A stretch of 64,000 nt of DNA from Methanoculleus methanifontis (GTDB taxonomy: Archaea > Halobacteriota > Methanomicrobia > Methanomicrobiales > Methanoculleaceae): contig NZ_VCYI01000009.1 of NCBI RefSeq assembly GCF_030464365.1, positions 1-64,000 on the forward strand. Reading direction: 5' to 3'. A program made the position numbers and the translations under genes. The notes under the pieces are model-generated. The model saw only the letters and a program-made list of their open reading frames with translations, was not told the DNA's origin and did no database searches. Shown piece by piece: positions 1-64,000 of this stretch (within the stretch, counting starts at the first letter, position 1; the number at the start of each line of letters is the position of its first letter).

Positions 1-80
1 CGCCCGACATGAGGTTTCTGGGGAGGGAGATGCGGCTCAATGATTGCCCAGAGTTCGTCATCGATTTCCCGGAATGCCAT
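1..80 (-). CDS. IS5-family transposase, N-terminal part only (runs off left edge)
   Basis: Reading leftwards from an ATG at 80, the frame is open to the window edge and encodes 26 residues beginning MAFREIDDELWAIIEP and continuing HLPPQKPHVG. This is the typical start of the small IS5-group transposases (DUF4096 domain, D-E-L-W followed by PLLPPQKP-like text). Only the first tenth of the gene is present, so whether the element is intact cannot be judged. The left border of the IS probably lies between 80 and 120, where no gene is seen. Confidence 0.6.
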   Translation of the reverse strand, partial: MAFREIDDELWAIIEPHLPPQKPHVG

Positions 81-225
81 ACATCCCGGGTTTTATTCAA
101 GGTCTCTTATAATTGTGGGATGACCTCGGTTTGATTTTGAAACAATACCCATGGGAGGTTTATGAAGGAATAATATTAAATATTCTCTTTGTTTTATTTC
201 GCGGGTGAGACGATCAGGAGGACAT

Positions 226-1383
226 ATGAGAAATATAAATGCTCGGATGCTGTTTGCCTTGTTGCTGGCGACATGTGCTTTCACTGTGCCAGTTACGGCT
301 GAAGAATGGGATGCACCATCCCCCAATGAATCCGAACTCCAGAATATGGGAGTTGTGAACGGAAGCCCAAACTGGGCTGGAATGCGAGACTTATCTCAAT
401 TTAGCAGGTACGAGCCTCAGGTTGAGGTGACGCCGCCGTCAAGGGAAACCCTGAAAAAAATGTATCCGAATATCATCTTTTACAACTCATCGGACCTGCC
501 TATGCATGACATAGACTTTTCCGGGCAGGTATCGTTCAACCCGGACGGGAGTTTCACGGTGATCCGGACGGCGAGCGACGGGAGAGGGGCGACGGCAGCC
601 GAGCCCGCTCGGATGCTCCCTCCCGCGCCGGGGGGAGATCCCCTGATGGAGTTACGGGGTGCCCATCCGAACGTAGAGAGAAACGCCGAGATTATGGGAT
701 ACATCCGGACCTGCGGTCTCTCCAGTTGGTATGAGAGACCCTACAACGCAACCTGCCGCTATGTCTACCTTGTCCCGGGCACGTCATGCTCGCAGACGCA
801 GGTGTACCTGAACAGGAATGTCAACGAACGAGAGGATCATGATAGTATCGTATGGGTGGGCCGGGTCGACCGCGGCGAAGAACTCCCGGTAGAGGCGTCC
901 GATCCGCTTGCCAGCCTCTCTGTCCGGTACCCACGGGTGATGGAGAATCCCGCAGTAGAAGCGTTCATCAGGGAGGATAGACCGGAGCGCTGGGGTGAGG
1001 TGTTCGAGAACGAAACAACGGTACAGGTCTACCTCATCGCTGAGAACGCGGCCTTCAGGGAGCTGATCGCTACCGTAGGGGCAGGGGCCGTCACTGGTGT
1101 GATGGTCCTCGATGAGCAGCACCTTGCGGTCAATAAAACCGAAGCGCTGGCAATCGCCCGGGAGGACGTCTCCCCTGCTGCACAACTCATCGACATCCAT
1201 CTCCAGATGAAAGACGGGAGGGTGGTGTGGATGGCCTCGTACATGGACGGCCCCGTCTACTCCTCGATCCCGGTGGACGCCGGGGAGGCACCGGCGCCGG
1301 GAGAGAAGGTTCCCGGCTTTTCCTCCGCCACAGCGGCCGGAGCGCTTCTGGTCCCGGCGGCGTTGCACTGGAGAAGAAGATGA
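226..1383 (+). CDS. Secreted surface protein with PGF-CTERM-like anchor signal
   Basis: Start chosen at the ATG at 226 because AGGAGG lies at 216-221; an upstream in-frame GTG at 205 has no such site. The product of 385 residues begins with a signal peptide (MRNINARMLFALLLATCAF, then VTAEEW). The mature part has no domain I recognise. The last 23 residues read PGF, a hydrophobic stretch (AAGALLVPAAL) and a basic end (HWRRR), the layout of archaeosortase-processed PGF-CTERM proteins that are cut and lipid-anchored at the cell surface. A region near residues 275-300 (TGVMVLDEQHLAVNKTEAL) resembles the PGF-CTERM protein bodies of methanogens. I infer a surface or S-layer-associated role; substrate or partner is unknown. 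Confidence 0.7.
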   Translation: MRNINARMLFALLLATCAFTVPVTAEEWDAPSPNESELQNMGVVNGSPNWAGMRDLSQFSRYEPQVEVTPPSRETLKKMYPNIIFYNSSDLPMHDIDFSGQVSFNPDGSFTVIRTASDGRGATAAEPARMLPPAPGGDPLMELRGAHPNVERNAEIMGYIRTCGLSSWYERPYNATCRYVYLVPGTSCSQTQVYLNRNVNEREDHDSIVWVGRVDRGEELPVEASDPLASLSVRYPRVMENPAVEAFIREDRPERWGEVFENETTVQVYLIAENAAFRELIATVGAGAVTGVMVLDEQHLAVNKTEALAIAREDVSPAAQLIDIHLQMKDGRVVWMASYMDGPVYSSIPVDAGEAPAPGEKVPGFSSATAAGALLVPAALHWRRR

Positions 1384-1573
1384 CCTCACGAGGGTGATGC
1401 CCGCCACGGTCCATAGCATGGGGTGAGAGCCTGGGGAATGGGGTGTTTTCCTGCGTACAGCCTCTCGCTCTGCCCCATGAACGCTCCACACCCCTTCGCG
1501 ATCTTCCGCGTGATCCACGCCAGAACCCCCAATATAAGATGCAATGCTCCGCTAGATACCCCTGTGCGGAACC

Positions 1574-1579
1574 TTTATA
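1574..1579 (+). promoter_or_regulatory. TATA box of the amino acid permease gene
   Basis: TTTATA preceded by purines lies 29 bases before the ATG at 1608. In archaea transcription begins about 25 bases past the box, so the permease mRNA would be leaderless or nearly so. This supports the start at 1608 rather than upstream in-frame codons. Confidence 0.55.
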
Positions 1580-1607
1580 CCCGCTACCACCTCCCCCTCC
1601 CGCAATC

Positions 1608-3032
1608 ATGGAGTTACAGCGGGGACTCTCGCAGTTCGACCTCACAAACATCATCGTCGGGGCGATCGTCGGTGCCGACATCTACATCGCGTCCGCCCTC
1701 ACTGCGGGCCTGATCGGTCCGTTCTCGATCGTCCTCTGGGTGGTGGCCGGGCTCTTCGCCGCAACGATAGCGATGGTCTTTGCCTACTGTAGTTATTACG
1801 TCCCCCGTGTCGGCGGACCGTTCGCCTACGTCTCGGAGGCGTTCGATGACTTCTATGGGTTTCTCACCGGCTGGAGCATGTGGATCTCCGAACTCCTTGC
1901 CCTCCCGGTCTTTGCAATAGCGTTCGCAAACTACCTCCAGGCGCTGGTCCCCCTCACCCCAACTGCAGAGGTCGTCGTGAGAGCACTTTTCGTCGCGTCC
2001 CTGACGCTCGTCAACATCGTCGGCGTCCGGGCCGCGGGGAAGTTGAACGATGTCCTCACGCTCATCAAACTTTTCCCGCTCCTCCTCCTCATCGTTGCCG
2101 GGCTCGGCATCTTCATCGTCCGGCCGGAGACGGTCATCGCGAACTACACCCCCCTGCTCCCTCTCGGTCTCGATAACGCCGCCCATGCCCTGGTCCTGAT
2201 CTTCTGGGCATACGCCGGGTTCGAGCTGGGGACGCTCCCGGCCGGCGAGGTCGAGAACCCGGGAAAGGCCATCCCCCGCGCCATCATCACCGGGATGCTG
2301 ATCGTCTCCTTCTTCTACGTCTCGACGAACTTTGTCCTCTTCGGGCTCGTCAACTGGACCGAACTCAGCCAGAGCACCGTGCCGCTCGTCGTCGCCGGCA
2401 CCGTCCTCTTCGGGTCGGCAGGGGCGATCATCATGACGGTCGGCGCCCTCTTCTCGGTGGCGGGGTCGGACGAGTCAGGAATGCTCGGCAGTGCACGGCT
2501 CGCGTATGCGATGGCTATCGACGGGCTCTTTCCTCGCGCCTTCGCACGGCTCCACCCGCGCTACAACACGCCCTACGTGGTCCTCGTCGTCCAGGGAGTT
2601 ATCGCGTTCGTCCTCTCCAGTATCGGGAGTCTCCCGGGACTGATATCCTTCGCCGTCCTCACCCTTGCGTTCTCGTTCCTGCTCACCTGCTTTGCCCTTA
2701 TTGTCCTGCGGAAAGACGACGGCATGACCCTCCGCGGCCAGCACCTCCTCCCCCTTGCCGGCATCGGCATCTGTCTCTTTCTCCTCTTCTCCACCACGAC
2801 CTTCGATAAGGTCGCAGGAGCCCTGGTCATCCTGGCAGGTATCCCGGTCTACCTCTTCTTCTCTCCAAAACAGGACATACGCCATCTCAAGGCCCTCTTC
2901 CTCTCCGAAGAGGCCGTACTCGTTCGAAGGCTCGAGGCGCGGGAGACCTACCTCGCAAACTTCCTGAACCTCGCCCGTGCGGTCTTCCGGTGGGCCAGGC
3001 GGCCGGACAACCGCGAACCCGGGAGGAGATGA
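1608..3032 (+). CDS. APC-superfamily amino acid permease
   Basis: A 474-residue integral membrane protein with about 12 hydrophobic segments. The first segment carries the APC signature (LTNIIVGAIVGADIYIAS) and the fifth to sixth region has the usual WAYAGFELGTLPAGEVENP motif, where the acidic residue and glycine pair line the substrate path. The family exchanges or imports amino acids or polyamines by cation coupling. The frame is open upstream, but the hydrophobic core starts just after MELQRGLSQFD, and a TATA box sits 29 bases before this ATG. The C-terminal 80 residues are cytoplasmic and basic. The substrate cannot be told from sequence. No operon partner: the next gene has its own promoter. 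Confidence 0.85.
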   Translation: MELQRGLSQFDLTNIIVGAIVGADIYIASALTAGLIGPFSIVLWVVAGLFAATIAMVFAYCSYYVPRVGGPFAYVSEAFDDFYGFLTGWSMWISELLALPVFAIAFANYLQALVPLTPTAEVVVRALFVASLTLVNIVGVRAAGKLNDVLTLIKLFPLLLLIVAGLGIFIVRPETVIANYTPLLPLGLDNAAHALVLIFWAYAGFELGTLPAGEVENPGKAIPRAIITGMLIVSFFYVSTNFVLFGLVNWTELSQSTVPLVVAGTVLFGSAGAIIMTVGALFSVAGSDESGMLGSARLAYAMAIDGLFPRAFARLHPRYNTPYVVLVVQGVIAFVLSSIGSLPGLISFAVLTLAFSFLLTCFALIVLRKDDGMTLRGQHLLPLAGIGICLFLLFSTTTFDKVAGALVILAGIPVYLFFSPKQDIRHLKALFLSEEAVLVRRLEARETYLANFLNLARAVFRWARRPDNREPGRR

Positions 3033-3279
3033 CGGATATTCCCCTCCGGGCAACCGCCCCCGCAACCACTCCCGGCCGGCAGCAGCAACGGGGATCCGGC
3101 GCTCCGCCCCGTTCTCCGGAGCATGGCCCCCCGGCGCTTCCCCAACCATACCCTTATATCTCCCGCTCCGTATTATGTCGAACGCATACCTGCCTTCAGG
3201 GTTGTGCCGTCTTGGTGCCGGACGCATCGTTCGAGAGTGGGTGCGCTCTGCGGCATACCGGATCTATTGGGGGACCGTC

Positions 3280-4383
3280 GTGGACTCAATCAAGATTGCA
3301 ATCGTGGGCGTCGGGAACTGTGCCAGTTCGCTGCTCCAGGGGATCGAATACTACCGGGGGAAGAGCGAAGACGACGCAACCGGGCTGATGCACTGGAACC
3401 TCGGAGGCTACCTGCCCTCTGAGATCGAGGTGGCTGCAGCGTTCGATATCGATGCGAGGAAGGTCGGGAAGGACGTCTCGGAGGCCATCTTCGCCCCCCC
3501 GAACTGCACCACCGCCTTCTGTCCCGGGATGCCGAGAACCGGTGTTACCGTCCGGATGGGGCGTGTGCTGGACGGGTTTCCCGGGCACATGCAGGGCTAC
3601 AAGGAGGAGCACCGGTTCATCCTCGCCGACGAGGAGGAGGCCTCACGCGAGGAGATCGTCCGGGAACTCGAGGACTCGGGGGCCGAGATGTTGCTCAACT
3701 ACCTCCCCGTGGGGTCCGAGGAGGCGGCACGGTTCTATGCCGGGTGTGCGCTGGAAGCAGGCGTCGGCCTCGTCAACAACATGCCGGTCTTCATCGCGAG
3801 CGATCCCGCCTGGGCGGCGCGGTTCCGCGAACGCGACCTTCCGATCATCGGCGACGACGTTAAGGCCCAGCTCGGTGCGACGATCACGCACCGGGTTCTC
3901 GCGAGCCTCTTCCGGCAGCGGGGCGTGAAACTGGACCGGACCTACCAGTTGAACACCGGCGGCAACACGGATTTTTTGAATATGCTTAACCGCGACCGCC
4001 TTGCCTCGAAGAGGACGTCGAAGACGGAAGCGGTGCAGTCGGTTCTGGAAGAACCTCTCGACGACGATAACATCCATATCGGCCCGAGCGATTACGTCTG
4101 CTGGCAGAAAGACAACAAGGTCTGTTTTCTGCGGATGGAAGGGCGGCTGTTTGGGGACGTTCCCATGCATATCGACCTCCGCCTCTCCGTCGAGGACTCG
4201 CCCAACTCCGCGGGGATCGTCATCGACGCCATCCGGTGCTGCAGGCTCGCGCTCGACCGGGGCGTCGGCGGTGCGCTCATATCCCCGTCCGCCTACTTCA
4301 TGAAGCACCCCCCGTTGCAGTTTCGGGACGACGACGCCTACCGCATGACCGAGGAGTTCATCCGGGGCGCCCGGAATGATTGA
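3280..4383 (+). CDS. ino1: Inositol-3-phosphate synthase
   Basis: Makes L-myo-inositol-1-phosphate from glucose 6-phosphate with NAD, the first step towards archaeal inositol phospholipids and compatible solutes. The N-terminus has the Rossmann motif VGVGNCASSLLQG; later LNTGGNTDFLNM and SKRTSKTEAVQS are the conserved catalytic stretches of the family. Start set at the GTG at 3280 (368 residues, normal for the archaeal enzyme), because earlier in-frame starts add low-complexity sequence unlike the family. A TATA-like TTATAT at 3154-3159 would give a leader of roughly 100 bases. Downstream is a convergent gene 11 bases away. Confidence 0.9.
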   Translation: MDSIKIAIVGVGNCASSLLQGIEYYRGKSEDDATGLMHWNLGGYLPSEIEVAAAFDIDARKVGKDVSEAIFAPPNCTTAFCPGMPRTGVTVRMGRVLDGFPGHMQGYKEEHRFILADEEEASREEIVRELEDSGAEMLLNYLPVGSEEAARFYAGCALEAGVGLVNNMPVFIASDPAWAARFRERDLPIIGDDVKAQLGATITHRVLASLFRQRGVKLDRTYQLNTGGNTDFLNMLNRDRLASKRTSKTEAVQSVLEEPLDDDNIHIGPSDYVCWQKDNKVCFLRMEGRLFGDVPMHIDLRLSVEDSPNSAGIVIDAIRCCRLALDRGVGGALISPSAYFMKHPPLQFRDDDAYRMTEEFIRGARND

Positions 4384-4394
4384 AGGCCGGGGCG

Positions 4395-5042
4395 TCACTC
4401 AATCAGGACGAGACCTACCGAGGTGATCTTGCCGTGCTCGATCTTGCCGTACTCGAGATCACGGCAGGGGACGACGTGCAGGTCCCATCCGACCTTCCGG
4501 GCGGTGGAGAAGACGTCGATCCCGGCTCCCTCCATCGTCGGGCGGACGAGATCCATGTGCCGGCAGAGTCTCCGGATGCTCTCGTCGACGACCCCTTCGT
4601 GCTCCTCGGCGACGCAGTGCAGGTGCTCGCAGTAGATGCAGGGGTATCCCCCGAACCCGAAGGCTTTCGGGAAATCGTCGTAGAACGCCGTCTTCTCGAG
4701 GAGGTGCACCGTCGAGTTCACCCAGAGGATGAGGTCGCGGAAGAACGGGTGGAAGTCGAGCGGTATCTCGTCGGGTTTGAGGTCAGGATGCCCGGGAATG
4801 CCCTCGAACCGCAGAAGGAGGGCAGTACTGTACTCGCCGAGCAGCCGCCCGGTCTCAGCGGGGGTAGGCGCGTAAGGCGGGCAGGACATGTGTTTCCCGT
4901 AGCCCTTGCACCCGAACCGGCATTTGAACCGCACCCACTCTGCGACGACGACGTCGTGGGCGGCAATCTGCCGCGCTTCTGCTCCCCGCTCCCGTGCAAG
5001 GGAGGAGAGTTTCTCGATCTCCTCTTCAAGTTCGTTTCTCAT
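4395..5042 (-). CDS. DUF2284 cysteine-rich metal-binding protein
   Basis: A 215-residue soluble protein with the DUF2284 pattern: CRFGCKGYGKHMSCPPYAP near residues 41-60 and a second group YPCIYCEHLHC near 133-143. The spaced cysteines suggest a metal or Fe-S site. These proteins are common in methanogens and other anaerobes; their reaction is unknown. It ends 11 bases from the convergent ino1 gene and has no same-strand neighbour within 500 bases, so it is probably transcribed alone. Confidence 0.75.
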   Translation of the reverse strand: MRNELEEEIEKLSSLARERGAEARQIAAHDVVVAEWVRFKCRFGCKGYGKHMSCPPYAPTPAETGRLLGEYSTALLLRFEGIPGHPDLKPDEIPLDFHPFFRDLILWVNSTVHLLEKTAFYDDFPKAFGFGGYPCIYCEHLHCVAEEHEGVVDESIRRLCRHMDLVRPTMEGAGIDVFSTARKVGWDLHVVPCRDLEYGKIEHGKITSVGLVLIE

Positions 5043-5607
5043 CGTCTTCGCCTCGATGGGGGATATCTGCCGGCTCCGGGTATTTATGGGTAGCGAGGGG
5101 GGGGAGGGGGGTTACGGTGAGGTGGTGGTAGGAAGAGGAGGTGACGCTCAGGAGAGAGGCGTATCGGAGGGCACGATTGTAACAGGTGAGTGAGCCTGAA
5201 CTGACGTCGGGATTACTATCGTGGTAAATAGGACAAACGGAGCGATGATATAGCCTGGTACACTAAACCGTGGGGGACTACGAAAACAGTAGAAATTGTC
5301 AAAAATGTCCATACGCTGGACCTTGGGGATATCGCCATGACTGCCCCCGCCCCCCGGGGCGGGGGAGGAGGCCGAAGGCCGGGTGGGGTGGGGGCAACAG
5401 ATCTCGAATTTGGAACTTGAGCACCAGGGATGCGAACTGGAGACAGGGGAGGGAGGATGCTCCCCCCTCCCCGTCAGCCCCTCCCCCAATGGCGATAGCC
5501 CATGGGAATCCGTGTCCGGGGATGTGGGGCAATGAGTTAAAGAATGGGCGCACCACTCAAAAAAATGAGCATCTCAAGAACCGAAACCGAAGACTGCACC
5601 CCCGCTC
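5043..5607. repeat. Intergenic region with copy 1 of a dispersed GC-rich repeat (core 5311-5528)
   Basis: No gene is seen in this 565-base gap. From 5311 to 5528 it holds an element also found at 36685-36845 and, inverted, at 42811-42935. Shared blocks in order are ACGCTGGACC, a G-run, ATATCGCC, a GGGGTGGGG run, GGGGAGGG with GATGCTCCCCCCTCC, CCCCTCCCCC, GGCGATA, and CCGTGTCCGGG. This copy is longer because it carries an extra perfect GC hairpin (CCCCGCC-facing-GGCGGGG near 5345-5370) and a segment with GAGCACCAGGGATGCGA. It may be a non-autonomous mobile or regulatory repeat. Confidence 0.6.
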
Positions 5608-6735
5608 TCACTCCACCGGTTCCCACCCGGTGCAGACGTCCCGTCCGGGGTCGAGGAGCACGTCGTGGGGGAGCCCGATGAGCGAGACCGCCGCGAGCGC
5701 CCCGATGACGCCCCGGCCGCCGTGGAGCCGGATGCCGAACCCCTCGGCGGTCGCCTCCGCCGCTTCCCGGGTGAGCACCGCCTCTCGCGCACTCCTGCCG
5801 TAGGCCCGGAGTCCGCCGGGCACCCGGAACCCTTGCCGGACGGCGACGCCCCACTCGGGGGACGCCGCCTCGCCGGCGACGAATCGCACGGCCGCCTCCT
5901 CGATCTGCGGCACCCTCTCGGGCTCCACCGCAAGTTCGATGTAACTGCAGGAGTTGCCGGCGGTCGCGCCTTCGAGCCGGGGGTTGAGCATCGCGACCCG
6001 GTGGCCGATCGGCATGACGCCGTCGAGTTTCGCGAGGTGCTGGAGGAGGGCGAGGGCAAGGGCGAACGTCGCGCCCTCACCCTCGACATCGGTGTCGTCG
6101 ATCCCGATGGCGACGTAGGCGAGCGCCCGGGTGACCACCTCCCCCTCGACCACCGCCCCTTCGCGGCGGACGGTGACGCCGCAGACGCCTTCGGCAAAGG
6201 ACATCATATCGGTGAGCGAGTAGGCCGGACCGCCGATACACCGGATCTGCTGGCGGATGCAGCCGTCCTCGTGGAAAACGCCGACGATCCCGACCGCCGG
6301 CGCGGGATCGAGCCCGACGGCGACCTCCCGCCGCCCGAGGCATGCCCGCTCCCGGAGCAGCGTCCCGTCGCGATGGACAGACTGCAGGGCGCCGCCGGCA
6401 CGGGCGTGGTGGAACTCGCAGAACGCTGCGCACCCCCCGCTCATACACTCATGGTAGATCTCGACCTCGCCGCCGTCGATCGTGGTGAAGATCCGGCGGC
6501 AGGCGCTCTCCGGCATCACGCTGGTCGCCGCATACCGCGCCGCGTGCCGCCCCCGCTGCTCCTCCGTGATGAGGACGCATCCCTCCTCGATGAGACGGTT
6601 CACCCAGTCCTGGACGGTGCTCCGGGGGGTGTCGGTCGCCTCCGCGATATCGGCCACCGTAAAGTAGCCACTCTCAAGCGTCGCCTGACGCATCAGCCGC
6701 AGGTACTGTTTCCTTCGCTCAAGAACCCTGGACAT
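5608..6735 (-). CDS. HTH protein with TiaS-like IDDTD domain (possible methanogenesis marker 11)
   Basis: A 375-residue protein. Residues about 17-55 form a winged helix-turn-helix (YFTVADIAEATDTPRSTVQD). A central cysteine/histidine cluster (YHECMSGGCAAFCEFHH) may bind metal. Residues about 215-235 carry AIGIDDTDVEGEGATF, the nucleotide-binding motif of TiaS, the tRNA-Ile agmatidine synthetase, but the zinc-ribbon and OB parts of true TiaS are absent. I think it belongs to the methanogen-only family called methanogenesis marker 11, without being sure. Start set at the ATG at 6735, overlapping the 3' end of hom by 17 bases, so translation is coupled and it is in the hom operon. Confidence 0.55.
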   Translation of the reverse strand: MSRVLERRKQYLRLMRQATLESGYFTVADIAEATDTPRSTVQDWVNRLIEEGCVLITEEQRGRHAARYAATSVMPESACRRIFTTIDGGEVEIYHECMSGGCAAFCEFHHARAGGALQSVHRDGTLLRERACLGRREVAVGLDPAPAVGIVGVFHEDGCIRQQIRCIGGPAYSLTDMMSFAEGVCGVTVRREGAVVEGEVVTRALAYVAIGIDDTDVEGEGATFALALALLQHLAKLDGVMPIGHRVAMLNPRLEGATAGNSCSYIELAVEPERVPQIEEAAVRFVAGEAASPEWGVAVRQGFRVPGGLRAYGRSAREAVLTREAAEATAEGFGIRLHGGRGVIGALAAVSLIGLPHDVLLDPGRDVCTGWEPVE

Positions 6736-7708
6736 GCCGATCACGGATGTAGAGGAGATCGCCGATCACCGCGCTGGCGGTCTCGGTGGAGCCCGCACCC
6801 TTCCCGATGAACGTCAGGTCTCCGGCGAGATCCGTTCCCACGGTGACCGCGTTGAGCGTCCCTTCGACGACGAGCGGGTGCGCTTTTGAGACGATCCGCG
6901 GCGAGACGCGGAGCACCCCGGCCTCCGGCACGACCTCGCCGATCAGCCGGATGGTGCAGTCCTGATCCTCCGCAAGCCGCAGGGCTTCGGGTGTCAGGAG
7001 GGTGATCCCCGTCCGCTCCACGTCGTCGAGCGTGGTCCGCATATCAAGGATGGTGTTTGCGAGGATGACCAGTTTGATCGCCGCATCGATCCCCTCGACG
7101 TCGTAGGTGGGGTCGGCCTCGGCGTACCCGAGTTCCCGGGCCTCGGCAAGAGCCTGCTCGTAGGTGAGGCTGTCCTCGGCCATACGGGTGAGGATATAGT
7201 TGCAGGTGCCGTTGAAGACCCCGTAAAGCCGGGAGATGGTGTTGCCCGCAAGACCCTCCTGCATCGCGTGGATGAGCGGGATCGCGCCGCAGACCGTCGC
7301 CTCGTACCTCAGGAAGACGCCGTTTGCCACCGCAAGATCGCGGAGTTCCGGGTACGCAAGGGCGATAGGACCCTTGTTCGAGGTGACGACGTGTTTGCTC
7401 CGTCCGAGAGCCGCCCGTATGTAGCCCAGCGCCGGTTCGCCGTCGTCCACGTCCGTCGGGGTCACCTCGACCAGGACGTCGTATTCCGCCTTCGCCACCA
7501 CGTCACTGGGGGTGACGTCCGGGCTGCCGCAGGGGCCGCCGTTCCCCTTCCGGTCAAGCGCCGCCGCAAGGTCGATCCCGGCCGGATCGATGACCCCGCC
7601 CTTTGAGTCGGCAAGGCCGGTGACGGTGATATCGAGGTTTTTTGCAAGGATTGCCCGGGCGATTCCCCGCCCGACGGAGCCGAACCCGAGTATGGCGATC
7701 CGCATCAT
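6719..7708 (-). CDS. hom: Homoserine dehydrogenase
   Basis: Reduces aspartate semialdehyde to homoserine with NAD(P)H, at the branch to threonine and methionine. The 329-residue protein starts with a Rossmann motif (IAILGFGSVGRGIA), has the family centre VTSNKGPIA and VCGAIPLI, then GVFNGTCNYILTRM and EADPTYDVEGIDAAIK with the catalytic aspartates and lysine. It lacks the C-terminal ACT domain of the long bacterial enzyme; that function seems to be supplied by the separate ACT gene just upstream, whose stop overlaps this start (ATGATGA). Length fits short archaeal Hom. Confidence 0.92.
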   Translation of the reverse strand: MMRIAILGFGSVGRGIARAILAKNLDITVTGLADSKGGVIDPAGIDLAAALDRKGNGGPCGSPDVTPSDVVAKAEYDVLVEVTPTDVDDGEPALGYIRAALGRSKHVVTSNKGPIALAYPELRDLAVANGVFLRYEATVCGAIPLIHAMQEGLAGNTISRLYGVFNGTCNYILTRMAEDSLTYEQALAEARELGYAEADPTYDVEGIDAAIKLVILANTILDMRTTLDDVERTGITLLTPEALRLAEDQDCTIRLIGEVVPEAGVLRVSPRIVSKAHPLVVEGTLNAVTVGTDLAGDLTFIGKGAGSTETASAVIGDLLYIRDRHVQGS

Positions 7709-8208
7709 ATACCCTCCAGGGGCTCGATGATGAGGAGATCCTTCTGCTCCGCAACATTGCGCAGGATCTGCACCGCCTTCTTCATCTCCGCCCGGGTGGT
7801 CGAACGGATGGTGATGCGAGCCGACGACGGGGAGTTGATCGCGGGCATGGCAAGAGAGAGGTCCGTCACCTCGGCCGAGCCGGTCGTGTCGATCCGGTCG
7901 ACCGTATCGGAAAGATCCGTGTGCATCAAATGGCCGATCGTGATCAGTGTGCATTCGTAGAGGAGCCGCTGCTCGCCGATGCGCACGACGCTGACACCCT
8001 GCTCCCGGAGCAGTTCGAGGAGTTTGGGGAGAGACCCCTCCTCGGGGAGTTCCAGCACGATCTGGACGTCCAGCACCTCCGTAGCCGCCAGTGTCTCCCT
8101 CTGGTGGATAACCGCGATGATATTTCCCCCGACAGCCGAGATCGGTTGAAGGGCTGCGACCAGCTGTCCGGGCTGATCCTTCATCTCGAGCTTCATAGAT
8201 ACCTGCAA
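7705..8208 (-). CDS. ACT-domain regulatory protein, partner of homoserine dehydrogenase
   Basis: 167 residues with two ACT-like parts: residues 3-75 (MKLEMKDQPGQLVAALQPI and VIHQRE) and a more divergent second half. ACT domains bind amino acids and adjust enzyme activity. The gene is first in the operon ACT-hom-TiaS-like and overlaps hom by 4 bases, so I infer that it senses threonine or methionine and controls Hom as a detached regulatory subunit. The coding strand upstream holds AGGCTTATCA, a weak TATA-like stretch near 8245. Confidence 0.75.
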   Translation of the reverse strand: MQVSMKLEMKDQPGQLVAALQPISAVGGNIIAVIHQRETLAATEVLDVQIVLELPEEGSLPKLLELLREQGVSVVRIGEQRLLYECTLITIGHLMHTDLSDTVDRIDTTGSAEVTDLSLAMPAINSPSSARITIRSTTRAEMKKAVQILRNVAEQKDLLIIEPLEGI

Positions 8209-8311
8209 AAAACCACCTGGTGAATAGTTGACCTGCCGGAGTGATAAGCCTTTTACCCCGGAACAGTCCCTTGATGGGAAGTGTGCCGAAAAAATAGAAC
8301 GGGATGTTGTA

Positions 8312-9028
8312 TTACTTCACCGACCCGGGCGCAGCGGTGACGATCGGGAGCGCCCGGGCGAACTCCGGAAGGATCTCGGCGGGAATGCCCATGACGAGCT
8401 CGTTGTCCTCGATCCCGGAGAACCGACGCGAACCGTCGCACCCGAGCGAGTAGTTGACGTTGCCGGAAAGATAGGGCAGCGCGGTCGCGTCCGCGCAGAC
8501 CGACTGGATCCCCGCCATCGTGGACCCGATCCGCCCGCCGAGCTGGTAAAGCGTCGTCTGCGCGAGTTTCAGCATCGCCCGGGGTTCGGCGACGATGACG
8601 ACGACGTGGGGGTCAAACGGCGTCTTTTCAAGCGGTGCATAGACGGTCGCATACGTCTCGAGTTCCGGGACGTGCGGCACCTGCCGGATGGTTCGCATGC
8701 AGGCGGCCCAGCTCTCGAACTTGCCGAGCTTGTAGTAGAACTCTCCAGAACGGAGGCTCGGCGTGAGTTCCTTCAGTCCGAGGGCCCAGCCGCCCCCCAT
8801 GCAGACGTGTTTGTCGGCTGTCGCGTAGAAGATCTCGCCGTTCAGTCGCGCCCTGGTGATCATCTGGCAGTGACGAACCGTCTCGTCAATCGGCCCGACC
8901 CCTTCGGGGATTCCCTCGGGGCTCTTTGCGAGTTTGACAGCGACCGGTGAGCCCCGCAAGTCGAGGGATTTCTTGAGCGTCTCTGCGATCTCCGCGTAGG
9001 GGATCTCCGCGCGCATCTGGTCTTCCAT
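8312..9028 (-). CDS. DUF169 protein
   Basis: 238 residues matching the DUF169 pattern: SLDLRGSPVAVKL at the N-terminus, then CQMITRAR and HVCMGGGWALGL with conserved cysteines, and FDPHVVVIVAEPRAML in the middle. The family is widespread in methanogens and strict anaerobes and has no established reaction; the conserved cysteines suggest a metal or cofactor site. Start taken at the ATG at 9028, since an earlier in-frame start adds a non-conserved tail and GGAG lies about 11 bases before 9028. It stands alone between hom and nadK operons. Confidence 0.7.
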   Translation of the reverse strand: MEDQMRAEIPYAEIAETLKKSLDLRGSPVAVKLAKSPEGIPEGVGPIDETVRHCQMITRARLNGEIFYATADKHVCMGGGWALGLKELTPSLRSGEFYYKLGKFESWAACMRTIRQVPHVPELETYATVYAPLEKTPFDPHVVVIVAEPRAMLKLAQTTLYQLGGRIGSTMAGIQSVCADATALPYLSGNVNYSLGCDGSRRFSGIEDNELVMGIPAEILPEFARALPIVTAAPGSVK

Positions 9029-9101
9029 AATTGTGCTCACTCCTCTGTGGAGATAATCCCCGCCGACACTCATAAAATCTCTGTTCGGGGTATCGGCAGG
9101 G

Positions 9102-9914
9102 TCAGAGGTTGCGCAGTTTATAGTTCACCTTTTCAAAGAAGGGCTTGCCCGTGTGGACGAAGAGGGCGGGCTGATCAGCTTTCTTGACCGTGAGAGTAGC
9201 CCCTTCCTCCAGCTCGAACGTGTTCTGCCCGTCGATGACGAGGTGCGCTGGTTTCTCGGTCTCGAGGGTGATCTCGAGGTTTCTTCGGGTGCTGATGAGG
9301 TTGGGGCGGGATGAGAGCATATACGGCGCAAGCGGCACAAGGAGGAAACCCTCTATCTGCGGATCGACGATCGGCCCTCCCGCGCTCATGGCGTAGGCGG
9401 TCGACCCGGTCGGGGTCGATACGAGCAGGCCGTCGGCCCGATACCGTTCTGCGGGCGTGCCGTCGACGTAGACGCCGAACCGGAGCATCTTCGCCGGACG
9501 ATCGGTGACGACGAGCCCTTCGTTGAGGGCGTCGCCGAGTTGTTTCCCGTTGGCGGAGAGGCTGACCCGCATCCGGCGCTCGACACCAAACCCGCTTTCA
9601 TGCGCGGCGAAGAAGGCGCGTGCTTCGTCGGGTTCCAGGTCCGTGAGGAACCCCACCTCGCCCCAGTTGATCCCGAGAACCGGAACCTGTTTCTTCATCT
9701 GCTGGACGGTGAGGAGAACCGACCCGTCGCCGCCGACGACCACGACCAGGTCGCCGCCGATCTCTTCAAACGGAATACCCTCTTCCCCGAGACATTCCGC
9801 CGTGCTTTCCTCGAGAGCGACATCGTGTCCCAGGCCTTCGAGTTCCCGGCCGAGAGACGCCGTATAGCAAAGCGCATCCACCTCATCGATGCGCGATACC
9901 AGGACAATCTTCAT
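9102..9914 (-). CDS. nadK: NAD kinase
   Basis: Phosphorylates NAD (often with ATP or polyphosphate) to NADP. The 270-residue protein has the diagnostic GGDGS at residues 61-65, NEGLVV further on, and LLVSTPTGSTAYAMSAGGP near residue 165, which together form the nucleotide-binding and catalytic site. It follows the IMPase-family gene by only 7 bases on the same strand; the pairing NadK plus IMPase-like phosphatase is a recurring archaeal arrangement, and the two enzymes even occur fused in some archaea as NADP phosphatase/NAD kinase. Confidence 0.93.
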   Translation of the reverse strand: MKIVLVSRIDEVDALCYTASLGRELEGLGHDVALEESTAECLGEEGIPFEEIGGDLVVVVGGDGSVLLTVQQMKKQVPVLGINWGEVGFLTDLEPDEARAFFAAHESGFGVERRMRVSLSANGKQLGDALNEGLVVTDRPAKMLRFGVYVDGTPAERYRADGLLVSTPTGSTAYAMSAGGPIVDPQIEGFLLVPLAPYMLSSRPNLISTRRNLEITLETEKPAHLVIDGQNTFELEEGATLTVKKADQPALFVHTGKPFFEKVNYKLRNL

Positions 9915-9921
9915 GCGCGGT

Positions 9922-10701
9922 TCACCTCAGGTACTCGATGACCTTGTTGTGCACGATACCGTTCGTGGCGACGAGGCTCCGGCCGACGGAGACCTCGTCG
10001 GGGAAGACAAGCGCTTTCCCTTCGAGATCGGAGACCGTCCCCCCGCCCTCCTCGCAGATCAGCATCCCCGCCGCCGCATCGGTGACCCGGAGCGTCCCCC
10101 GCACGTCGATGAAACCGTCGATGCGGCCGCATCCGACGTAGCAGAGCTCGAGCGCCGATGCGCCGAGGAGACGCCACCGCCGGATCTTCCGGCCGATCAT
10201 CTGGACATGCGTCGGGTCGAACTTCCGGCCGTAGACGCTCATGGCGCTCTCTTCGAGGAGCGATACTCCTGAGACGTGGATGGGATGACCGTCGAGGCAG
10301 GCGCCCTGTCCCCGGACGGCATGAAACGTCTCTCCCGTGGCGAGGTTCTGGACGTATCCCGCCTGCACAACCCCTCCTTCCGCATACGCGATAGAGAGGG
10401 CGTAGAACGGGATCCCGGCCACGGCGTTGTAGGTGCCGTCGACCGGGTCGAGGAAGATGGTTCCGCTCTCCCCGCCCATCTCGGCGCACCCGAGTTCTTC
10501 ACTGATCAGGTGCCGGCAGAACGGGTGGCACATGAAGTAGTCCACGATGATATCCTCTGCAATCTGGTCGATCTTCTTTGTGGGCGTGCCGTCCGCGCCC
10601 ATCTTTACGTACGCCCCTGCCTCAGGCGTTCCGACCATGCCGGCTATTGCATCGCGTACCGCCCCTGCCACGTCCTCACACGCCCGGATGAACTCCATCA
10701 A
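9922..10701 (-). CDS. suhB: Inositol-monophosphatase family phosphatase (IMPase/FBPase/NADP phosphatase)
   Basis: 259 residues with all three metal-site motifs of the lithium-sensitive phosphatase family: ISEELG near residue 66, DPVDGTYN near 85 and VTDAAAGML near 208. Archaeal members act on inositol phosphates, fructose 1,6-bisphosphate and NADP; which one is used here cannot be decided. The close link to nadK (7 bases) favours a role in NADP balance, while ino1 in the same window would also give it an inositol-phosphate substrate. Start at 10701, or one codon later at a second ATG. Confidence 0.85.
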   Translation of the reverse strand: MMEFIRACEDVAGAVRDAIAGMVGTPEAGAYVKMGADGTPTKKIDQIAEDIIVDYFMCHPFCRHLISEELGCAEMGGESGTIFLDPVDGTYNAVAGIPFYALSIAYAEGGVVQAGYVQNLATGETFHAVRGQGACLDGHPIHVSGVSLLEESAMSVYGRKFDPTHVQMIGRKIRRWRLLGASALELCYVGCGRIDGFIDVRGTLRVTDAAAGMLICEEGGGTVSDLEGKALVFPDEVSVGRSLVATNGIVHNKVIEYLR

Positions 10702-10787
10702 CTCTCCTCATCCCGTCCCTTATTCTACGGTGTATTTATGTACTGTAATCCAGATACATTAATCACGCGTTTACCGAGTGAGACAAT

Positions 10788-11165
10788 ATGAAGGAACAGA
10801 CAGAAGTTGGGAAACTGAAAGAGGGACGTTACGTCGTCGTAGATGATGAACCGTGCAGGATTGTCTCCATCGCTACCTCCAAACCCGGGAAGCACGGAGC
10901 GGCAAAGTCCCGGATCGATTGTATCGGCATCTTCGACGGCGTCAAGCGCTCGATCGTCCAGCCGGTCTCGGCAAAGACTTACGTGCCCATAGTGGAACGG
11001 AAGATGGCGCAGGTCATCTCGATCGCCGGAACGGCCGTTCAGTTCATGGACGTCAAGGACTTCGAGATGTTCGAACTCGACGTGACCGAAGAGCAGGTCG
11101 CCGCCCTTGAGCCGGGTAAGGAGATTCCCTACATATCATCCCTGGGCAAGAAGAAACTTGAGTGA
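10788..11165 (+). CDS. eif5a: Translation factor aIF5A
   Basis: 125 residues with the hypusine loop SKPGKHGAAK; the lysine in PGKHG is the site of deoxyhypusine/hypusine modification. aIF5A helps ribosomes through proline-rich and other slow sequences and in termination. The N-terminal SH3-like half and C-terminal OB half are both complete. A TATA-like TGTATTTATG near 10731 lies upstream. The agmatinase-family gene begins 25 bases after the stop on the same strand, which bears on how the factor is modified. Confidence 0.96.
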   Translation: MKEQTEVGKLKEGRYVVVDDEPCRIVSIATSKPGKHGAAKSRIDCIGIFDGVKRSIVQPVSAKTYVPIVERKMAQVISIAGTAVQFMDVKDFEMFELDVTEEQVAALEPGKEIPYISSLGKKKLE

Positions 11166-11190
11166 CCTTTTCTGGCTTACGAAAACGGGC

Positions 11191-12042
11191 ATGCACGAGC
11201 TCGCCCATCTCCATTTTGCGGATGCGGATGCGTCCTACGAGGATGCCCGCTACGCCGTCTTCGGCGTGCCCTACGACGGTACGACGTCGTTTCGGCCGGG
11301 GACGCGGTTCGGGCCCCGGGCAATCCGGGAGGTTTCGTTCAACTTCGAGTCTTACGATCCCGCAACCGGGATTGACTTTTCTGAAGTGCCGATCACGGAC
11401 CTCGGCGACCTTGCGGTCTCCCGGCTACCGGAGGAGGTCGTCGGGCAGGTCGCAGACGTCGCGGGGGATATCGTCCGCGACAACAAGGTGCCGGTGATGC
11501 TCGGCGGCGAGCATACCGCGACTGTCGGCGCGGTCCGGGCCGTCCGGCCGGATGTCTACGTCGTCTGCGACGCCCACCTGGACCTCCGGGACGAACTCGA
11601 CGGGACGCCCTACAGCCACGGGTGCGTCACCCGGCGCGTCCTTGATACGGTCGAGGACGTCGTCGTCATCGGGGCGCGGAGCGGCGACCGCGAGCAGTTC
11701 GAGGTTGCGGCGGAGAGGACGCGCCTCTACACCGCCGATACGGTGCGGGAGCGGGGGATCGGCGCCGTCCTCCGGGAGGTCCGGGAGCACGTTGCGGGGA
11801 GGAGGATCTACCTCTCGATCGACGCCGATGCGATCGACTGCTGTCTCACCCCCGGCCTCGGGACGCCCGAGCCGTTCGGGATGACGCCGCTCGATATCCG
11901 GGAGGTCGTGCGTGCCCTTGCGCCCGAGATCGCGGGGTTCGATTACGTGGAGGTCGCGCCGTTCGATTCCGGGCAGACGGCGGCGGTGGCGGCGCAGATC
12001 GTGCGGGAGTTCATCGCCCGGCACTGGGTTGCCGGACGGTGA
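11191..12042 (+). CDS. speB: Agmatinase/ureohydrolase family enzyme
   Basis: Ureohydrolases remove urea from agmatine or related guanidines using two Mn ions. The 283-residue product keeps the metal ligands: GGEHT (usually GGDH), DAHLD and SIDADAIDCC. Start at the ATG at 11191, which leaves MHELAHLHFADADASYEDAR before the core and gives the usual family length. It probably shares a transcript with aIF5A 25 bases upstream. In Haloferax an agmatinase-like gene next to aIF5A has been linked to aIF5A modification with agmatine, so this enzyme may act on the protein-bound agmatinyl group as well as, or instead of, free agmatine. Confidence 0.85.
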   Translation: MHELAHLHFADADASYEDARYAVFGVPYDGTTSFRPGTRFGPRAIREVSFNFESYDPATGIDFSEVPITDLGDLAVSRLPEEVVGQVADVAGDIVRDNKVPVMLGGEHTATVGAVRAVRPDVYVVCDAHLDLRDELDGTPYSHGCVTRRVLDTVEDVVVIGARSGDREQFEVAAERTRLYTADTVRERGIGAVLREVREHVAGRRIYLSIDADAIDCCLTPGLGTPEPFGMTPLDIREVVRALAPEIAGFDYVEVAPFDSGQTAAVAAQIVREFIARHWVAGR

Positions 12043-12241
12043 AGGCCCGGGATCTTTTCTGAACCTCGTTTGGAGCCTGCCCAACCCGGAGAGCATGTCT
12101 CCGGACAACAGTCAGCCTCTCCCGCCGGTTCTCCTCGCGATCAAACCCCCATTCTACACGGCTCCCTCCGGACATGCGACCGCCCCATGAATGCCTGGAG
12201 CAGTAACCATAATAGTTGTATATCCACAACTACTCCGTTGT

Positions 12242-12559
12242 ATGCCGTTGGTCAAGCGGCCGATCGTCCATGAGTTCGCGGCAAAAGCACGAGAGGTGTG
12301 CGGAGACGCAATAGAAGAGATCATACTCTGTGGCTCTGTAGCCCGGGGAGATGATCGGCCTGACTCAGATATCGATATCCTGGTGATTACGCCTGAAGAG
12401 GACTAACGCCCTCGCGAATACCTCACCGGATTTGCTTTAGATCTGCTGATGCAGACGGGTGAGCGGCTCCTGGTCAAGGTACTCTCCCGTGCCGATGTTG
12501 CGGCGCACCGGCAGTATCCCTTTGTCAGACATGCTCTCCGGGATGGCGTGGCGGTTTAA
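12242..12559 (+). pseudogene. MNT-type nucleotidyltransferase, broken by an in-frame stop
   Basis: The frame from ATG 12242 begins MPLVKRPIVHEFAAKAREV and reaches the nucleotidyltransferase motif CGSVARGDDRPDSDIDILV (GSx10DxD), then meets TAA at 12404-12406. The same frame continues open for 50 more codons (REYLTGFALDLLMQTGERLL and onwards) to a natural stop at 12557-12559, giving a normal 105-codon gene apart from the nonsense codon. MNT proteins usually act as antitoxins for HEPN toxins by AMPylation; no HEPN gene is next to it. A short product of 54 residues keeps the active site and might still be made. Confidence 0.7.
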
Positions 12560-12845
12560 CTCGGATACTGTCTCTTGAGGTCGGGGAGACAGGAGTCTGA
12601 ATACACTTTGTTCTCAAGGCACCAGTTCCGAACGAAAGTACACCTCGCAAAGCCGTTGAACAGCCGTTGCTCAACGGCATGAGAGAGGTATGCTCGGTAG
12701 CAGGTGACGCGTCTCATTGCAGGCTCTCTGGATGGACGCTCATCAGGCCATAAGGCATCCCGTGCGGGGTGAAAGGGAACAGACCAAGGGGCGCAATTTT
12801 CCCCACGGCTCAAGCCGGGAACTTGCTTGCGCCCTTTGAGCCCGT
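12556..12845 (-). mobile_element. IS200/IS605-type remnant with tnpB 5' end
   Basis: On the minus strand a left-end hairpin (near 12790-12840) is followed by CTTTCACCCCG and then an ATG at 12717. Its frame gives YRAYLSHAVEQRLFNGFARC and TFVRNWCLENK, matching the N-terminus of TnpB proteins, where a YRLYPT...E..L...GCARFVYNWALE pattern is usual. The frame ends after about 50 residues at 12556, so more than 85 percent of the gene is missing. The same hairpin plus CTTTCACCC arrangement starts the elements at 14.04 kb and 22.2 kb. Confidence 0.55.
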
Positions 12846-12851
12846 TTTCTG

Positions 12852-13130
12852 TCAGAGGATGCCCGACTCTTCGTAGAGTGCGGCCAGCCCCTGCCTGTCA
12901 AGTCGGCAGTCCACCAGATCCTCGAACTGCTGTCGGGAGAGGCCGAGCTGCTCGGCCATGATGGAGAGCAGCCTATCGCTTATCTCCTTCTTCCCGTGGC
13001 TGACCCAGGTGCGGATGGCGGTATCGCGGTCGTTATAGCGGAACGTCAACTTGATGTGCCCGGACATTTCCGCATGGAAACCCTTCTTTGTGAGCCGCTT
13101 TACAATGACATAGTTCTTCCGCGAGCCCAT
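12852..13130 (-). CDS. Small HicA-like protein, likely toxin partner of RHH gene
   Basis: 92 residues, basic N-terminus (MGSRKNYVIVKRLTKKGFHA) followed by TFRYNDRDTAIRTWVSHGKK and a helical C-terminus (MAEQLGLSRQQFEDLVDCRL). The layout of lysine-rich helix, glycine-phenylalanine and histidine in a beta sheet resembles HicA-type double-stranded RNA-binding toxins, but the family match is loose. It starts inside the stop of the upstream RHH-type gene (TGATG), so the two are translated together. Function as a toxin is inferred from size, coupling and the operator palindrome upstream of the pair. Confidence 0.5.
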   Translation of the reverse strand: MGSRKNYVIVKRLTKKGFHAEMSGHIKLTFRYNDRDTAIRTWVSHGKKEISDRLLSIMAEQLGLSRQQFEDLVDCRLDRQGLAALYEESGIL

Positions 13131-13546
13131 CAGGACTCTCCGTGAACGAGCAAGAGAAGTTTTCTCCGGAATTGAAGGGCGCCGTCTGTAAGGTCGCTCT
13201 CATCCCGCTCTACAAAATCCTCCCAGTTCGTCTCAAACTCGGCGGTAATCTCCATAAGACCTTCACGCAGATCCGGGGCAACTGCAAGCAGGCGGTATGC
13301 GTGGTTATACAGAATGTACTCCCTGTCCTCGATCTCGACGCACAACATGATAGGGTCTGCAAGTTCCCGGATCTCACCGCGCACCCGGACATAGATCAGG
13401 GGAATCTGGGTGGGCGGCTGGCTTTCACGGGCGTGAGAGACGAGCCGCCCGATCAGGTCGTTATATGTCTCACGGGGATGCACCTTCAGGCTGTTGAGCT
13501 GGTATTTTAACTCGGTTGAGATCTTGATTGATGATGTGTCGGGCAT
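13130..13546 (-). CDS. Antitoxin-like protein with N-terminal ribbon-helix-helix
   Basis: 138 residues. The first 35 (SIKISTELKYQLNSLKVHPR then ETYNDLIGRLV) fit the ribbon-helix-helix DNA-binding fold common to archaeal VapB-like antitoxins. The remaining 100 residues are acidic and would bind the partner. The ATG at 13546 sits just after a perfect 20-bp palindrome that overlaps the TATA box, which is the expected operator of an autorepressing antitoxin. Overlaps the following gene by one base. Confidence 0.6.
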   Translation of the reverse strand: MPDTSSIKISTELKYQLNSLKVHPRETYNDLIGRLVSHARESQPPTQIPLIYVRVRGEIRELADPIMLCVEIEDREYILYNHAYRLLAVAPDLREGLMEITAEFETNWEDFVERDESDLTDGALQFRRKLLLLVHGES

Positions 13547-13553
13547 ACCACTC

Positions 13554-13573
13554 TATACCACCGCGGTGGTATA
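13554..13573 (-). promoter_or_regulatory. 20-bp perfect palindromic operator overlapping a TATA box
   Basis: TATACCACCG followed by its exact reverse complement CGGTGGTATA. On the minus strand a TATATA box (13571-13576) overlaps its left edge, and the antitoxin-like ATG lies 8 bases past its right edge. A dimeric or tetrameric RHH protein bound here would block the promoter, giving autoregulation. Confidence 0.65.
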
Positions 13574-13639
13574 TATCCGGATCGGCTGGATGGGTACCTC
13601 AAATAGGCTTCCCCCTCAGTCAAATCTCCCCGCCGTTCT

Positions 13640-13819
13640 TCATCACTCATCGATAATATCATAGAAGCAACAGAGCTTCATTTCGAAGAGGAAATCGAGA
13701 AGGGCGAACAAATTACCGTCTACACCACGCCCGAATCTTCGGAAGAAACGACCCCTGACAAGCCACATCTTAAGTTTAGTTACAAGGTCGATATCATTGC
13801 CAGGACGGCCAGTTGTTAG
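13640..13819 (+). pseudogene. HicB-like antitoxin remnant upstream of hicA
   Basis: A frame ending TAG at 13817-13819 reads SSLIDNIIEATELHFEEEIE and, further on, KPHLKFSYKVDIIA. The stretch NIIEATELHFEEEIEKGEQI resembles the helical middle of HicB antitoxins (usually NLREAIELYLEEL). No start codon or N-terminal beta sheet is found, so the gene seems truncated at its 5' side. Its end overlaps the hicA start by 23 bases, the usual coupling in hicBA pairs. Confidence 0.4.
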
Positions 13820-14024
13820 TGGATATCAGGTGATCAGAATGCTCGAATCCATCGGGTATTCTTTTCTTCGCCAAACCGGAAGTCATGTCAGAATGGGAAA
13901 ACAATATGAAACTGGGATTAAACCTATCACCATCCCTCTCCATAACGAGTTAAACGTCCTCCTTAACGATATCTCCAATCAAACCAACATTCCCAGAGAA
14001 AAATTACTGGAAATGCTCCGGTAA
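13797..14024 (+). CDS. hicA: HicA-family toxin (mRNA interferase)
   Basis: 75 residues with the HicA core: VVSGYQVIRMLESIGYSFLR, then QTGSHVRM with the catalytic histidine (G-S-H), and TIPLHNELN. HicA binds and cuts translated mRNA; HicB neutralises it. Start is a TTG at 13797, matching the usual MP.LPVVSGKEVI opening. The partner HicB is only a fragment upstream, so the toxin may be silent, or held by another antitoxin. Immediately downstream (16 bases) begins the tnpB element. Confidence 0.75.
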   Translation: MPGRPVVSGYQVIRMLESIGYSFLRQTGSHVRMGKQYETGIKPITIPLHNELNVLLNDISNQTNIPREKLLEMLR

Positions 14025-14039
14025 CCTCATTTTCATCTT

Positions 14040-15600
14040 GAATGGGCAAGGAGACCCCCTGCGCAAGTTGGGGGAGGAATTGCCCCTGTAAGAGCGTTAC
14101 ACTTTCACCCCGCGCATGGGAATTCTTAATGATTTATGGGATACAGAGACTGGGGATAATGGCACTGCGAGTCGTCAGCAACTACCTCCGTCTTTCCAAA
14201 AAGACGTTCCAGATACTCGACACGCTCGCGTACCATTCCAAAAGCATGTACAACGTGGGGCTGTACCATGTCCGGCAGCACTATGCGACGCATATGGGGA
14301 ACAGTGCGATCCACCTGGGGGTCCGGCCAGATCTGACCTCAAAAGTTGAAGTGCTTGTTGGATCCTACCTCCCCTACACGCGAAAGAAGGACTTCCCCTT
14401 CAAAGAGTACAGCACCTATGCGCAGTCAAGAGAGAACGAAAACTACGGGTTGCTGCACAGCGATACCGCTCAGCAGACTCTGAAGTCAGTTGAAGAGGCG
14501 TACAAAGGCTATTTTGAGCTGCGAAACCTGTACCGCAAAGGGCAGCTCGAATACCCTCCGGGTCCGCCGAAGTACCTGCCAAAAGATGGGAGGTTCAAGC
14601 TGGCATTCCCTCGAGCGCACCTGACGATCCGGAACGGCTCCATCACGCTGGGCATGTCCAACAAGTTCAGGAAGCAGCACGGTCTGACGGGGAAGGAGCT
14701 GACGTTCCCGATCCCCCCGTGCATCAAGCCGCACCAGATCCGAGAAGTCACGATCCTGCCGGTCAACAACGGGAACGCCTACAAGATCGAGTTCAGCTAC
14801 AAAGTGCCGAACCAACCTCAGAATCTCGACCCCGATCAGTATCTCGCTATCGACCTCGGGCTCAACAACGTTGCGACGATGGTTGACACCGCCACCGGGG
14901 CTGCCGTCATTCTCGACGGTAAGCGCATGAAGTCGATCAACCGGTGGTACAACAAAGAGAACGCACGGTTGCAGAGCATCAAGGACAAGCAGAAGATCGG
15001 CGGGATCACGAAGCGGCAGGCATGGCTGCTGAAGAAGCGGGACTGCAGGATCGACGAGGCAATGAACCGGTATGTGAACTGGATCGTGGACCATGTTCTC
15101 AGGCACAAGATCGGTACGGTTGTATTTCCTCGCTGGGACGGGATCAAGGACAAGATCCGGCACGGCAAGCGAGGCAACCAGAACTTCGTCCAGATCCCCT
15201 TCCACAAGTTCCGGCAGAAGCTGAAGAGCAAGTGCGAGCAGTACGGGATCCGGTTCGATGACTCGCACTCCGAGGCATACACTTCGCAGGTGGATGCTCT
15301 CGCGCTCGACCCGATCCGAAAACCGCCCTATGGGAGGAAGCGGCGGGTCAAGAGAGGGTTGTACCAGAGTGCTCTGGGAACCCTGATCAACGCCGACGTC
15401 AACGGTGCTCTGAACCATTTGAGAAAGGTAGCCGGTGATTCCGTGATCCCACGGATAATCGGTAGTGGCCGTGTCAACCGGCCGGTGCGAATAAGGACGT
15501 CCTTTGAACCGTCAACCTTCGCACAAATTACATTGCAACCCTGTGGCCTCCAGACCCCCGTTGCAAGCCTCCTCCGATAGGTGGGGGTAGTTGACTCTTA
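14040..15600 (+). mobile_element. IS200/IS605-type element carrying tnpB alone
   Basis: The left end holds an imperfect hairpin (GGGCAA at about 14044 facing TTGCCC at about 14081, with CCCCCTGCG and GGGGG arms inside), then CACTTTCACCCCG. The right end has ACCCCCG facing GTGGGGGT (about 15550-15588) and finishes GTAGTTGACT, a terminus shared with the remnant at 60.16-60.40 kb. No tnpA transposase is present, so movement would depend on TnpA elsewhere. Exact borders are estimates. Confidence 0.6.
14159..15580 (+). CDS. tnpB: TnpB RNA-guided nuclease of IS605-type element
   Basis: 473 residues. TnpB is the RuvC-type nuclease guided by an RNA from the right end of the element. Visible catalytic residues are Asp232 in AIDLGLNN, Asp413 in NADVNGALN, and Glu372 in HSEAYTSQVDA. 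The standard RuvC-II glutamate after the beta strand is absent (the strand reads GTVVFPRWDGIKDKI), so Glu372 may serve from a shifted position, as in the rearranged TnpB lineage. The CxxC zinc finger is also missing. Start at ATG 14159 because MALRVVSNYLRLSKKTFQIL matches the family opening. It appears full length. Confidence 0.85.
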   Translation: MALRVVSNYLRLSKKTFQILDTLAYHSKSMYNVGLYHVRQHYATHMGNSAIHLGVRPDLTSKVEVLVGSYLPYTRKKDFPFKEYSTYAQSRENENYGLLHSDTAQQTLKSVEEAYKGYFELRNLYRKGQLEYPPGPPKYLPKDGRFKLAFPRAHLTIRNGSITLGMSNKFRKQHGLTGKELTFPIPPCIKPHQIREVTILPVNNGNAYKIEFSYKVPNQPQNLDPDQYLAIDLGLNNVATMVDTATGAAVILDGKRMKSINRWYNKENARLQSIKDKQKIGGITKRQAWLLKKRDCRIDEAMNRYVNWIVDHVLRHKIGTVVFPRWDGIKDKIRHGKRGNQNFVQIPFHKFRQKLKSKCEQYGIRFDDSHSEAYTSQVDALALDPIRKPPYGRKRRVKRGLYQSALGTLINADVNGALNHLRKVAGDSVIPRIIGSGRVNRPVRIRTSFEPSTFAQITLQPCGLQTPVASLLR

Positions 15601-15602
15601 TC

Positions 15603-15713
15603 TACTGCCTTGACAACAGCTCGGTGGACGAGCGCCTGGCCGGGGAACCTACCCTCGTCTCGGCTGCTATCTGCTTCAAACACAAGAACTTCAAGATCCC
15701 GGACTTCAGATAA
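15603..15713 (+). other. Unidentified 3' coding relic next to tnpB right end
   Basis: An open frame without a start, 36 codons ending TAA at 15711, reads YCLDNSSVDERLAGEPTLVS and AAICFKHKNFKIPDF. Composition is like real coding sequence, but I do not recognise the family. It abuts the right end of the tnpB element and may be the tail of a gene cut by the insertion. Confidence 0.3.
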
Positions 15714-15739
15714 TGTACTATCACGAGCAGGGGTGCATT

Positions 15740-15968
15740 ATGATGAGAAGCCTGAACTATTGTATCCTTCTCCGGAAGGAGCCGAAAGACGGATATACTG
15801 TCACCGTACCGATCCTCGCTCGTGCTCGCGTCACCTTCGGGGAGACCGTCGAAGAGGCGATGGCACGAGAGGCCATCGAACTCTACCTTGAAGACCTCCG
15901 GGGGAAGGGTGAGGAGATCCCCACCGAGGAGGGGCGAATACACCCTCGCCGCCGAAGCCCATGCCTGA
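15740..15968 (+). pseudogene. hicB: HicB antitoxin, frameshifted near its 3' end
   Basis: From ATG 15740 the frame reads MMRSLNYCILLRKEPKDGYT and AREAIELYLEDLRGKGEEIP, the normal HicB fold and helix. HicB proteins then end with a strand such as EYTLAVEAHA. Here that strand (EYTLAAEAHA, then TGA at 15966) exists but in the +1 shifted frame after about 15935, so one base has been gained in GAGGGGC. The unshifted frame runs on into unrelated arginine- and proline-rich sequence. The shifted stop overlaps the hicA start at 15961. Confidence 0.65.
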
Positions 15969-16074
15969 ACTTACGGCCTTCACGGCCCAGAAGGTCATCA
16001 GAAATCCTTCTCAATCCTCGCCGCCGGTCGCCCCGCCCCGGCACCGGGGAGAGCCGTCCCCGGATCTATCTTAG
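15961..16074 (+). pseudogene. HicA toxin remnant (N-terminal 14 codons)
   Basis: ATG 15961 begins MPELTAFTAQKVIR, the usual HicA opening (MPEL.VISGKEVIR), and overlaps the hicB stop by eight bases, as in working hicBA operons. After residue 14 similarity is lost and the frame ends at 16072. The rest of the toxin, including the G-S-H motif, has been deleted. With the frameshifted hicB it forms a dead hicBA module. Confidence 0.55.
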
Positions 16075-16733
16075 GTACCCACATACGTCTCAGGCACCTG
16101 GATCTTTAGGTGGTAAGAGTCGATGCACCGGGTGTTGATGACGAAGTAGTAGTCGTGGTTCCCTTCGTAGAAGGTATGTACCCACTGCTCTTTTTTGAGA
16201 TCGGGCTTGCCCTTCATGGCGATGAATTCGGGAAGGCGGAGGGTGACGATCTTGATCAGCCGGTTCGGGTCTTGTGCGTCCACGACCTGGCAGTTGAAGA
16301 ACGGGATCTCATCGTTTGTGGTCGCGGTGTCCGAGTAGTCGAGCCGCCACATGGGGGACGGGACCCGGACGATCCCGGTGGTCCCCGACCATTGCCCGTC
16401 GATCGTCGCGTAGGTCACCCACCGGGTGGTGCCGGGTGCGGTCCCGGCTGGCGGGGTGGACATGTTCAGGCGAGTCTCCTCAGACGGGATCTGGTAGGTC
16501 GCGGGATCGATGAACCCGATCGTCTGCGGTTTCCCGTCCCAGGTGGGCACCGGAGTGGGTGTCGGCACCGTGGTTTGGGGGGGAATCGATGGTGTCCACG
16601 CCGGGGTGACCGTCGGTTCCGGTTCCCACAACCCCGGCAGCTCGCCGGTCGCCGCCGGCTTGATGACCAGGGCCAGCACGAGGACGATCCCGATAGCCAG
16701 AATGACGTAGATGAAATCCTGTCTGTTCGCCAT
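16071..16733 (-). CDS. Membrane-anchored extracellular protein of unknown function
   Basis: 220 residues. One N-terminal transmembrane segment (FIYVILAIGIVLVLALVI at about 6-23) is followed by a proline/threonine linker (residues 30-65: TVTPAWTPSIPPQTTVPTPT) and an extracellular domain of about 150 residues rich in beta strand (FINTRCIDSYHLKIQVPETY near the end). Start at ATG 16733 with GGAG about 8 bases before. I do not recognise the domain. It is divergent from the archaellin genes 350 bases away; a surface or motility role is possible only by position. Confidence 0.6.
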   Translation of the reverse strand: MANRQDFIYVILAIGIVLVLALVIKPAATGELPGLWEPEPTVTPAWTPSIPPQTTVPTPTPVPTWDGKPQTIGFIDPATYQIPSEETRLNMSTPPAGTAPGTTRWVTYATIDGQWSGTTGIVRVPSPMWRLDYSDTATTNDEIPFFNCQVVDAQDPNRLIKIVTLRLPEFIAMKGKPDLKKEQWVHTFYEGNHDYYFVINTRCIDSYHLKIQVPETYVGT

Positions 16734-16993
16734 ACTTTGCTCCTGACCCTTGAGTCCCGTCTGCGCGGCCCCCCGGCCTCTCGCCCTCCGGCACCGGAGG
16801 GATACAGATTTTTTCGCGCGTGGAAACGTTATTTCCAAATTCGGGGGCTGACATCACGGATTTTCTAGTATAGGTATCGTTGCATCTCCGGCTACAAATA
16901 CTTGCCTGAGTTTGATCGAGGCGGATAAACGGAGGCCTATACGCAGCCTTTATCAAAACACGCAATTTTCAAATCCCTCTTCTATTGAATATC

Positions 16994-17001
16994 TTTATAT
17001 A
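16994..17001 (+). promoter_or_regulatory. Strong TATA box of the archaellin operon
   Basis: TTTATATA in an AT-rich stretch, about 25-30 bases before the expected start near 17025. It precedes flaB1 by 84 bases, and the leader carries AGGAGG at 17070-17075. Strong box plus strong ribosome site fits a highly expressed filament protein. Confidence 0.6.
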
Positions 17002-17084
17002 TCGGGTTATGTATATACTCCAAAGAACCGAATTAGTCTGAATGAGGCGCTCGTTCGGGCTCCGGTAACAGGAGGAAACGTTTC

Positions 17085-17666
17085 ATGAGTAAATTCGTAA
17101 GAAACGAAGATGCATTTACCGGCCTCGAGGCGGCGATCGTGTTGATCGCGTTCGTCGTCGTCGCGGCTGTATTCTCGTATGTGGTGCTCGGCGCCGGGTT
17201 CTTTACAACCGGCGAGGCGCAGAGGACCGTGCATACCGGCGTGGGGCAGGCAACCTCGAACCTTGAGGTGTCAGGGCCAGTAGTCGTGAAGGCTACAAGT
17301 GCAGATAAGCTGGGCGAGATCGCCTTCTTCCTGCAGCTTGCTGCCGGGGGGACACCGGTGGATATGAACAAGGTGACCTTCACTGTATCGACGGCTAATG
17401 ATCTGGTGACCTACAAGTTTAGTGAGATAGACGATGCGTGGTACGTGGATGGCAAGGTGCAAACAGGCGACAACGACATGCTCGACAAATTCGAGATGGT
17501 GCAGATCGCAATCAAGACCAACAGCACTGCAAGTAAAACGTTGCCTACCATCGGCACGAACGCCCGGTTCACCGTTGAGGTCAAGCCCGACATCGGTGCG
17601 GCGCTCCCGATCAACCGTATAGCGCCAGCTGATTTCAAGGCAGGCAATTACTACGAGGTCTACTGA
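17085..17666 (+). CDS. flaB1: Archaellin (archaellum filament protein) 1
   Basis: 193 residues. The N-terminus is a class III signal peptide: NEDAFTG followed by the hydrophobic helix LEAAIVLIAFVVVAAVFSYV, which is cut after the glycine by FlaK and packs in the filament core. The rest is the variable surface domain with strand-rich text and some Asn-X-Ser/Thr sites (NSTASKT) that could be N-glycosylated. AGGAGG lies 9 bases before the ATG. flaB2 follows 11 bases after the stop, so the two are cotranscribed. Confidence 0.93.
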   Translation: MSKFVRNEDAFTGLEAAIVLIAFVVVAAVFSYVVLGAGFFTTGEAQRTVHTGVGQATSNLEVSGPVVVKATSADKLGEIAFFLQLAAGGTPVDMNKVTFTVSTANDLVTYKFSEIDDAWYVDGKVQTGDNDMLDKFEMVQIAIKTNSTASKTLPTIGTNARFTVEVKPDIGAALPINRIAPADFKAGNYYEVY

Positions 17667-17677
17667 GGTGGATGAGA

Positions 17678-18292
17678 ATGATGAAACTGTTCAAGAATGA
17701 GGATGCATTCACCGGGCTTGAGGCGGCAATCGTCCTGATCGCGTTCGTCGTCGTAGCCGCGGTCTTCTCGTACGTGGTGCTTGGTGCCGGGTTCTTCACA
17801 ACCCAGGAGGCACAGAGGGTCGTCCACACAGGCTCGCAGCAGGCCAGCTCCAGCCTGGAGATCATTGGTAATGTCTATGGGTATTCCACTACCGTCGGAG
17901 GAGACCTTACTTCCATTGAGTTCACCGTCGGAAATACCGCAGGCGGCACACCGCTCGATATCAGCCAGATGCTGGTGACGTTTACTAGTGGAGAGACGTC
18001 AAAGGTAATAGGGTATGACTCAGATCACTCCAGCGTGAATAAGACTGCAGCAACTCCGAAAGGTCTCCCAGCGGTCGGCAACTGGACTGTCAATACAACC
18101 TACAACGATATCGGCGCTCAGAACCATCTCCTCGAACCAGGAGAGCAGTTTGTGCTGAATATCACGTTCCCTGCGGAGGCAAAGTTGGGCCCCAACACCC
18201 CGTTCTCCGTGAACCTGCAGCCGGCGGTCGGTGCAGTCTACCCGATTAAGAAGACCGTACCGGCACACTTAAACCTGGTGAACATTCTCTAG
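17678..18292 (+). CDS. flaB2: Archaellin 2
   Basis: About 204 residues. Shares the first 45 residues almost exactly with flaB1 (NEDAFTGLEAAIVLIAFVVV, then LGAGFFTT), then diverges, so the pair arose by duplication with conserved core helix. Start chosen at the ATG at 17678, because GAGG at 17665-17668 is then nine bases away; ATGs at 17672 and 17681 are alternatives. Several N-X-S/T sites (NKT, NWT, NTT, NIT) are present. Part of the same transcript as flaB1. Confidence 0.92.
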   Translation: MMKLFKNEDAFTGLEAAIVLIAFVVVAAVFSYVVLGAGFFTTQEAQRVVHTGSQQASSSLEIIGNVYGYSTTVGGDLTSIEFTVGNTAGGTPLDISQMLVTFTSGETSKVIGYDSDHSSVNKTAATPKGLPAVGNWTVNTTYNDIGAQNHLLEPGEQFVLNITFPAEAKLGPNTPFSVNLQPAVGAVYPIKKTVPAHLNLVNIL

Positions 18293-18859
18293 CGGTGAAC
18301 ACTTACCACAACCCTTTTTTTATCTTTCAGGTATTGATGCAATAATTTTTGTAGGAGCCGCGGCCTGCACTAGAACCCGGCCCATCGAATACGTCGGACC
18401 TTTCCAAATATGTTGATCCTGCTACGCCTATCCCTTCCATCCGACGCTCATGGAAGTGGTTCGAAGAACCAGAGCGCCGGACGCGAGAGGATCAATGGAA
18501 CTGACAGCATGAGCCCATGGATCTTCTCCCTCCGGCACGAGGCTGCCTGGAGGGCCGGATTGCAAGTTCAACAACGATCAATCTCAGGATCCACCACCTG
18601 CTCCCCCGCCAGATGATTCGGGAGACAGATACACCGTCCCACCCCAACCGACAGCACATTGCCGCGACATGCAACCCACTGTGGATGTGATCTTCCAGGT
18701 ATAGCGCTGATTGGTGCGGGTATCGACCATCTCAACACTGGCTCAATATACCTCTCTTCTCGTATCAAATTCGGGGATGACCTCTTTTTGAGCACGACGA
18801 GGATTTAAGCGATATTGCACTGAGGAACCTCGGGAATCGCTACAAAAAAGAGTTCGGGT
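18293..18859. other. Gene-poor gap with a small relic of a GT-C gene
   Basis: No intact gene is seen. On the minus strand 18462-18522 encodes GLMLSVPLILSRPALWFFE, resembling YTMMLPVLSLPALWFFG of the GT-C protein next door; 19 bases are identical (18463-18481 against 20413-20431). It may be a decayed paralogue fragment. The first 50 bases after flaB2 are T-rich (ACCCTTTTTTTATC near 18310) and could terminate the archaellin transcript. Confidence 0.35.
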
Positions 18860-20683
18860 TCAGGGAGTATCCAATCCCGAAACCCCAATACAATGCTGAA
18901 AGAGCGTCTCAACAACCGGGATCCAGAGCGGGTAGCCGTTGAATTTTGCCACCGAGTAGAGGAAGAGCATCATCAACTGCCACGCGAACGGAGCGGCGAT
19001 GAGAAGGAGCAGGGCTGCCGTTATCCACTTGTCTGGTATACCGAACCGCTTCTGTACCGCGATGAGGATAAGGGATGCAGCAAGCAGCACGAACGTAATC
19101 TGAGTAAAGAACGTGGTATAGCCGGCATACTGGCCACCATAAGGCTGGAAGAGCATCATAACGACAAGCAGCACCGGGGCGGAGACCGCGATGACGGCGG
19201 CCAGCGAGAGCGTCTGCCGCTTCGGGTCGGCACTGCTCAGGCGCGATACGGCATAGGCCCCGAGCAACCCCGCCGGCAGGTAGAACGGTGTCAAATACCG
19301 AATATCCGGGACGATACCGTTGCTGGTATTGAGCCCGTGCATCGACCGGAGATATGCCACCCAGACCGCGATGCCGACAACAGCAAGGAGCAGGATGACC
19401 TGCCGGTCCGACGCACTGAACCGTTCGGGTCTCCTCCATAGCAGGATGGGCAGCAAAACCAGCGCGATGATGATCAGCGGCGAGACCGCCACAAGGCTCA
19501 TGTTCCCGGATTCGGGGGCAAAGAGGATGCCGAAGATATCGCCGGGCAGGGTCGACCATGACGACGAGAAGTGCCTGGTGGCTATCGAGAGGAAACTTCC
19601 AATCCCGCCTGACGGCGCCTGGACCGCCTGGACGACATCACCAACCGCCTCGGCCGAACCGATGAACGACCCATCGGTTCCGGCACGCCAGACCCTGCTC
19701 TGGTAGACGTAGAACGAGGGCACAAGGGGGTTTCCTGTCACGCAGATGTTGTTGATGAAGAGCGGCACGGCCCCGGCAAGCGTGGCAAGAGGGATGCAGA
19801 GCGCTTTTGCCGTCTCCTGTACCGGCCCCCGCTGGAGGCCGCGGGAGACCTGGAGCCCGACAAAGTAGAGCGCGGAAAAGACGAAGACCGCCAGCCCGAC
19901 CTCCGGCCGCGCCCAGGCGAGCAGCCCGACGAATCCAAATCCGATAGCAGCCTCCCGGAGACCCCCGTACCGGATGTAGCGCACCAGGAACAGGAGGACT
20001 GCCGCCATCATCGCCGCCACAAGCATGTGGTCCTTCGCGTTTGCAGCCCAGAAGATGTAGGACGAACAGGAGATGCAGGCGATCGTCCCGAAGAGCGAGA
20101 GCCAGGTATCCTCAAAGATGGTTCTGCAGGTGAGGTAGACCATCACCGCGAATGCAGCAAAGAGGAGATGGTTCGTGAAGACCACCGCTGCGGCCTCCAC
20201 GGGTGCATCCGGAGCGGTGAACGGCCAGGGGTAGTACAGGAACAGGTTTACAAGGAACCCGACGAACGCACCACCAATCACGAGCCACGTCCACCGAACT
20301 CCCCGCCAGCGGGCATACTGCGGCCGGTAAGCGTCGACCAGCACCGCCATCACAACCGGCAGCACCGACCAGAGGAGGACGATGGCCAGCCTGAACTGGT
20401 CGCCGAAGAGGCCGAAGAACCAGAGCGCCGGGAGCGAGAGGACAGGGAGCATCATGGTATAGCCGAGGAGGTTATGGTGAGACTGCATGTACGGCCCCGG
20501 CGTCCCGTTCAGGAATGTGCCGTACTTCCCCTCGTTCACGATGATCTGGTGCCCTTCCCCAAGCTGGTGCAGCTGGTTGACGGTGATCCACTCATCGTTC
20601 AGGAAGAGCGCCGGGTTCGAGAACGTTATGATGAAGAAGAGCGCGAAGAGGAAGATGAGCACCGGGATAAAGTTCCGGTTCAA
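18860..20683 (-). CDS. GT-C fold membrane glycosyltransferase-like protein
   Basis: About 607 residues with 12 or more hydrophobic segments. The first outside loop carries FLNDEWITVNQLHQLGEG; an Asp-Glu pair here is the catalytic mark of GT-C enzymes that use lipid-linked sugars. Later loops include ARPEVGLAVF and YLTPFYLPAGLLGAY. Start is uncertain: the TTG at 20683 is the first codon after the conserved hairpin element at 20694-20756, and upstream in-frame text is that repeat. Lying between the archaellins and their export machine, it may glycosylate archaellin or S-layer; this is inferred from position only. Confidence 0.65.
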   Translation of the reverse strand: MNRNFIPVLIFLFALFFIITFSNPALFLNDEWITVNQLHQLGEGHQIIVNEGKYGTFLNGTPGPYMQSHHNLLGYTMMLPVLSLPALWFFGLFGDQFRLAIVLLWSVLPVVMAVLVDAYRPQYARWRGVRWTWLVIGGAFVGFLVNLFLYYPWPFTAPDAPVEAAAVVFTNHLLFAAFAVMVYLTCRTIFEDTWLSLFGTIACISCSSYIFWAANAKDHMLVAAMMAAVLLFLVRYIRYGGLREAAIGFGFVGLLAWARPEVGLAVFVFSALYFVGLQVSRGLQRGPVQETAKALCIPLATLAGAVPLFINNICVTGNPLVPSFYVYQSRVWRAGTDGSFIGSAEAVGDVVQAVQAPSGGIGSFLSIATRHFSSSWSTLPGDIFGILFAPESGNMSLVAVSPLIIIALVLLPILLWRRPERFSASDRQVILLLAVVGIAVWVAYLRSMHGLNTSNGIVPDIRYLTPFYLPAGLLGAYAVSRLSSADPKRQTLSLAAVIAVSAPVLLVVMMLFQPYGGQYAGYTTFFTQITFVLLAASLILIAVQKRFGIPDKWITAALLLLIAAPFAWQLMMLFLYSVAKFNGYPLWIPVVETLFQHCIGVSGLDTP

Positions 20684-20693
20684 TAAACAGGAT

Positions 20694-20756
20694 AGCGCCC
20701 CCTGCTCCGGCTGGCACCGGGCTTCTTCCGCCCGATCGTGTTGGGGCCTCGACGTC
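20694..20756 (-). repeat. Hairpin-rich element, copy A, leader of the GT-C gene
   Basis: On the minus strand: GAGGCCCCAACA, three variable bases, TCGGGCGGAAGAAGCCCG, GTGCCAGCCGGAGCAGGG. It can fold as CGGGC/GCCCG around GGAAGAA, or CCGG/CCGG, closed by GCCCC/GGGGC. Copy B at 22478-22542 is about 85 percent identical on the same strand. It lies directly before the coding start of the GT-C gene. Confidence 0.5.
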
Positions 20757-20888
20757 GGCCCTCGTCGTCGTGAACTCATAATAATCGCCCGGATAAACCA
20801 TAGGAGGAGTTAATCTATCGATTGATAAATTGTCGGCCCATCAATTCTTATATCTTCGTATATTATCCAGTTCCATCACTCGAAAGCA

Positions 20889-20896
20889 TTATATAA
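20889..20896 (+). promoter_or_regulatory. TATA box upstream of hairpin-rich non-coding stretch
   Basis: TTATATAA preceded by purine-rich CGAAAGCA, a good archaeal BRE/TATA pair. Predicted transcription start is about 20915-20920. No coding frame follows; three hairpins do. Confidence 0.45.
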
Positions 20897-20914
20897 GACA
20901 ACATTCAGGAGCAT

Positions 20915-21010
20915 GGGCCAGGGGGCCTCACGACTTGCCTCGGGGAGGAGCCGGCCCCCGGTGTATCCCGATACACCCACACGTCTAGGCTGCCGGGCCT
21001 ACGTGGTCAC
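20915..21010 (+). ncRNA. Candidate small RNA with three consecutive hairpins
   Basis: Three strong stems in 85 bases: GGGGGCC (20921-20927) with GGCCCCC (20953-20959), enclosing CCTC/GAGG; GGTGTATC (20960-20967) with GATACACC (20970-20977); and CACG-TAGGC (20980-20990) with GCCTA-CGTG (20997-21005). A TATA box sits 25-30 bases before the first. There is no ORF with a ribosome site and no tRNA T-loop. Class unknown. Confidence 0.4.
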
Positions 21011-21280
21011 GTAATTGTTCACCCTCAGGAGGACGGCGCATCTGTTTCTGAAGATGCTTTCAAATCAACAGGCATCGCCCGGCAACGTTTACCGAAAACA
21101 AAATGCGGGTGGCTTCATGGGCCGGGATCAACTACCCATCAAGTACAGAAAAACCGGCAGATATCCGGATATATGCAGATCGTCAGCAATATTGCTGACG
21201 TTAATCTCTGGAAGCAGGTGCTCTGAATACAACCCATCACGTATTCCTCCCGTCTGGTGCTGCCCACCACGGGACATATT

Positions 21281-21774
21281 TTATTTCAAGTCTCCAGTAG
21301 TCTCATTGTTTTTGTTATCCCGTTCCTCTCCTTTGGGCAGGGCGGCCTCCTTTAGCATCCGGTCGAAATCGCTCTCAAAAAGTCTGTCCTGAACAACCCG
21401 GTACTTCTCAAATTCACTCTCTGCGAACTCCTTTGCCATCTCTTTTGTGGCCTTTCCACGGTCTTCGAGCAGTTTGCGATCATCGAACTCAAGGAACCGG
21501 TCAAGGCGTTTTGCCCAATCCTCCATAGTCATCGAACTGTTAGATATTTTCTAATAGTTGCATCACGGGTCAACTCGCCGCTTTCGTAGATGTTTTTGAG
21601 GTGTACGTTTATTATCGGAATAGTCACATCGAAGAGCGCCGCCATCATCTTCTGGCTCAACCAGATGGTTTCGTCCTCATACCTGACCTCGATTGAGCCT
21701 TCACCGGCGGCCGAGGTAAATAGCAAAAATTCAACCGTGCTGTTCCGTATCAGTTTCTTCTCATCTCCGCTCAT
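21281..21774 (-). pseudogene. RhuM-family protein, middle deleted and frame broken
   Basis: The first part (21774 to 21529) encodes 81 residues with the RhuM N-terminus: EVRYEDETIWLSQKMMAALF and HLKNIYESGELTRDATIRKY. The second (21532 to 21281) encodes the RhuM C-terminus: MEDWAKRLDRFLEFDDRKLL and KEMAKEFAESEFEKY. Full RhuM proteins are about 330 residues; here roughly 170 residues between the parts are gone, and the join at 21529-21532 is out of frame. RhuM genes are mobile accessory genes, often near toxin or defence loci; exact function unknown. Confidence 0.7.
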
Positions 21775-22009
21775 AGTTCCACCCCTGCTCGTACGATATT
21801 GTGGAGACCCTGCCGAACGACGGGCTTTCTCTTCTGTGATCCCCGGATCTTCTATGGCGGTTCATGATGCACTCCTCGTTCATATCCGTCAGGATGGCAG
21901 AAACGCCTTCTCGTAATGGCCCGGCCACCACCCGAGGGGGGATGGCTATTCGAAGCCGGGACGATCTGCTCAAAGTCGAGCTCCGAACATCTGGATACAC
22001 TACTTGACA

Positions 22010-22225
22010 CTCTCCCCGGGCTAAAGCCCGGGAGATTCCTGGTTCGTTGACCGGGACGTGCACCGCCAGGGTCGGCGGTGTAGCGGTCTCCATCTCCGCA
22101 AGCGTGAGCCGGGTGTGCCCCACCCGGCTCTACAGGCATTTTGGACTCTCCTGGGCATAAAGAATCGCTGTTCAGGGTGAAAGTGAACGGATCTGGGGGT
22201 GTAATTCATCCCCGGCCTTCAGGCC
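22010..22225 (-). mobile_element. IS200/IS605-type remnant, internal part deleted
   Basis: On the minus strand the left end has GGCCTGAAGGCCGGGG and ATGAATTACACCCCC, then CACTTTCACCC; the right end has CCCGGGC-TTTA-GCCCGGG (22015-22032) and ends near GTGTCAAG. Between them only about 120 bases remain, coding a tail like the C-terminus of TnpB (AHACGDGDRYTADPGG). It resembles internally deleted, non-autonomous derivatives; the right-end hairpin is the part that would make guide RNA. Confidence 0.5.
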
Positions 22226-22470
22226 TCCACCCCGGCCCGCTTGAGGATGAGCCGGTAGTCTTCCTCCGGGATCTCGCGCATGGCCTGCCGGAGGTGACTG
22301 CTCCACATTGTTTTGTTCGTGATGAACGTGAGATCCCCGATCAGCGGCTTGAACTCCAGCGGTTCGGCAAAGACCGCGACCGGCCGGGCCCACAGCGGAG
22401 ACGCGAACGAGGCAGGGCTTGCGTGTTCGCTGACCGGCCGGAAATCTAAAACATCAATCTTATCAAGGAA
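22219..22470 (-). CDS. Hypothetical protein or gene fragment
   Basis: An open frame whose C-terminal part looks genuinely coding: [40 protein letters not shown] and [15 protein letters not shown] do not recognise it. The 5' part of the open frame is copy B of the hairpin element, so the true start, if any, lies after 22478; no ATG with a ribosome site is seen. Its stop codon falls within the left-end hairpin of the IS remnant, so an insertion or rearrangement may have trimmed it. Confidence 0.35.
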
Positions 22471-22477
22471 ACTCAAG

Positions 22478-22542
22478 ACCGCTCCCCGCTCCGGCCGGCA
22501 CCGGGTTTCTTCCGCCCGAAGATGTTGGGGCCTCACCGTCGT
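22478..22542 (-). repeat. Hairpin-rich element, copy B
   Basis: Minus-strand sequence GAGGCCCCAACATCTTCGGG, then CGGAAGAAACCCGGTGCCGG and CCGGAGCGGGGAGCGGT. Compared with copy A (20694-20756), loops GGAAGAA, GGTGCC and GGAGC are unchanged while spacer bases differ. It heads the fragment at 22219-22470. Confidence 0.5.
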
Positions 22543-22749
22543 GGACACATACCAATCGCCCGAAAAACTCTGCCACACGCCCCTCGAATGTACACGAACC
22601 TCTTCTCTGGACAGTTCAAACCGGCTCATACGGGGGTCACGCCAGGCCGCAACTTCGCACCGCTACCAGAAGTCCCATCCCCAACCACCCCTTCACAAAC
22701 TCCAGAACACCCCAAACCAACAGGAAATCACGCGCCCATATAGCAAAGA

Positions 22750-22757
22750 TTTATAAA
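22750..22757 (+). promoter_or_regulatory. TATA box of the archaellum machine operon
   Basis: TTTATAAA lies 27 bases before the ATG at 22784, implying a leaderless or nearly leaderless mRNA for the flaD/E-flaJ operon and separate control from the archaellin genes. Confidence 0.55.
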
Positions 22758-22783
22758 TAATAATGATGATATAAATCAACATT

Positions 22784-23590
22784 ATGGTGGGGGTAGACCA
22801 GGCTCAGATCGACAAAATACTCTCCGGTATATCTTCCGATGACCCAGAGACCCGTCTCGACGCTCTCGAGAAGGAACTGGACTTCGTCAAGACCTCGATC
22901 AAGCGGCTGCTCATCGACCTCCGGGAGCGGATGAACGAACTGGACAACCCATTCACCAGCGCCACCACGTCTCACACCAGGAACTGGTCCGAGCCGCCGG
23001 CTCTTGCTATGGACGATGAGGAGAGAGACGGTGAGATGCCCGCACTCGACACTCCCCCCGCAGGCCTCAGCGTGCCGGAGGTGCACCCGGCCCCGGAGGG
23101 GCTCGGCACCGGGTTCTTCCCCGCCGATCTCGGCCTCCCCACAGGCAGCATGGCCGCTCTCCCGGAGGCAAATCCTCCCGCCCCCGAGACGAAGGCCGCG
23201 GGAAAACTCAAACTGCAGAAGGTCCACCGGCTCTTTGCCTGGGTGCACCAGGGGTGCAACAAATACGGGCATGAGCATATGACGATCATGACCGACGCCT
23301 ACCGGTCGATGGGCTACATCACCGACGATGTCGCCGATCAGATCCGGGAGATCATGCGGATGGCCCCCGAGACCCGGCACGACGTCGCTGATATCGGCCC
23401 GAACGAGTTCGTCTCGGAACTCTACGTTTTAAACCGGATCCTCGACCCCGAGGATGCAACGCTTGACCGGGACCTGATCGAGGTGCTGATGCTCTCCCGG
23501 CGAGGTTCGGGGGAACAGGAAAGCAGGAAGACATCCTCACAGGAACAAGATGCCGGTGATACCTGGATTGAGTTGCTGGACAGGATATGA
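22784..23590 (+). CDS. flaD: Archaellum FlaC/D/E-type protein
   Basis: 268 residues. The N-terminal 45 residues form a coiled coil (ETRLDALEKELDFVKTSIKR), a proline-rich linker spans about 60-145, and residues 150-235 carry the FlaD/E domain (KLQKVHRLFAWVHQGCNKYG, GYITDDVADQIREIM, FVSELYVLNRI). FlaC/D/E form the cytosolic ring that links the archaellum motor to the chemotaxis adaptor CheF. In this lineage one protein seems to combine FlaC-like coiled coil and FlaD/E domain. It is first in the operon, with flaG 3 bases later. Confidence 0.85.
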   Translation: MVGVDQAQIDKILSGISSDDPETRLDALEKELDFVKTSIKRLLIDLRERMNELDNPFTSATTSHTRNWSEPPALAMDDEERDGEMPALDTPPAGLSVPEVHPAPEGLGTGFFPADLGLPTGSMAALPEANPPAPETKAAGKLKLQKVHRLFAWVHQGCNKYGHEHMTIMTDAYRSMGYITDDVADQIREIMRMAPETRHDVADIGPNEFVSELYVLNRILDPEDATLDRDLIEVLMLSRRGSGEQESRKTSSQEQDAGDTWIELLDRI

Positions 23591-23593
23591 TGG

Positions 23594-24088
23594 ATGTCGA
23601 GTGAAACCTTCACCACCGCGATGTTCCTTATCGCCGCCATTATATCGGCCGGCGTCCTTATCAACGCAGTCTTTCCCGTCATCTACACCCTATCAGGCAC
23701 GATCACGTCGTCCTCTCACACCGTAGACGAACGGCTGAGCACGGACGTGAAGATCGTCACGACGTATGCCGGCAACGAGAGCAGCACCGCCAGAATCTGG
23801 TTGAAAAACGTCGGCGCCGGCAGGATCTCCAGCGCCGACGTGCAGAAGGCCGACGTCTTCCTCGGGGGCCAGGGCGACTTCGTCCGGCTGACACGGGCAA
23901 CAGAGCTCGACTATGGAACCTGGAGGTACGAGATCCTCGAGGACGCGAACAATTACTGGGACCCCGGAGAGACACTCTACATCGAGGCAAAGACTGAAAA
24001 GTTCCCCGAGAAGGAAGATATCGTCTACTTCCAGTTCGTCCTCCCCTCAGGTCTCTATCGGTCGACCACCTTCACCGCGAGTGATTAG
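23594..24088 (+). CDS. flaG: Archaellum stator protein FlaG
   Basis: 164 residues: an N-terminal membrane helix (MFLIAAIISAGVLINAVFPV) and an extracellular beta-sandwich (STARIWLKNVGAGRISSADV, then YFQFVLPSGLYR). FlaG binds FlaF and anchors the motor to the S-layer. The text STDVKIVTTYAG after the helix is characteristic of FlaG rather than FlaF. Start codon lies 3 bases after flaD/E. Confidence 0.85.
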   Translation: MSSETFTTAMFLIAAIISAGVLINAVFPVIYTLSGTITSSSHTVDERLSTDVKIVTTYAGNESSTARIWLKNVGAGRISSADVQKADVFLGGQGDFVRLTRATELDYGTWRYEILEDANNYWDPGETLYIEAKTEKFPEKEDIVYFQFVLPSGLYRSTTFTASD

Positions 24089-24090
24089 CC

Positions 24091-24570
24091 ATGAGTGGAG
24101 GATCCCTCGTTGCATCCGGAATCGGCATCTTCCTCCTGGTCTTCACCGCCTACATCCTGATCGGCGGAGCCCTCACCACCACGGAGGTGATGGTCGAAGC
24201 GCAGAGCAACCTCGCCGCTCACCAGGAGGCCCGGATGCGGACGGCAATCGCGATTCAGGATACAACGATCGACGGCACGACCCTCTACGTCAGGGTGACG
24301 AACACCGGGAGCGAACCGGTCGTCGATCTTGCATCGATCGACGTCTACCTCCAGAGCGAGGGGGTTCCGGTCTACATCCCCCACGGCACCGACCCCTATC
24401 ACTGGAGCACAGTGAAGATAGATCCGGACGGGATTCACCCCGGCCAGCTCGACCCCGACGAGACCCTCAACCTCTCCATCACGTGCCCGGAGGGCGCCAA
24501 CCCTACGTGGGTCCAGGTCGTCACCCCGAACGGGGTCTCAGGTTCCGCATACATACAGACAGGTGAATGA
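24091..24570 (+). CDS. flaF: Archaellum stator protein FlaF
   Basis: 159 residues with an N-terminal helix (LVASGIGIFLLVFTAYILIG) and an outside beta-sandwich (TLYVRVTNTGSEPVVDLASI, ETLNLSITCPEG). FlaF binds S-layer protein and FlaG, fixing the stator outside the membrane. The order G-F differs from the F-G order of many euryarchaea, and the F/G names rest on weak sequence marks. The gene starts 2 bases after flaG. Confidence 0.8.
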   Translation: MSGGSLVASGIGIFLLVFTAYILIGGALTTTEVMVEAQSNLAAHQEARMRTAIAIQDTTIDGTTLYVRVTNTGSEPVVDLASIDVYLQSEGVPVYIPHGTDPYHWSTVKIDPDGIHPGQLDPDETLNLSITCPEGANPTWVQVVTPNGVSGSAYIQTGE

Positions 24571-24574
24571 CGAA

Positions 24575-25318
24575 ATGGCTCTGAGCGAAGACGCGAACCG
24601 CAGTATCCTCGATCAGCCCGACAGGACAATCCTCTCGACCGGGAACTCCGAGCTCGACAAGAAGATCGCCGACGGCCTCCCCCTCGGGTCGCTCACCCTC
24701 ATCGAGGGTGAGAACGACACCGGCAAGAGCGTGCTCACCCAGCAGATCGTCTGGGGTGCCTTAAAGCAGGGGTTCAACGTCGACCTCTTCTCGACCGAGA
24801 ACACGAGCAAGAGTTTCCTCACCCAGATGGAGTCTATGAGCCTTGATATCTCCGACTACTTCGCCTGGGGCTACCTCCGGGTCTTTCCCATGCACGTTGT
24901 CGGGTTCGAGTGGACAAAAGAGAAGATGCAGGGAACACTCGAGCGGATGATCGCCTACATGGAGCGGAGCAAAGCGGAGGTGATCGTCATCGACTCGCTC
25001 ACCCTCTTCACTGAGTACGCCAAACAGGACACGGTTCTCACGTTTTTCACCAACTGCAAGAACCTCGTCGACCACGGCAAGACCATCCTGATCACCCTGC
25101 ACACCTACGCCTTCGTCGAGGACTCGCTTGTCCGCATCCGCTCGATCTGCGACGCCCACCTCTTCATGAAGAAGGCGCTCGTCGGGGGCAAATACGTCAT
25201 GATGCTCGAGGTCGTCAAGGTCCGCGGGGCACGAAAGACCACGGGCAACATCATCAGTTTCGAGGTTCACCCCGGGTACGGCATCAAGATCATCCCCGTC
25301 TCGGTCGCGAAGGTGTAA
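24575..25318 (+). CDS. flaH: Archaellum ATPase-like regulator FlaH
   Basis: 247 residues of the RecA/KaiC fold: Walker A is GENDTGKS near residue 45, Walker B is VIVIDSLTLF near 130. FlaH binds ATP without much hydrolysis and docks on FlaI, helping assembly and switching. Start set at ATG 24575, eight bases after AGGTGA; a GTG at 24563 would add four residues. The flaF stop lies 5 bases upstream. Confidence 0.9.
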   Translation: MALSEDANRSILDQPDRTILSTGNSELDKKIADGLPLGSLTLIEGENDTGKSVLTQQIVWGALKQGFNVDLFSTENTSKSFLTQMESMSLDISDYFAWGYLRVFPMHVVGFEWTKEKMQGTLERMIAYMERSKAEVIVIDSLTLFTEYAKQDTVLTFFTNCKNLVDHGKTILITLHTYAFVEDSLVRIRSICDAHLFMKKALVGGKYVMMLEVVKVRGARKTTGNIISFEVHPGYGIKIIPVSVAKV

Positions 25319-25321
25319 GCA

Positions 25322-27175
25322 ATGACGTCGGCGCTGGAAGCAACGGTCATCCTCCCCTTTGAGCCCGAATTCATCGACGAGGGGAACGACTGCTACAACA
25401 ACGTCGAGTCCTGCGCACTCTACCGGATGCTCCCGGCAAACGCACGCGACTACGTCAAGGCAAGCCCCCACCTGCTCGAGTACCTCCACATCCTCCCGGT
25501 CAACACCGTCGGCATCCCGCTCTTCCTCTCGGAGTTGAAGCAGGACTTGAAATCGATGGAGAACCCGAACATCATCTACCCGGTGAACGAAACGACGTTC
25601 ATCCACATCTTCCCTGACCCAAACGACGTCCGGAACTGGTACATCCCGATTGAACCGTCGTTCCTGCACTCTGTTAAAGAGATCCTCCCGGCGATCGAGG
25701 AGAAACTGATCGACCTGATTGACGTCCTCGAAGAAGAGCCGGTGACCCAGCAGGCACGGATCGAGGTGCTGAAGAATTTCATCCAGCAACTCGTCTACAT
25801 CAAACGGCCTGGCGAGGTGATCGACGAGTCCCTGCTTGCCGGCGGAACGCCAAAGGACCTGAAGGGCCGGATAAAGACCTTCCTCACCTCGGAGATCGGG
25901 GCGTCGAAGGGACCCTCGACATCGGGGTGCCCTGAACTCGCCGACGGGCGGGTCATCCTCACGCAACAGGAATACAAGGCGCTTGAATACATGATCGTCC
26001 GTGACAAGATCGAGATGGGAACGCTCAAACCGTTTCTCTCCGACAGGTACATCGAGGATATCACCTGCGACGGCGTCGGACCGATCTTCATCGAGCACAA
26101 GATCTTCAAAGGGCTGAAATCAGTCATCGGGTTTCAGGACTCGCAAGAACTCGACAACTTCGTCATCAAACTCGCCGAGCGGATCAAACGGCCGCTGACG
26201 TATAGGAACCCCATCGTGGATTCGACCCTGCCTGACGGCTCGCGTATCAACATCGTCTACGGAACCGAGATCAGCAAGCATGGCAGCAACTTCACCATCC
26301 GTAAGGTGAGCGAGGTGCCCATGAGCATCCTACAGGTCATCGAGAGCGGGGCGTGTAACTACATGATGGCCGCCTACCTCTGGATCTGCCTTGAGTACGG
26401 GATGTCGATGTTCGTCTCCGGCGAGACCGCGAGCGGCAAGACGACCACCTTAAACGCCCTCACGACCTTCCTCTCGCCCGAGAACAAGATCGTCACCATC
26501 GAGGATACCCCGGAACTGACCGTTCCCCACAGGAACTGGACACGCGAGGTCGCGAAAGCCAAGGGGAAGGGCGAAGGGGAAGGTTCCGAGGTCACGATGT
26601 TCGACCTCCTGAAATCCGCTCTCCGTCAGCGCCCGAACCAGATCCTGGTCGGTGAGATCCGTGGTGTGGAAGGGTCAGTCGCGTTCTCCGCAATGCAGAC
26701 CGGCCACCCGGTGATGAGCACCTTCCACGCAGCGTCGGTCGAGAAACTGATCCAGCGTCTCTGCGGCGACCCGATCAACATCCCGAAGACCTACGTCGAC
26801 AACCTCAACCTGGTCGTCGTCCAGAGCGCGGTAAAACTCCCCCAGGGCGGAACCGTGCGCCGGATGCTCAGTATCAACGAACTCGTGGGCTACGACCCCG
26901 AGACCCAGGGATTCTCCTTCATGGCGACGTTCGTCTGGGATCCGGCGACCGACACCTTCACCTTCACCGGGAAAGGGAGCAGTTATCTCCTCGAAAACAA
27001 GATCGCAACGATGCTCGGCATTCCCGAGAACCGACGGAGCGAGATCTACGACGAGGTCGAGAAACGTGCCAGGATTCTTGAACGGCTCCACAAAGCCGGG
27101 TACACTCAGTTCTGGGACCTCTTCCACATGACCACCAAGATCAAGAAGCAGGGACTGCTCAACATTGAGGTGTAG
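25322..27175 (+). CDS. flaI: Archaellum motor ATPase FlaI
   Basis: 617 residues, type II/IV secretion ATPase. Walker A GETASGKTT at about residues 367-375, the Walker B/Asp box region TIEDTPEL, and LVGEIRGVEGSVAF then THPVMSTFHA-like His box (GHPVMSTFHAASVEKL). It powers both filament assembly and rotation. About 260 residues precede the ATPase core, a normal N-terminal extension for FlaI, with DLFHMTTKIKKQG at the C-terminus. It starts 3 bases after flaH. Confidence 0.93.
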   Translation: MTSALEATVILPFEPEFIDEGNDCYNNVESCALYRMLPANARDYVKASPHLLEYLHILPVNTVGIPLFLSELKQDLKSMENPNIIYPVNETTFIHIFPDPNDVRNWYIPIEPSFLHSVKEILPAIEEKLIDLIDVLEEEPVTQQARIEVLKNFIQQLVYIKRPGEVIDESLLAGGTPKDLKGRIKTFLTSEIGASKGPSTSGCPELADGRVILTQQEYKALEYMIVRDKIEMGTLKPFLSDRYIEDITCDGVGPIFIEHKIFKGLKSVIGFQDSQELDNFVIKLAERIKRPLTYRNPIVDSTLPDGSRINIVYGTEISKHGSNFTIRKVSEVPMSILQVIESGACNYMMAAYLWICLEYGMSMFVSGETASGKTTTLNALTTFLSPENKIVTIEDTPELTVPHRNWTREVAKAKGKGEGEGSEVTMFDLLKSALRQRPNQILVGEIRGVEGSVAFSAMQTGHPVMSTFHAASVEKLIQRLCGDPINIPKTYVDNLNLVVVQSAVKLPQGGTVRRMLSINELVGYDPETQGFSFMATFVWDPATDTFTFTGKGSSYLLENKIATMLGIPENRRSEIYDEVEKRARILERLHKAGYTQFWDLFHMTTKIKKQGLLNIEV

Positions 27176-27178
27176 GCG

Positions 27179-28777
27179 TTGTTTGAGGACGTGACCGAAC
27201 GGCTGCGAGCGGCAAACCAGGGAAAGATCCCGTTCGAGGAGCAGGCTAAAACTCTCGGAGATCTCCATTCCACCATCCTCGAGAACAAGAAGATGGAGCA
27301 GGACCTGCTCTTCATGTACACCTACATGGCCGCGATCACCACATCAACCGTGACCAGGCCCGAGATCTTCCAGTACACCTCCGAGCGATTCGAGTACATC
27401 CCGTCGCGCTACATAGCAAAGGTGCAGCGCCTGGTCGCCGGGTGGGGCCAGAATTATTCCAACGCTCTCCGGGCGGTCGCGGAGCGGTGCCGGAACAAAA
27501 CCCTCCAGAGCATGCTCAACCGCTACGCCAACTCCATCGACTCCGGTGTCCCGGACGACGACTTCATCGGCACGGAACTCTCGAGCATCCGGAGCATCTA
27601 CCGGAACTCGTTCGAGCAGGGGATCGAACTCTTGAAGAAGTGGGGCGACGCCTACATCGCAATGCTCCTCTCCGGGGCGCTCGTCGCGATCATCATGATG
27701 ATCTCCGTGGCGATCTATGCACCCGACGGGATTGAAGCGACGCTGAACACATCCTACTTCATCATCCTCGCGATATCGGTCTTCGGTCTCACGATCATGT
27801 ACCGGGCCGTCCCCGATGACCCTCGCACGCACGGTCTTTCCGAGATCTGCTCACAAGAGCAGGGCCTCATCCGGCGGCTGGAACGCCTTATCCTGCCGAT
27901 AACCGCCGCAATCGGGCTGATGCTCATCCTTGTCGGCGTCAACGCAGGCATCATCTTCCTGCTTGTCGGCCTGCTCGTGATGCCGCTCGGGATCATCGGC
28001 TACATCGACGATGCGAATGTCATCAACCGGGACACCGATTTCGCCACGTTCATCCGCGGCCTCGGGTCGATCATGGGAGGCAAAGGCATCACCACCGGCG
28101 ACGCACTCCAGGAGGTCGACAGGAAGTCACTCTTCCACCTGGAGCCGTTCATTGACTCGGTCTCATCGAAGTTGAACCTCGGGCTCGACGAAGCCAGGAG
28201 CTGGAAGAAGTTCATCGGGGAGACCGGCAGTTACCTGATTTACAAGTACATGAACATCTTCCGCGACGCAGTGGCCCTCGGCGGGTCGCCTGACGCGATC
28301 GGAAAGATCGTCGGCTCTTCAATGCTTGAGCAGGTGCTACTCCGCAGAAAGCGCGATATGATGGTGAAGGGGTTCGTCGTCCTGCTCGTGCCGATGCATG
28401 GAGCGATGATCGCCATTTTCGTTTTCCTCTTCGAGATCCTCCTCTCGATGTCGAACGCGATACAGGAGGTGATGGTGCATTTCGACGAGACTTCAGCCGC
28501 GCTCTCAGGGAGTACGGCAACGGTCGGCGGCGGCATGGCAACGTCTTTAAACATCTTCGTAAACTTCCCCGAAGACACGATGCGAGCCTACGTGGTAACG
28601 ATCCTCTTAATGCTGACCGTTGCAAATATCCTTGCAGGAAAGATTGTCATGGGCGGCGACCGATACCTGTACTACTTCTTCACGAGCCTGCTCTGCGTGG
28701 CAACCGGTATCGTCTACATCATTGCACCAATCATCGTGAGCGTATTCTTTAGCATTCCAACACTCGTGGGGGTTTGA
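27179..28777 (+). CDS. flaJ: Archaellum membrane platform protein FlaJ
   Basis: 532 residues, homologue of TadC/GspF. Two blocks of membrane helices surround a cytosolic region with DTDFATFIRGLGSIMGGKGI and a basic loop (LLRRKRDMMVKGF) that contacts FlaI. Start is a TTG at 27179, three bases after the flaI stop, with GAGGTG just upstream; no ATG is better placed. Its stop overlaps the next gene's start (TTGATG). Confidence 0.92.
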   Translation: MFEDVTERLRAANQGKIPFEEQAKTLGDLHSTILENKKMEQDLLFMYTYMAAITTSTVTRPEIFQYTSERFEYIPSRYIAKVQRLVAGWGQNYSNALRAVAERCRNKTLQSMLNRYANSIDSGVPDDDFIGTELSSIRSIYRNSFEQGIELLKKWGDAYIAMLLSGALVAIIMMISVAIYAPDGIEATLNTSYFIILAISVFGLTIMYRAVPDDPRTHGLSEICSQEQGLIRRLERLILPITAAIGLMLILVGVNAGIIFLLVGLLVMPLGIIGYIDDANVINRDTDFATFIRGLGSIMGGKGITTGDALQEVDRKSLFHLEPFIDSVSSKLNLGLDEARSWKKFIGETGSYLIYKYMNIFRDAVALGGSPDAIGKIVGSSMLEQVLLRRKRDMMVKGFVVLLVPMHGAMIAIFVFLFEILLSMSNAIQEVMVHFDETSAALSGSTATVGGGMATSLNIFVNFPEDTMRAYVVTILLMLTVANILAGKIVMGGDRYLYYFFTSLLCVATGIVYIIAPIIVSVFFSIPTLVGV

Positions 28778-29889
28778 TGTTGAGAGAAGGTTTACGTCGT
28801 CCGTGTCTGTTTCTAATAACCGTCGGTACAGGTTCCGTGATTATTGTCCTTGACGCCACCGTCGAGATCGTTGTCGCCGGCACCGTGCTCGCAGGGTTCC
28901 TCGCACTCGTCGTCACCGGGGCGCTCGACCTTACCGAACTGAAACCATCGAGGCTGCGCGCCGCGTTTCGGGAACGCAGGAAGAAAAAAGAACAGCCCAA
29001 TGTGTCGGAGACGGCAAAACCGGGTGCACCGGCTGAGAGCCCGGTCTCCGGGATCGGCATCTCCGGTATGCTCAGAACCTTCAAGGCATCAGTCCTGGAA
29101 GCGATCACACATGCCCGCGCTCCTGAGGATGAGAAGGAGAGGGGCATCCAGAAGATCGACGCCATGCTCGACCAGGCAGTCGAGGGTGGGGTTCCCGACC
29201 CGTCCATAACCCCGGCCCCCCCGAAGGCCGGTGGGAACGCTGCCGATCCCCTTGCTTCGCTTGCGGACCTCGATATCGACTCACTGGAGGATCTCGACCT
29301 CGATGGCGAAGCATCCGGTCCGGGGACGGTGTCTGAGCCCGACCAGATCTCTCTGCTCTCGGCAGAGGATGCGGACGCCATATCAGATATCCTCAAGTCG
29401 CACCAGAGCGAGTTAGAAGACCTTGACCTCCCGTCCAGCGCCGATCTTGCCGGGGATGCGGGCGAACCCGACGCCGACCTTCCGCCGGTAACAGCGGACG
29501 TCCCCGAGCTGCCCGGAGACGACGGCATGCCGGACATGAGCGCGCTGAGCGAAGAACTCGCCGCGCTTGACGAACTGGATCTCGACGAGATCGAGATCGA
29601 GGGGGAGGAAGAGGAAGAAGAAGAGATCAATGCTGAAGAACCCATCCAGGATGAAGATGTCCTTGGGGAGATCGAGGAAGAGACACAAGAAGACTTCGAC
29701 ATGGTCTCCTTCGCATCCGGCGGAGCGGTCGAGGACGACCTGATCACCGCTCTCAAAGCCGACACCAAGAAGAAGAAGTTCGTGGAGGATATCAGCCTGG
29801 TCCGCGAACTGAAAGGTGAGAAGTATCACGCGAAAGACCTGGCGGCGGAACTCGAGGAGATCCTCACGGCAATGAAATCACAACGATGA
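28777..29889 (+). CDS. Membrane-anchored acidic protein of the archaellum operon
   Basis: 370 residues. Two N-terminal membrane helices (FLITVGTGSVIIVLDATVEI and VAGTVLAGFLALVVTGALDL) are followed by a short basic patch (RAAFRERRKKKE), a helix (MLRTFKASVLEAITHAR), then about 200 residues very rich in Asp and Glu (DLDLDGEASG; EIEGEEEEEEEINAEE), ending in a basic helical tail (KADTKKKKFVEDISLVREL). It overlaps the flaJ stop, so it is cotranslated with the archaellum machine. I know no named family. An adaptor or a regulator tying the motor to the membrane is possible. Confidence 0.65.
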   Translation: MLREGLRRPCLFLITVGTGSVIIVLDATVEIVVAGTVLAGFLALVVTGALDLTELKPSRLRAAFRERRKKKEQPNVSETAKPGAPAESPVSGIGISGMLRTFKASVLEAITHARAPEDEKERGIQKIDAMLDQAVEGGVPDPSITPAPPKAGGNAADPLASLADLDIDSLEDLDLDGEASGPGTVSEPDQISLLSAEDADAISDILKSHQSELEDLDLPSSADLAGDAGEPDADLPPVTADVPELPGDDGMPDMSALSEELAALDELDLDEIEIEGEEEEEEEINAEEPIQDEDVLGEIEEETQEDFDMVSFASGGAVEDDLITALKADTKKKKFVEDISLVRELKGEKYHAKDLAAELEEILTAMKSQR

Positions 29890-29936
29890 TAGTATCGCGC
29901 AGGATATAGTAATGCAGAGGGGTAAGAGAGGCAACG

Positions 29937-30743
29937 ATGAAATCGGTTCCGGTAAAGGTCGAGCATGAAGGGAAGTGGGTCCCGACGACGATGGGTATTG
30001 CTGAGGACCGTTTCCGCATCGATGCTCCCCTCAATCGGGAGATCCCTTACAAATCCGTGGTCGATCTCGAGGAGAAGAAGAACCAGGTGCTCGTCACCGT
30101 TGGGGCAAACGGAGAGGGCGTCTACCGTATCGCATCGGTCGAGAAGGTTCTCCAGATCTTAAAGAAATTTGTCATCACGCAGGCCAGCGCCTATCGGCTG
30201 AACGCTTTCTTCATGTCCCCCGCAATCCGCGGGGGAGTACTCGTCAAGAACGCTCAGTGGGAGAAGGGCGTGATCGCCGTCATGAAGACCGGCATCTGGT
30301 TCGTCAGCCAGGATAAACAGGTCTGCATTCCGCTCGATGAGGTGACCGGCATCGAACTTACGTCCCGGGAGATCCAGGAGAAGGATCTCGACGTCGTGAA
30401 GATCGACCACCTTATTGAGAACGAGGTCGTGACGAGTTTCGTTCTCTGCCCGCTGACGACACTCCAGGTTCTCTACAACTTCCTCAAAGAGGCGACACAC
30501 GACACCGAGGTCAGCGAGGAGCTCGACCCCCTGACCGGGCAGGTGGCCATGCTGGTCTACAGCGGAATGGACTCGAGCACCATCGAGAACATGCTGAAAC
30601 TCTCACACAGAGATCTCGACGCCATTTACGAGAAACTCCTCGGCTCAGGACTCGCCGAAGTGCTCTATGTCAGGAAAGAAGTACAACTAACCCCAAAAGG
30701 CGTAAGATACATCTCAGAGTCTGTAAAATCTCCAATGGATTAA
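29937..30743 (+). CDS. cheF: CheF chemotaxis adaptor (DUF439)
   Basis: 268 residues with the DUF439 pattern: PVKVEHEGKWVPTTMGIAED, EIPYKSVVDLEEKKNQVLV, FFMSPAIRGGVLVKNAQWEK, and a C-terminal winged-helix region (MLKLSHRDLDAIYEKLLGSG). CheF couples phosphorylated CheY, CheC and CheD to the archaellum FlaC/D/E ring so that the motor can switch. It lies 47 bases past the acidic protein gene and ends before a T/A-rich stretch and a new promoter. Confidence 0.88.
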   Translation: MKSVPVKVEHEGKWVPTTMGIAEDRFRIDAPLNREIPYKSVVDLEEKKNQVLVTVGANGEGVYRIASVEKVLQILKKFVITQASAYRLNAFFMSPAIRGGVLVKNAQWEKGVIAVMKTGIWFVSQDKQVCIPLDEVTGIELTSREIQEKDLDVVKIDHLIENEVVTSFVLCPLTTLQVLYNFLKEATHDTEVSEELDPLTGQVAMLVYSGMDSSTIENMLKLSHRDLDAIYEKLLGSGLAEVLYVRKEVQLTPKGVRYISESVKSPMD

Positions 30744-30772
30744 AAACTTCATTTCTTAAAAATAAGAAGACA

Positions 30773-30780
30773 TATATAAT
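30773..30780 (+). promoter_or_regulatory. TATA box of the che operon
   Basis: ATATATAA after AAGAAGAC, 33 bases before the cheY ATG. It follows an AT-rich run after cheF, so cheY-B-A-C-D seems to be a transcript separate from the fla operon. Confidence 0.55.
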
Positions 30781-30812
30781 TTTTTTATCAAATATCCAAT
30801 GAGTGGTGTCCG

Positions 30813-31175
30813 ATGGGGAGAATCCTAATCGTCGATGATACAATGTTTATGAGAACGCTGCTGAAGAACATCCTTTTCTCCGGCGGGCACGACATCGTCG
30901 GTGAGGCAGCGGACGGGGCGGAGGCCGTTGCCAGATATCAGGAACTCAAGCCCGACCTCGTCACAATGGACGTCGTCATGCCGAAGATGAACGGGATCGA
31001 GGCGCTCAAGGCCATCAAGGCCGCCGACCCGGCAGCAAAAGTCATCATGTGCACGGCGGTCGGTCAGGAGCAGATGGTCAAACTCGCCGTCAAGAGCGGT
31101 GCAAAAGGCTACATTGTCAAACCGTTCCAGGCTCCGAAAGTGCTCGAAGAAGTCAAGAGCGTCCTCAGTGCGTAG
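30813..31175 (+). CDS. cheY: Chemotaxis response regulator CheY
   Basis: 120-residue single receiver domain. Acidic pair Asp8-Asp9 (LIVDDTMFMR), phosphorylation site Asp53 (TMDVVMPKMNG), Thr in MCTAVGQ and Lys in VKPFQA make a complete active site. Phosphorylated by CheA, it binds CheF/CheC to alter archaellum rotation. First gene of the che operon, two bases before cheB. Confidence 0.94.
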   Translation: MGRILIVDDTMFMRTLLKNILFSGGHDIVGEAADGAEAVARYQELKPDLVTMDVVMPKMNGIEALKAIKAADPAAKVIMCTAVGQEQMVKLAVKSGAKGYIVKPFQAPKVLEEVKSVLSA

Positions 31176-31177
31176 CT

Positions 31178-32212
31178 ATGATACGGGTTCTGATCGTCGA
31201 CGATTCACTCTTTATCCGAACGATTCTCCGGGATCTGCTCAAGGACAGCCCGGATATCGAAGTAGTCGGAACGGCGGTCAACGGCATTGATGCTCTCGAA
31301 AAGATATCCGATCTAAAACCCGACGTCGTCACGCTCGACATCGAGATGCCCCGGATGAATGGTCTTGAGGTGCTCGCAGCGCTGCAAAAGGCGAGCGCAA
31401 AACCGAAAGTGATCGTCTTGAGCACGCTGACCTCCCGGCAGGCCGATATGACTCACCGGGCGCTGCGGCTTGGGGCGGACGACTTCATGCTCAAACCGAG
31501 GGACGTTCCGAACGTCAGAGGCGTCGAGAAAGAACTCGTCCAGAAGATCAGAAACCTTGTTGCGCTACCGACGATCGTAAAACCCACTGTAACCAGACGA
31601 AACGAAGCGAATATAATCGTCTTGATAGGCTCTTCTGCCGGGGGGCCACCGATGCTCGATACGCTCCTCTCCGCGCTTCCGCCGGACCTGCCCGCTGCGG
31701 TCGTCGTCACCCAGCACATGCCCGAAGGGTTCACGGCATCGCTTGCTGAGCGCCTGAACAGGGTCTCTGCTCTCCCCGTGAAAGAGACCGGGAGCGGAGA
31801 CAGCCTGAAGACCGGAGCAGTCCTGATCTCAAAGGCCGGGTTCCACACCGTCATCTCGGGAGTCGCAGCGGGCGACGGAAGAAACCATGGGCGGATCATC
31901 CACTCGACTGCTCCCCACCTGCACGCAGTTCGACCTGCCGTCGACAAGACCTTCGCCTCTGCAGCACGCGTGTTCGGCCCGCGCACCGTCTCTGTGATCC
32001 TCTCAGGGATGGGGAACGATGGCGGCGAGGGAATGCTCGCGGTGAAGACTGCAGGCGGCAAGACGATGGTATGCGCCGAAGAGGACTGTCTCGTATACGG
32101 GATGGCGCGCTCCGCTCTTACCAGGAACTGCGTCGACCAGGTGGTTCCACTTAGGAATATCGCGCGCGAGATCGCGAGAGCAGTCGGACAACTCGAGGTG
32201 AATGATGTTTGA
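31178..32212 (+). CDS. cheB: Chemotaxis methylesterase CheB
   Basis: 344 residues. Receiver domain with Asp54 (TLDIEMPRMNG), then a methylesterase domain carrying the catalytic set: Ser in GSSAGGPP, His in QHMPEGF, Asp in SGMGNDGGEGM. It removes methyl groups from (and may deamidate) the taxis receptors for adaptation. Starts two bases after cheY and overlaps cheA by 11 bases. Its partner CheR is not in this window. Confidence 0.94.
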   Translation: MIRVLIVDDSLFIRTILRDLLKDSPDIEVVGTAVNGIDALEKISDLKPDVVTLDIEMPRMNGLEVLAALQKASAKPKVIVLSTLTSRQADMTHRALRLGADDFMLKPRDVPNVRGVEKELVQKIRNLVALPTIVKPTVTRRNEANIIVLIGSSAGGPPMLDTLLSALPPDLPAAVVVTQHMPEGFTASLAERLNRVSALPVKETGSGDSLKTGAVLISKAGFHTVISGVAAGDGRNHGRIIHSTAPHLHAVRPAVDKTFASAARVFGPRTVSVILSGMGNDGGEGMLAVKTAGGKTMVCAEEDCLVYGMARSALTRNCVDQVVPLRNIAREIARAVGQLEVNDV

Positions 32213-34190
32213 CGAAGAGGGGTATCGGAAGCTGTTTGTTGAGGAGTCGCGGGAGAACCATGAGAACATCGTGAACAACCTTCTTGCCCTCGAGAACGGA
32301 GATGAGCAGCATGTCGCCATCGACGAGATCTTCCGGTCAGCACATACGCTCAAAGGGATGTCTGCATCGATGGGCTTTGACGTGATGGAACACCTCTGCC
32401 ACTCGATGGAAGACGTATTCTCCCTCATCCGCAACGGGCGGCGCGAGGTGACCGCGTCGCTCACCGATCTTCTGCTCACCTGCACCGACGCGATCGAGGG
32501 GATGCTGGATGCCATCGAGGCAGGAGAAACGCTATCCGACGAGCAGTCAGCAAGCCTGGTTCAGGAACTTCAGGCGTTTACCGAAGAAGAGGAAAGAGGC
32601 GAGCAGGAATCATCGCCCGGTGCGGCGACCTCCGCCGGGATACCTCCTGAGCAGGCGGATGACGTCGACGGCCGACCACTGTATACGTTAACGGTTGCCG
32701 TCGACCCGTCCAGCACCATGAAAGACGTCCGGGCGATGCTGCTGCTGCAGAACCTGGAGGATATCGGGACGATCCACGCGACGACCCCCTCACGGGAACT
32801 CCTCGAGGACGGGAAGTTCGACGGGCCGTTCGAGATTCTTATCGAGAGCGAGGCAGGGGAGGATGCACTCAGGACGATCGCTTCCGGAACCGAGATCTCG
32901 CTCCTTGCCCTCTCCGCACCGCAGTCGGTGCCGGATGCTCCCCCCATGATCCCCCCGGCGGTGAGTGAGGAGACGCAAGCGCCTGAACCAGCTCCGGAAC
33001 CGCAGATCGAGCCGCCGCTGCCACAGGCCCCGCGGACGGCGAAAATTGAGAAGAGCCGGGAGATCAAGAATATCCGTGTTGATATCCAGCGGCTCGACCG
33101 GATGATGAACCTGGTAGAGGACTTGGTGATCAACCGCGGACGGCTCGAGCAGATCGCGAAGAAGCACGGCATCAAAGAGTTCGACGAGGCACTCTCCATG
33201 GTCGGCCGTTCGGTATCCGACCTTCAGAACCTCATGATGGGGATCCGGATGATACCCCTCGAACGTATCTTCAACCGTCTTCCACGCGTCGTGCGGGACG
33301 TCGCAAACCACGACGGGAAGGTGGTCGAGTTCACCATCGAGGGCGGCGAGACCGAACTCGATCGGAGCATGATGGACAGGCTCTCCGATCCACTCCTGCA
33401 CCTCATCAGGAACGCCGTGAACCACGGCATCGAGACGCCGGAGACCCGAATAGCTGCCGGTAAACCCCGGAAAGGAGCATTGCAGCTGACGGCGCGGCGG
33501 GACAAGGACAACGTCGTCATTGAGATCGAGGACGACGGTGCCGGCATCGATCCCGAGAAACTCCAGAAGAAAGGTGTTGGGAAAGGCCTCATAACGCCCG
33601 AAGCGGCAGCGAACGCAACGAAAGACGAACTCGTCGGCCTGCTCTTCGAACCCGGGTTCAGCACGGCCGAGACGATCACCGACATCAGCGGCAGGGGCGT
33701 CGGGCTCGACGTGGTCAAGAAGACGATCGAATCGCTCAAAGGAACGATCAAGGTCAAGACTGAGGTCGGCAGGGGAACGAAGTTCGAACTGGTTCTCCCC
33801 CCGACGATGGCGATCATCGACGTCATGATGGTGCACATCAACAGCAGGCGGTGCGCCATCCCGATCAGCAATGTCGTCGAGGTGGCGCAGACGAGGCCGG
33901 AGGCAATTCATCGGATCGGCAACAGCGAGGCGATCCTGCTCCGTGACCAGACCCTCCCCATGCACCGCCTTGAGGACATGTTTGGCCGGGCAGGGAAAAG
34001 CGACACGCTGGTCGTGCTGCAGAACGACGGCAGGAGATGCTGCATCGTCGTCGATTCCGTCGACGGCCAGCAGGAGGTAGTGGTGAAACCGCTCTCCAGG
34101 ATTGCAGGCAACTGCCGCGGGATCAGCGGGATCACCATCCCCGGAGACGGGGATGTCGTGCCGGTACTCGATGTAAGTACAATGATTTAG
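32202..34190 (+). CDS. cheA: Chemotaxis histidine kinase CheA
   Basis: 662 residues. HPt domain with His48 (IFRSAHTLKGMSASMGF), a CheY-binding P2-like segment (TLTVAVDPSSTMKDVRAMLL), a proline-rich linker, dimer helices (IQRLDRMMNLVEDLVINRGR), kinase core with HLIRNAVNHGIE, DDGAGIDPEKL and ISGRGVGLDVVKK, and a C-terminal CheW-like regulatory domain (RRCAIPISNVVEVAQTR). All parts are present and in order. Receives signals from receptors via CheW, which is not in the window. The ATG at 32202 or the next ATG may be used; overlaps cheB. Confidence 0.95.
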   Translation: MMFDEEGYRKLFVEESRENHENIVNNLLALENGDEQHVAIDEIFRSAHTLKGMSASMGFDVMEHLCHSMEDVFSLIRNGRREVTASLTDLLLTCTDAIEGMLDAIEAGETLSDEQSASLVQELQAFTEEEERGEQESSPGAATSAGIPPEQADDVDGRPLYTLTVAVDPSSTMKDVRAMLLLQNLEDIGTIHATTPSRELLEDGKFDGPFEILIESEAGEDALRTIASGTEISLLALSAPQSVPDAPPMIPPAVSEETQAPEPAPEPQIEPPLPQAPRTAKIEKSREIKNIRVDIQRLDRMMNLVEDLVINRGRLEQIAKKHGIKEFDEALSMVGRSVSDLQNLMMGIRMIPLERIFNRLPRVVRDVANHDGKVVEFTIEGGETELDRSMMDRLSDPLLHLIRNAVNHGIETPETRIAAGKPRKGALQLTARRDKDNVVIEIEDDGAGIDPEKLQKKGVGKGLITPEAAANATKDELVGLLFEPGFSTAETITDISGRGVGLDVVKKTIESLKGTIKVKTEVGRGTKFELVLPPTMAIIDVMMVHINSRRCAIPISNVVEVAQTRPEAIHRIGNSEAILLRDQTLPMHRLEDMFGRAGKSDTLVVLQNDGRRCCIVVDSVDGQQEVVVKPLSRIAGNCRGISGITIPGDGDVVPVLDVSTMI

Positions 34191-34202
34191 GAGAAAAAGT
34201 TC

Positions 34203-34817
34203 ATGGAGCTGGATCTGTTTCAGAAGGACGCGCTGGCAGAGTTTGGGAATATCGGTGCAGCACACGCGGCAACGTCATTATCGCAGATGTTGATGAGCCC
34301 GATCGAGATGACGGTGCCGGAGGTGCTGGCCATTGATATCGCCGATCTGCACAACTACATCAGCAACGAGATCTCGGCAATGGTCGTCTTCCAGATTCAG
34401 GGGGAGATCGCGGACGGTGGATATGTCGTCGTCAGCATGCCCCGGGAGACTGTCATCCAGCTGACCAACCAGATGCTCGGCACTACCGATACCGATCGCG
34501 AGATCAACGAGATGGACCAGAGCGCTGCGATCGAGATCGGGAACATCATGATATCGGCGTTTCTCGATGCGACAGCCGAACTGCTGGGTATCGTCATGCT
34601 GCCGTCTCCCCCTGCGCTGGCCATCGATATGACGCATGCCGCCTTCGAGTCCATCGTCGCGCAGGTGGCCGGCGACGTGAACGATGTCCTGATCTTCAAC
34701 ACCGAACTCACGAGCGAGGCGCCGCCCGTCTACGGGAGCATCTACATGCTCCCGAACGCCGAACTTACGCAGCAGCTGTTCCTCATGCTGGAACGGATGA
34801 TGGAACCGCTCTCATAA
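34203..34817 (+). CDS. cheC: CheY-phosphate phosphatase CheC
   Basis: 204 residues with two ExxN active-site helices: LAEFGNIGAAHAATSLSQML at the N-terminus and AIEIGNIMISAFLDAT in the middle, so both phosphatase sites look intact. CheC dephosphorylates CheY-P and in archaea binds CheD and CheF. It starts 12 bases after cheA and 17 bases before cheD, the usual cheC-cheD pairing. Confidence 0.93.
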   Translation: MELDLFQKDALAEFGNIGAAHAATSLSQMLMSPIEMTVPEVLAIDIADLHNYISNEISAMVVFQIQGEIADGGYVVVSMPRETVIQLTNQMLGTTDTDREINEMDQSAAIEIGNIMISAFLDATAELLGIVMLPSPPALAIDMTHAAFESIVAQVAGDVNDVLIFNTELTSEAPPVYGSIYMLPNAELTQQLFLMLERMMEPLS

Positions 34818-34834
34818 CCGGCATCCGGGATACC

Positions 34835-35326
34835 ATGGAGAATAATTTTTTTGGTGAAGAGGCAGGAATAATCCTGGGTCTGGGCGAATTCCGGGTTGGG
34901 AAGTGCCCGATGGGGACGATAGGGCTCGGTTCCTGCATCGCGCTCATCCTGCACGACCAGCGGAGGTCGCTTGCGGGACTCGCCCATATCATGCTCCCCG
35001 AGAGCCGGGGGGAGACCGACCGGCCCGGGAAGTTCGCGGATACTGCCATACGTGCTCTCCTCGAAGAGATGAAGCAACAGGGAAGCATAAAATCCTCGAT
35101 CACCGCAATCGTGGTCGGCGGTGCAAGCATGTTTGCGTTTTCGGCCAATTCCCTGAATATCGGCGAACGAAACGCCACTGTGGTGAAGGAACTGCTTCAG
35201 AAACAGGGCATCAGGATCGAGCACGAGGAGACCGGCGGAAAGATCGGGCGGTCCGTATACTACTGGCCGGAGGGGAAGGGTCGTCTCATCATCAAAAAGG
35301 CGGACGGGACATGCATCGCACTCTGA
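34835..35326 (+). CDS. cheD: Chemoreceptor glutamine deamidase CheD
   Basis: 163 residues. Catalytic Cys in GLGSCIALIL, His in LAHIMLPES, and threonine/serine further on; YADTAIRALLEEM-like helix (FADTAIRALLEEM) and VVGGASMF are family marks. CheD deamidates receptor glutamines and is held by CheC. Its 3' end overlaps the following secreted-protein gene by 16 bases. Confidence 0.93.
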   Translation: MENNFFGEEAGIILGLGEFRVGKCPMGTIGLGSCIALILHDQRRSLAGLAHIMLPESRGETDRPGKFADTAIRALLEEMKQQGSIKSSITAIVVGGASMFAFSANSLNIGERNATVVKELLQKQGIRIEHEETGGKIGRSVYYWPEGKGRLIIKKADGTCIAL

Positions 35327-36474
35327 TACTCATTTTAGCCGCGGCATCCCTCTTCATTCCCTTCGCATCAGCCCTGTACGTTGAAGTGCCCGATTACCAT
35401 TCGGGCATCGCGTCCGCCGGGGTAAAGGACGCGATTAACGGCCGCTACGGGGACGTCATCTTTGCGACCGACACCGGCATCTCCGTATGCACGGAGAACG
35501 GTACCTGGTATTCGGTCAACGCAAGGAATCCCGGGGAGACGCCTTACGGCGTGCTCGCGCCTCTCGAGACGATGGTAACCGCGGTCGCGCTCGACGCGGA
35601 AGGGCACCTCTGGCTCGGGTACCCAAACGGGCTGCAGATCGGAGACGGGACGGGCTACCGCGCCGTCCAGGACCTGGATCTCCTCAAGAACCTCAACATC
35701 AACTGCATCACACGATGGGGGGATGAGATGTGGGTTGCCACCGGGCGGGCGGGCCTCCACCGCTGCCACGGCGATGACTGGACATGGTACAAGCCTGCCG
35801 GGCCCGAAGGCCTCGGGTGTCATACCATCGTGAGCATGGTGGTCGACGCCGCAAACGATGCGCTTGTCATCGGATCGGAAAACGACGGAGTCCGGGTGCT
35901 CAAGGAGCGGGCCGAAGAGATCCGCTTCGAGCAGGTCACCTACGGTAGCGACACACTTCGCCGGGTCTCCGAGGTGCGGGTCGATCCGTTCGGGGGGGTG
36001 TACCTCTTCAACCGCACGACGGTTCTCTATTACGCCCCAGATACGGGGGTTACACCGGTCCTCAACGCCGGGAACCTGAGCGCGTTCCCAATCGTCATCA
36101 ACGACGTTGCAACGACGGCCGAAGGGATGCTCTACATCGCGTCCGATAACGGGATATACGGGTGGAATTCTTCGGGCGTCGCCCTGCATATCACGTCCGG
36201 AGACGGTATTCGCGCAAACGTCGTCAAGAAACTCTTCGTCGACGCCTACGGCCGGTGCTGGTTCGTCGTTCCCGGAAACGTGGGCTACATCCCGCCGACG
36301 GCGGGCCACGCCACCCTCGATCTCTCCGCAGTCCCGGTGCCGACACCGATGGTGACCGAGACACCCCTGCCCCAGACCCCGGCACCGGCGGTGACTGCCG
36401 GAGAGAGTGCCAGGCTGTTTGAGGGTGTGTGGGCTTTCTTTGAAGGGTTGTTCGGCGCGGGGAGCCGTGGGTGA
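35311..36474 (+). CDS. Secreted beta-propeller-like protein at the end of the che operon
   Basis: 387 residues. Signal peptide (LILILAAASLFIPFASALYV), then repeated WLGYPNGLQIGDG, MWVATGRAGLHRCHGDDWTW, GVYLFNRTTVLYYAP and LYIASDNGIYGWNSSGV units, matching two-component-regulator-type propeller blades (about 45 residues each). A Pro/Thr stretch (PVPTPMVTETPLPQTPAPAV) precedes the end. No cell-wall sorting signal or second membrane helix is seen. The overlap with cheD puts it on the che transcript, so an extracellular sensor role in taxis is plausible but unproven. Confidence 0.7.
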   Translation: MHRTLILILAAASLFIPFASALYVEVPDYHSGIASAGVKDAINGRYGDVIFATDTGISVCTENGTWYSVNARNPGETPYGVLAPLETMVTAVALDAEGHLWLGYPNGLQIGDGTGYRAVQDLDLLKNLNINCITRWGDEMWVATGRAGLHRCHGDDWTWYKPAGPEGLGCHTIVSMVVDAANDALVIGSENDGVRVLKERAEEIRFEQVTYGSDTLRRVSEVRVDPFGGVYLFNRTTVLYYAPDTGVTPVLNAGNLSAFPIVINDVATTAEGMLYIASDNGIYGWNSSGVALHITSGDGIRANVVKKLFVDAYGRCWFVVPGNVGYIPPTAGHATLDLSAVPVPTPMVTETPLPQTPAPAVTAGESARLFEGVWAFFEGLFGAGSRG

Positions 36475-36930
36475 ACAGGGAGGTTGAGGCGTAGCCAGAG
36501 ATTCCGGGAAGGCAGGTGCCTCCGACCATCGCAATACTACGGTCAAATGCACAGGCGTGTTTGAGCTGGCCTGTGAGTTAGTTGGGCGTATCCTCAAAGA
36601 CTAGAAGCTGCTTGTTTGCCCGGCAATCACAGGTACCCCCTTTTGACGAGACTGATGGAACGTTAGAGGCCCGGAAAAAACCCGATACACTGGACCGTGG
36701 GAATATCGCCACGGGGGGGTGGGGACAATAGGGAGTGCGAACGGAGTGAGCATGAGCACCGCTAGGTGCGAGGGGGGAGACCCCCCTCCCCTGCAACCAC
36801 TCCCCCAGACGCGATATCCACTGGAAAACCGTGTTTGGGAACGCTGACGAACGTAACTCTGTTTCCAATTAAATCTTCGTGGTTACTATCGACGGCTCAC
36901 GAAAAAAAAGAGAACTTCGCACCCCGCCCA
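36475..36930. repeat. Intergenic region with copy 2 of the GC-rich repeat (core 36685-36845)
   Basis: No gene seen in 456 bases. The core begins ATACACTGGACCGTGGGAAT and ATCGCC, has GGGGGGGTGGGGAC, GAGTGCGAACGGAGTGAGCA, GACCCCCCTCCCCTGC, ACTCCCCCAG, GATATCCACTGGAAAACCGT, and ends GTTTGGGAACG. It matches copy 1 (5311-5528) and, inverted, copy 3 (42811-42935). Confidence 0.6.
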
Positions 36931-38700
36931 TTACTTCGAGATCTCAGTATAGTAATACTCCCCGGCGGAGATCTGCTCCCGATCCAGGAACGAGCCGGGT
37001 TTGTTGATCCGCGGCCTTCCACTCTTGTCCCGCCGGAAGGTGATCCTGAGCGCCTCGAGGAACCGGTTCATGCCCGGCGCCATGTCGAACGGCCCGGCGG
37101 CTTTGCCGTTGATGCCCGGCTTGCCCTCGAAGACCAGGATACGGTCGCTGATCATGTCGATGACGTAGATGTCGTGGTCGATCACGAGCGTGCTCGCGTC
37201 CCGCCCTTCGGCGTGCTTCCTGATCATCCTTGAGATCTTCACCCGCTGCTCCACGTCGAGGTGGGCGCTCGGTTCGTCCAGGATGTAGAGATCGGCGTCG
37301 CGCGAGAGGCAGATCGCTATCGCCACGCGCTGGAGTTCGCCCCCGGAGAGCGTGTTTATGGGCGCCTGGAGGAGCTGCGCAAGGGAGAGCGGCTCCAGGA
37401 TCTCGTGCTGGTAGTACGAGGTGTTGAACTTCGTCGTCGTCTGGCGGAGGATCTCCTCGACGGTCGCTTCCGTGTCGCCTTTGAGGTACTGAGGCTTGTA
37501 AGATATCCGCACCCGGGTATCCATCGCCCCCGTATCGGGTTCGAGCACCCCGGCGAGGAGCTGGGCGAACGTACTCTTCCCGATACCGTTCGCTCCAAGG
37601 ACACCGAGAACCTCGCCGCTCCGGATCTCCCCGCCGTCGACGGTGAGCGAGAATTGCTCGAACCCTTTCGTCATCGACGGGAACTCGAGCAGCACCTCCC
37701 GGTTCACATCGGAAGCATGCGCCCGGGCATCGAACGTCACCGCATACGTCCTGAACCTGACGTTCTCCTCCGGGAGGAAGCCTTCCAGGTACTGGTTTAT
37801 CCCCACCCGGACGCCTTTCGGGTGGGTGATGACACCAAAGACCGCCGGTTCTCCGTAGGCGATGTGCACGGTATCGGCAAGCATGTCGAGGATGGCAAGG
37901 TCGTGCTCGACGATCACGACCGGCCGCTCCAGGGCAAGTTCCCGGATCAGGTTCGCGGCAGCCATCCGCTGGTAGACGTCGAGATAGGGCGTGATCTCGT
38001 CGAAGAAGTAGAAGTCGGCGTCACGCGCAAGACAGGCGGCGAGCGCCACCCGCTGGAGTTCGCCACCGGAGAGGGTCGTGATAGGCCGATCCATGACAGC
38101 TGAAAGCGAGAGCCGGTCAATGTAGTAGTCGAGTTTGCCGCGCTCGTCGGTGGTCGTGAGGAGGTCGCGCACCGACCCGGAGAAGACCTTCGGGATCTGG
38201 TCGATGTACTGCGGTTTTACCGCGACCTTCACGTTCTTCTGCGAGAGCAACTGGAGGTAGTCGAAAAGCTCGGTCCCCTGGTAGAGGTCGAGGACTTCTT
38301 TCCAGGAGATCTCGGCATCGATTCTCCCCAGGTTCGGGACGAGCGTGCCCGAGAGGATATTCACCGACGTGCTCTTCCCGATACCGTTCGGGCCGAGGAT
38401 CCCCGTGACCTTCCCCTCGACAGGGATCGGAAGGCCGTAGAGGACGAAGCCGTTCTGGCCGTAGCGATGGGTCGGCTGGTCGAGTTGTTCGGGGAGGTTG
38501 ACAATGTCGAGCGCCTGGAAGGGGCACTTCTTCACGCAGATACCGCACCCGACACAGAGTTCTTCAGATATGACGGCCTTCTGGTCTTCGCCGATGACGA
38601 CGGTCTCGTCACCGGTTCGGACACGGGGGCAATAGAGGATGCATTCGGTGCCGCACTTGACAGGGTGACACCGATCACGGTGTACAACAGCAATACGCAT
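36931..38700 (-). CDS. abce1: Ribosome-splitting ATPase ABCE1 (Rli1)
   Basis: 589 residues. Two N-terminal 4Fe-4S sites (CHPVKCGTECILYCP and CVGCGICVKKCP), then two ABC domains with Walker A GPNGIGKST and GANGIGKST and signatures TLSGGELQRVA in both. Splits 70S ribosomes after termination or rescue together with Pelota or aRF1. The Walker B/D-loop of domain 1 reads FFDEITPYLDVYQR instead of DEPSSYLD; domain 2 has the normal DEPSAHLD. The HLH and hinge regions are present. First of the translation-rescue genes on this strand; a small membrane protein gene lies 6 bases upstream. Confidence 0.95.
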   Translation of the reverse strand: MRIAVVHRDRCHPVKCGTECILYCPRVRTGDETVVIGEDQKAVISEELCVGCGICVKKCPFQALDIVNLPEQLDQPTHRYGQNGFVLYGLPIPVEGKVTGILGPNGIGKSTSVNILSGTLVPNLGRIDAEISWKEVLDLYQGTELFDYLQLLSQKNVKVAVKPQYIDQIPKVFSGSVRDLLTTTDERGKLDYYIDRLSLSAVMDRPITTLSGGELQRVALAACLARDADFYFFDEITPYLDVYQRMAAANLIRELALERPVVIVEHDLAILDMLADTVHIAYGEPAVFGVITHPKGVRVGINQYLEGFLPEENVRFRTYAVTFDARAHASDVNREVLLEFPSMTKGFEQFSLTVDGGEIRSGEVLGVLGANGIGKSTFAQLLAGVLEPDTGAMDTRVRISYKPQYLKGDTEATVEEILRQTTTKFNTSYYQHEILEPLSLAQLLQAPINTLSGGELQRVAIAICLSRDADLYILDEPSAHLDVEQRVKISRMIRKHAEGRDASTLVIDHDIYVIDMISDRILVFEGKPGINGKAAGPFDMAPGMNRFLEALRITFRRDKSGRPRINKPGSFLDREQISAGEYYYTEISK

Positions 38701-38706
38701 GGGTGA

Positions 38707-39069
38707 TCACAGAACAGTGGTAGTCAGAAGGATCGTCCAGGTCATGAACCAGAGCGCGAACGTCATGAAACCCTGGTAGAACCAGTCTTTTCCGGTCAGT
38801 GCCATGTGGTCGACCCGGATGAGCATGAAGATGTGTTTCTGGAAGACGACGCCCGCCATGAGAAGGAGGATGCCGATGATGGCGTTTTCCTGAAGGCCTG
38901 TGACCGGGTCGGGCGTGCCGGAGAGGTAGAACGAGAGTCCCCCGGCCAGAATACCCATGAAGCAGGCTACAAGCGTCCGTGTTATCCGATTTCTGTGCTC
39001 AGCCTGTTTCTCGGCACGTGTCCGTGGCCGTGTCATTTCAGACTCTGCTGCTACCGCATTCTCGCTCAT
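38707..39069 (-). CDS. Small membrane protein, EMC6-like
   Basis: 120 residues with a charged N-terminus (MTRPRTRAEKQAEHRNRI) and three predicted membrane helices (LVACFMGILAGGLSFYLSG, AIIGILLLMAGVVF, FMTFALWFMTWTILL). The pattern of a basic amphipathic start and G-I-x-A-G helix resembles EMC6-like archaeal proteins, relatives of a membrane-insertase subunit; this match is tentative. Start at ATG 39069, since longer forms add an unlikely leader. The stop is 6 bases before the abce1 start, so they share a transcript. Confidence 0.5.
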   Translation of the reverse strand: MSENAVAAESEMTRPRTRAEKQAEHRNRITRTLVACFMGILAGGLSFYLSGTPDPVTGLQENAIIGILLLMAGVVFQKHIFMLIRVDHMALTGKDWFYQGFMTFALWFMTWTILLTTTVL

Positions 39070-39224
39070 CGTGACACCAGTGTTGCGCCATTCCTGAAAG
39101 GGAAGAGTCCCTTCGGGGCGGCGGCCCGGCGGGAGCAAACCGACTTCTGGCCACTTCCCGGGATTGACGGAATTACTACATTATTGGGCGTTCTCCGGTT
39201 ATAAAAGTAGGTACCTTCCTGCCC

Positions 39225-39706
39225 GGCGGGGCAGGAGGGGCAGCGGAGCGGGTGATAGTAACGAGGTGCAGTGACGTAGAAAGGACCGCATCGCACTTGC
39301 GATGTTCGTCGAACTCCGGTCCGACGCACGTTACATGAGACGACGATACAGAGATAGCGTCACGATCTCACGCGAAGAACAACGTTTCGAAGAAATGGAG
39401 TTTGAGCACTCGAAGAGTGCGCAGGGGAGTCATATACTCATCTACTGAACTTCGCGTTCTTCGCGGCTTCGCGTGAGCTGGGAGAAGAGATAACGGTGGA
39501 GCCTCACGCGAAGAGCGCGAAGCCGCGAAGTGCGACTGGCCGAAGGGCAGGAGCGTGAGCACCGTCAGGTACGAAGTGCGACGTTCCGTAGGAACGGAGT
39601 TTGAGAAACCTGAAGGGTGCGACTGTTCAGAGAACCGGAGATCGAGAAACCCGAAGATTTTCGAGGAAGGAGGTCGAGCACCATCAGGTGCGAGGTGCGC
39701 CGCCTC
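39225..39706. repeat. Gene-free stretch rich in short direct and inverted repeats
   Basis: No gene is seen. CTTCGCGTTCTTCGCGGC with TTCGCGTGAG (about 39442-39476) faces a related inverted block CTCACGCGAAG and CGAAGCCGCGAAG (about 39505-39533). Motifs of the form GGAGTTTGAG..CC..GAAG.GTGCGA recur near 39397, 39596 and 39640, and GAGCACC.TCAGGT.CGA.GTGCG near 39556 and 39675. Similar GAGCACC-plus-GGTGCGA words occur inside repeat copies 1 and 2. The shorter hairpin CATCGCA/TGCGATG lies at about 39288-39305. Confidence 0.5.
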
Positions 39707-40732
39707 TCACTCGATCTTATACCGCAGAAGCGCCGCGGCGCCCCCGATGGCATCAAGGCGCTCCCCGGGCTCGAACTCAGTGCTCAGCACCACGACCGTT
39801 GCGTTGACGCGCTCGGCCTGCTCGATGACGCCCGTAGCCTCATCGTCACGGAGCAGGGTGTCGGCGACCAGCACCGTCTCCGCCGCCCCGTAGGCGACCG
39901 CTTTCCGGACTTCATCGAGGCCGTAGGCGACGGCGCCCTCGGTCGCGATCCGGAGCAGGACCTCGTCCATCAGCGCAACCTCCCGTGCGAGGTGCAGGTC
40001 GCCGAGCAGCCGGTCAAGGATCCCCTGCCCGATCACCTCCTGCACGGCGCCCCGCCCGATGCGCCGGGTCTCGACGGTGACCATCCGCCCGGCGAGATCG
40101 GGGGCGCGGGCCTTCACATACTCCGCAAACTCGTCCTTCACGAACCCCGGGCCCGCGACGACGAGAGGGCCGGTGACGGCGGCAACCGTGTCAAGCGTCT
40201 TCTCAAAAAGCGCCGACCGGGTGCCGGTCTCGGCACCCTTGCTGCTCCCGATCGTGATGGTCGTCACCCACTCCGGGCCGAACTGGCGCAGCCGGTAGAC
40301 CTGCGCCTCCCCTTCCTCGACGCTCACGACGTGAACCACGCCGTACGCGGAGGCGTCGACCGCGCGCCGGATCCGCTCGCAGTCGACGGCACGCCAGCGT
40401 TTGACGACCGAAATCTCGAACCCGGCCTCGACGTTCAGGGTGTGGTGTGCGGCAACGTCCACCCCGCTCTCGATGACGCCCGCGATCCGGAGGCGGTTCG
40501 TGTGCTGGTGGAACTCCACCTTCTCGACGCGGATCCCGAGCCGCACCGGCCGCTTCTCGACCTTCTCCGGCCGGAGTTTGTCGGTCGCCGCCTCCACGCT
40601 CCGGAAGGTCGTCGCGAAGACGAGATCCCCCGGCCCGACCAGGTGGGAGAGGTGCCAGAGGTCGTCGAGCGTCTCCGGGAAGAGACGTATCTCGCCGAAC
40701 TGCTTCTTCATCTCCCGGACTTCGGCCTTCAT
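39707..40732 (-). CDS. pelA: mRNA surveillance protein Pelota (aPelota/Dom34)
   Basis: 341 residues in the usual three domains: N-terminal Sm-like (KKQFGEIRLFPETLDDLWHL, GDLVFATTFR), central domain with VVAGPGFVKDEFAEYV, and C-terminal L30e-like (LVADTLLRDDEATGV). With aEF1A and ABCE1 it rescues stalled ribosomes. Start at ATG 40732, which overlaps the rqcH stop by four bases, so the two proteins are made from one transcript with coupled translation. Confidence 0.95.
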   Translation of the reverse strand: MKAEVREMKKQFGEIRLFPETLDDLWHLSHLVGPGDLVFATTFRSVEAATDKLRPEKVEKRPVRLGIRVEKVEFHQHTNRLRIAGVIESGVDVAAHHTLNVEAGFEISVVKRWRAVDCERIRRAVDASAYGVVHVVSVEEGEAQVYRLRQFGPEWVTTITIGSSKGAETGTRSALFEKTLDTVAAVTGPLVVAGPGFVKDEFAEYVKARAPDLAGRMVTVETRRIGRGAVQEVIGQGILDRLLGDLHLAREVALMDEVLLRIATEGAVAYGLDEVRKAVAYGAAETVLVADTLLRDDEATGVIEQAERVNATVVVLSTEFEPGERLDAIGGAAALLRYKIE

Positions 40733-42627
40733 GATTCTACAATGTCGGAGCCTCCCGGCGGGACGAACGCGGCGACCGCTTCGGTGTTTAAGGCGTTCTT
40801 CAGCCCTTTCCACTCGTCCTCTGAGAGTTTCTCCCTGAGCGCCCGGACAACCTTCCTTGCGGTATCGTTCGGCTCGAACTGCCCGGGACGGAGTTCCACC
40901 CACACTTTCGTACGCCCGGTGACGGCACCCGGCGGGCCGCCGATGACGGCGACCTCAGGCGCCATCTGAAGGCCGATCGCCACCCCAACCGGGACGTTCC
41001 TGAAGTACTGCCGCTCACCACGGACGATGAAGGCGCCTCTCGCCACGTACTCGCCGGACTCGGCCGTCTTGCTCACCTGGTCGGGCCGGGCGGCGTAGAC
41101 GTCCGCCGTGAAGTGCCCGGCCTTCCAGGCGTTGGAGTAGGATGCAGCGAACCGCACGGCCTCGTCAAGGTGCTCGGTCGCGCCCTTCACGATGACGACG
41201 CTCCCGCCGTGGACGTCGGCGTGGACGAAGAGGTCTCCGCCCTCCATGTACTTCTTGACGAGTTCCTCGTTCTGGGAGGCGTCCCGGCCACCGATGACGA
41301 GGACGCCGTCGCTGGTGGTGAACCAGCGGAAACGGTGATACCACCGTTTTTTCAGGAGGGGAAGGTTCCGCTTCGTCCGGGGCTTCTCGGGGACCGTCCG
41401 CTCCATCGCCGTGAGCGCGCCCGCCTTCTTCTTCTTGAACTTCTTGATCTGGTCGTAGTAGCGGCCGAGGTTCTGCTCGATCGTCTCGTGGACGTAGATC
41501 TTCACCCGCTCCCCCGAGAGATCGAGGTCTACCGCCGCATCGGCAGGATGGACGCCCCTGACCATCTTTGCCGCCGGGTTATCGCCGTTCGCTTTCAGGA
41601 TCTGCTCGATCTCCTGCCACGACCGGTTTTTGCTCGCCTCATCGAGCGTTGCTATGATCCCGGCAACGTCCGTATAGTTCTCGTAGATCACCTCCACGAG
41701 CCGCTGATTGCGCTCGATCTTCTTCTCGAACCCCTTGATTGCGTCGGCCTGCCGGCGGCGGATCACCTCCGCCTGGGAGAGGCGGGGCTTCTCGGCCGCG
41801 GCCTCCTGCTTTTCGCCAACCGTCTTCGGGTAGAACGCATCCAGCGCCTCGCTGAAGGTCGCAAACCGCTCGCGAACCTCCCCACCAGCCAACACCACCG
41901 GCCAGCACCCGGACGCCGTTATCACCGGCTCGCGGTGCCCCCAAACATCGGCCATCAGCCGTTCGAACGCTTCCCGGACGGCTTTTGCGTCCACTTCCGC
42001 GGCGGCGGCGCTCTTCTCGACGCCCGCCGCCCGGCAGACCTCTTCGGCATACGCGCCGCCGAGCATGCACCCGACGGCGAGCGTCCGGACGATGTCGCGG
42101 TCGGACTGTGCGAGCAATGCGCGGAACTCTTCCGGGGAAAGGGTCGAGCAGTCAGAGCCCTCAAAGGCGTAGACCGCTCCCGGGACAACCTCCCGGGTCT
42201 TGAACCGGTGGTGCCAGAGGGGCTTGACGATCGTATACGATTCATCGCAGAGGACGGCGTTCCCTTCGTCGAAGAGTTCGAAGATGAGGTGATAAGTCGT
42301 ATTCCGCTTCCCGATATCGAGGCTCATCGTGCGCTCGAGTCCGAGCTGGCGGATGCCGAGCACCTTCCCGCCCTCGAGGTGCTTGCGGAGCAGCATCGCG
42401 AAACTCGGCGGGTTCTTCGGGGGTGTCGGAAACTCCGCGGTGAAATGGGCGCGCCGTCCCGTCTCGACGAGGAACAGGTATTTCGCCCGGTCTTCACCGT
42501 TCAGCCTGATGCCAAGGGTCTTCGCGTCGAACTGGTAGATCTTGCCGACCCAGAGCGGGAGGCGATCGGCAGCCTCCGCTACCAGCGCCCGAAGATCGAC
42601 CCCGCTCATTCCCTGTAGTGTCGCCAT
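40729..42627 (-). CDS. rqcH: Ribosome quality-control factor RqcH (NEMF/Tae2/FbpA family)
   Basis: About 632 residues. NFACT-N domain (GVDLRALVAEAADRLPLWVG; LGLERTMSLDI, where many homologues have D-R), HhH and a long coiled coil (SQAEVIRRRQADAIKGFEKK), NFACT-R domain (KRWYHRFRWFTTSDGVLVIG; DLFVHADVHGGSVVIVKG), and a NFACT-C-like end. RqcH binds large subunits carrying a trapped peptidyl-tRNA and adds alanine tails in bacteria; archaeal members are thought to do the same. Start set at ATG 42627; a second ATG at 42609 is possible. Overlaps pelota by four bases. Confidence 0.93.
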   Translation of the reverse strand: MATLQGMSGVDLRALVAEAADRLPLWVGKIYQFDAKTLGIRLNGEDRAKYLFLVETGRRAHFTAEFPTPPKNPPSFAMLLRKHLEGGKVLGIRQLGLERTMSLDIGKRNTTYHLIFELFDEGNAVLCDESYTIVKPLWHHRFKTREVVPGAVYAFEGSDCSTLSPEEFRALLAQSDRDIVRTLAVGCMLGGAYAEEVCRAAGVEKSAAAAEVDAKAVREAFERLMADVWGHREPVITASGCWPVVLAGGEVRERFATFSEALDAFYPKTVGEKQEAAAEKPRLSQAEVIRRRQADAIKGFEKKIERNQRLVEVIYENYTDVAGIIATLDEASKNRSWQEIEQILKANGDNPAAKMVRGVHPADAAVDLDLSGERVKIYVHETIEQNLGRYYDQIKKFKKKKAGALTAMERTVPEKPRTKRNLPLLKKRWYHRFRWFTTSDGVLVIGGRDASQNEELVKKYMEGGDLFVHADVHGGSVVIVKGATEHLDEAVRFAASYSNAWKAGHFTADVYAARPDQVSKTAESGEYVARGAFIVRGERQYFRNVPVGVAIGLQMAPEVAVIGGPPGAVTGRTKVWVELRPGQFEPNDTARKVVRALREKLSEDEWKGLKNALNTEAVAAFVPPGGSDIVES

Positions 42628-42639
42628 TGATTCAGAATA

Positions 42640-43145
42640 CATTCGGCCCGGTACCTAAAGAAGGGTACGGGCGGGCGGCACGGGTTCCTGATCTGGTGGG
42701 GAGCGGGTATCCGGGGTCAAGAGGATCGGCGACAAAATATTCATTGCACTCGGGGACCTGAAGACAGTCGTAGTTCGAACCCAAGGAACTCAGATGCTCC
42801 TGCTGTTGCGCATTCCCGGAAACGGATTTCCAGTGGATATCGCCACGCGGGGGAGGGGCTGACGGGGAGGGGGGAGCATCCCCCTCCCCTGTCCCCACCC
42901 CCCTTAGGGCGATACCCCCACGGTCCAGTGTACGGGGTTTTACCCTCGCTTCCAGGTGCTCAAACCCCTGGTGAGTGCTATAAGCGTGAAACGCAGATAT
43001 GAGAACTCATTTCATGCTGCCGTCGGTCATAAACAAGCATCCCAGACAGGGGTGCCCGACAGCCCATGACACCTCGCACTCAGGGAGCATCTACAGGCGT
43101 AGAAAAGTCTTCAAAAAAAAGCAAAACCGCAAGAGCGGAGGAGAA
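42640..43145. repeat. Intergenic region with inverted copy 3 of the GC-rich repeat (core 42811-42935)
   Basis: No gene seen. Read on the minus strand the core begins GTACACTGGACCGTGGGGGT and ATCGCC, has GGGGTGGGGACAGGGGAGGG, GATGCTCCCCCCTCCCCGTC and AGCCCCTCCCCC, then GGCGATATCCACTGGAAATC and CGTTTCCGGGAATG. The order and spacing match copies 1 and 2. It is the most compact copy, about 125 bases. Confidence 0.6.
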
Positions 43146-43898
43146 TTACTCCTCGGACTCTTTCGTCTCTTCGGTCTCTTCGGTCTCAGCGGGTTCGGGA
43201 GCCTCTTCGGCCTCAACGACCTCAGGCACCGGCTTCTCCGGGCGGGAGATCGTCTCCTTCATGACGACATCGTTGATCTCAGAGTAGTTCTCGAATATCT
43301 CGCGGACGAGAGTGCCCCGCCAGACCATCCAGCGTCGGTCGTAGGTGATCGCGGGAGGGAGCTCCAGTTCAGCCGTCCCGCCGGCGATGCTGATCCCGAT
43401 GTCGGTCCGGCCCGAGAAGAGCTTGATGAGGCCCTTGATCTGCTCCACCGGCTCCTCGACCTTCTCGAGGATCGCGTAGGAGTAGTTCAGGGTCTTGCCG
43501 GCAAGCGGGTGGTTGAAATCGACGACCGCACGCCGTCCGATGACGTCGACGACGACACCCTCGCGCCCCTCGACCTCGATCCGCATCCCCCTCTGGGGCT
43601 TCTCGCGGAACTGCGTGACCGGGACGGACTTTACGGCCTCATCCTCGTGCGCCCCGAACGCTTTCTCGGGCGGGACGTCGATCTCGCCCTCGGCGCCGAC
43701 CTCTTTACCGATCAGCTCGTCCTCAAGGCCGACAATGATGTGGTGACTCCCCAGGCGGACGGTTACAGGACCGTACTCTGCCCGCGGGTTGTAGATCCCC
43801 TCTTCCTTTGCGTTCTCCTCATCCGTGGTATCGAAAATATTCTCACCGACGCGGCCGGTGTACCTGAGCCTGATAAAATCTCCTTCCTGAAGTGCCAT
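43146..43898 (-). CDS. FKBP-type peptidyl-prolyl isomerase, long archaeal form
   Basis: 250 residues. The FKBP core (FIRLRYTGRV, FDTTDEENAKEEGIY, LGSHHIIVGLEDELIGKEVG) encloses an IF-type insert (GVVVDVIGRRAVVDFNHPLA), followed by an archaeal extension of about 90 residues and an acidic repetitive tail (EEAPEPAETEETEETKESEE). The family folds proteins and turns proline bonds. Start at ATG 43898, giving MALQEGDFIRLRYTG. The gene is divergent from the AAA ATPase gene. Confidence 0.92.
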   Translation of the reverse strand: MALQEGDFIRLRYTGRVGENIFDTTDEENAKEEGIYNPRAEYGPVTVRLGSHHIIVGLEDELIGKEVGAEGEIDVPPEKAFGAHEDEAVKSVPVTQFREKPQRGMRIEVEGREGVVVDVIGRRAVVDFNHPLAGKTLNYSYAILEKVEEPVEQIKGLIKLFSGRTDIGISIAGGTAELELPPAITYDRRWMVWRGTLVREIFENYSEINDVVMKETISRPEKPVPEVVEAEEAPEPAETEETEETKESEE

Positions 43899-43977
43899 TC
43901 CATTCACCTTGGATAGCGGATGCGTGCGGTCCCGGTACGCCTCCCGCACCGGCCCGCCGCATGCCTGCGTCTTGTTG

Positions 43978-43998
43978 TTCCATTTTATTTGGATGGAA
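43978..43998. promoter_or_regulatory. Inverted repeat in the divergent FKBP/AAA promoter region
   Basis: TTCCAT, nine bases, ATGGAA. A TATA element for the AAA gene (ATTTATAC, 44003-44010) lies just to its right, and an AAATAAAA box for the FKBP gene lies within it on the other strand. A dimeric regulator could bind here and affect both promoters. Confidence 0.35.
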
Positions 43999-44036
43999 TG
44001 GTATTTATACTGTCTATCAGAACATCCGGCAGGATC

Positions 44037-45542
44037 ATGGACGAGATACAGCAGCAGGTCGGTGGGGTCTCGTACGCCCCCTCGCCGCCAGAGGAGTTCT
44101 GCGGCAGACGGGAGGAACTTGAGCAACTCTCGACTATCCTCTCACGGGCGGGAGAGCATGGACAGACAGTGATGATCTCCGGGCCGCCGGGCATCGGGAA
44201 GAGTTCGCTCCTGAACAGGCTCGCATACGAGGTGCAGGAACACCCCGGCGGGCGGCAGTCCCCCGTCCTCAGGGCGGAGGCCTTCGACCTCCCGGGGATG
44301 ATCTTCTCTGCGGTCCGGGAGTTGTTGAGCGATCTTCAGCGATCCGCGGCATCCGCAAGGTTCACAAGTATTCTTGATGTCGAGAGCATGAGAGAGGCTA
44401 TCCGGTACGCCGACGACGTCTTCGAGAAATACGCCGCGCCGGTGGAGCCAATCGGCCTGCTCCCGAAGGGCGGCGAGGAGATCGTCGGTGTCTTCGCCCG
44501 GTCGCCCGAGGTCGGATACGACCGCGTGTACCAGGCGTTCGAGGAACTGCTCGGCGAGCTCGGGAGACAGATGAGCATGGCCGATCGCGTTGCTGCAGTT
44601 CTTCTGGACGACGTCCACCTCGCTTCGAGTCACGACCGGCGCCTCCTCCGGGATGCCGTGCGCAACCTCCCGCCCGGTATCCTCCTCGCCTTCACCTGCA
44701 GGATCGAAGATGGCGCCGGTTCCGGGTACGCGACGATGCAGGAGGAGATCCAGGAGCTCGGTATCGAGGAGGTGCAACTCACCGGGATGCGGAAGCACGA
44801 GATTCGGGAACTCGGGGAGAGGCGATTTCACTTCTCCATCGACGACGCAGCAGCCGGCCTCCTCGAAGAGAGATCGGGCGACCCGTTCGCCCTTATGGCC
44901 TGCTTCAACACCCTGCGCAACCAGGGGCTCGCACCGTCCCGGGAGAACGTCACGGACATCATCGCCGGGGAAAAGGATCCCGCAGGGCTTATCTTCGACG
45001 CGCTCCCCGAATCCATGAAAGCATGGACGGATGACCTCTGCGTCTTAAACCCCCCGTTCCCCGTGCCGGTCATGGCCTGCATGCTCGAACTCCAGGGGGC
45101 GGGCGTGGCGCCGACAACCGATCAGCTGCTGGAGAGCGGGATGTTCCGCAGGCTCCCGGGCGACGAGTATGCCTTCGCGCACCCCCTCCTGCAGGAGCAC
45201 TGCAGGAACAGCCTCACCGAAGACACGCAGATTGCGCTTAACGCCCGCGCTGCAGACTGTTTCGAGCGCTCCATACATCGCCTCCCCAGCAGGCTGCACG
45301 TCCTTCTCTCGCTTGCCGGCCACCTCTTCCACGCGCGCGAGTATGGAAAAGCCGCCGACCTGAACCTGGAGATCGGGCTCCGGTTTCACCATCGTGATGA
45401 TCACGACATCGCCCTGATGCTCACGGAGCGGGCGATCGTCTCCGCTGAACAGCTCGGGGACGACGCGCTTCTCGCCGCCGCAGAACGGCAGAGAGACCTT
45501 ATCCGGCAGAGAGCCTCCGGCGCGCTCACGCCCGGACAGTGA
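44037..45542 (+). CDS. AAA/STAND-type ATPase (AAA_16)
   Basis: 501 residues. N-terminal lead FCGRREELEQLSTILSRAG, then Walker A SGPPGIGKSS near residue 50 and Walker B VLLDDVHLA near 188; PPGILLAFTCRIED resembles sensor 1. After about 260 the protein is helical with winged-helix and TPR-like parts (DLNLEIGLRFHHRDDHDIAL; LTERAIVSAEQLGDDALLA). These features fit signal-transducing or Orc1/Cdc6-related P-loop ATPases. No output domain was recognised. Start at ATG 44037 after the TATA box at 44003. Confidence 0.75.
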   Translation: MDEIQQQVGGVSYAPSPPEEFCGRREELEQLSTILSRAGEHGQTVMISGPPGIGKSSLLNRLAYEVQEHPGGRQSPVLRAEAFDLPGMIFSAVRELLSDLQRSAASARFTSILDVESMREAIRYADDVFEKYAAPVEPIGLLPKGGEEIVGVFARSPEVGYDRVYQAFEELLGELGRQMSMADRVAAVLLDDVHLASSHDRRLLRDAVRNLPPGILLAFTCRIEDGAGSGYATMQEEIQELGIEEVQLTGMRKHEIRELGERRFHFSIDDAAAGLLEERSGDPFALMACFNTLRNQGLAPSRENVTDIIAGEKDPAGLIFDALPESMKAWTDDLCVLNPPFPVPVMACMLELQGAGVAPTTDQLLESGMFRRLPGDEYAFAHPLLQEHCRNSLTEDTQIALNARAADCFERSIHRLPSRLHVLLSLAGHLFHAREYGKAADLNLEIGLRFHHRDDHDIALMLTERAIVSAEQLGDDALLAAAERQRDLIRQRASGALTPGQ

Positions 45543-45581
45543 GGGTTTATCGTCGTTCCCAAGAGACAGATCTGACGCAGA

Positions 45582-46118
45582 ATGGGCATGCTCGAAGTAG
45601 AAGCAAAATATGCGGTCGGAGACCTGGAGAGCGTCAGGGCCGGGCTCGACCGGAAGGAAGTGCGGATGGAAAGAAGGCAGCAGGAACGCGACGTCTACTA
45701 CAACGCTCCCCACCGTGATTTCGGAGAGACGGACGAGGCGTTAAGGGTCAGGTACGACGACACCGGAGTCACTGTGACCTACAAAGGCCCCAAGATCCGG
45801 GTCGGGAGCGCCAAGGCCCGCGAGGAGTTCAACCTCGCGATCGCCGACGGGGAGACGCTCGAAGGGATCCTCTCCCGCCTCGGGTTCCGGCGCGCCGCAA
45901 CGGTCTCGAAGATGCGGGAGTTCTACGAGATGGGAGATATGACGGTCACGCTCGACGACGTCGAGGGGCTCGGGACGTTCGCCGAGATCGAGATCCTGAC
46001 AGAAGAGAACAAAGAGGATGCCGCCGACCGGATCGGGGCTATTGCAAAAGAATTGGGTGTAGACGGTCCACCGATCTACACCTCGTATCTGGAGATGCTG
46101 TTATCTAAACAGCAATAA
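45582..46118 (+). CDS. cyaB: CYTH-domain phosphatase/cyclase (CyaB family)
   Basis: 178 residues. The CYTH signature ExExK appears at the start (MLEVEAKYA); further charged strands (ALRVRYDD; TVTYKGPKIRVGSAKAREEF; FAEIEILTEE) form the tunnel that binds triphosphates. Members hydrolyse thiamine triphosphate or tripolyphosphate, or make cAMP; archaeal CyaB-like proteins have uncertain substrates. Its 3' end overlaps the convergent phosphoesterase gene by 14 bases. Confidence 0.88.
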   Translation: MGMLEVEAKYAVGDLESVRAGLDRKEVRMERRQQERDVYYNAPHRDFGETDEALRVRYDDTGVTVTYKGPKIRVGSAKAREEFNLAIADGETLEGILSRLGFRRAATVSKMREFYEMGDMTVTLDDVEGLGTFAEIEILTEENKEDAADRIGAIAKELGVDGPPIYTSYLEMLLSKQQ

Positions 46119-46746
46119 GGTCGATATGGATATCTTTGGGCTCCTTTCCGAAACGGATGATAGCTCCGTAGCCTTCTGAAGCGGGTCCGGGGTTGACGAC
46201 CTTGACGCCGTCGACCTCGGTGACGCCCCGTGCCTCGTGGATGTGAGCACAGCAGACCAGATCGAACCGGGTCATGTGCTTGCGGATGCTCTGGCTGCCG
46301 ACGTGGTTATCCTCGACGGCATCCAGCACCTCATACGGAGGGGCATGGCAGAGCAGGACATTGTGGATGTTTTTGTCCATGTGATTGGTTATCCGGGTAA
46401 GTTCTTTATCGATCTCCTCCTCCGTCAACTCGAACGGCGTGTCGAACGGGGTCTTGTTCGAACCGCCAAGACCCGCGAGCGTGATCTTGCCGAGCGCGAT
46501 CCACGAATCGTGCAGGCAGACCGCATCCGAGCGCTCGAGCACATCGATGATCTCGCGGGGATCACAGTTGCCAGGGATTGCGAAACACGGTACCTCGAAG
46601 TTCGAGAGTACCGAATCTACAGGCTCAAGTGGACCGAAATTGGTGATATCGCCTGCAATGATGACTGCATCGTAGTCGTAGCTGAGAAAAGCGTCAAGCT
46701 TTCCGTAGTTACCGTGCAGATCTGCTAGGAGTAGCACATCCGTCAT
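46105..46746 (-). CDS. Metallophosphoesterase (phosphodiesterase family)
   Basis: 213 residues with the two-metal motifs in order: DLHGN, GDITNFG, PGNCD, LLCHAPP and CAHIHEARG. Such archaeal phosphoesterases act on phosphodiesters such as cyclic nucleotides or on nucleotides. Being convergent and overlapping with the CYTH gene is a curious pairing of possible cAMP/triphosphate enzymes, but this may be chance. Follows the radical SAM gene by four bases on the same strand, so the two may be cotranscribed. Confidence 0.88.
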   Translation of the reverse strand: MTDVLLLADLHGNYGKLDAFLSYDYDAVIIAGDITNFGPLEPVDSVLSNFEVPCFAIPGNCDPREIIDVLERSDAVCLHDSWIALGKITLAGLGGSNKTPFDTPFELTEEEIDKELTRITNHMDKNIHNVLLCHAPPYEVLDAVEDNHVGSQSIRKHMTRFDLVCCAHIHEARGVTEVDGVKVVNPGPASEGYGAIIRFGKEPKDIHIDLIAV

Positions 46747-46749
46747 GCT

Positions 46750-47859
46750 CTATAGATGAGAAGTGCGTCTAAAAAACCTTATCTCATGATCCATCCACGA
46801 GCCGGTTATTCTGCCGTCGAGCGCCAGTTTCCCGAGAACCTTTTCCGTCTCAGGAAGGAGCGGGCGGGGGCGGGCGTTCTGGAGAGGAGTCCCGGGCAGC
46901 GGCATGAAGTAGTGGATGTGCGCCTTCCCGCCCCGGGTGACCATCTTCACAAGGTCGAGCGTCGCGCGCTGGTCGTCGTCGCTCTCGAACGGCAGCCCGA
47001 GGATGAAGTCGACGACCGGAACGAGCCCGTGCTCCCGGCAGAGATCGAAGGCACGGACGACGTCCTCGACGGTATGCCCCCGATGCAGGCGGTAGAGCAC
47101 CGCGTCGCTCCCTGACTGCGCCCCGAAATGCAGGCGGGTGTTGGCGCAGTGGTCAAGGACGAGCTCGACCGACTGCCGCGAGACGCACTCCGGGCGCACC
47201 TCGCCGGGAAAGGTGCCGAAGTAGACCCGGCCTTCGAGGCTCCGGAGGAGACGTTCGATCTTATCGAGACGGAGATGAACGCCGTCGGAGCCGTAAGCGA
47301 ACGCGTTCGGGGTGACGAAACGGATATCCCGGAAACGCGAGGCGGAACGGACGATCTCGTCTATAGAACGGTGGCGCATGCACCGCCCGAAGAGGCGCGG
47401 CGTCTGGCAGTAGCCGCAGGAGAACGGGCATCCCCGGGTGATCTCGACGAAGCCCTTGACCCGCGAGAAAGGCGGGTAGCCGTCGAGGAGGACGGTGTGG
47501 CGGGCGGGTGCGTAGCCGGCGGTGGTGGCGACCCCGGGAGGAGGATCTCTCCCCTCCTCGATGGCGGAGAGAAGCGCCGGGAGGGTGTACTCTCCCTCCC
47601 CGACGACGACGTAGTCGGCGTACTCCGCCACCTCGCGGTAGCAGGCGGAGGCATGGGGGCCGCCGACGATCGTTATGGTGTCGGCTCCCGCGATCTCGTC
47701 GTGGTAGATGCGCTCGTTGATAGAGTTCAGACTGTAGATGGTGACGTCGGGGAGCGGCCTATCCGTCGCCTCGAGGTCGTATCCGTGTACCTCGCACGCA
47801 GCGGCAAGCGCGGCGAAGGAGTTATTCGCCTGGGGGATGTGTCGCCAGTATACCTTCAT
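46750..47859 (-). CDS. B12-binding/radical SAM protein (TIGR04013-like)
   Basis: 369 residues. N-terminal cobalamin-binding fold (TITIVGGPHASACYREVAEY), then the radical SAM motif CPFSCGYC near residue 148, followed by the SAM-binding GTFPGEVRPE and HFGAQSGSDAVL stretches of the Elp3/MiaB-like barrel. Such proteins methylate unactivated carbons or perform ring chemistry; the TIGR04013 group is typical of methanogens, substrate unknown. Start at ATG 47859 (MKVYWRHIPQANNSFAAL), since earlier codons add a non-conserved leader. Confidence 0.85.
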   Translation of the reverse strand: MKVYWRHIPQANNSFAALAAACEVHGYDLEATDRPLPDVTIYSLNSINERIYHDEIAGADTITIVGGPHASACYREVAEYADYVVVGEGEYTLPALLSAIEEGRDPPPGVATTAGYAPARHTVLLDGYPPFSRVKGFVEITRGCPFSCGYCQTPRLFGRCMRHRSIDEIVRSASRFRDIRFVTPNAFAYGSDGVHLRLDKIERLLRSLEGRVYFGTFPGEVRPECVSRQSVELVLDHCANTRLHFGAQSGSDAVLYRLHRGHTVEDVVRAFDLCREHGLVPVVDFILGLPFESDDDQRATLDLVKMVTRGGKAHIHYFMPLPGTPLQNARPRPLLPETEKVLGKLALDGRITGSWMDHEIRFFRRTSHL

Positions 47860-48041
47860 ATCTGCAATATTCCAGCCGTGCAGCATGCGCTCACCGGGTT
47901 GGCGGTTCTGCCTGCACGGCATACGTACCCTGTACTCTCGCCGCGCACGCGATTAAGGTGACGACCTGCCGGACTGTCTGCCGGACCGATACGTTTATCC
48001 CGGGAACGGGAGAAACTGCGCAGATCGGCTGGTGAGGTGCG

Positions 48042-48290
48042 ATGCCGAAGTACCGACAGAACAAAGACCTGCCATTGCAGGTGAGAAAGGCGCTTCCCGA
48101 GCATGGTCAGGACATCTACCGTGAAGCGTTCAACAGCGCCTGGGAGCAGTACGCCGACCCTTCTAAACGGCGAAACCCCGAAGAGTCGCGTGAGGAGGTT
48201 GCCCACAAGGTCGCCTGGGCGGCGGTGGAGCAGGTCTACGAGAAAGGTTCAGGCGGAGCGTGGCAACTGAGGGAGGAGGCGAAGCAGTAG
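48042..48290 (+). CDS. chaB: ChaB-family protein
   Basis: 82 residues with the ChaB pattern NKDLPLQVRKALPEHGQDIY, FNSAWEQYADPSKRR and VAHKVAWAAVEQVYEK. First described as a regulator of the ChaA cation antiporter, but the family is widespread and its job in archaea is not established. No chaA is nearby. GAGGTG lies seven bases before the ATG. Confidence 0.88.
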   Translation: MPKYRQNKDLPLQVRKALPEHGQDIYREAFNSAWEQYADPSKRRNPEESREEVAHKVAWAAVEQVYEKGSGGAWQLREEAKQ

Positions 48291-48451
48291 GTCGTGCTCC
48301 GGGCAACGCCGTCGCCGACCGCCTGCCCTGGAGAGCGCTCCTGTGGCACCAGGTATCCAACCACCATTATATTTCAATAAGAATTAAATATCCCCGGCCT
48401 GTATTCACCCCCTTGCCGTGGGACAGGACGTTCCACGATCATGGAGATGTG

Positions 48452-48847
48452 ATGCAGATGAGAGGAACTGCCACAGAGACGCAGACACGAAATATTATAC
48501 GGGGAAAGGATATTGCGGATTACTCGGTCAGGAACCCGCGCGGTGAAGACCTCGGGAGCATCGAGGACATCGTGATCGATACGAGCGAAGGCTGCATTGC
48601 CTATGCCGCCCTCTCGTTTGGAGGAATCATGGGGCTTGGAGACAAACTCTTCGCCATCCCCTGGGAGGCCCTGCAGTACAACGCGACCGACGATGCTTTC
48701 GTCCTTGACGTGCCCAAAGAGCGGCTGGAGAACGCGCCGGGTTTCGACAAGGGCAACTGGCCGACGACCGCCGAACGCGAGTGGCTCACCGGGATGTACA
48801 GCCACTACGGCTACACGCCCTACTGGGAGCGCCGCATGGAACGGTGA
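48452..48847 (+). CDS. PRC-barrel domain protein
   Basis: 131 residues. A single PRC-barrel (DYSVRNPRGEDLGSIEDIVI; IAYAALSFGGIMGLGDKLFA; IPWEALQYN) with a short C-terminal tail rich in aromatic residues (GMYSHYGYTPYWERR). In bacteria PRC-barrels are in photosynthetic reaction centres and RimM; small archaeal ones are stress- or cofactor-linked with unknown partners. A TATA-like TTATATTTCA at about 48366 supports a transcript apart from chaB. Confidence 0.8.
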   Translation: MQMRGTATETQTRNIIRGKDIADYSVRNPRGEDLGSIEDIVIDTSEGCIAYAALSFGGIMGLGDKLFAIPWEALQYNATDDAFVLDVPKERLENAPGFDKGNWPTTAEREWLTGMYSHYGYTPYWERRMER

Positions 48848-49142
48848 ACCTGCTGAAGAGAACCGGGATCCGACCAGCCGCCGGCCCCCTGCCGGGAACC
48901 GGGGCTGGCGACACTTCTTTAGGGAACTGTGACCAGAGAGATCGAGACCGTCGTCTTTCGCACGGGTTCATGTCCAGGTGCCGCTGCGAACACTATATAT
49001 GCCAGGGTACGCATGCACTGCGACACCGTAATCCGGCGGGGAACGGCAAAACGATCGAAGGGAGCCGGACAGGGAAGCGCGGCCGCCCGCACACCCGGGA
49101 TGGGAACTCTGCCGTTCTCCGTTGCTCCGGGGGTATGCCGGT

Positions 49143-50354
49143 ATGCAAAACGTGATACCAAGACGGAAGAAGACAGTTCGGGAGATCGACGTGCAGGGCA
49201 AAAGGGTGCTCGTCCGTGCCGACTTCAACGTGCCTCTCGATGAAGAAGGGGCAATCGCCGATGATACCCGTATTCGAGCCAGCCTGCCGACGATACGCTA
49301 CCTCTGCGAGCGGGGGGCGCGGGTGATCCTCTGCTCCCACCTCGACCGGCCGAAAGGTGAGATCGTCGAACGGTTACGCCTCGCTCTCGTGGCAAACCGG
49401 CTCTCCGAGCTGCTTGACCAGCCGGTCGTCGCGCTCCGGGACTGCATCGGACCGGAGGTGGAGAGCGCGGTCGCGGCGATGAACGATGGGGATATCATCC
49501 TCCTCGAGAACCTCCGGTTCCACTCAGAGGAGCGGGCGGACGACTCCCCCTTTGCGGAGAGGCTCGCCGGTCTTGCCGATGTCTACGTCAACGATGCGTT
49601 CGGCGCCTCGCACCGCGCCCACGCATCGGTCGTGGGTGTCCCACAGCACCTGCCGGCGGTGACCGGGCTCCTGCTGGAGAGGGAGGTCAGCGCGTTCACG
49701 CGGATCCTGGAAAAACCTGAGAGGCCGTTTGCCGCAGTGATCGGCGGTGCCAAGGTGAGCGATAAACTGGAGGTTCTCGATAACGTCATCTCCCGGGTGA
49801 ACCTCCTTCTCATCGGGGGAGGCATGGCGGCGACGTTCCTTGCAAGCCGGGGCTACCAGACCGGTGCGTCGCGCGTCGAGACCGACCGCCTGGACGACGT
49901 CAGAAGGATCGAGGCGAATGCCGGGCGACGCGGCGTCCGCCTCATCCTTCCTCGTGACGTCGTCGTCGCAGAGAGGCTGGAAGCGGGCGCCCCGACCCGG
50001 GTTGTGTCCGCGACGGAAATCCCGGACGGCTGGATCATCGCCGATATCGGACCGGGGGCTGCCGACGAGTTCTCCCGGGAACTCGGGAATGTGCGAACCG
50101 TCGTCTGGAACGGGCCGATGGGGGTCTTCGAGATCCCGGAGTTTGCGGAAGGAACCCGCCGCGTCGCCGCGGCCCTCGCCAACCTCCGCGGCACCACGGT
50201 CATCGGCGGCGGTTCGACAACGGATGCGGTGCAACGGTTCGGGCTTGCCGACGAGATGACCCACGTCTCGACGGGTGGCGGGGCTGCGCTGACCATGCTC
50301 GCGGGCAAGGCGCTCCCGGGCGTTGAGGCGCTCGATGATGCAGAGACACCATGA
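49143..50354 (+). CDS. pgk: Phosphoglycerate kinase
   Basis: 403 residues. RADFNVPLDEEGAIADDTRI at the N-terminus, SHLDRPKGE (with the substrate histidine and arginine), DAFGASHRAHAS, VIGGAKVSDKLEVLDN, and the C-terminal GGGSTTDAVQRFGL nucleotide loop. Interconverts 1,3-bisphosphoglycerate and 3-phosphoglycerate, used mainly for gluconeogenesis in methanogens. Start at ATG 49143; a TATA element (CTATATATG) near 48992 is 150 bases upstream. Overlaps the phosphofructokinase gene by four bases. Confidence 0.95.
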   Translation: MQNVIPRRKKTVREIDVQGKRVLVRADFNVPLDEEGAIADDTRIRASLPTIRYLCERGARVILCSHLDRPKGEIVERLRLALVANRLSELLDQPVVALRDCIGPEVESAVAAMNDGDIILLENLRFHSEERADDSPFAERLAGLADVYVNDAFGASHRAHASVVGVPQHLPAVTGLLLEREVSAFTRILEKPERPFAAVIGGAKVSDKLEVLDNVISRVNLLLIGGGMAATFLASRGYQTGASRVETDRLDDVRRIEANAGRRGVRLILPRDVVVAERLEAGAPTRVVSATEIPDGWIIADIGPGAADEFSRELGNVRTVVWNGPMGVFEIPEFAEGTRRVAAALANLRGTTVIGGGSTTDAVQRFGLADEMTHVSTGGGAALTMLAGKALPGVEALDDAETP

Positions 50355-51322
50355 AGCGCATCGGTATCCTGACGAGCGGGGGCGACGCTCCCGGGATGAA
50401 CGCCTGCATCCGGGCGGCGGTGCGGACCGCGCTCGCAAACGACCTTGCCGTCGTCGGGATACGCCGGGGGTATACCGGGCTCATCGCCGGCGACGCGACA
50501 CCGCTCGACCGGAAGGCCATCCGTAACACCATCCACCTGGGCGGCACCATCCTCGAGACCTCCCGGAGTCGGGACTTCTACACCCAGGAAGGGCGGCTCA
50601 AAGCAGCGGCCGCCATCGACCGGATGGGGCTTGACGGGATCATCCTGATCGGCGGCGAGGGAACGTTTCACGGGGCAAGCCTGCTTGCTGCGGATGCGGA
50701 TACAGCGGCGCTCGTGGGGGTGCCGGCGAGCATCGACAACGACGTTTACGGGACCGACTACTGCATCGGGTTCGATACGGCGGCAAACTGTGCGGTCGAG
50801 GCGATCGACCGCATCCGCGATACCGCCCGGTCGCACGACCGGCTCTTCTTCATCGAGGTGATGGGGCGGACGGCCGGGTTCCTGGCGCTCGAGAGCGGCA
50901 TCGCCGGCGGCGCCGAGGAACTGGTAATCCCGGAAGAGGAAGTCTCGGTCGACCGGATCAGCGAGCGCATCAAGAAAGGGTTCACCATCGGCAAAAAGAG
51001 CGCGATCGTGGTGGTGGCGGAGGGGAAGAGACCCGGCATCTCTTTTGAGATTGCCCGGGAGGTCGGGGAAAACCTCAACTTTGACTCGCGGGTCGTCGTC
51101 CTCGGCCACCTCCAGCGGGGCGGGCCGCCGACACTGCGTGACCGGGTGCTCGGGAGCCTCCTCGGTTTTGCCGCCGTCGAGGCGCTGATGGATGGGCGGA
51201 GCGGGTGCATGGTAGGAGAAGTCGGCAGAGACCTCACGTGTACGCCGCTTGAGGAGACCTGGCAGAAGAAGAAGCCGCTCGATAAGAATCTGCTGCGGAT
51301 ATTCCCGTTCCTCTCGGAGTAG
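50351..51322 (+). CDS. pfkA: 6-phosphofructokinase, bacterial PfkA type
   Basis: 323 residues with PfkA marks: GILTSGGDAPGMNACI, a GGEG loop at residues 101-104, PASIDND at 125-131, GFDTAANCAVEAID and VVLGHLQRGGPP. The glycine in GGEG and lack of lysine in PASIDND point to ATP rather than pyrophosphate use, although Glu103 replaces the usual aspartate that helps bind Mg. Methanogens normally use the unrelated ADP-dependent enzyme, so this looks acquired. It overlaps pgk (ATGA), giving a glycolysis/gluconeogenesis pair. Confidence 0.88.
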   Translation: MKRIGILTSGGDAPGMNACIRAAVRTALANDLAVVGIRRGYTGLIAGDATPLDRKAIRNTIHLGGTILETSRSRDFYTQEGRLKAAAAIDRMGLDGIILIGGEGTFHGASLLAADADTAALVGVPASIDNDVYGTDYCIGFDTAANCAVEAIDRIRDTARSHDRLFFIEVMGRTAGFLALESGIAGGAEELVIPEEEVSVDRISERIKKGFTIGKKSAIVVVAEGKRPGISFEIAREVGENLNFDSRVVVLGHLQRGGPPTLRDRVLGSLLGFAAVEALMDGRSGCMVGEVGRDLTCTPLEETWQKKKPLDKNLLRIFPFLSE

Positions 51323-51493
51323 AAGGGGGCAGACAGAACACGGGCCGCGCTTGCAAAAAAAAGCGGTCTCGACACCCCACCGGGGCTGGTGGTCGCCAGC
51401 CCCGGAATAGGGGAAAATGGCAGGACGTTGAAGTTTTCCCAGGAATGCTGTCACTATAGATACTTTTGCCGCGCGAAAAAACGGGTGATGCGC

Positions 51494-51619
51494 TTAATAC
51501 GCTGTCCACCCGCCGTCGGCCGCAACAACCGCACCGTTCACGAAGCTGACATTATTCGAGATTGCCGCGCTCATCCCGCAGCTCGCTCCGACGATAACGG
51601 CAACCCAATCTGATGTCAT
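51494..51619 (-). pseudogene. Short-chain dehydrogenase relic: N-terminus fused to C-terminus
   Basis: A 41-codon frame starts MTSDWVAVIVGASCGMSAAI (the SDR cofactor loop is TGASSGMGAAI) and continues directly with SNNVSFVNGAVVAADGGWTAY, the SDR C-terminus seen in the genes at 52.8 and 58.1 kb. About 200 central codons, including the Tyr-Lys active site, are gone with the frame kept. It lies just downstream of the zinc alcohol dehydrogenase. Confidence 0.75.
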
Positions 51620-51651
51620 GCTGGTAACACACTTCAATATCGGTTCGGATC

Positions 51652-52611
51652 TTACCTATCCATGATGGCGACCATTCTACCTTTAACGCCGCCCTGTTTT
51701 AATTTCTCCAGACCCTCAGCGATCTCCTCAAACCCAATCTCGGTGACGTCCGGCTTGAGGTCGCCTGATGCCATCATCTTATAGACGCTGGCGATATCGT
51801 CGACGTTACCGCCCTGGCTACCGACGATTGTGACCTCTTTCGTGATCAGGGGCATCGTGTTGAGGGTGGTCTCCAGTTTCGCCATACCGACCAGGACGAT
51901 GCGGCCGTTGACGCCAACCGCTTCCAGGGCATCTGTGGTTGTCTGGCCAGCGCCGGCAAAGTCGACGATGACATCCAGATCGTGGTGTTCGGCGACCTCG
52001 CCGATCGTCGGGTATGCAGCCTTGCACCCGAGTTTCATGGCCTCTTCCCGTGCGGCGGGGTTCCTGGAAGCCGCGTATACGTTGGCGCCCTTGAGGACCG
52101 CAACCCGGGTGCCTATCTGGCCCAGGCCACCGATGCCGATGATGCCCATGTTGATGCCGGGCCTGGCACCGCCCGCCACGGCTACCGCATGATGGGACGT
52201 CATCCCCGCGTCGGTAGCGGCCGCAGCGTAGGCAAAAGAAACGTTATCGGGAACCGGAACCAGCATCTCGGCCGGAGCGGTCGACTTCGTGGCGTACCCG
52301 CCGTCCCGGCCGTATCCCCCGCCATACCCGTCTTTGGTGGGCATGGGGCAGACGCCGACTCTATCCCCCACTTTGTATCCGGTGACGCCCTCGCCGATCT
52401 CCGTGATGACGCCGGCGTATTCGTGCCCGATGATGAGCGGATACTTCATCAGCGCCAGCCACTTCTCATCTTCCAGTGCACCGACGTCCGAATGGCAGAG
52501 CCCGCAGGCCTTCACATCGAGCGCGACGTAACCGGGTTTCGCGACCGGATCGGGTTTTTCAACAAGTCTCAGCGGTTTATGTGTGTAGGTAAATTCCCAT
52601 CCTTTCATCAT
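51652..52611 (-). CDS. adh: Zinc-dependent alcohol dehydrogenase
   Basis: 319 residues of the medium-chain dehydrogenase family. Catalytic-zinc ligands appear in KACGLCHSDV and GHEYAGVITEIGEG; the Rossmann motif is IGIGGLGQIGTRVA. The structural-zinc cysteine lobe is missing (PTKDGYGGGYGRDGG stands in its place), which shortens the protein. Oxidises an alcohol with NAD(P), substrate unknown. Start at 52611 or the next ATG. It heads the minus-strand oxidoreductase cluster. Confidence 0.85.
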   Translation of the reverse strand: MMKGWEFTYTHKPLRLVEKPDPVAKPGYVALDVKACGLCHSDVGALEDEKWLALMKYPLIIGHEYAGVITEIGEGVTGYKVGDRVGVCPMPTKDGYGGGYGRDGGYATKSTAPAEMLVPVPDNVSFAYAAAATDAGMTSHHAVAVAGGARPGINMGIIGIGGLGQIGTRVAVLKGANVYAASRNPAAREEAMKLGCKAAYPTIGEVAEHHDLDVIVDFAGAGQTTTDALEAVGVNGRIVLVGMAKLETTLNTMPLITKEVTIVGSQGGNVDDIASVYKMMASGDLKPDVTEIGFEEIAEGLEKLKQGGVKGRMVAIMDR

Positions 52612-52827
52612 AGTTATACTCTCCTCGTTTCAGCTGCTCCATCCTGTCTGGATGTGCAGTCTCGCGATCCAGCACCTACAATCACAACCCCGCCCAGACA
52701 TCCGGTCATCCCATGACGTTTCCCCGGCGGCCGGGTTTGAGCGAAGATACTGGCCGCTCCTGCCGTTGCCGGGGCGCGGGGTCCAGCCCGTGCACCCGCC
52801 CGGCAGGGTGTGTTCGTCTACTCTACC

Positions 52828-53616
52828 TTACCACGCAGACCAGCCGGCATCCGCCGGAACGACTGCGCCATTGACCAGGCTCGCCTCGTCCGATGCGAGG
52901 AAGAGTGCCAGGTTCGCGATCTCCTCGGCCTTACCCATACGCGGGTTGGCCCCGACACCGGCGGAGACGAGTTCCATCCCCTCAGGGTGGCTCTGGGTCG
53001 TCTGGGAGAGCTCCACCATCTCGGTTGCGACGTATCCGGGCGCGATGATGTTGGACCGGATGCCCTTCTTAGCGTACATGTAGCCAGTGTTCTTTGCGAG
53101 CCCGAGGCTCGCGTGCTTGGACGCCGTGTAGGCGGCCCCGCTGTGCCCGCCGTGAGTGCCGCCGATGGATGAAACCGTGACGAAGGCGCCCTTGTTGAGC
53201 CCCTCAGCGTCACCAGGGTTCTTGAGCATCTCGGGGATCGCGGCGCGGAACATGTACATCGGGCCGTCGACGTTGACGGCAAAGACCTGCTCCCACGTCT
53301 TATCGTCGAGATCTCCGACCGGGGCCACCCTGTCCAGGCTGCCCGCGTTGTTGACGACGATATCAAGCTTGCCGAACTCTCGGACGGCGGTCTTCACGGC
53401 ATTCTTGACGTCCTCTTCCTTCGCGACGTCGCCGGAGACGGCGATGGCCGTGCCACCTTTCTTGGTGACCTCGTCGATCACGCCCTGGAGTTTCTCCTTC
53501 CTCCGTGCAATGGCGATGACTTTCGCGCCTTCCGTGGCAAAGCGCTTCGTGATCGCTGCACCCATCCCGGAGCTCGCTCCGGTTACAATTGCTACTTTTC
53601 CATCAAGTCTTCCCAT
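52828..53616 (-). CDS. Short-chain dehydrogenase/reductase (SDR), subtype A copy 1
   Basis: 262 residues. Cofactor loop TGASSGMGAAI, NNAG, active site SSIGGTHGGHSGAAYTASKH (Ser, then YxxxK), and C-terminus DEASLVNGAVVPADAGWSAW. The arginine-rich IARRKEKL after strand 2 favours NADP. Very similar to the SDR at 58.1 kb. Probably reduces a ketone or oxidises a secondary alcohol or sugar. The following gene is fno on the same strand, 42 bases downstream. Confidence 0.9.
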   Translation of the reverse strand: MGRLDGKVAIVTGASSGMGAAITKRFATEGAKVIAIARRKEKLQGVIDEVTKKGGTAIAVSGDVAKEEDVKNAVKTAVREFGKLDIVVNNAGSLDRVAPVGDLDDKTWEQVFAVNVDGPMYMFRAAIPEMLKNPGDAEGLNKGAFVTVSSIGGTHGGHSGAAYTASKHASLGLAKNTGYMYAKKGIRSNIIAPGYVATEMVELSQTTQSHPEGMELVSAGVGANPRMGKAEEIANLALFLASDEASLVNGAVVPADAGWSAW

Positions 53617-53657
53617 GATAATTTCTCCGTCGTTTAGCTGGCCCGGCCCTTGTTGGC

Positions 53658-54344
53658 CTACTTGGTCTCGCAGGCCTTGATCCGGTCAAGGCCGGTGATC
53701 CGGATCCCGCCGAACTGGCACTTGTTCTTGATGTTCAAGCCGATCAGGAGCGGCGTGATCTTTTCGATAATGCAGGCCCGCTCGAGCTTGCCGCAGTCGA
53801 TCACCTTGACACCGGGGATCTTCTCGATCAGCGGGGCCACCATCGCCTTGGCATCCTTGTCGTCGCCGCAGATGAGGCAGTCACAGTCGATCGGTTCGCC
53901 GAGCTGCATGAACCAGGTCTGGGAGATGTTGTTGAATGCGCAGATCACCTTCGCGTCCGGCAGGATCGACTGGGACCGCTCTGCGGCAGACCCCTCGGGA
54001 AGGTCGATGTACTTCGTCGCGGACCCGCCGATACAGGACTCCAGCGGGCCGGTCGCATCCAGCAGGGGCTTTCCGGCTGCACCTTCCTTGATGGAGAGCA
54101 GGGTGTCCTTTTGGGCCGCGAGCGGCACCGTGAGAACCAGGACGTCGGCGGCCTTCGCCGCGTCGGGGTTCGCCATGGCCCGGACGTTCCTGGCGTCCGG
54201 GAGCAGCTCCTTCACCTTGTCCACCGCGGCCTGGGCCTTCTCAATCGTCCTCGAGCCGATGATGACGTCTTCTCCTGCCTCTACAAAACGGGTCGCGATC
54301 CCGAGACCCTGACCCCCCGTTCCACCAATTACTCCAATTGTCAT
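53658..54344 (-). CDS. fno: NADPH:coenzyme F420 oxidoreductase, copy 1
   Basis: 228 residues. N-terminal NADP loop GVIGGTGGQGLGIATRF, then VIIGSRTIEKAQAAV (Ser-Arg of the NADP phosphate site), VLVLTVPLAAQ, and a C-terminal stretch GKLERACIIEKITPLLIGLN lining the F420 site. Transfers hydride between NADP(H) and F420 in either direction. Start at ATG 54344. It is nearly identical to the gene at 60.6 kb, with the same neighbour order, pointing to a recent duplication. Confidence 0.9.
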   Translation of the reverse strand: MTIGVIGGTGGQGLGIATRFVEAGEDVIIGSRTIEKAQAAVDKVKELLPDARNVRAMANPDAAKAADVLVLTVPLAAQKDTLLSIKEGAAGKPLLDATGPLESCIGGSATKYIDLPEGSAAERSQSILPDAKVICAFNNISQTWFMQLGEPIDCDCLICGDDKDAKAMVAPLIEKIPGVKVIDCGKLERACIIEKITPLLIGLNIKNKCQFGGIRITGLDRIKACETK

Positions 54345-54396
54345 ATCGTTCACCTTTCTGAATTTGTGTTCGTTCTCTCTGTTCGTCTCGCTATAC

Positions 54397-55158
54397 TTAC
54401 ATACAGGTGTAGCCACCGTCGACGACCGTGGTCGTGCCCGTGGTGTAACTCGCTTCGTCGCTTGCGAGATACACAACAGCCGGGTTCAGCTCGCCGTCCC
54501 GCCCGTTCCGGTTCATCGGGACCATGGCCTTCACGTAGGTCTTCCACTCCGGTGACTCGAGCGCGGACTTCGTCAGCGGCGTCGGGAAGAATCCGGGGCA
54601 GATGGCGTTCACGGTGATGTTGTACTGTGCCAGTTCGACCGCCATCTGGCGGGTCACGTTGACGACGCCGCCCTTTGCTGCCTGGTAGCCGACCGTCGAG
54701 GCCGTGGCGCCGACGAGGCCGTACATCGAGGCCGTGTTGATGATCCGGCCGTAGTTGTTCTTGACCATCACTTTCGCGAACTCGCGGGCCACCTTGAAAA
54801 CGGCCGTGAGGTCAACGGCGATCGTCGATTCCCAGCCCTCGTCGGAGTAATCCAGGAACGGTGCCATGTGGGCATTTCCTGCATTGTTGAGCAGGATGTC
54901 CACTTTTCCGTACTCCTTGACGATCTCGCCGACCGCGTTCTTGATCGACTCGGTGCTCGTGACATCGCACTGCACCGCCAGGCACCGGACGCCGAGGGCG
55001 CGGATCTCCTCCGCGACCTCGTCCAGTTTCTCCTTTCTCCGGGCCATGATGGCGAGATCCGCCCCCTGCCCCGCCAGAGCTTTTGCCATCTGCACGCCAA
55101 TACCCGATGATGCGCCCGTTACGGCCGCAACCCGACCGTGTAAATCAAACATTGCCAT
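54397..55158 (-). CDS. Short-chain dehydrogenase/reductase, subtype B
   Basis: 253 residues. TGASSGIGVQMAKAL cofactor loop, NNAGNAHMA, NTASMYGLVGATASTVGYQA with the YQAAK active site, CPGFFPTPL and a C-terminus TTTVVDGGYTCM. Resembles gluconate/3-oxoacyl-type SDRs, substrate unknown. A decayed second copy lies upstream of the second fno gene (61.35-61.47 kb), so SDR-B plus fno formed a duplicated unit. Ends 52 bases before the fno start. Confidence 0.9.
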   Translation of the reverse strand: MAMFDLHGRVAAVTGASSGIGVQMAKALAGQGADLAIMARRKEKLDEVAEEIRALGVRCLAVQCDVTSTESIKNAVGEIVKEYGKVDILLNNAGNAHMAPFLDYSDEGWESTIAVDLTAVFKVAREFAKVMVKNNYGRIINTASMYGLVGATASTVGYQAAKGGVVNVTRQMAVELAQYNITVNAICPGFFPTPLTKSALESPEWKTYVKAMVPMNRNGRDGELNPAVVYLASDEASYTTGTTTVVDGGYTCM

Positions 55159-55194
55159 AGTTGATCTCTCTGTACTCTTCCTGTTCGACGTTCT

Positions 55195-56255
55195 TCACTC
55201 CAGAATCACTGCTGGCTTGATCAGGTTCTTTGGCTTCTCGTGCATCAGCAGGAGAGCCTCTTCGATATCCTCGAAGTTCGTGAACCGGTGTGTGATCAGC
55301 CTGCCCGGATCGATCCGGCCGGCCTTGACGAGGGCGGCCAGCTGTTCCATCCGCGCCCTGCCGCCGGGACAGACATCCCCTTTGATGGTCTTGTTGCCGA
55401 GACCGGCTCCCCATGCAGCAAGCGGGATAGGGATCGACTCGGCATGCTCCATGGCGTTGATGTTCCCGAGCGTGCCGCCGGGCTGCAGGACCTCGACCGC
55501 CTGGCCGATGGTCTCGACACCGCCGCCGGCCGTGATCGCGGCGTCCACGCCCGCACCGTCGGTCAGGTCCATGATCTGACGGACGGTGTCGCCGTTATGG
55601 TAGTCGATGATCTCAGTCGCCCCGTACTCCTTCGCGACCGTAACCGCGTTCGGCCGACTTCCCACAGCGAGGATCCGTGCAGCGCCCAGGAGGTGGGCAC
55701 CGGCAACGGCCATCAGCCCGACCGGCCCGATCCCGAAGACAGCAACCGTGGACCCGAGCCCGACGTTGGCCATCTCGGCGCCGTGAAAGCCCGTAGTCAT
55801 CATATCGCCGATCATGACGGCCTGGTCCAGGCTCACGCCGTCGGGAAGCAGTCAATCTGGGCGTCTGCGTCGTTGACGTGGAAATACTCTGCAAACACGC
55901 CGTCCTTCTGCGTGCAGAACGGCATGCCGGAAGCCATCCCATCACAGTGCTGGGCAAACCCGCGCTGCGAGGGGACACGGAGGTAGTTTGGTGTGATCGC
56001 AGGAACGATGACACGGTCGCCGGGTTTGAAGTCCCTGACCTCGTCCCCTACTTTCTCGACGATGCCGACAGCCTCGTGGCCCATGATGCGGTCCGGGGGC
56101 ATGTAGTCGCCCATATCGCCCCAGATCATGTGCAGCTCTGAGGAGCACGGAGCGAGAGCGAGCGGCCTGAGAATCGCGTCGCGCGGTCCGGCGACAGGTC
56201 TGTCTTTCTCAACCCATCCAATTTTGCCTTTACTTGTTCTTGCTAACCCTTTCAT
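55195..56255 (-). pseudogene. adh: NADP-dependent secondary alcohol dehydrogenase, split by a one-base frameshift
   Basis: The upstream piece (56255 to 55833, 140 codons) reads MKGLARTSKGKIGWVEKDRP, CSSELHMIW, GHEAVGIVEKVGDEVRDFKP, and GVFAEYFHVNDADAQ, ending in CFPTA and TGA. The next piece (55836 to 55195) continues in another frame: MSLDQAVMIGDMMTTGFHGA, VGLMAVAGAHLLGAARILAV, GSRPNAVTVAKEYGATEII. Together they equal the 352-residue family of Clostridium beijerinckii and Thermoanaerobacter brockii ADH. Zinc ligands Cys, His and Asp are present, and GSRP favours NADP. Restoring one G near 55841-55845 gives CFPDGVSLDQA. Could be real decay or an assembly error. Confidence 0.85.
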
Positions 56256-56459
56256 TCAGTCACCTGAATATAATGGAAAGAAGAGTGCGGCACCCCTTAT
56301 AGGTTCGTTTTACTGATAATCGCTAAGGTGCAGAATTTATATGATATGAGACAGACGAGGGGGTTCGTCTCGCCAATAAGCTCCACCCGGGGTCCCGATC
56401 GCTACAGAATATGGGTGTTGCGCGGTTCGCGCGATCAGCGGGCCTTATAACATTGGTTA

Positions 56460-57833
56460 TCAGCGAATACCAGGATCCGAGAGCGGGCCGTTTCCGTCTC
56501 GGACCTCCTTGGAGACATCGATCATAATAGAGGCGAGCTCGCCCGAGGGGAGCTTGAAGAGGTAATGCCAGATCCAGACGTCGTCTCCCTCCCGATACTG
56601 GAGCGGTGGGAGGAAGACCGGGCGCTCCCTGGCAAAACCGTGTTGAACAGTCTTCAACAACCCGGGTTCGGCAAGAGCAGGGAAGACATCCCAGACATTC
56701 CGGCCGATCAGTTCCTCCTTCTTTAGCCCGAGGATCTTCTCGGCCGCCCGGTTGATGTCGTTAAAGACGAAACCCTCACCGCCACGGATCACCCCATAAA
56801 CGATCACGCCGCTGCAGGCGTTCTCGAAGAGCGAGCGGTACCGCGTCTCCCGAAAGGTCAGATCTTTGCGTTCCCGCCGATCGGTCGTGATATCCTTGAA
56901 GAGGATGGCGAACTCGTCTGGGGGACCGCCGTTCTCCCGGCGGATCGGGGTGAAGACCACGTTGAAGTACGCCACGCCGGACTTCGTGCTCGGGATCTGC
57001 TCCAGTTTCATGCGGTCGAAGTCGCAGGCGAGCTCGATCTCGGCCACCTGCCCTGCACGGATCAGCGACTCGAGCGTTCCCGGGGAGCAGGCCAGGATGA
57101 AGATACTCGTGGCGCTCAGTTGCTCGAAGGTTCGCAGCCCGAGGATCTGGAGCGAGGCCGGGTTGGCGTTCAGGATGGTTCCGTCGGCGGAGAACATGAT
57201 AATCCCGCCCGGGACCGTCTCGAAGAGCGTCGCGATCTTCCGCTCCGAGTTCTTCAGGGCAACCTCGGTCTTCTTCAGCGCGGTCATGTCCCGGAGGCTG
57301 ACCATGATCCCGGGCTGGCTGGTCCGCGAGACGATCGGTGCGAAGTCGACGAGATAGATCCGGTCCGTCCACTCGTCGATGATCTGCATCTGGTCGAGAT
57401 ACGTCTCCGATCGGTTGATCCGCTCAATATTCCGTCGGACCGATGGTTCGGAGAAGACCGGCAGGTCGAGGTCGAAGAGCGGAACGCCGACCAGATTCCG
57501 AGACGGCTGGAGGGTGAAGGTGGCGACGAAACTTGCATTCACCGTGCGGATCTGCAGGTCGGTATCCAGGATCACGAGCGCGTTCGGCAGGCGGTCGAAG
57601 ACCTCCGGGAGGGGCAGGCGCTGCGACCGCCGGTAGAGTTTCTTCTGGCCGAACCGTTCCATGCAGACATCGCCGTTCGCAGCAAGGAGCTCAAGGTATT
57701 TGGCGGCGGAGATGCGGGTAATGTCAAGTTCCCGGGCGACCGCCGTCACGGACAGCCCTGTCGTCGCGTGCTCTTCGAGCAGGTCAAGGATCTGGCCGAA
57801 CTGCTCCTGGTATCCGGCCGCAAAGTCCGACAT
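56460..57833 (-). CDS. HTH and PAS domain signal protein
   Basis: 457 residues. N-terminal helix-turn-helix (LSVTAVARELDITRISAAKY) followed by three PAS domains: LPNALVILDTDLQIRTVNAS; KIATLFETVPGGIIMFSADG; and RETRYRSLFENACSGVIVYG. No kinase or cyclase domain is seen. The shape suggests a transcription factor responding to a ligand, redox or small molecule. Lying between the secondary alcohol dehydrogenase and an SDR, it is a likely regulator of the cluster. Start at ATG 57833; longer frames upstream lack support. Confidence 0.7.
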   Translation of the reverse strand: MSDFAAGYQEQFGQILDLLEEHATTGLSVTAVARELDITRISAAKYLELLAANGDVCMERFGQKKLYRRSQRLPLPEVFDRLPNALVILDTDLQIRTVNASFVATFTLQPSRNLVGVPLFDLDLPVFSEPSVRRNIERINRSETYLDQMQIIDEWTDRIYLVDFAPIVSRTSQPGIMVSLRDMTALKKTEVALKNSERKIATLFETVPGGIIMFSADGTILNANPASLQILGLRTFEQLSATSIFILACSPGTLESLIRAGQVAEIELACDFDRMKLEQIPSTKSGVAYFNVVFTPIRRENGGPPDEFAILFKDITTDRRERKDLTFRETRYRSLFENACSGVIVYGVIRGGEGFVFNDINRAAEKILGLKKEELIGRNVWDVFPALAEPGLLKTVQHGFARERPVFLPPLQYREGDDVWIWHYLFKLPSGELASIMIDVSKEVRDGNGPLSDPGIR

Positions 57834-57995
57834 TTGTGACAGAACGTCTCCTTCTCCACTCTCAAATACTTTTTGCCGGCTGTGCTGTGTTGCAGAGAAG
57901 ATAACTGCCTGCTGGTACTCCAGGTCTGTGCCTTTCAACCTTCGGCCGATACATAGTTCGCTGTGAGGGGAGTTGAGGTGCACCGTTCTGCCCAT

Positions 57996-58018
57996 CCTCC
58001 CCGCGATGAACGGGGAGG
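57996..58018. terminator. Strong hairpin between the SDR and PAS genes
   Basis: CCTCCCCG, seven bases, CGGGGAGG: an 8-bp perfect stem, starting about 45 bases past the stop of the SDR gene on the minus strand. No T-run follows. It could be a terminator or processing site, or another IS605-type end, since such hairpins are common at those ends. Confidence 0.35.
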
Positions 58019-58061
58019 CATCCTTCTCGCCCCCGTTTTCCGGCCGGGCGCGGCAACCGAC

Positions 58062-58817
58062 TCAGTAAGCAGTCCACCCGGCATCGGCGACTACCGTCGC
58101 CCCGTTCACGAAACTTGCTTCATCGGAGGCCAGGAAGAGCGCTACGGATGCAATCTCCTCGGCCTCCCCCATTCGCGGGTTGATGCCCATGCCCGCCATA
58201 CATACGGCCGCACCTCCTTCGTTCGCCTCCTGGCCTGCGCCGATCTCGGTCTTGACGCCGCCCGGCGCGATGACGTTCGACCGGATGCCTTTTACGGCGT
58301 ACATGTATGCAACGTTCTTCGCGAGTCCGATCACACCGTGTTTCGACGCCGTATACGCCGCCCCGGCACGGCACCCGTGAAGCCCGCCGATGGATGCGAT
58401 GGTGACAAAGGCGCCGCCGCCGACCTTCACCATCTCCGGGATCGCGGCCCGGAACATCCGCATCGGCCCCGTCAGGTTGACTTCGATGACCGCGTTCCAG
58501 AGATCGCTATCGAGTTCGGCAACCGGAACAAACCGGTCCAACAGCCCGGCGTTGTTGACGACGACGTCAAGTTTGCCGAACTCCCGGACGGCCGTCTTCA
58601 CCACATTTTCAACATCCCCATCACGGGTCACATCTCCGGCAACGGCGATGGCCCTGCCGCCGTCGGCAGCGATCTCATCGATAAGGGTCTGCAGCCTCTC
58701 TTTCCGCCGTGCAAGCGCAACGATCGAGGCGCCTTCCTTTGCAAACCGCTTTGCAATCGCGGCTCCCATCCCGGAGCTCGCTCCAGTGACGATAGCGACC
58801 TTATTTTCCAGCATCAT
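58062..58817 (-). CDS. Short-chain dehydrogenase/reductase, subtype A copy 2
   Basis: 251 residues. TGASSGMGAAIAKRF, NNAGLLDRF, ASIGGLHGCRAGAAYTASKH and DEASFVNGATVVADAGWTAY. Close paralogue of the SDR at 52.8 kb, with the same PRMGEAEEIASVALFLASDE end region. NADP preference is suggested by ALARRKERL. Start at 58817 or the next ATG. Upstream (58860-58925) lies a stretch resembling the palindrome-bearing block at 61.77 kb. Confidence 0.9.
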   Translation of the reverse strand: MMLENKVAIVTGASSGMGAAIAKRFAKEGASIVALARRKERLQTLIDEIAADGGRAIAVAGDVTRDGDVENVVKTAVREFGKLDVVVNNAGLLDRFVPVAELDSDLWNAVIEVNLTGPMRMFRAAIPEMVKVGGGAFVTIASIGGLHGCRAGAAYTASKHGVIGLAKNVAYMYAVKGIRSNVIAPGGVKTEIGAGQEANEGGAAVCMAGMGINPRMGEAEEIASVALFLASDEASFVNGATVVADAGWTAY

Positions 58818-59089
58818 GGCAATTTCCTCCTACGTTAAGCGGGCTGAGGCTGCCTTGAGGCCTGATCTACTATTACGGGAGGGGATCACCCGCCTGCGGA
58901 AGGTTCAAGGAAGACCTCAGTAACGGGCAATTAGGGATTGCACCGCATAAGCATTTGCACACCGCAGAACGAGTACCGTTATCAGGTATTTCGTTGGAAT
59001 GATCAAAGAATGCGCTTTCAGTCGAGATCGGACACGATCCAGGTGATGCTGGAAGCAAATCGATCTTCACATATATGATTACCGGGTAT

Positions 59090-59215
59090 ATTCGGACTGT
59101 GGCGCGCTCGAGCGGGCCTGCATTGTCGAGAAGAACACGCCGCTCCTGATCGGTCTCAACATCAAAAAAACAAGTGCCAGTTCGGTGGCATCCGGATCAC
59201 CGGCCCCGACAGGGG
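59090..59215 (+). pseudogene. Third fno copy, 3' fragment with frameshift
   Basis: Plus-strand text reads DCGALERACIVEKNTPLLIG and LNIKK, then, one base shifted, KCQFGGIRITGP. It matches the C-terminus of both Fno proteins (CGKLERACIIEKITPLLIGL, then CQFGGIRITGL). An extra A in the run after AACATC breaks the frame. No upstream part of fno is present, and the fragment is on the opposite strand from the intact copies, directly upstream of the plus-strand SDR. Confidence 0.75.
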
Positions 59216-59271
59216 TCAGAAGCGCGTCTGCCAGCACCGTCATTCGAACAGAACACAAAGCAGGAACCATT

Positions 59272-60021
59272 ATGGGAAGAATGGAAAACAAAGTCTGTGT
59301 TATCACCGGATCCACCAGCGGTATCGGTGAAGCGTGCGCGAAGGACATGGCAGCCGAAGGCGGCAAGGTCGTCGTCTCTGGCCGGAACGAGAAAGAGGGC
59401 GCGAGGATCGTTAACGAGATAAAAGGAGCGGGTGGAGAGGCGATATTCATCCGGGCGGACGTCGCCATCGAAGACGACGTCAAGAACCTCATCGCGAAGA
59501 CCGTCGAGGCCTTCGGGAGACTGGATGTCTTCGTTGCCAACTCCGGCCTCGGCAGCATTGGTGACCCTCACGAAGTAGAGACAGAAGAATGGGACAGGAT
59601 TCTCAACGTGAACCTGAAGGGCGTCTTCCTCTGCGACAAGTATGCCGTCCAGCAGATGCTGAAGCAGGGTCATGGAGGCGCCATCGTGAATACCGGATCC
59701 ATTCATAGTTTTGTCGCCAAACAGGGTGTCACGGCATACGGCGCCGCCAAAGGGGGCGTCGCCATGCTGACCCGGACGGTCGGCACCAGCTACGCGGCGC
59801 AGGGAATCCGCGCAAATTTCATTGCACCCGGGTATATAGACACGCCTCTCCTCGCTGACCTTCCAGAGGAATTCTACGAGGAGCTGAAAAAACTGCATCC
59901 CATCGGGCGCCTGGGCAAGCCGATGGAGGTCGCGAAGGCCGTCACGTTCCTGGCGAGCGATGACGCTTCGAACATAACCGGAACCAGCCTGCTCGTCGAC
60001 GGCGGGTACACTGCGGTATAG
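59272..60021 (+). CDS. Short-chain dehydrogenase/reductase, subtype C
   Basis: 249 residues. TGSTSGIGEACAKDM loop, NSGLGSIGD (instead of NNAG), NTGSIHSFVAKQGVTAYGAA with YGAAK active site, APGYIDTPL and the C-terminus TGTSLLVDGGYTAV. Most like glucose/3-oxoacyl dehydrogenase SDRs. It is the only intact plus-strand gene in the island. Start at ATG 59272 with AGGA nine bases before, giving MGRMENKVCVITG. Confidence 0.9.
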   Translation: MGRMENKVCVITGSTSGIGEACAKDMAAEGGKVVVSGRNEKEGARIVNEIKGAGGEAIFIRADVAIEDDVKNLIAKTVEAFGRLDVFVANSGLGSIGDPHEVETEEWDRILNVNLKGVFLCDKYAVQQMLKQGHGGAIVNTGSIHSFVAKQGVTAYGAAKGGVAMLTRTVGTSYAAQGIRANFIAPGYIDTPLLADLPEEFYEELKKLHPIGRLGKPMEVAKAVTFLASDDASNITGTSLLVDGGYTAV

Positions 60022-60159
60022 TCCCCGCAGCATCGGGCAGGGTAGCCTGGAAGGATAGCGCGTTCAGCCAGTTCTCACGCTGAGGAACGGGGAGTGACCG
60101 TCCCGCCCCCTTCCCCGGCCCGGGCACGGTAACCGAGCAGGTATGCGGTTCAGTAGGAA

Positions 60160-60395
60160 TTTTCAACTAACTCCGCAATTCCTCCCCGGCCTTTAGGCCG
60201 GGGAGGAATTGCGGTTCACACAAATAACTCTAAATGCTTTTGGGTGAATATGCATATGTGCTCGGAACATCGAGTCCAGAGCACGCACCTACAGGTATAC
60301 CCTGGAGGTGCAGGGTGCAGTCAACCACCCGGACGAGAACTATCGACATGATAGAGTCTCAAGCCCCGCCCTTCAGGGCGGGGTAGTTGACTAAC
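60160..60395. mobile_element. IS200/IS605-type miniature element without tnpB
   Basis: Left side has a perfect 19-bp stem (60173-60191 with 60196-60214, loop TTTA), and the right side CCCCGCCC-TTCA-GGGCGGGG (60364-60383) followed by GTAGTTGACT, the same right end as the tnpB element at 14-15.6 kb. About 150 bases lie between and encode nothing recognisable. It looks like a non-autonomous, palindrome-ended derivative. Confidence 0.6.
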
Positions 60396-60612
60396 AGTCG
60401 CCCCGATCGCGAGCCTGGCTTCATCTGAAACGATGCAAAGAGCCGTGCCGCGAGATCGCAAGGTTGTGAGTAAATAGATCGATGAGACTCTTTTACGCGA
60501 ATTCCCTATAAAAACAGGTAGACCACTCCCGGTCCTGACCCATACCACAATGAGGGAGGCGCATGGTTAAATGCGCTCCCTCGTGTGGTTCCAGGTAGGC
60601 GTGCCCGTATCC

Positions 60613-61290
60613 TCAGGCCCGGCCCTTTTCGAGGCCGGTGATCCGGATCCCACCGAACTGGCACTTGTTCTTGATGTTGAGCCCGATCAGGAGCGGGGTG
60701 ATCTTCTCGATGATGCAGGCCCGTTCGAGTTTGCCGCAGTCGACGACCTTGATCCCCGGGATCTTCTCGATCAGCGGAGCCACCATCGCCTTGGCCTCCT
60801 GGTCATTGCCGCAGATGAGGCAGTCACAGTCGATCGGCTCGCCAAGTTGCATGAACCAGGTCTGAGAGATGTTGTTGAACGCACAGATCACCTTCGCGTC
60901 CGCCAGGATTGACTGTGACCGCTCTGCGGCGGACCCCTCCGGAAGATCGATGTACTTCGTTGCCGACCCGCCGATGCAGGACTCCAGCGGGCCGGTCGCG
61001 TCCAGCAGGGGCTTTCCGGCTGCACCCTCCTTGATGGAGAGCAGCGTATCCTTCTGGGCCGCGAGCGGCACCGTGAGAACCAGGACGTCGGCGGCCTTCG
61101 CCGCGTCGGGGTTCGCAGCCGCCCGGACATTGTTAGCGTTGCTGAGAAGCTCCTTCACCTTGTCCACAGCTGCCTGAGCCTTCTCAACCGTCCTCGAGCC
61201 GATGATGACGTCTTCTCCTGCTTCGACAAAACGGGTCGCGATACCGAGACCCTGGCCGCCAGTTCCACCAATTACTGCAATCGTTGCCAT
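60613..61290 (-). CDS. fno: NADPH:coenzyme F420 oxidoreductase, copy 2
   Basis: 225 residues; over 90 percent of positions equal copy 1 at 53.7 kb, including AVIGGTGGQGLGIATRF, VIIGSRTVEKAQ, PLLDATGPLESCIGGSATKY and ERACIIEKITPLLIGLN. The C-termini differ (EKGRA here, DRIKACETK there). Function as for copy 1. Upstream lies a relic of the subtype B SDR that precedes copy 1, showing the unit was duplicated. Starts at ATG 61290. Confidence 0.9.
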   Translation of the reverse strand: MATIAVIGGTGGQGLGIATRFVEAGEDVIIGSRTVEKAQAAVDKVKELLSNANNVRAAANPDAAKAADVLVLTVPLAAQKDTLLSIKEGAAGKPLLDATGPLESCIGGSATKYIDLPEGSAAERSQSILADAKVICAFNNISQTWFMQLGEPIDCDCLICGNDQEAKAMVAPLIEKIPGIKVVDCGKLERACIIEKITPLLIGLNIKNKCQFGGIRITGLEKGRA

Positions 61291-61344
61291 ATACCTTTCA
61301 CCTCAACCAGTCTACGTTGTTATACTCGCTTTCACTGCTCCTTC

Positions 61345-61470
61345 TATGAGATGCAGTGCATCCGCCATCGACAACCGTGGTTGTCCCCCTGTAACTCGCT
61401 TCTGATGCTTGCGAGGCACACGGCGGCGTGTTCAATACACTCTTCTCCCATATCGTCCCGTTGGGACCAT
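61345..61470 (-). pseudogene. Relic of a subtype B SDR, C-terminal fragment
   Basis: Minus-strand frames give PMVP-like sequence, then EHAAVCLAS, and, after a frameshift, SEASYRGTTTVVDGGCTA. This corresponds to AMVPMNRNGRDGELNPAVVY and DEASYTTGTTTVVDGGYTC of the gene at 54.4 kb. Only the last 45 codons remain, with indels. Its place upstream of fno copy 2 mirrors the intact pair. Confidence 0.65.
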
Positions 61471-61479
61471 GGGCTTGAT

Positions 61480-62399
61480 GCAATTATCCATCTGTTTCGG
61501 AGGACCCCCAAAACGATCTGCGAAGCATAGGCAGGCCTAGAGCAAAGCGCCCACATGCAGGGTTTCGCCCGGGGGCCATAACCTGAGCCGGAACATGGCA
61601 GTCACCCAGTGACCGCACCGGACGATCTCCCTGCTCCTGCCCGAGCGGCAGTCGCATACCGCAGCTGAGGCGCACCCGCTTTTTGCCGGTGCATGAGCAC
61701 CCAGAGGTGCAAATAACGGCTACCTGGAGGCAGGATTTCGAGAGACCCGGATTGCTTTGAGTGGGAAGAACGGAGGGGATATCCCCTCCCGGCAGAGGGT
61801 TTCAGGACGACCTCTCTAAAGAGTAACTCTCACTTGTACCATACATGTGTTTCCCAACCACAAAAAGAGCCTGAATGGGCATAAATCCCCCAGAAACAGG
61901 TTTAATTGACGTTTTTCATGAAACCATCCATTCTGTTTTGGCTTACATCGGATCCGGCATACCGGGCGTATTTGCGTCGCCCATTACGCAAGGTATCCAG
62001 CGGTAAGAGTTGCTGCCATTACAGGCGATGAAGGTCCGGCCCGCTGACGGCGGAATATGCAATGTGGCCCATGCGGTGGTCGGGAGCATAGATTCTGGAT
62101 GTTTCACGGCACCGGACGAGCACTCACTTCCACCAGCAGGGAGGTATAGTCAGATGTGGTATGTGCGTTTTTAAGGTCTTACGGATGAAGAACAACCTGC
62201 GATTGTCCACGCTGCAACAGATGCGCGGCTCCTGGCGATATGGCAGGCGGCACCCCGCACGACCTTGCACTGACTTCCCGGGACTGCGCACGGAAAACGG
62301 CAGTTCCTGCCCGACCTCCTGGACCCGGTGCCCCCTTGCCCCGGCGGTTGATGATTGACCGACAGCGTCCTTTCGCGGAAAGATTTTCCAGAAAAAAAA
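61480..62399. other. Gene-free stretch with one long palindrome
   Basis: I see no supported gene in about 900 bases. The most marked feature is an 18-bp perfect palindrome GGAGGGGAT-ATCCCCTCC at 61772-61789, in a block (through CGACCTC and AAAGAGTAACTC to about 61830) that partly resembles 58875-58925 upstream of the subtype A SDR. AT-rich sequence follows at 61835-61925. Open frames here are short and lack ribosome sites. Confidence 0.4.
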
Positions 62400-62819
62400 T
62401 CAGATTGACTGTTCCCAGCTCTGGCCCATATCAACGAGTGGACGGGCTTCAGCGACCTCAAACGTCACTGAGGCGTGGATCATCGCCGCCGCATCCTCGC
62501 CCGCGACTTTGGCAATCTGCTTGCGGTAATTGTCCAGCATCTCCCCTGAGGTCGCATACTCCTTCATCTTCAGGTAGACCCGGATTCCTTTCCAGTCCAT
62601 GATCGTCTCTCCACTCTCGACAATCGTGTAGACGGCGTTCGGGTTCTCCTGCAGGTATTCAAACGTGCGGTTCTGTCCGAGCCCCATGACGACGGTCTTC
62701 TCGTCGACCATCATCGGCGAACCGAAGATTGCCGCATCGACTTTTCCCTCCTTGTTTGCGGTGCTGAGAAGGCCGATCCTCGGCTGCTTGTTGAAGTAAT
62801 CCATCAGTCTGGATGCCAT
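62400..62819 (-). CDS. Pyridoxamine-phosphate-oxidase-fold flavin/F420 protein
   Basis: 139 residues of the split beta-barrel fold: MDYFNKQPRIGLLSTANKEG, KVDAAIFGSPMMVDEKTVVM, GLGQNRTFEYLQENPNAVYT, and a C-terminal KGIRVYLKMKEYATSGEM. Such proteins bind FMN or F420 and reduce or oxidise small substrates. Start at ATG 62819, eight bases after GGAGG. In an island rich in Fno and NADP enzymes it may be a redox partner, but the substrate is unknown. Confidence 0.8.
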   Translation of the reverse strand: MASRLMDYFNKQPRIGLLSTANKEGKVDAAIFGSPMMVDEKTVVMGLGQNRTFEYLQENPNAVYTIVESGETIMDWKGIRVYLKMKEYATSGEMLDNYRKQIAKVAGEDAAAMIHASVTFEVAEARPLVDMGQSWEQSI

Positions 62820-62915
62820 GATTCTTTCCTCCAATCATATCCAGCCTTATCGCCTCTCCTTAAAATAGTATGGGTGACGGCGTCCCCAGGAAGGAGAGTT
62901 GCGGGAGCTGCGGCC

Positions 62916-64000
62916 TCAGATCGCCAGGAACTCCTCCGGTGCAAGGCTGGTAACGAGCATCACCGTGTTGATCTCCCGATTTTGCATCCAGGTGCCGGCT
63001 TTCTGGTTCTCGGAGTCCATCCAGAAGTGCTCGATCTCATCGGCGAGCGGGACATACCGCATGAGAGCGTCCGCCCGCCGGGAGAGGGCCGGGTTCTCCC
63101 GGACCCGTTCCGCGAGGGGGCCGACCCCCCGGATCCCGATCGAGAGCCCGAGCTCCCGGAAGGCGAGACGGTAGTCCGCGGGGTAGCGGAGCGTCCCGCC
63201 CCCGGCAAAGCGTGCGAGGCCTGATTGGGCCGCCTCGAGGACGGAAGCCAGCAGGTCTTCGTATGCGGATCCGGCACGGCCGGGGAGCTGCCCTATTCTT
63301 CCGGAACCCTCCAGGATCTGCACGATCCTTCCGGCATCAAAGAGAAGGCCGCCGATGCCGAGCGGGTCGTCCGTGGCAAGGTTCCCACCCCGGCAGATGC
63401 GGGCCATATCGGCGATCTCGACCGAGAGAATGGTCCCCCCTGCCGCCGCCTGGAGCTCGCTGTAGGTGACGAACCCGTCGAGTGGGTCGTGCTGGCCCAT
63501 GGCAGGGACGAGCGGTCGGGAGAGGTCGATGCTCATCTTCCAGTACATCCTCTTGCCGCCGGAGGAGGGGGCGTAGGTGAACGCGGCATGAGCGATCCCT
63601 GCAAGCTCCACCGCCCACCAGGTATAGATCGGATCTCCAGTGACCCGGCTCACCCGGTTGAGCGCGTGCATCCACTTCGTCAAATAGTGATAATACTGCC
63701 CGTCCCGGTCCCACTCCAGCCGCTCGTCGAACGGCTCATCAGGCCTTCGTTCGGGAAGAGGTTTTCCGATCCGGAGGCCGCCCCGGGTCGGGTGCGCCTC
63801 GCCCTCCTCCTCGGAAAGACCGCTGATCCAGCCGGTCCGCGGGTCGTCGTCGCGGTGCCGGCCGAGGGTGTGGTGGACCTGGTCGACGAGGCGGAGGGCG
63901 AGGTCGCGGTAGGTCGCATCGCCCGTTCGGCGGAAGAGTTCGAGATGGTTGCAGACCGCATAAGCATCCGTCCAGAGGTAGCGCCGCGGGCGGTCGTGAG
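62916..64000 (-). CDS. Helical-barrel (six-hairpin-like) protein, 5' end outside window
   Basis: The frame is open from the right edge to a stop at 62916, at least 360 residues. Text near the edge is RRYLWTDAYAVCNHLELFRR, then TGDATYRDLALRLVDQVHHT, YYHYLTKWMHALNRVSRVTG and DPIYTWWAVELAGIAHAAF: paired helices with aromatic and acidic residues, as in alpha/alpha-barrel glycosidases or lyases. A conserved WTDAY and H-x-L-G-R suggest a sugar-binding cleft. Exact family not recognised. GC-rich and typical of neighbours. Confidence 0.55.
   Translation of the reverse strand, partial: HDRPRRYLWTDAYAVCNHLELFRRTGDATYRDLALRLVDQVHHTLGRHRDDDPRTGWISGLSEEEGEAHPTRGGLRIGKPLPERRPDEPFDERLEWDRDGQYYHYLTKWMHALNRVSRVTGDPIYTWWAVELAGIAHAAFTYAPSSGGKRMYWKMSIDLSRPLVPAMGQHDPLDGFVTYSELQAAAGGTILSVEIADMARICRGGNLATDDPLGIGGLLFDAGRIVQILEGSGRIGQLPGRAGSAYEDLLASVLEAAQSGLARFAGGGTLRYPADYRLAFRELGLSIGIRGVGPLAERVRENPALSRRADALMRYVPLADEIEHFWMDSENQKAGTWMQNREINTVMLVTSLAPEEFLAI

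Follow-up and report, generated by a model that had tools for sequence, protein, structure and literature searches.

That methanogens can grow on alcohols, 2-propanol among them, was recognized as early as the 1980s, but the basis of this growth has been termed poorly studied or underexplored and the candidate genes proposed for it differ between papers (PMC8359780, PMC7374477, PMC10035134). In the NADP route, an alcohol is oxidized with NADP and the resulting NADPH then reduces F420 through the F420:NADP oxidoreductase Fno (Berk and Thauer 1997; Bleicher and Winter 1991, as cited in PMC8498797 and PMC8359780). The other known route depends on Adf, an F420-dependent alcohol dehydrogenase; in Methanospirillum, 2-propanol growth and the presence of adf are correlated (PMC11346949).

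The window analysed here, 64,000 nucleotides of a Methanoculleus methanifontis contig (NZ_VCYI01000009.1), contains an island that is probably a regulated alcohol-oxidation locus, in which predicted NADP dehydrogenases controlled by the regulator REG would be coupled to F420 by a dedicated Fno; its origin appears to be modular, ancestral at the PPOX–PFK site and followed by piecemeal loss. The operon is ordered regulator (PAS domains and a putative winged helix), sADH, SDR, fno, SDR, zinc ADH, and two further SDRs and a second fno lie in the island outside it. The features are as follows.

50351–51322, plus strand: 6-phosphofructokinase-like gene (PFK), one backbone flank, syntenic across Methanoculleus
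51495–51638, minus strand: SDR scrap, a start and an end joined by an internal deletion
51652–52611, minus strand: ADH1, zinc MDR-family dehydrogenase of 319 aa, one intact frame
52828–53616, minus strand: SDR_A, classical SDR, YTASK, NADP-type 'ARRKE' after beta-2
53658–54344, minus strand: fno1, predicted F420:NADP oxidoreductase of the island-type clade, TIGR01915 npdG 227.3 bits
54397–55158, minus strand: SDR_B, classical SDR, YQAAK, NADP-type 'ARRKE'
55195–56255, minus strand: sADH (ADH2), TbADH-type, frameshifted by a 1-nt lesion near 55,857
56296–56323, minus strand: promoter element, partial palindrome GCGATTATCAG and TAAA-N6-CTATAAG, 57 nt upstream of the start of sADH
56460–57833, minus strand: REG, predicted winged helix-turn-helix (N-terminal) and about three PAS domains
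58062–58817, minus strand: SDR_C, 64% identical to SDR_A
59095–59216, plus strand: decayed, frameshifted C-terminus of a third fno copy, tblastn 82–94% in two frames
59272–60021, plus strand: SDR_D, classical SDR, YGAAK, NADP-type 'SGRN'
60613–61290, minus strand: fno2, TIGR01915 225.1 bits
~61290–61440, minus strand: decayed remnant of an SDR_B copy (3' end), upstream of fno2
62400–62822, minus strand: PNPOx-like small protein (flavin-fold gene), the other backbone flank and not part of the island

All four SDRs and both fno genes named in the first-pass annotation are thus present, and the PAS domains of its regulator were recovered. It had also counted two zinc alcohol dehydrogenases, of which ADH1 is intact while the second (56255–55195) is not one open frame, and it had placed the flavin-fold protein within the cluster. 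The latter, which has a weak PF01243 match below the cut-off, is ruled out as an island member by synteny, as it adjoins PFK in Methanoculleus genomes that have no island. An Rfam search of the window gave no match.

The closest relative of sADH is the secondary alcohol dehydrogenase of Thermoanaerobacter brockii (TbADH), and the enzyme is predicted to be NADP-dependent. Its best PDB match is the NADP-dependent ADH 1BXZ (E 7.3e-131, residues 1–352 of 353), and alignment to TbADH shows that it retains C37, H59 and D150, which we take to be the catalytic zinc ligands, together with G198-S199-R200 and Y218, presumably the NADP residues. A single-nucleotide frameshift splits the gene into 140 and ∼217 codons; the frame is unbroken in five aligned orthologues (L009–L013). 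Programmed frameshifting was considered and rejected, since inspection revealed no slippery site and the relatives' frames are continuous. The lesion could be a recent change or an assembly error, and a second, intact sADH is found elsewhere in the genome (G000:C29:63004–64059). The sADH of Methanosphaera (L020) reaches 64%, with neither an fno nor an SDR homologue beside it.

The two fno products are predicted to be F420:NADP oxidoreductases, both scoring well above the curated TIGR01915 npdG cut-off of 149.8 bits, and are 93% identical to one another. They belong to an island-type clade that is separate from the housekeeping Fno (33% identity to that of the same genome), to which A. fulgidus 1JAX is nearest. 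PDB matches for fno1 are 5n2i and 1jax, and S31, R32 and K36 (1JAX numbering), which presumably contact the 2'-phosphate of NADP, are present. Among 232 Methanomicrobiales genomes, island-type Fno occurs in 15, sADH in 45 and both in 13, so that sADH accompanies island-type Fno in 13/15 genomes against 32/217 of the others (Fisher p = 9e-9, a value that ignores shared ancestry). In most genomes having both, the two genes are adjacent, and such modules are found repeatedly, differently arranged, together with homologues of REG, the SDRs and ADH1. At the PPOX–PFK site of three genomes (G035, G034 and G024), fno2 is retained alone, with no dehydrogenase adjoining.

The remaining dehydrogenases are likewise predicted to use NADP. 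ADH1 is without the structural-zinc cysteine lobe, and 'ASRN' after beta-2 suggests NADP(H) as its cofactor; each of the three other full islands carries it at 92–97% identity, and in a Methanoregulaceae-type genome (L111) its neighbours are an SDR and an island-type fno. In SDRs, a basic residue rather than Asp or Glu at the end of beta-2 indicates an NADP-type cofactor. The translations of SDR_A to SDR_D contain YxxxK and end beta-2 with a basic residue, not Asp or Glu, and NADP is the predicted cofactor for these enzymes as for ADH1. Among relatives, SDR_A is 83–97% identical (with an internal deletion in L011), SDR_B 87–97% (dN/dS 0.05–0.08) and SDR_D 92–96%; SDR_C occupies the same site, alone or with SDR_D, in G005, G007 and G008, and SDR_D adjoins an sADH–fno pair in G196 (L107). 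That the SDRs widen the range of alcohols is plausible, as they recur next to island-type Fno. It is unlikely that they and ADH1 instead serve another pathway (with polyols, sugars, steroid-like or fatty acyl compounds as substrates) and have nothing but location in common with sADH and fno. The SDR family models do name sugar, hydroxybutyrate, butanediol and acyl substrates, with nearly all matches below cut-off and weak guides to substrate, but in other genera the neighbours of this Fno clade again include homologues of SDR_A, SDR_C and SDR_D (L111, L112, L107 and L161), and cyclohexanol and borneol dehydrogenases are among the nearest PDB relatives of SDR_A.

The REG open reading frame reaches 57995, with conservation beginning at 57833 in a 27-member alignment. 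PF08448, PF13188 and PF13426 (PAS) score above cut-off, and the N-terminus gives a sub-threshold HTH_IclR match (E 0.0019) and is modelled with medium confidence (mean pLDDT 74) as helices with a wing-like hairpin, for which Foldseek returned no significant match. REG homologues stand upstream of sADH/fno modules. In ten genomes, nearly all REG copies above ∼45% identity adjoin alcohol modules; the exception lies upstream of adf, and a REG-family regulator precedes adf in 21/21 loci checked. The element in front of sADH aligns in seven loci, and its 17-mer pattern matches nowhere else in this genome. A matrix built from six sADH promoters gave the top score in 7/7 held-out REG modules and in 0/15 REG-less genes; removal of its TATA columns abolished most of the discriminating power. 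TAAA-N6-TATA is common to REG-adjacent promoters and nearly absent from other upstream regions. The palindrome CYGATWATCRG was tried as an order-wide operator and rejected: it is kept only in sADH promoters. Because the palindrome alone fails to separate held-out promoters, our claim of a shared element is confined to the TAAA-N6-TATA architecture. REG most likely controls the operon through putative binding to the element in front of sADH. We lean, by a small margin, towards a broader proposal: the REG family may be an alcohol-responsive regulator found across the Methanomicrobiales, each paralogue lying directly upstream of its own target (sADH/SDR with a dedicated Fno, or adf), and acting through a putative operator that lies just 5' of the shared TAAA-N6-TATA promoter and differs in sequence between regulator subgroups; the dehydrogenase-plus-Fno modules would be interchangeable plug-ins for gaining or dropping alcohol substrates.

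Three decayed fno/SDR scraps in the window had been missed by the first-pass annotation. The fno scrap (59095–59216) carries inverted repeats I1/I2 and has a similar counterpart in the matching position of G007, G008, G009 and G013; the SDR_B–fno1 junctions of L009, L010 and L011 align to that upstream of fno2; and the SDR scrap beside ADH1 (tblastn 62–71% to the SDR_A/SDR_C C-terminus) belongs to repeat family D4. What was described as an unusually large set of SDRs looks instead like the residue of several decaying dehydrogenase-plus-Fno modules gathered at one site. Comparison across Methanoculleus, as had been proposed, found the operon order in three other genomes, and Methanoregulaceae-type MAGs preserve some of it, which together with purifying selection on its genes makes the grouping more than a chance one; elsewhere the island is partial, in scraps or missing. 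Since the PPOX–PFK site ranges from empty through scraps to full island, an ancestral island that was repeatedly lost is indicated; full islands are scattered on the PFK tree. The frameshifted sADH, the three scraps and the repeated loss across the genus would also fit an island that in this genome is now a functionless relic. We consider this improbable, however, as fno1, fno2, ADH1, the four SDRs and REG are all open, dN/dS of the island genes tested is well below 1 (0.035–0.29, purifying selection), and the single sADH lesion could be recent or an assembly error, with an intact second sADH present in the genome.

Because Fno also works in reverse, ketone reduction is possible, but it is less probable still that at high H2 Fno makes NADPH from F420H2 and the dehydrogenases spend it on ketones or aldehydes, for detoxification or as an electron sink. 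In favour of such a flow, methanogens can run the oxidation of secondary alcohols backwards, towards ketone reduction, at high H2 (PMC8359780), NADP reduction is the direction in which archaeal Fno is usually described (PMC8498797), and the closest PDB relatives of ADH1 and of SDR_A include carbonyl and levodione reductases. Against it, the housekeeping Fno already in the genome makes a second unneeded for NADPH supply, and same-family regulators precede adf, the gene tracking 2-propanol growth in Methanospirillum (PMC11346949).

It is alcohol oxidation that we favour: electrons from 2-propanol and other secondary alcohols are most likely passed by the island enzymes via NADPH to F420. Two observations count against this reading, namely the frameshift in the operon's sADH and the island-type fno that persists without an adjoining dehydrogenase in G035, G034 and G024. 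In this mechanism sADH, ADH1 and the SDRs would move hydride from secondary alcohols to NADP, the dedicated Fno would hand it from NADPH to F420, and F420H2 would then feed methanogenesis, with REG, encoded just upstream, exerting control through the element before sADH. The sequence itself shows the anatomy, homology, co-occurrence, synteny, promoter element and frameshift; the substrates, the use of NADP by ADH1 and the SDRs, the direction of flow, and the binding of REG and its signal are what we infer here. The locus would have been assembled from recurring modules of REG, a dehydrogenase and island-type Fno, have stood at the PPOX–PFK site in the Methanoculleus ancestor and have been lost piecemeal thereafter, sADH being frameshifted in this genome. 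The earlier idea of an NADP-dependent ADH coupled to Fno is supported at its core by the closeness of sADH to TbADH, including catalytic and NADP residues, by a separate Fno clade whose genes co-occur with sADH and mostly lie next to it, and by same-family regulators that precede adf at all loci checked. For the NADP route the locus supplies a defined set of genes, with a dedicated Fno that can be tested, and its piecemeal loss could explain species-to-species variation of alcohol use within Methanoculleus.

A search of largely open-access literature found no description of such a gene cluster, dedicated Fno clade or regulator. The chemistry predicted for the island is the same two-step chemistry as that of the known NADP-ADH and F420-dependent NADP reductase pathway, which has been described biochemically. 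At the level of the enzymes, sADH shares with TbADH (1BXZ/1YKF) full-length homology, zinc ligands and NADP residues, but is archaeal, is encoded with Fno and SDRs and is frameshifted in this genome; the island Fno is of the same family as the canonical archaeal enzyme (A. fulgidus, PDB 1JAX/1JAY), with the SR..K NADP-phosphate residues, but scores closer to 5N2I. Adf would lead to the same metabolic outcome and has the same regulator family directly upstream, but is a luciferase-like enzyme that reduces F420 directly, without NADP or Fno; its gene (1RHC homologue, E ≤ 1e-120) is absent from the genome of the window and present in 36/232 genomes. One regulator family thus links both known alcohol routes.

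The probable alcohol-oxidation island lies in a host genome of 2.61 Mb (99.9% complete), whose named close relatives belong to Methanoculleus, and is bounded by PPOX and PFK. Its parts are as follows.

57833-56460, minus strand: REG, the gene of a putative regulator with PAS domains and a presumed winged helix, first in minus-strand order (5' to 3')
56255-55195, minus strand: sADH, the TbADH-type secondary alcohol dehydrogenase gene, after REG
Minus strand, after sADH: two short-chain dehydrogenases (SDRs), the F420:NADP oxidoreductase gene fno1 and a zinc dehydrogenase gene, in the order SDR_B, fno1, SDR_A, ADH1, with ADH1 ending at 51652
Upstream of the REG operon: SDR_C (minus), SDR_D (plus) and fno2 (minus)
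59095-59216, plus strand: scrap of an fno C-terminus
51495-51638: scrap, an SDR piece
Before fno2: scrap of an SDR_B 3' end

The four SDRs and two fno genes reported in the first-pass annotation are all present with domain matches; the three decayed scraps were missed there. SDR_A shares 64% identity with SDR_C, and the products of fno1 and fno2 are 93% identical. Between SDR_D and fno2 (60180-60400), inspection by eye reveals paired short GC-rich hairpins resembling the ends of IS200/IS605-type elements, with no transposase between them.

In six island-free Methanoculleus genomes the gap between PPOX and PFK is only 49-86 bp, and other members of the genus have partial contents at this site: fno, ADH1 or SDR_C by itself, the pair SDR_A-ADH1 or SDR_C-SDR_D, or short scraps. 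On the PFK tree, a single-gene tree with weak deep support, full islands are dispersed. Since the scraps are common to one site, we favour an ancestral island that would have been lost repeatedly over one gained repeatedly. Just beyond the window end, a luciferase-family (F420-type) oxidoreductase (G000:C30:64500-65342) lies near PPOX, and other Methanoculleus genomes have counterparts close to this position; the protein is not Adf, the F420-dependent alcohol dehydrogenase.

Both of the zinc alcohol dehydrogenase genes noted at first pass are present, but sADH is split by a one-nucleotide deletion near 55,857 into two overlapping frames (56255-55833 and 55848-55195). Orthologues in UBA430, NL_3.1, HGW-Methanomicrobiales-6 and two further loci (L012 and L013) are unbroken. 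Because dN/dS against relatives is 0.04-0.16 for each half, the lesion would be either a sequence error or of recent origin. Elsewhere (G000:C29:63004-64059) the genome has another TbADH-type sADH, intact and 55% identical, which adjoins a transposase-like ORF and has no fno beside it.

The closest solved structures to sADH are the NADP-dependent TbADH and its relatives. In SDRs, a basic residue where beta-2 ends indicates NADP; all four island SDRs carry such a residue along with YxxxK, which suggests NADP as their cofactor. The island Fno proteins exceed the npdG cut-off, and fno1 has S31, R32 and K36, the same as in 1JAX. An Fno homologue is present in 26/26 genomes of the family that are 90% complete or more, and nearly all of these homologues are of another type, 31-37% identical to fno1; the other-type Fno of the present genome is nearest to 1JAX, whereas fno1 scores better against 5N2I. 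By these comparisons island Fno forms a separate, accessory clade.

Across 232 Methanomicrobiales genomes, island-type Fno occurs in 15 and TbADH-type sADH in 45, with 13 genomes having both (Fisher p = 9e-9, kinship ignored). The two genes are adjacent in most of the co-occurring cases, often separated by a gap of 35-350 bp, and module order varies (REG-sADH-SDR_B-fno, REG-fno-sADH, REG-sADH-fno-SDR_D, REG-fno-SDR_A-ADH1 and fno-SDR_C). An fno-SDR_C pair in which fno is broken is also found outside Methanomicrobiales. One Methanoregulaceae-type genome, G214, has several separate fno modules (L111, L112, L113 and L114) with differing dehydrogenases, and most of these modules carry their own REG; the arrangement looks as though every module had its own alcohol substrate.

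In the ten genomes searched, almost all REG-family copies above ~45% identity adjoin alcohol modules. The sole exception, in G018, immediately precedes the gene of a protein that matches Adf (1RHC, E 1.5e-198), and at 20 more adf loci from four families a REG homologue is upstream of adf on the same strand in 20/20. In the regulator tree the sADH-module, fno-module and adf types are largely separate. Where the presumed recognition helix begins (columns 39-43 of N-terminal alignment A2), the residues vary with regulator type, being TRIS in sADH-type, DRKT/DRRT in fno-type and NRGS/NRAT in adf-type regulators, in parallel with operator differences; they may constitute a specificity code.

The modules also share a promoter element. 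A matrix of 30 columns, derived from the promoters of six sADH genes, has top scores in 7/7 held-out REG-adjacent modules, 54-82 nt from the start, with at most 1/298 other upstream regions and 0/15 REG-less genes scoring as high. The part common to the promoters, TAAA-N6-TATA, lies at 44-71 nt in 11/13 REG modules (another match in L107, at a different position, was left out) and is present in 0.9% of 325 control regions. As the pattern was originally noticed in these same promoters, weight is placed on the held-out test and not on the pattern count. The strict pattern is found in 11/21 adf upstream regions, and a near variant in most of the remaining adf promoters. The palindrome on the 5' side depends on the subgroup, being CYGATWATCRG in sADH promoters and ATTGTTSAACAAT or AATGGCGAGCAAT in those of adf. 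We infer that the regulator binds these promoters. The adf upstream regions in loci L223-L242 (e.g. L230:6268-6540 and L240:6135-6412, both minus) also have a conserved 5' leader of ~220-250 nt containing a short hairpin, with covariation at some pairs; it matches no Rfam family and is possibly a structured regulatory leader.

Most likely, alcohol would be sensed by REG, directly or indirectly, and the operon then turned on; the dehydrogenases, working in the predicted direction on putative substrates, would produce NADPH, from which the dedicated Fno would yield F420H2 for CO2 reduction. This chemistry is already known; the literature searched appears to contain no description of the dedicated Fno clade, of the modular island and its decay, or of the shared regulator.
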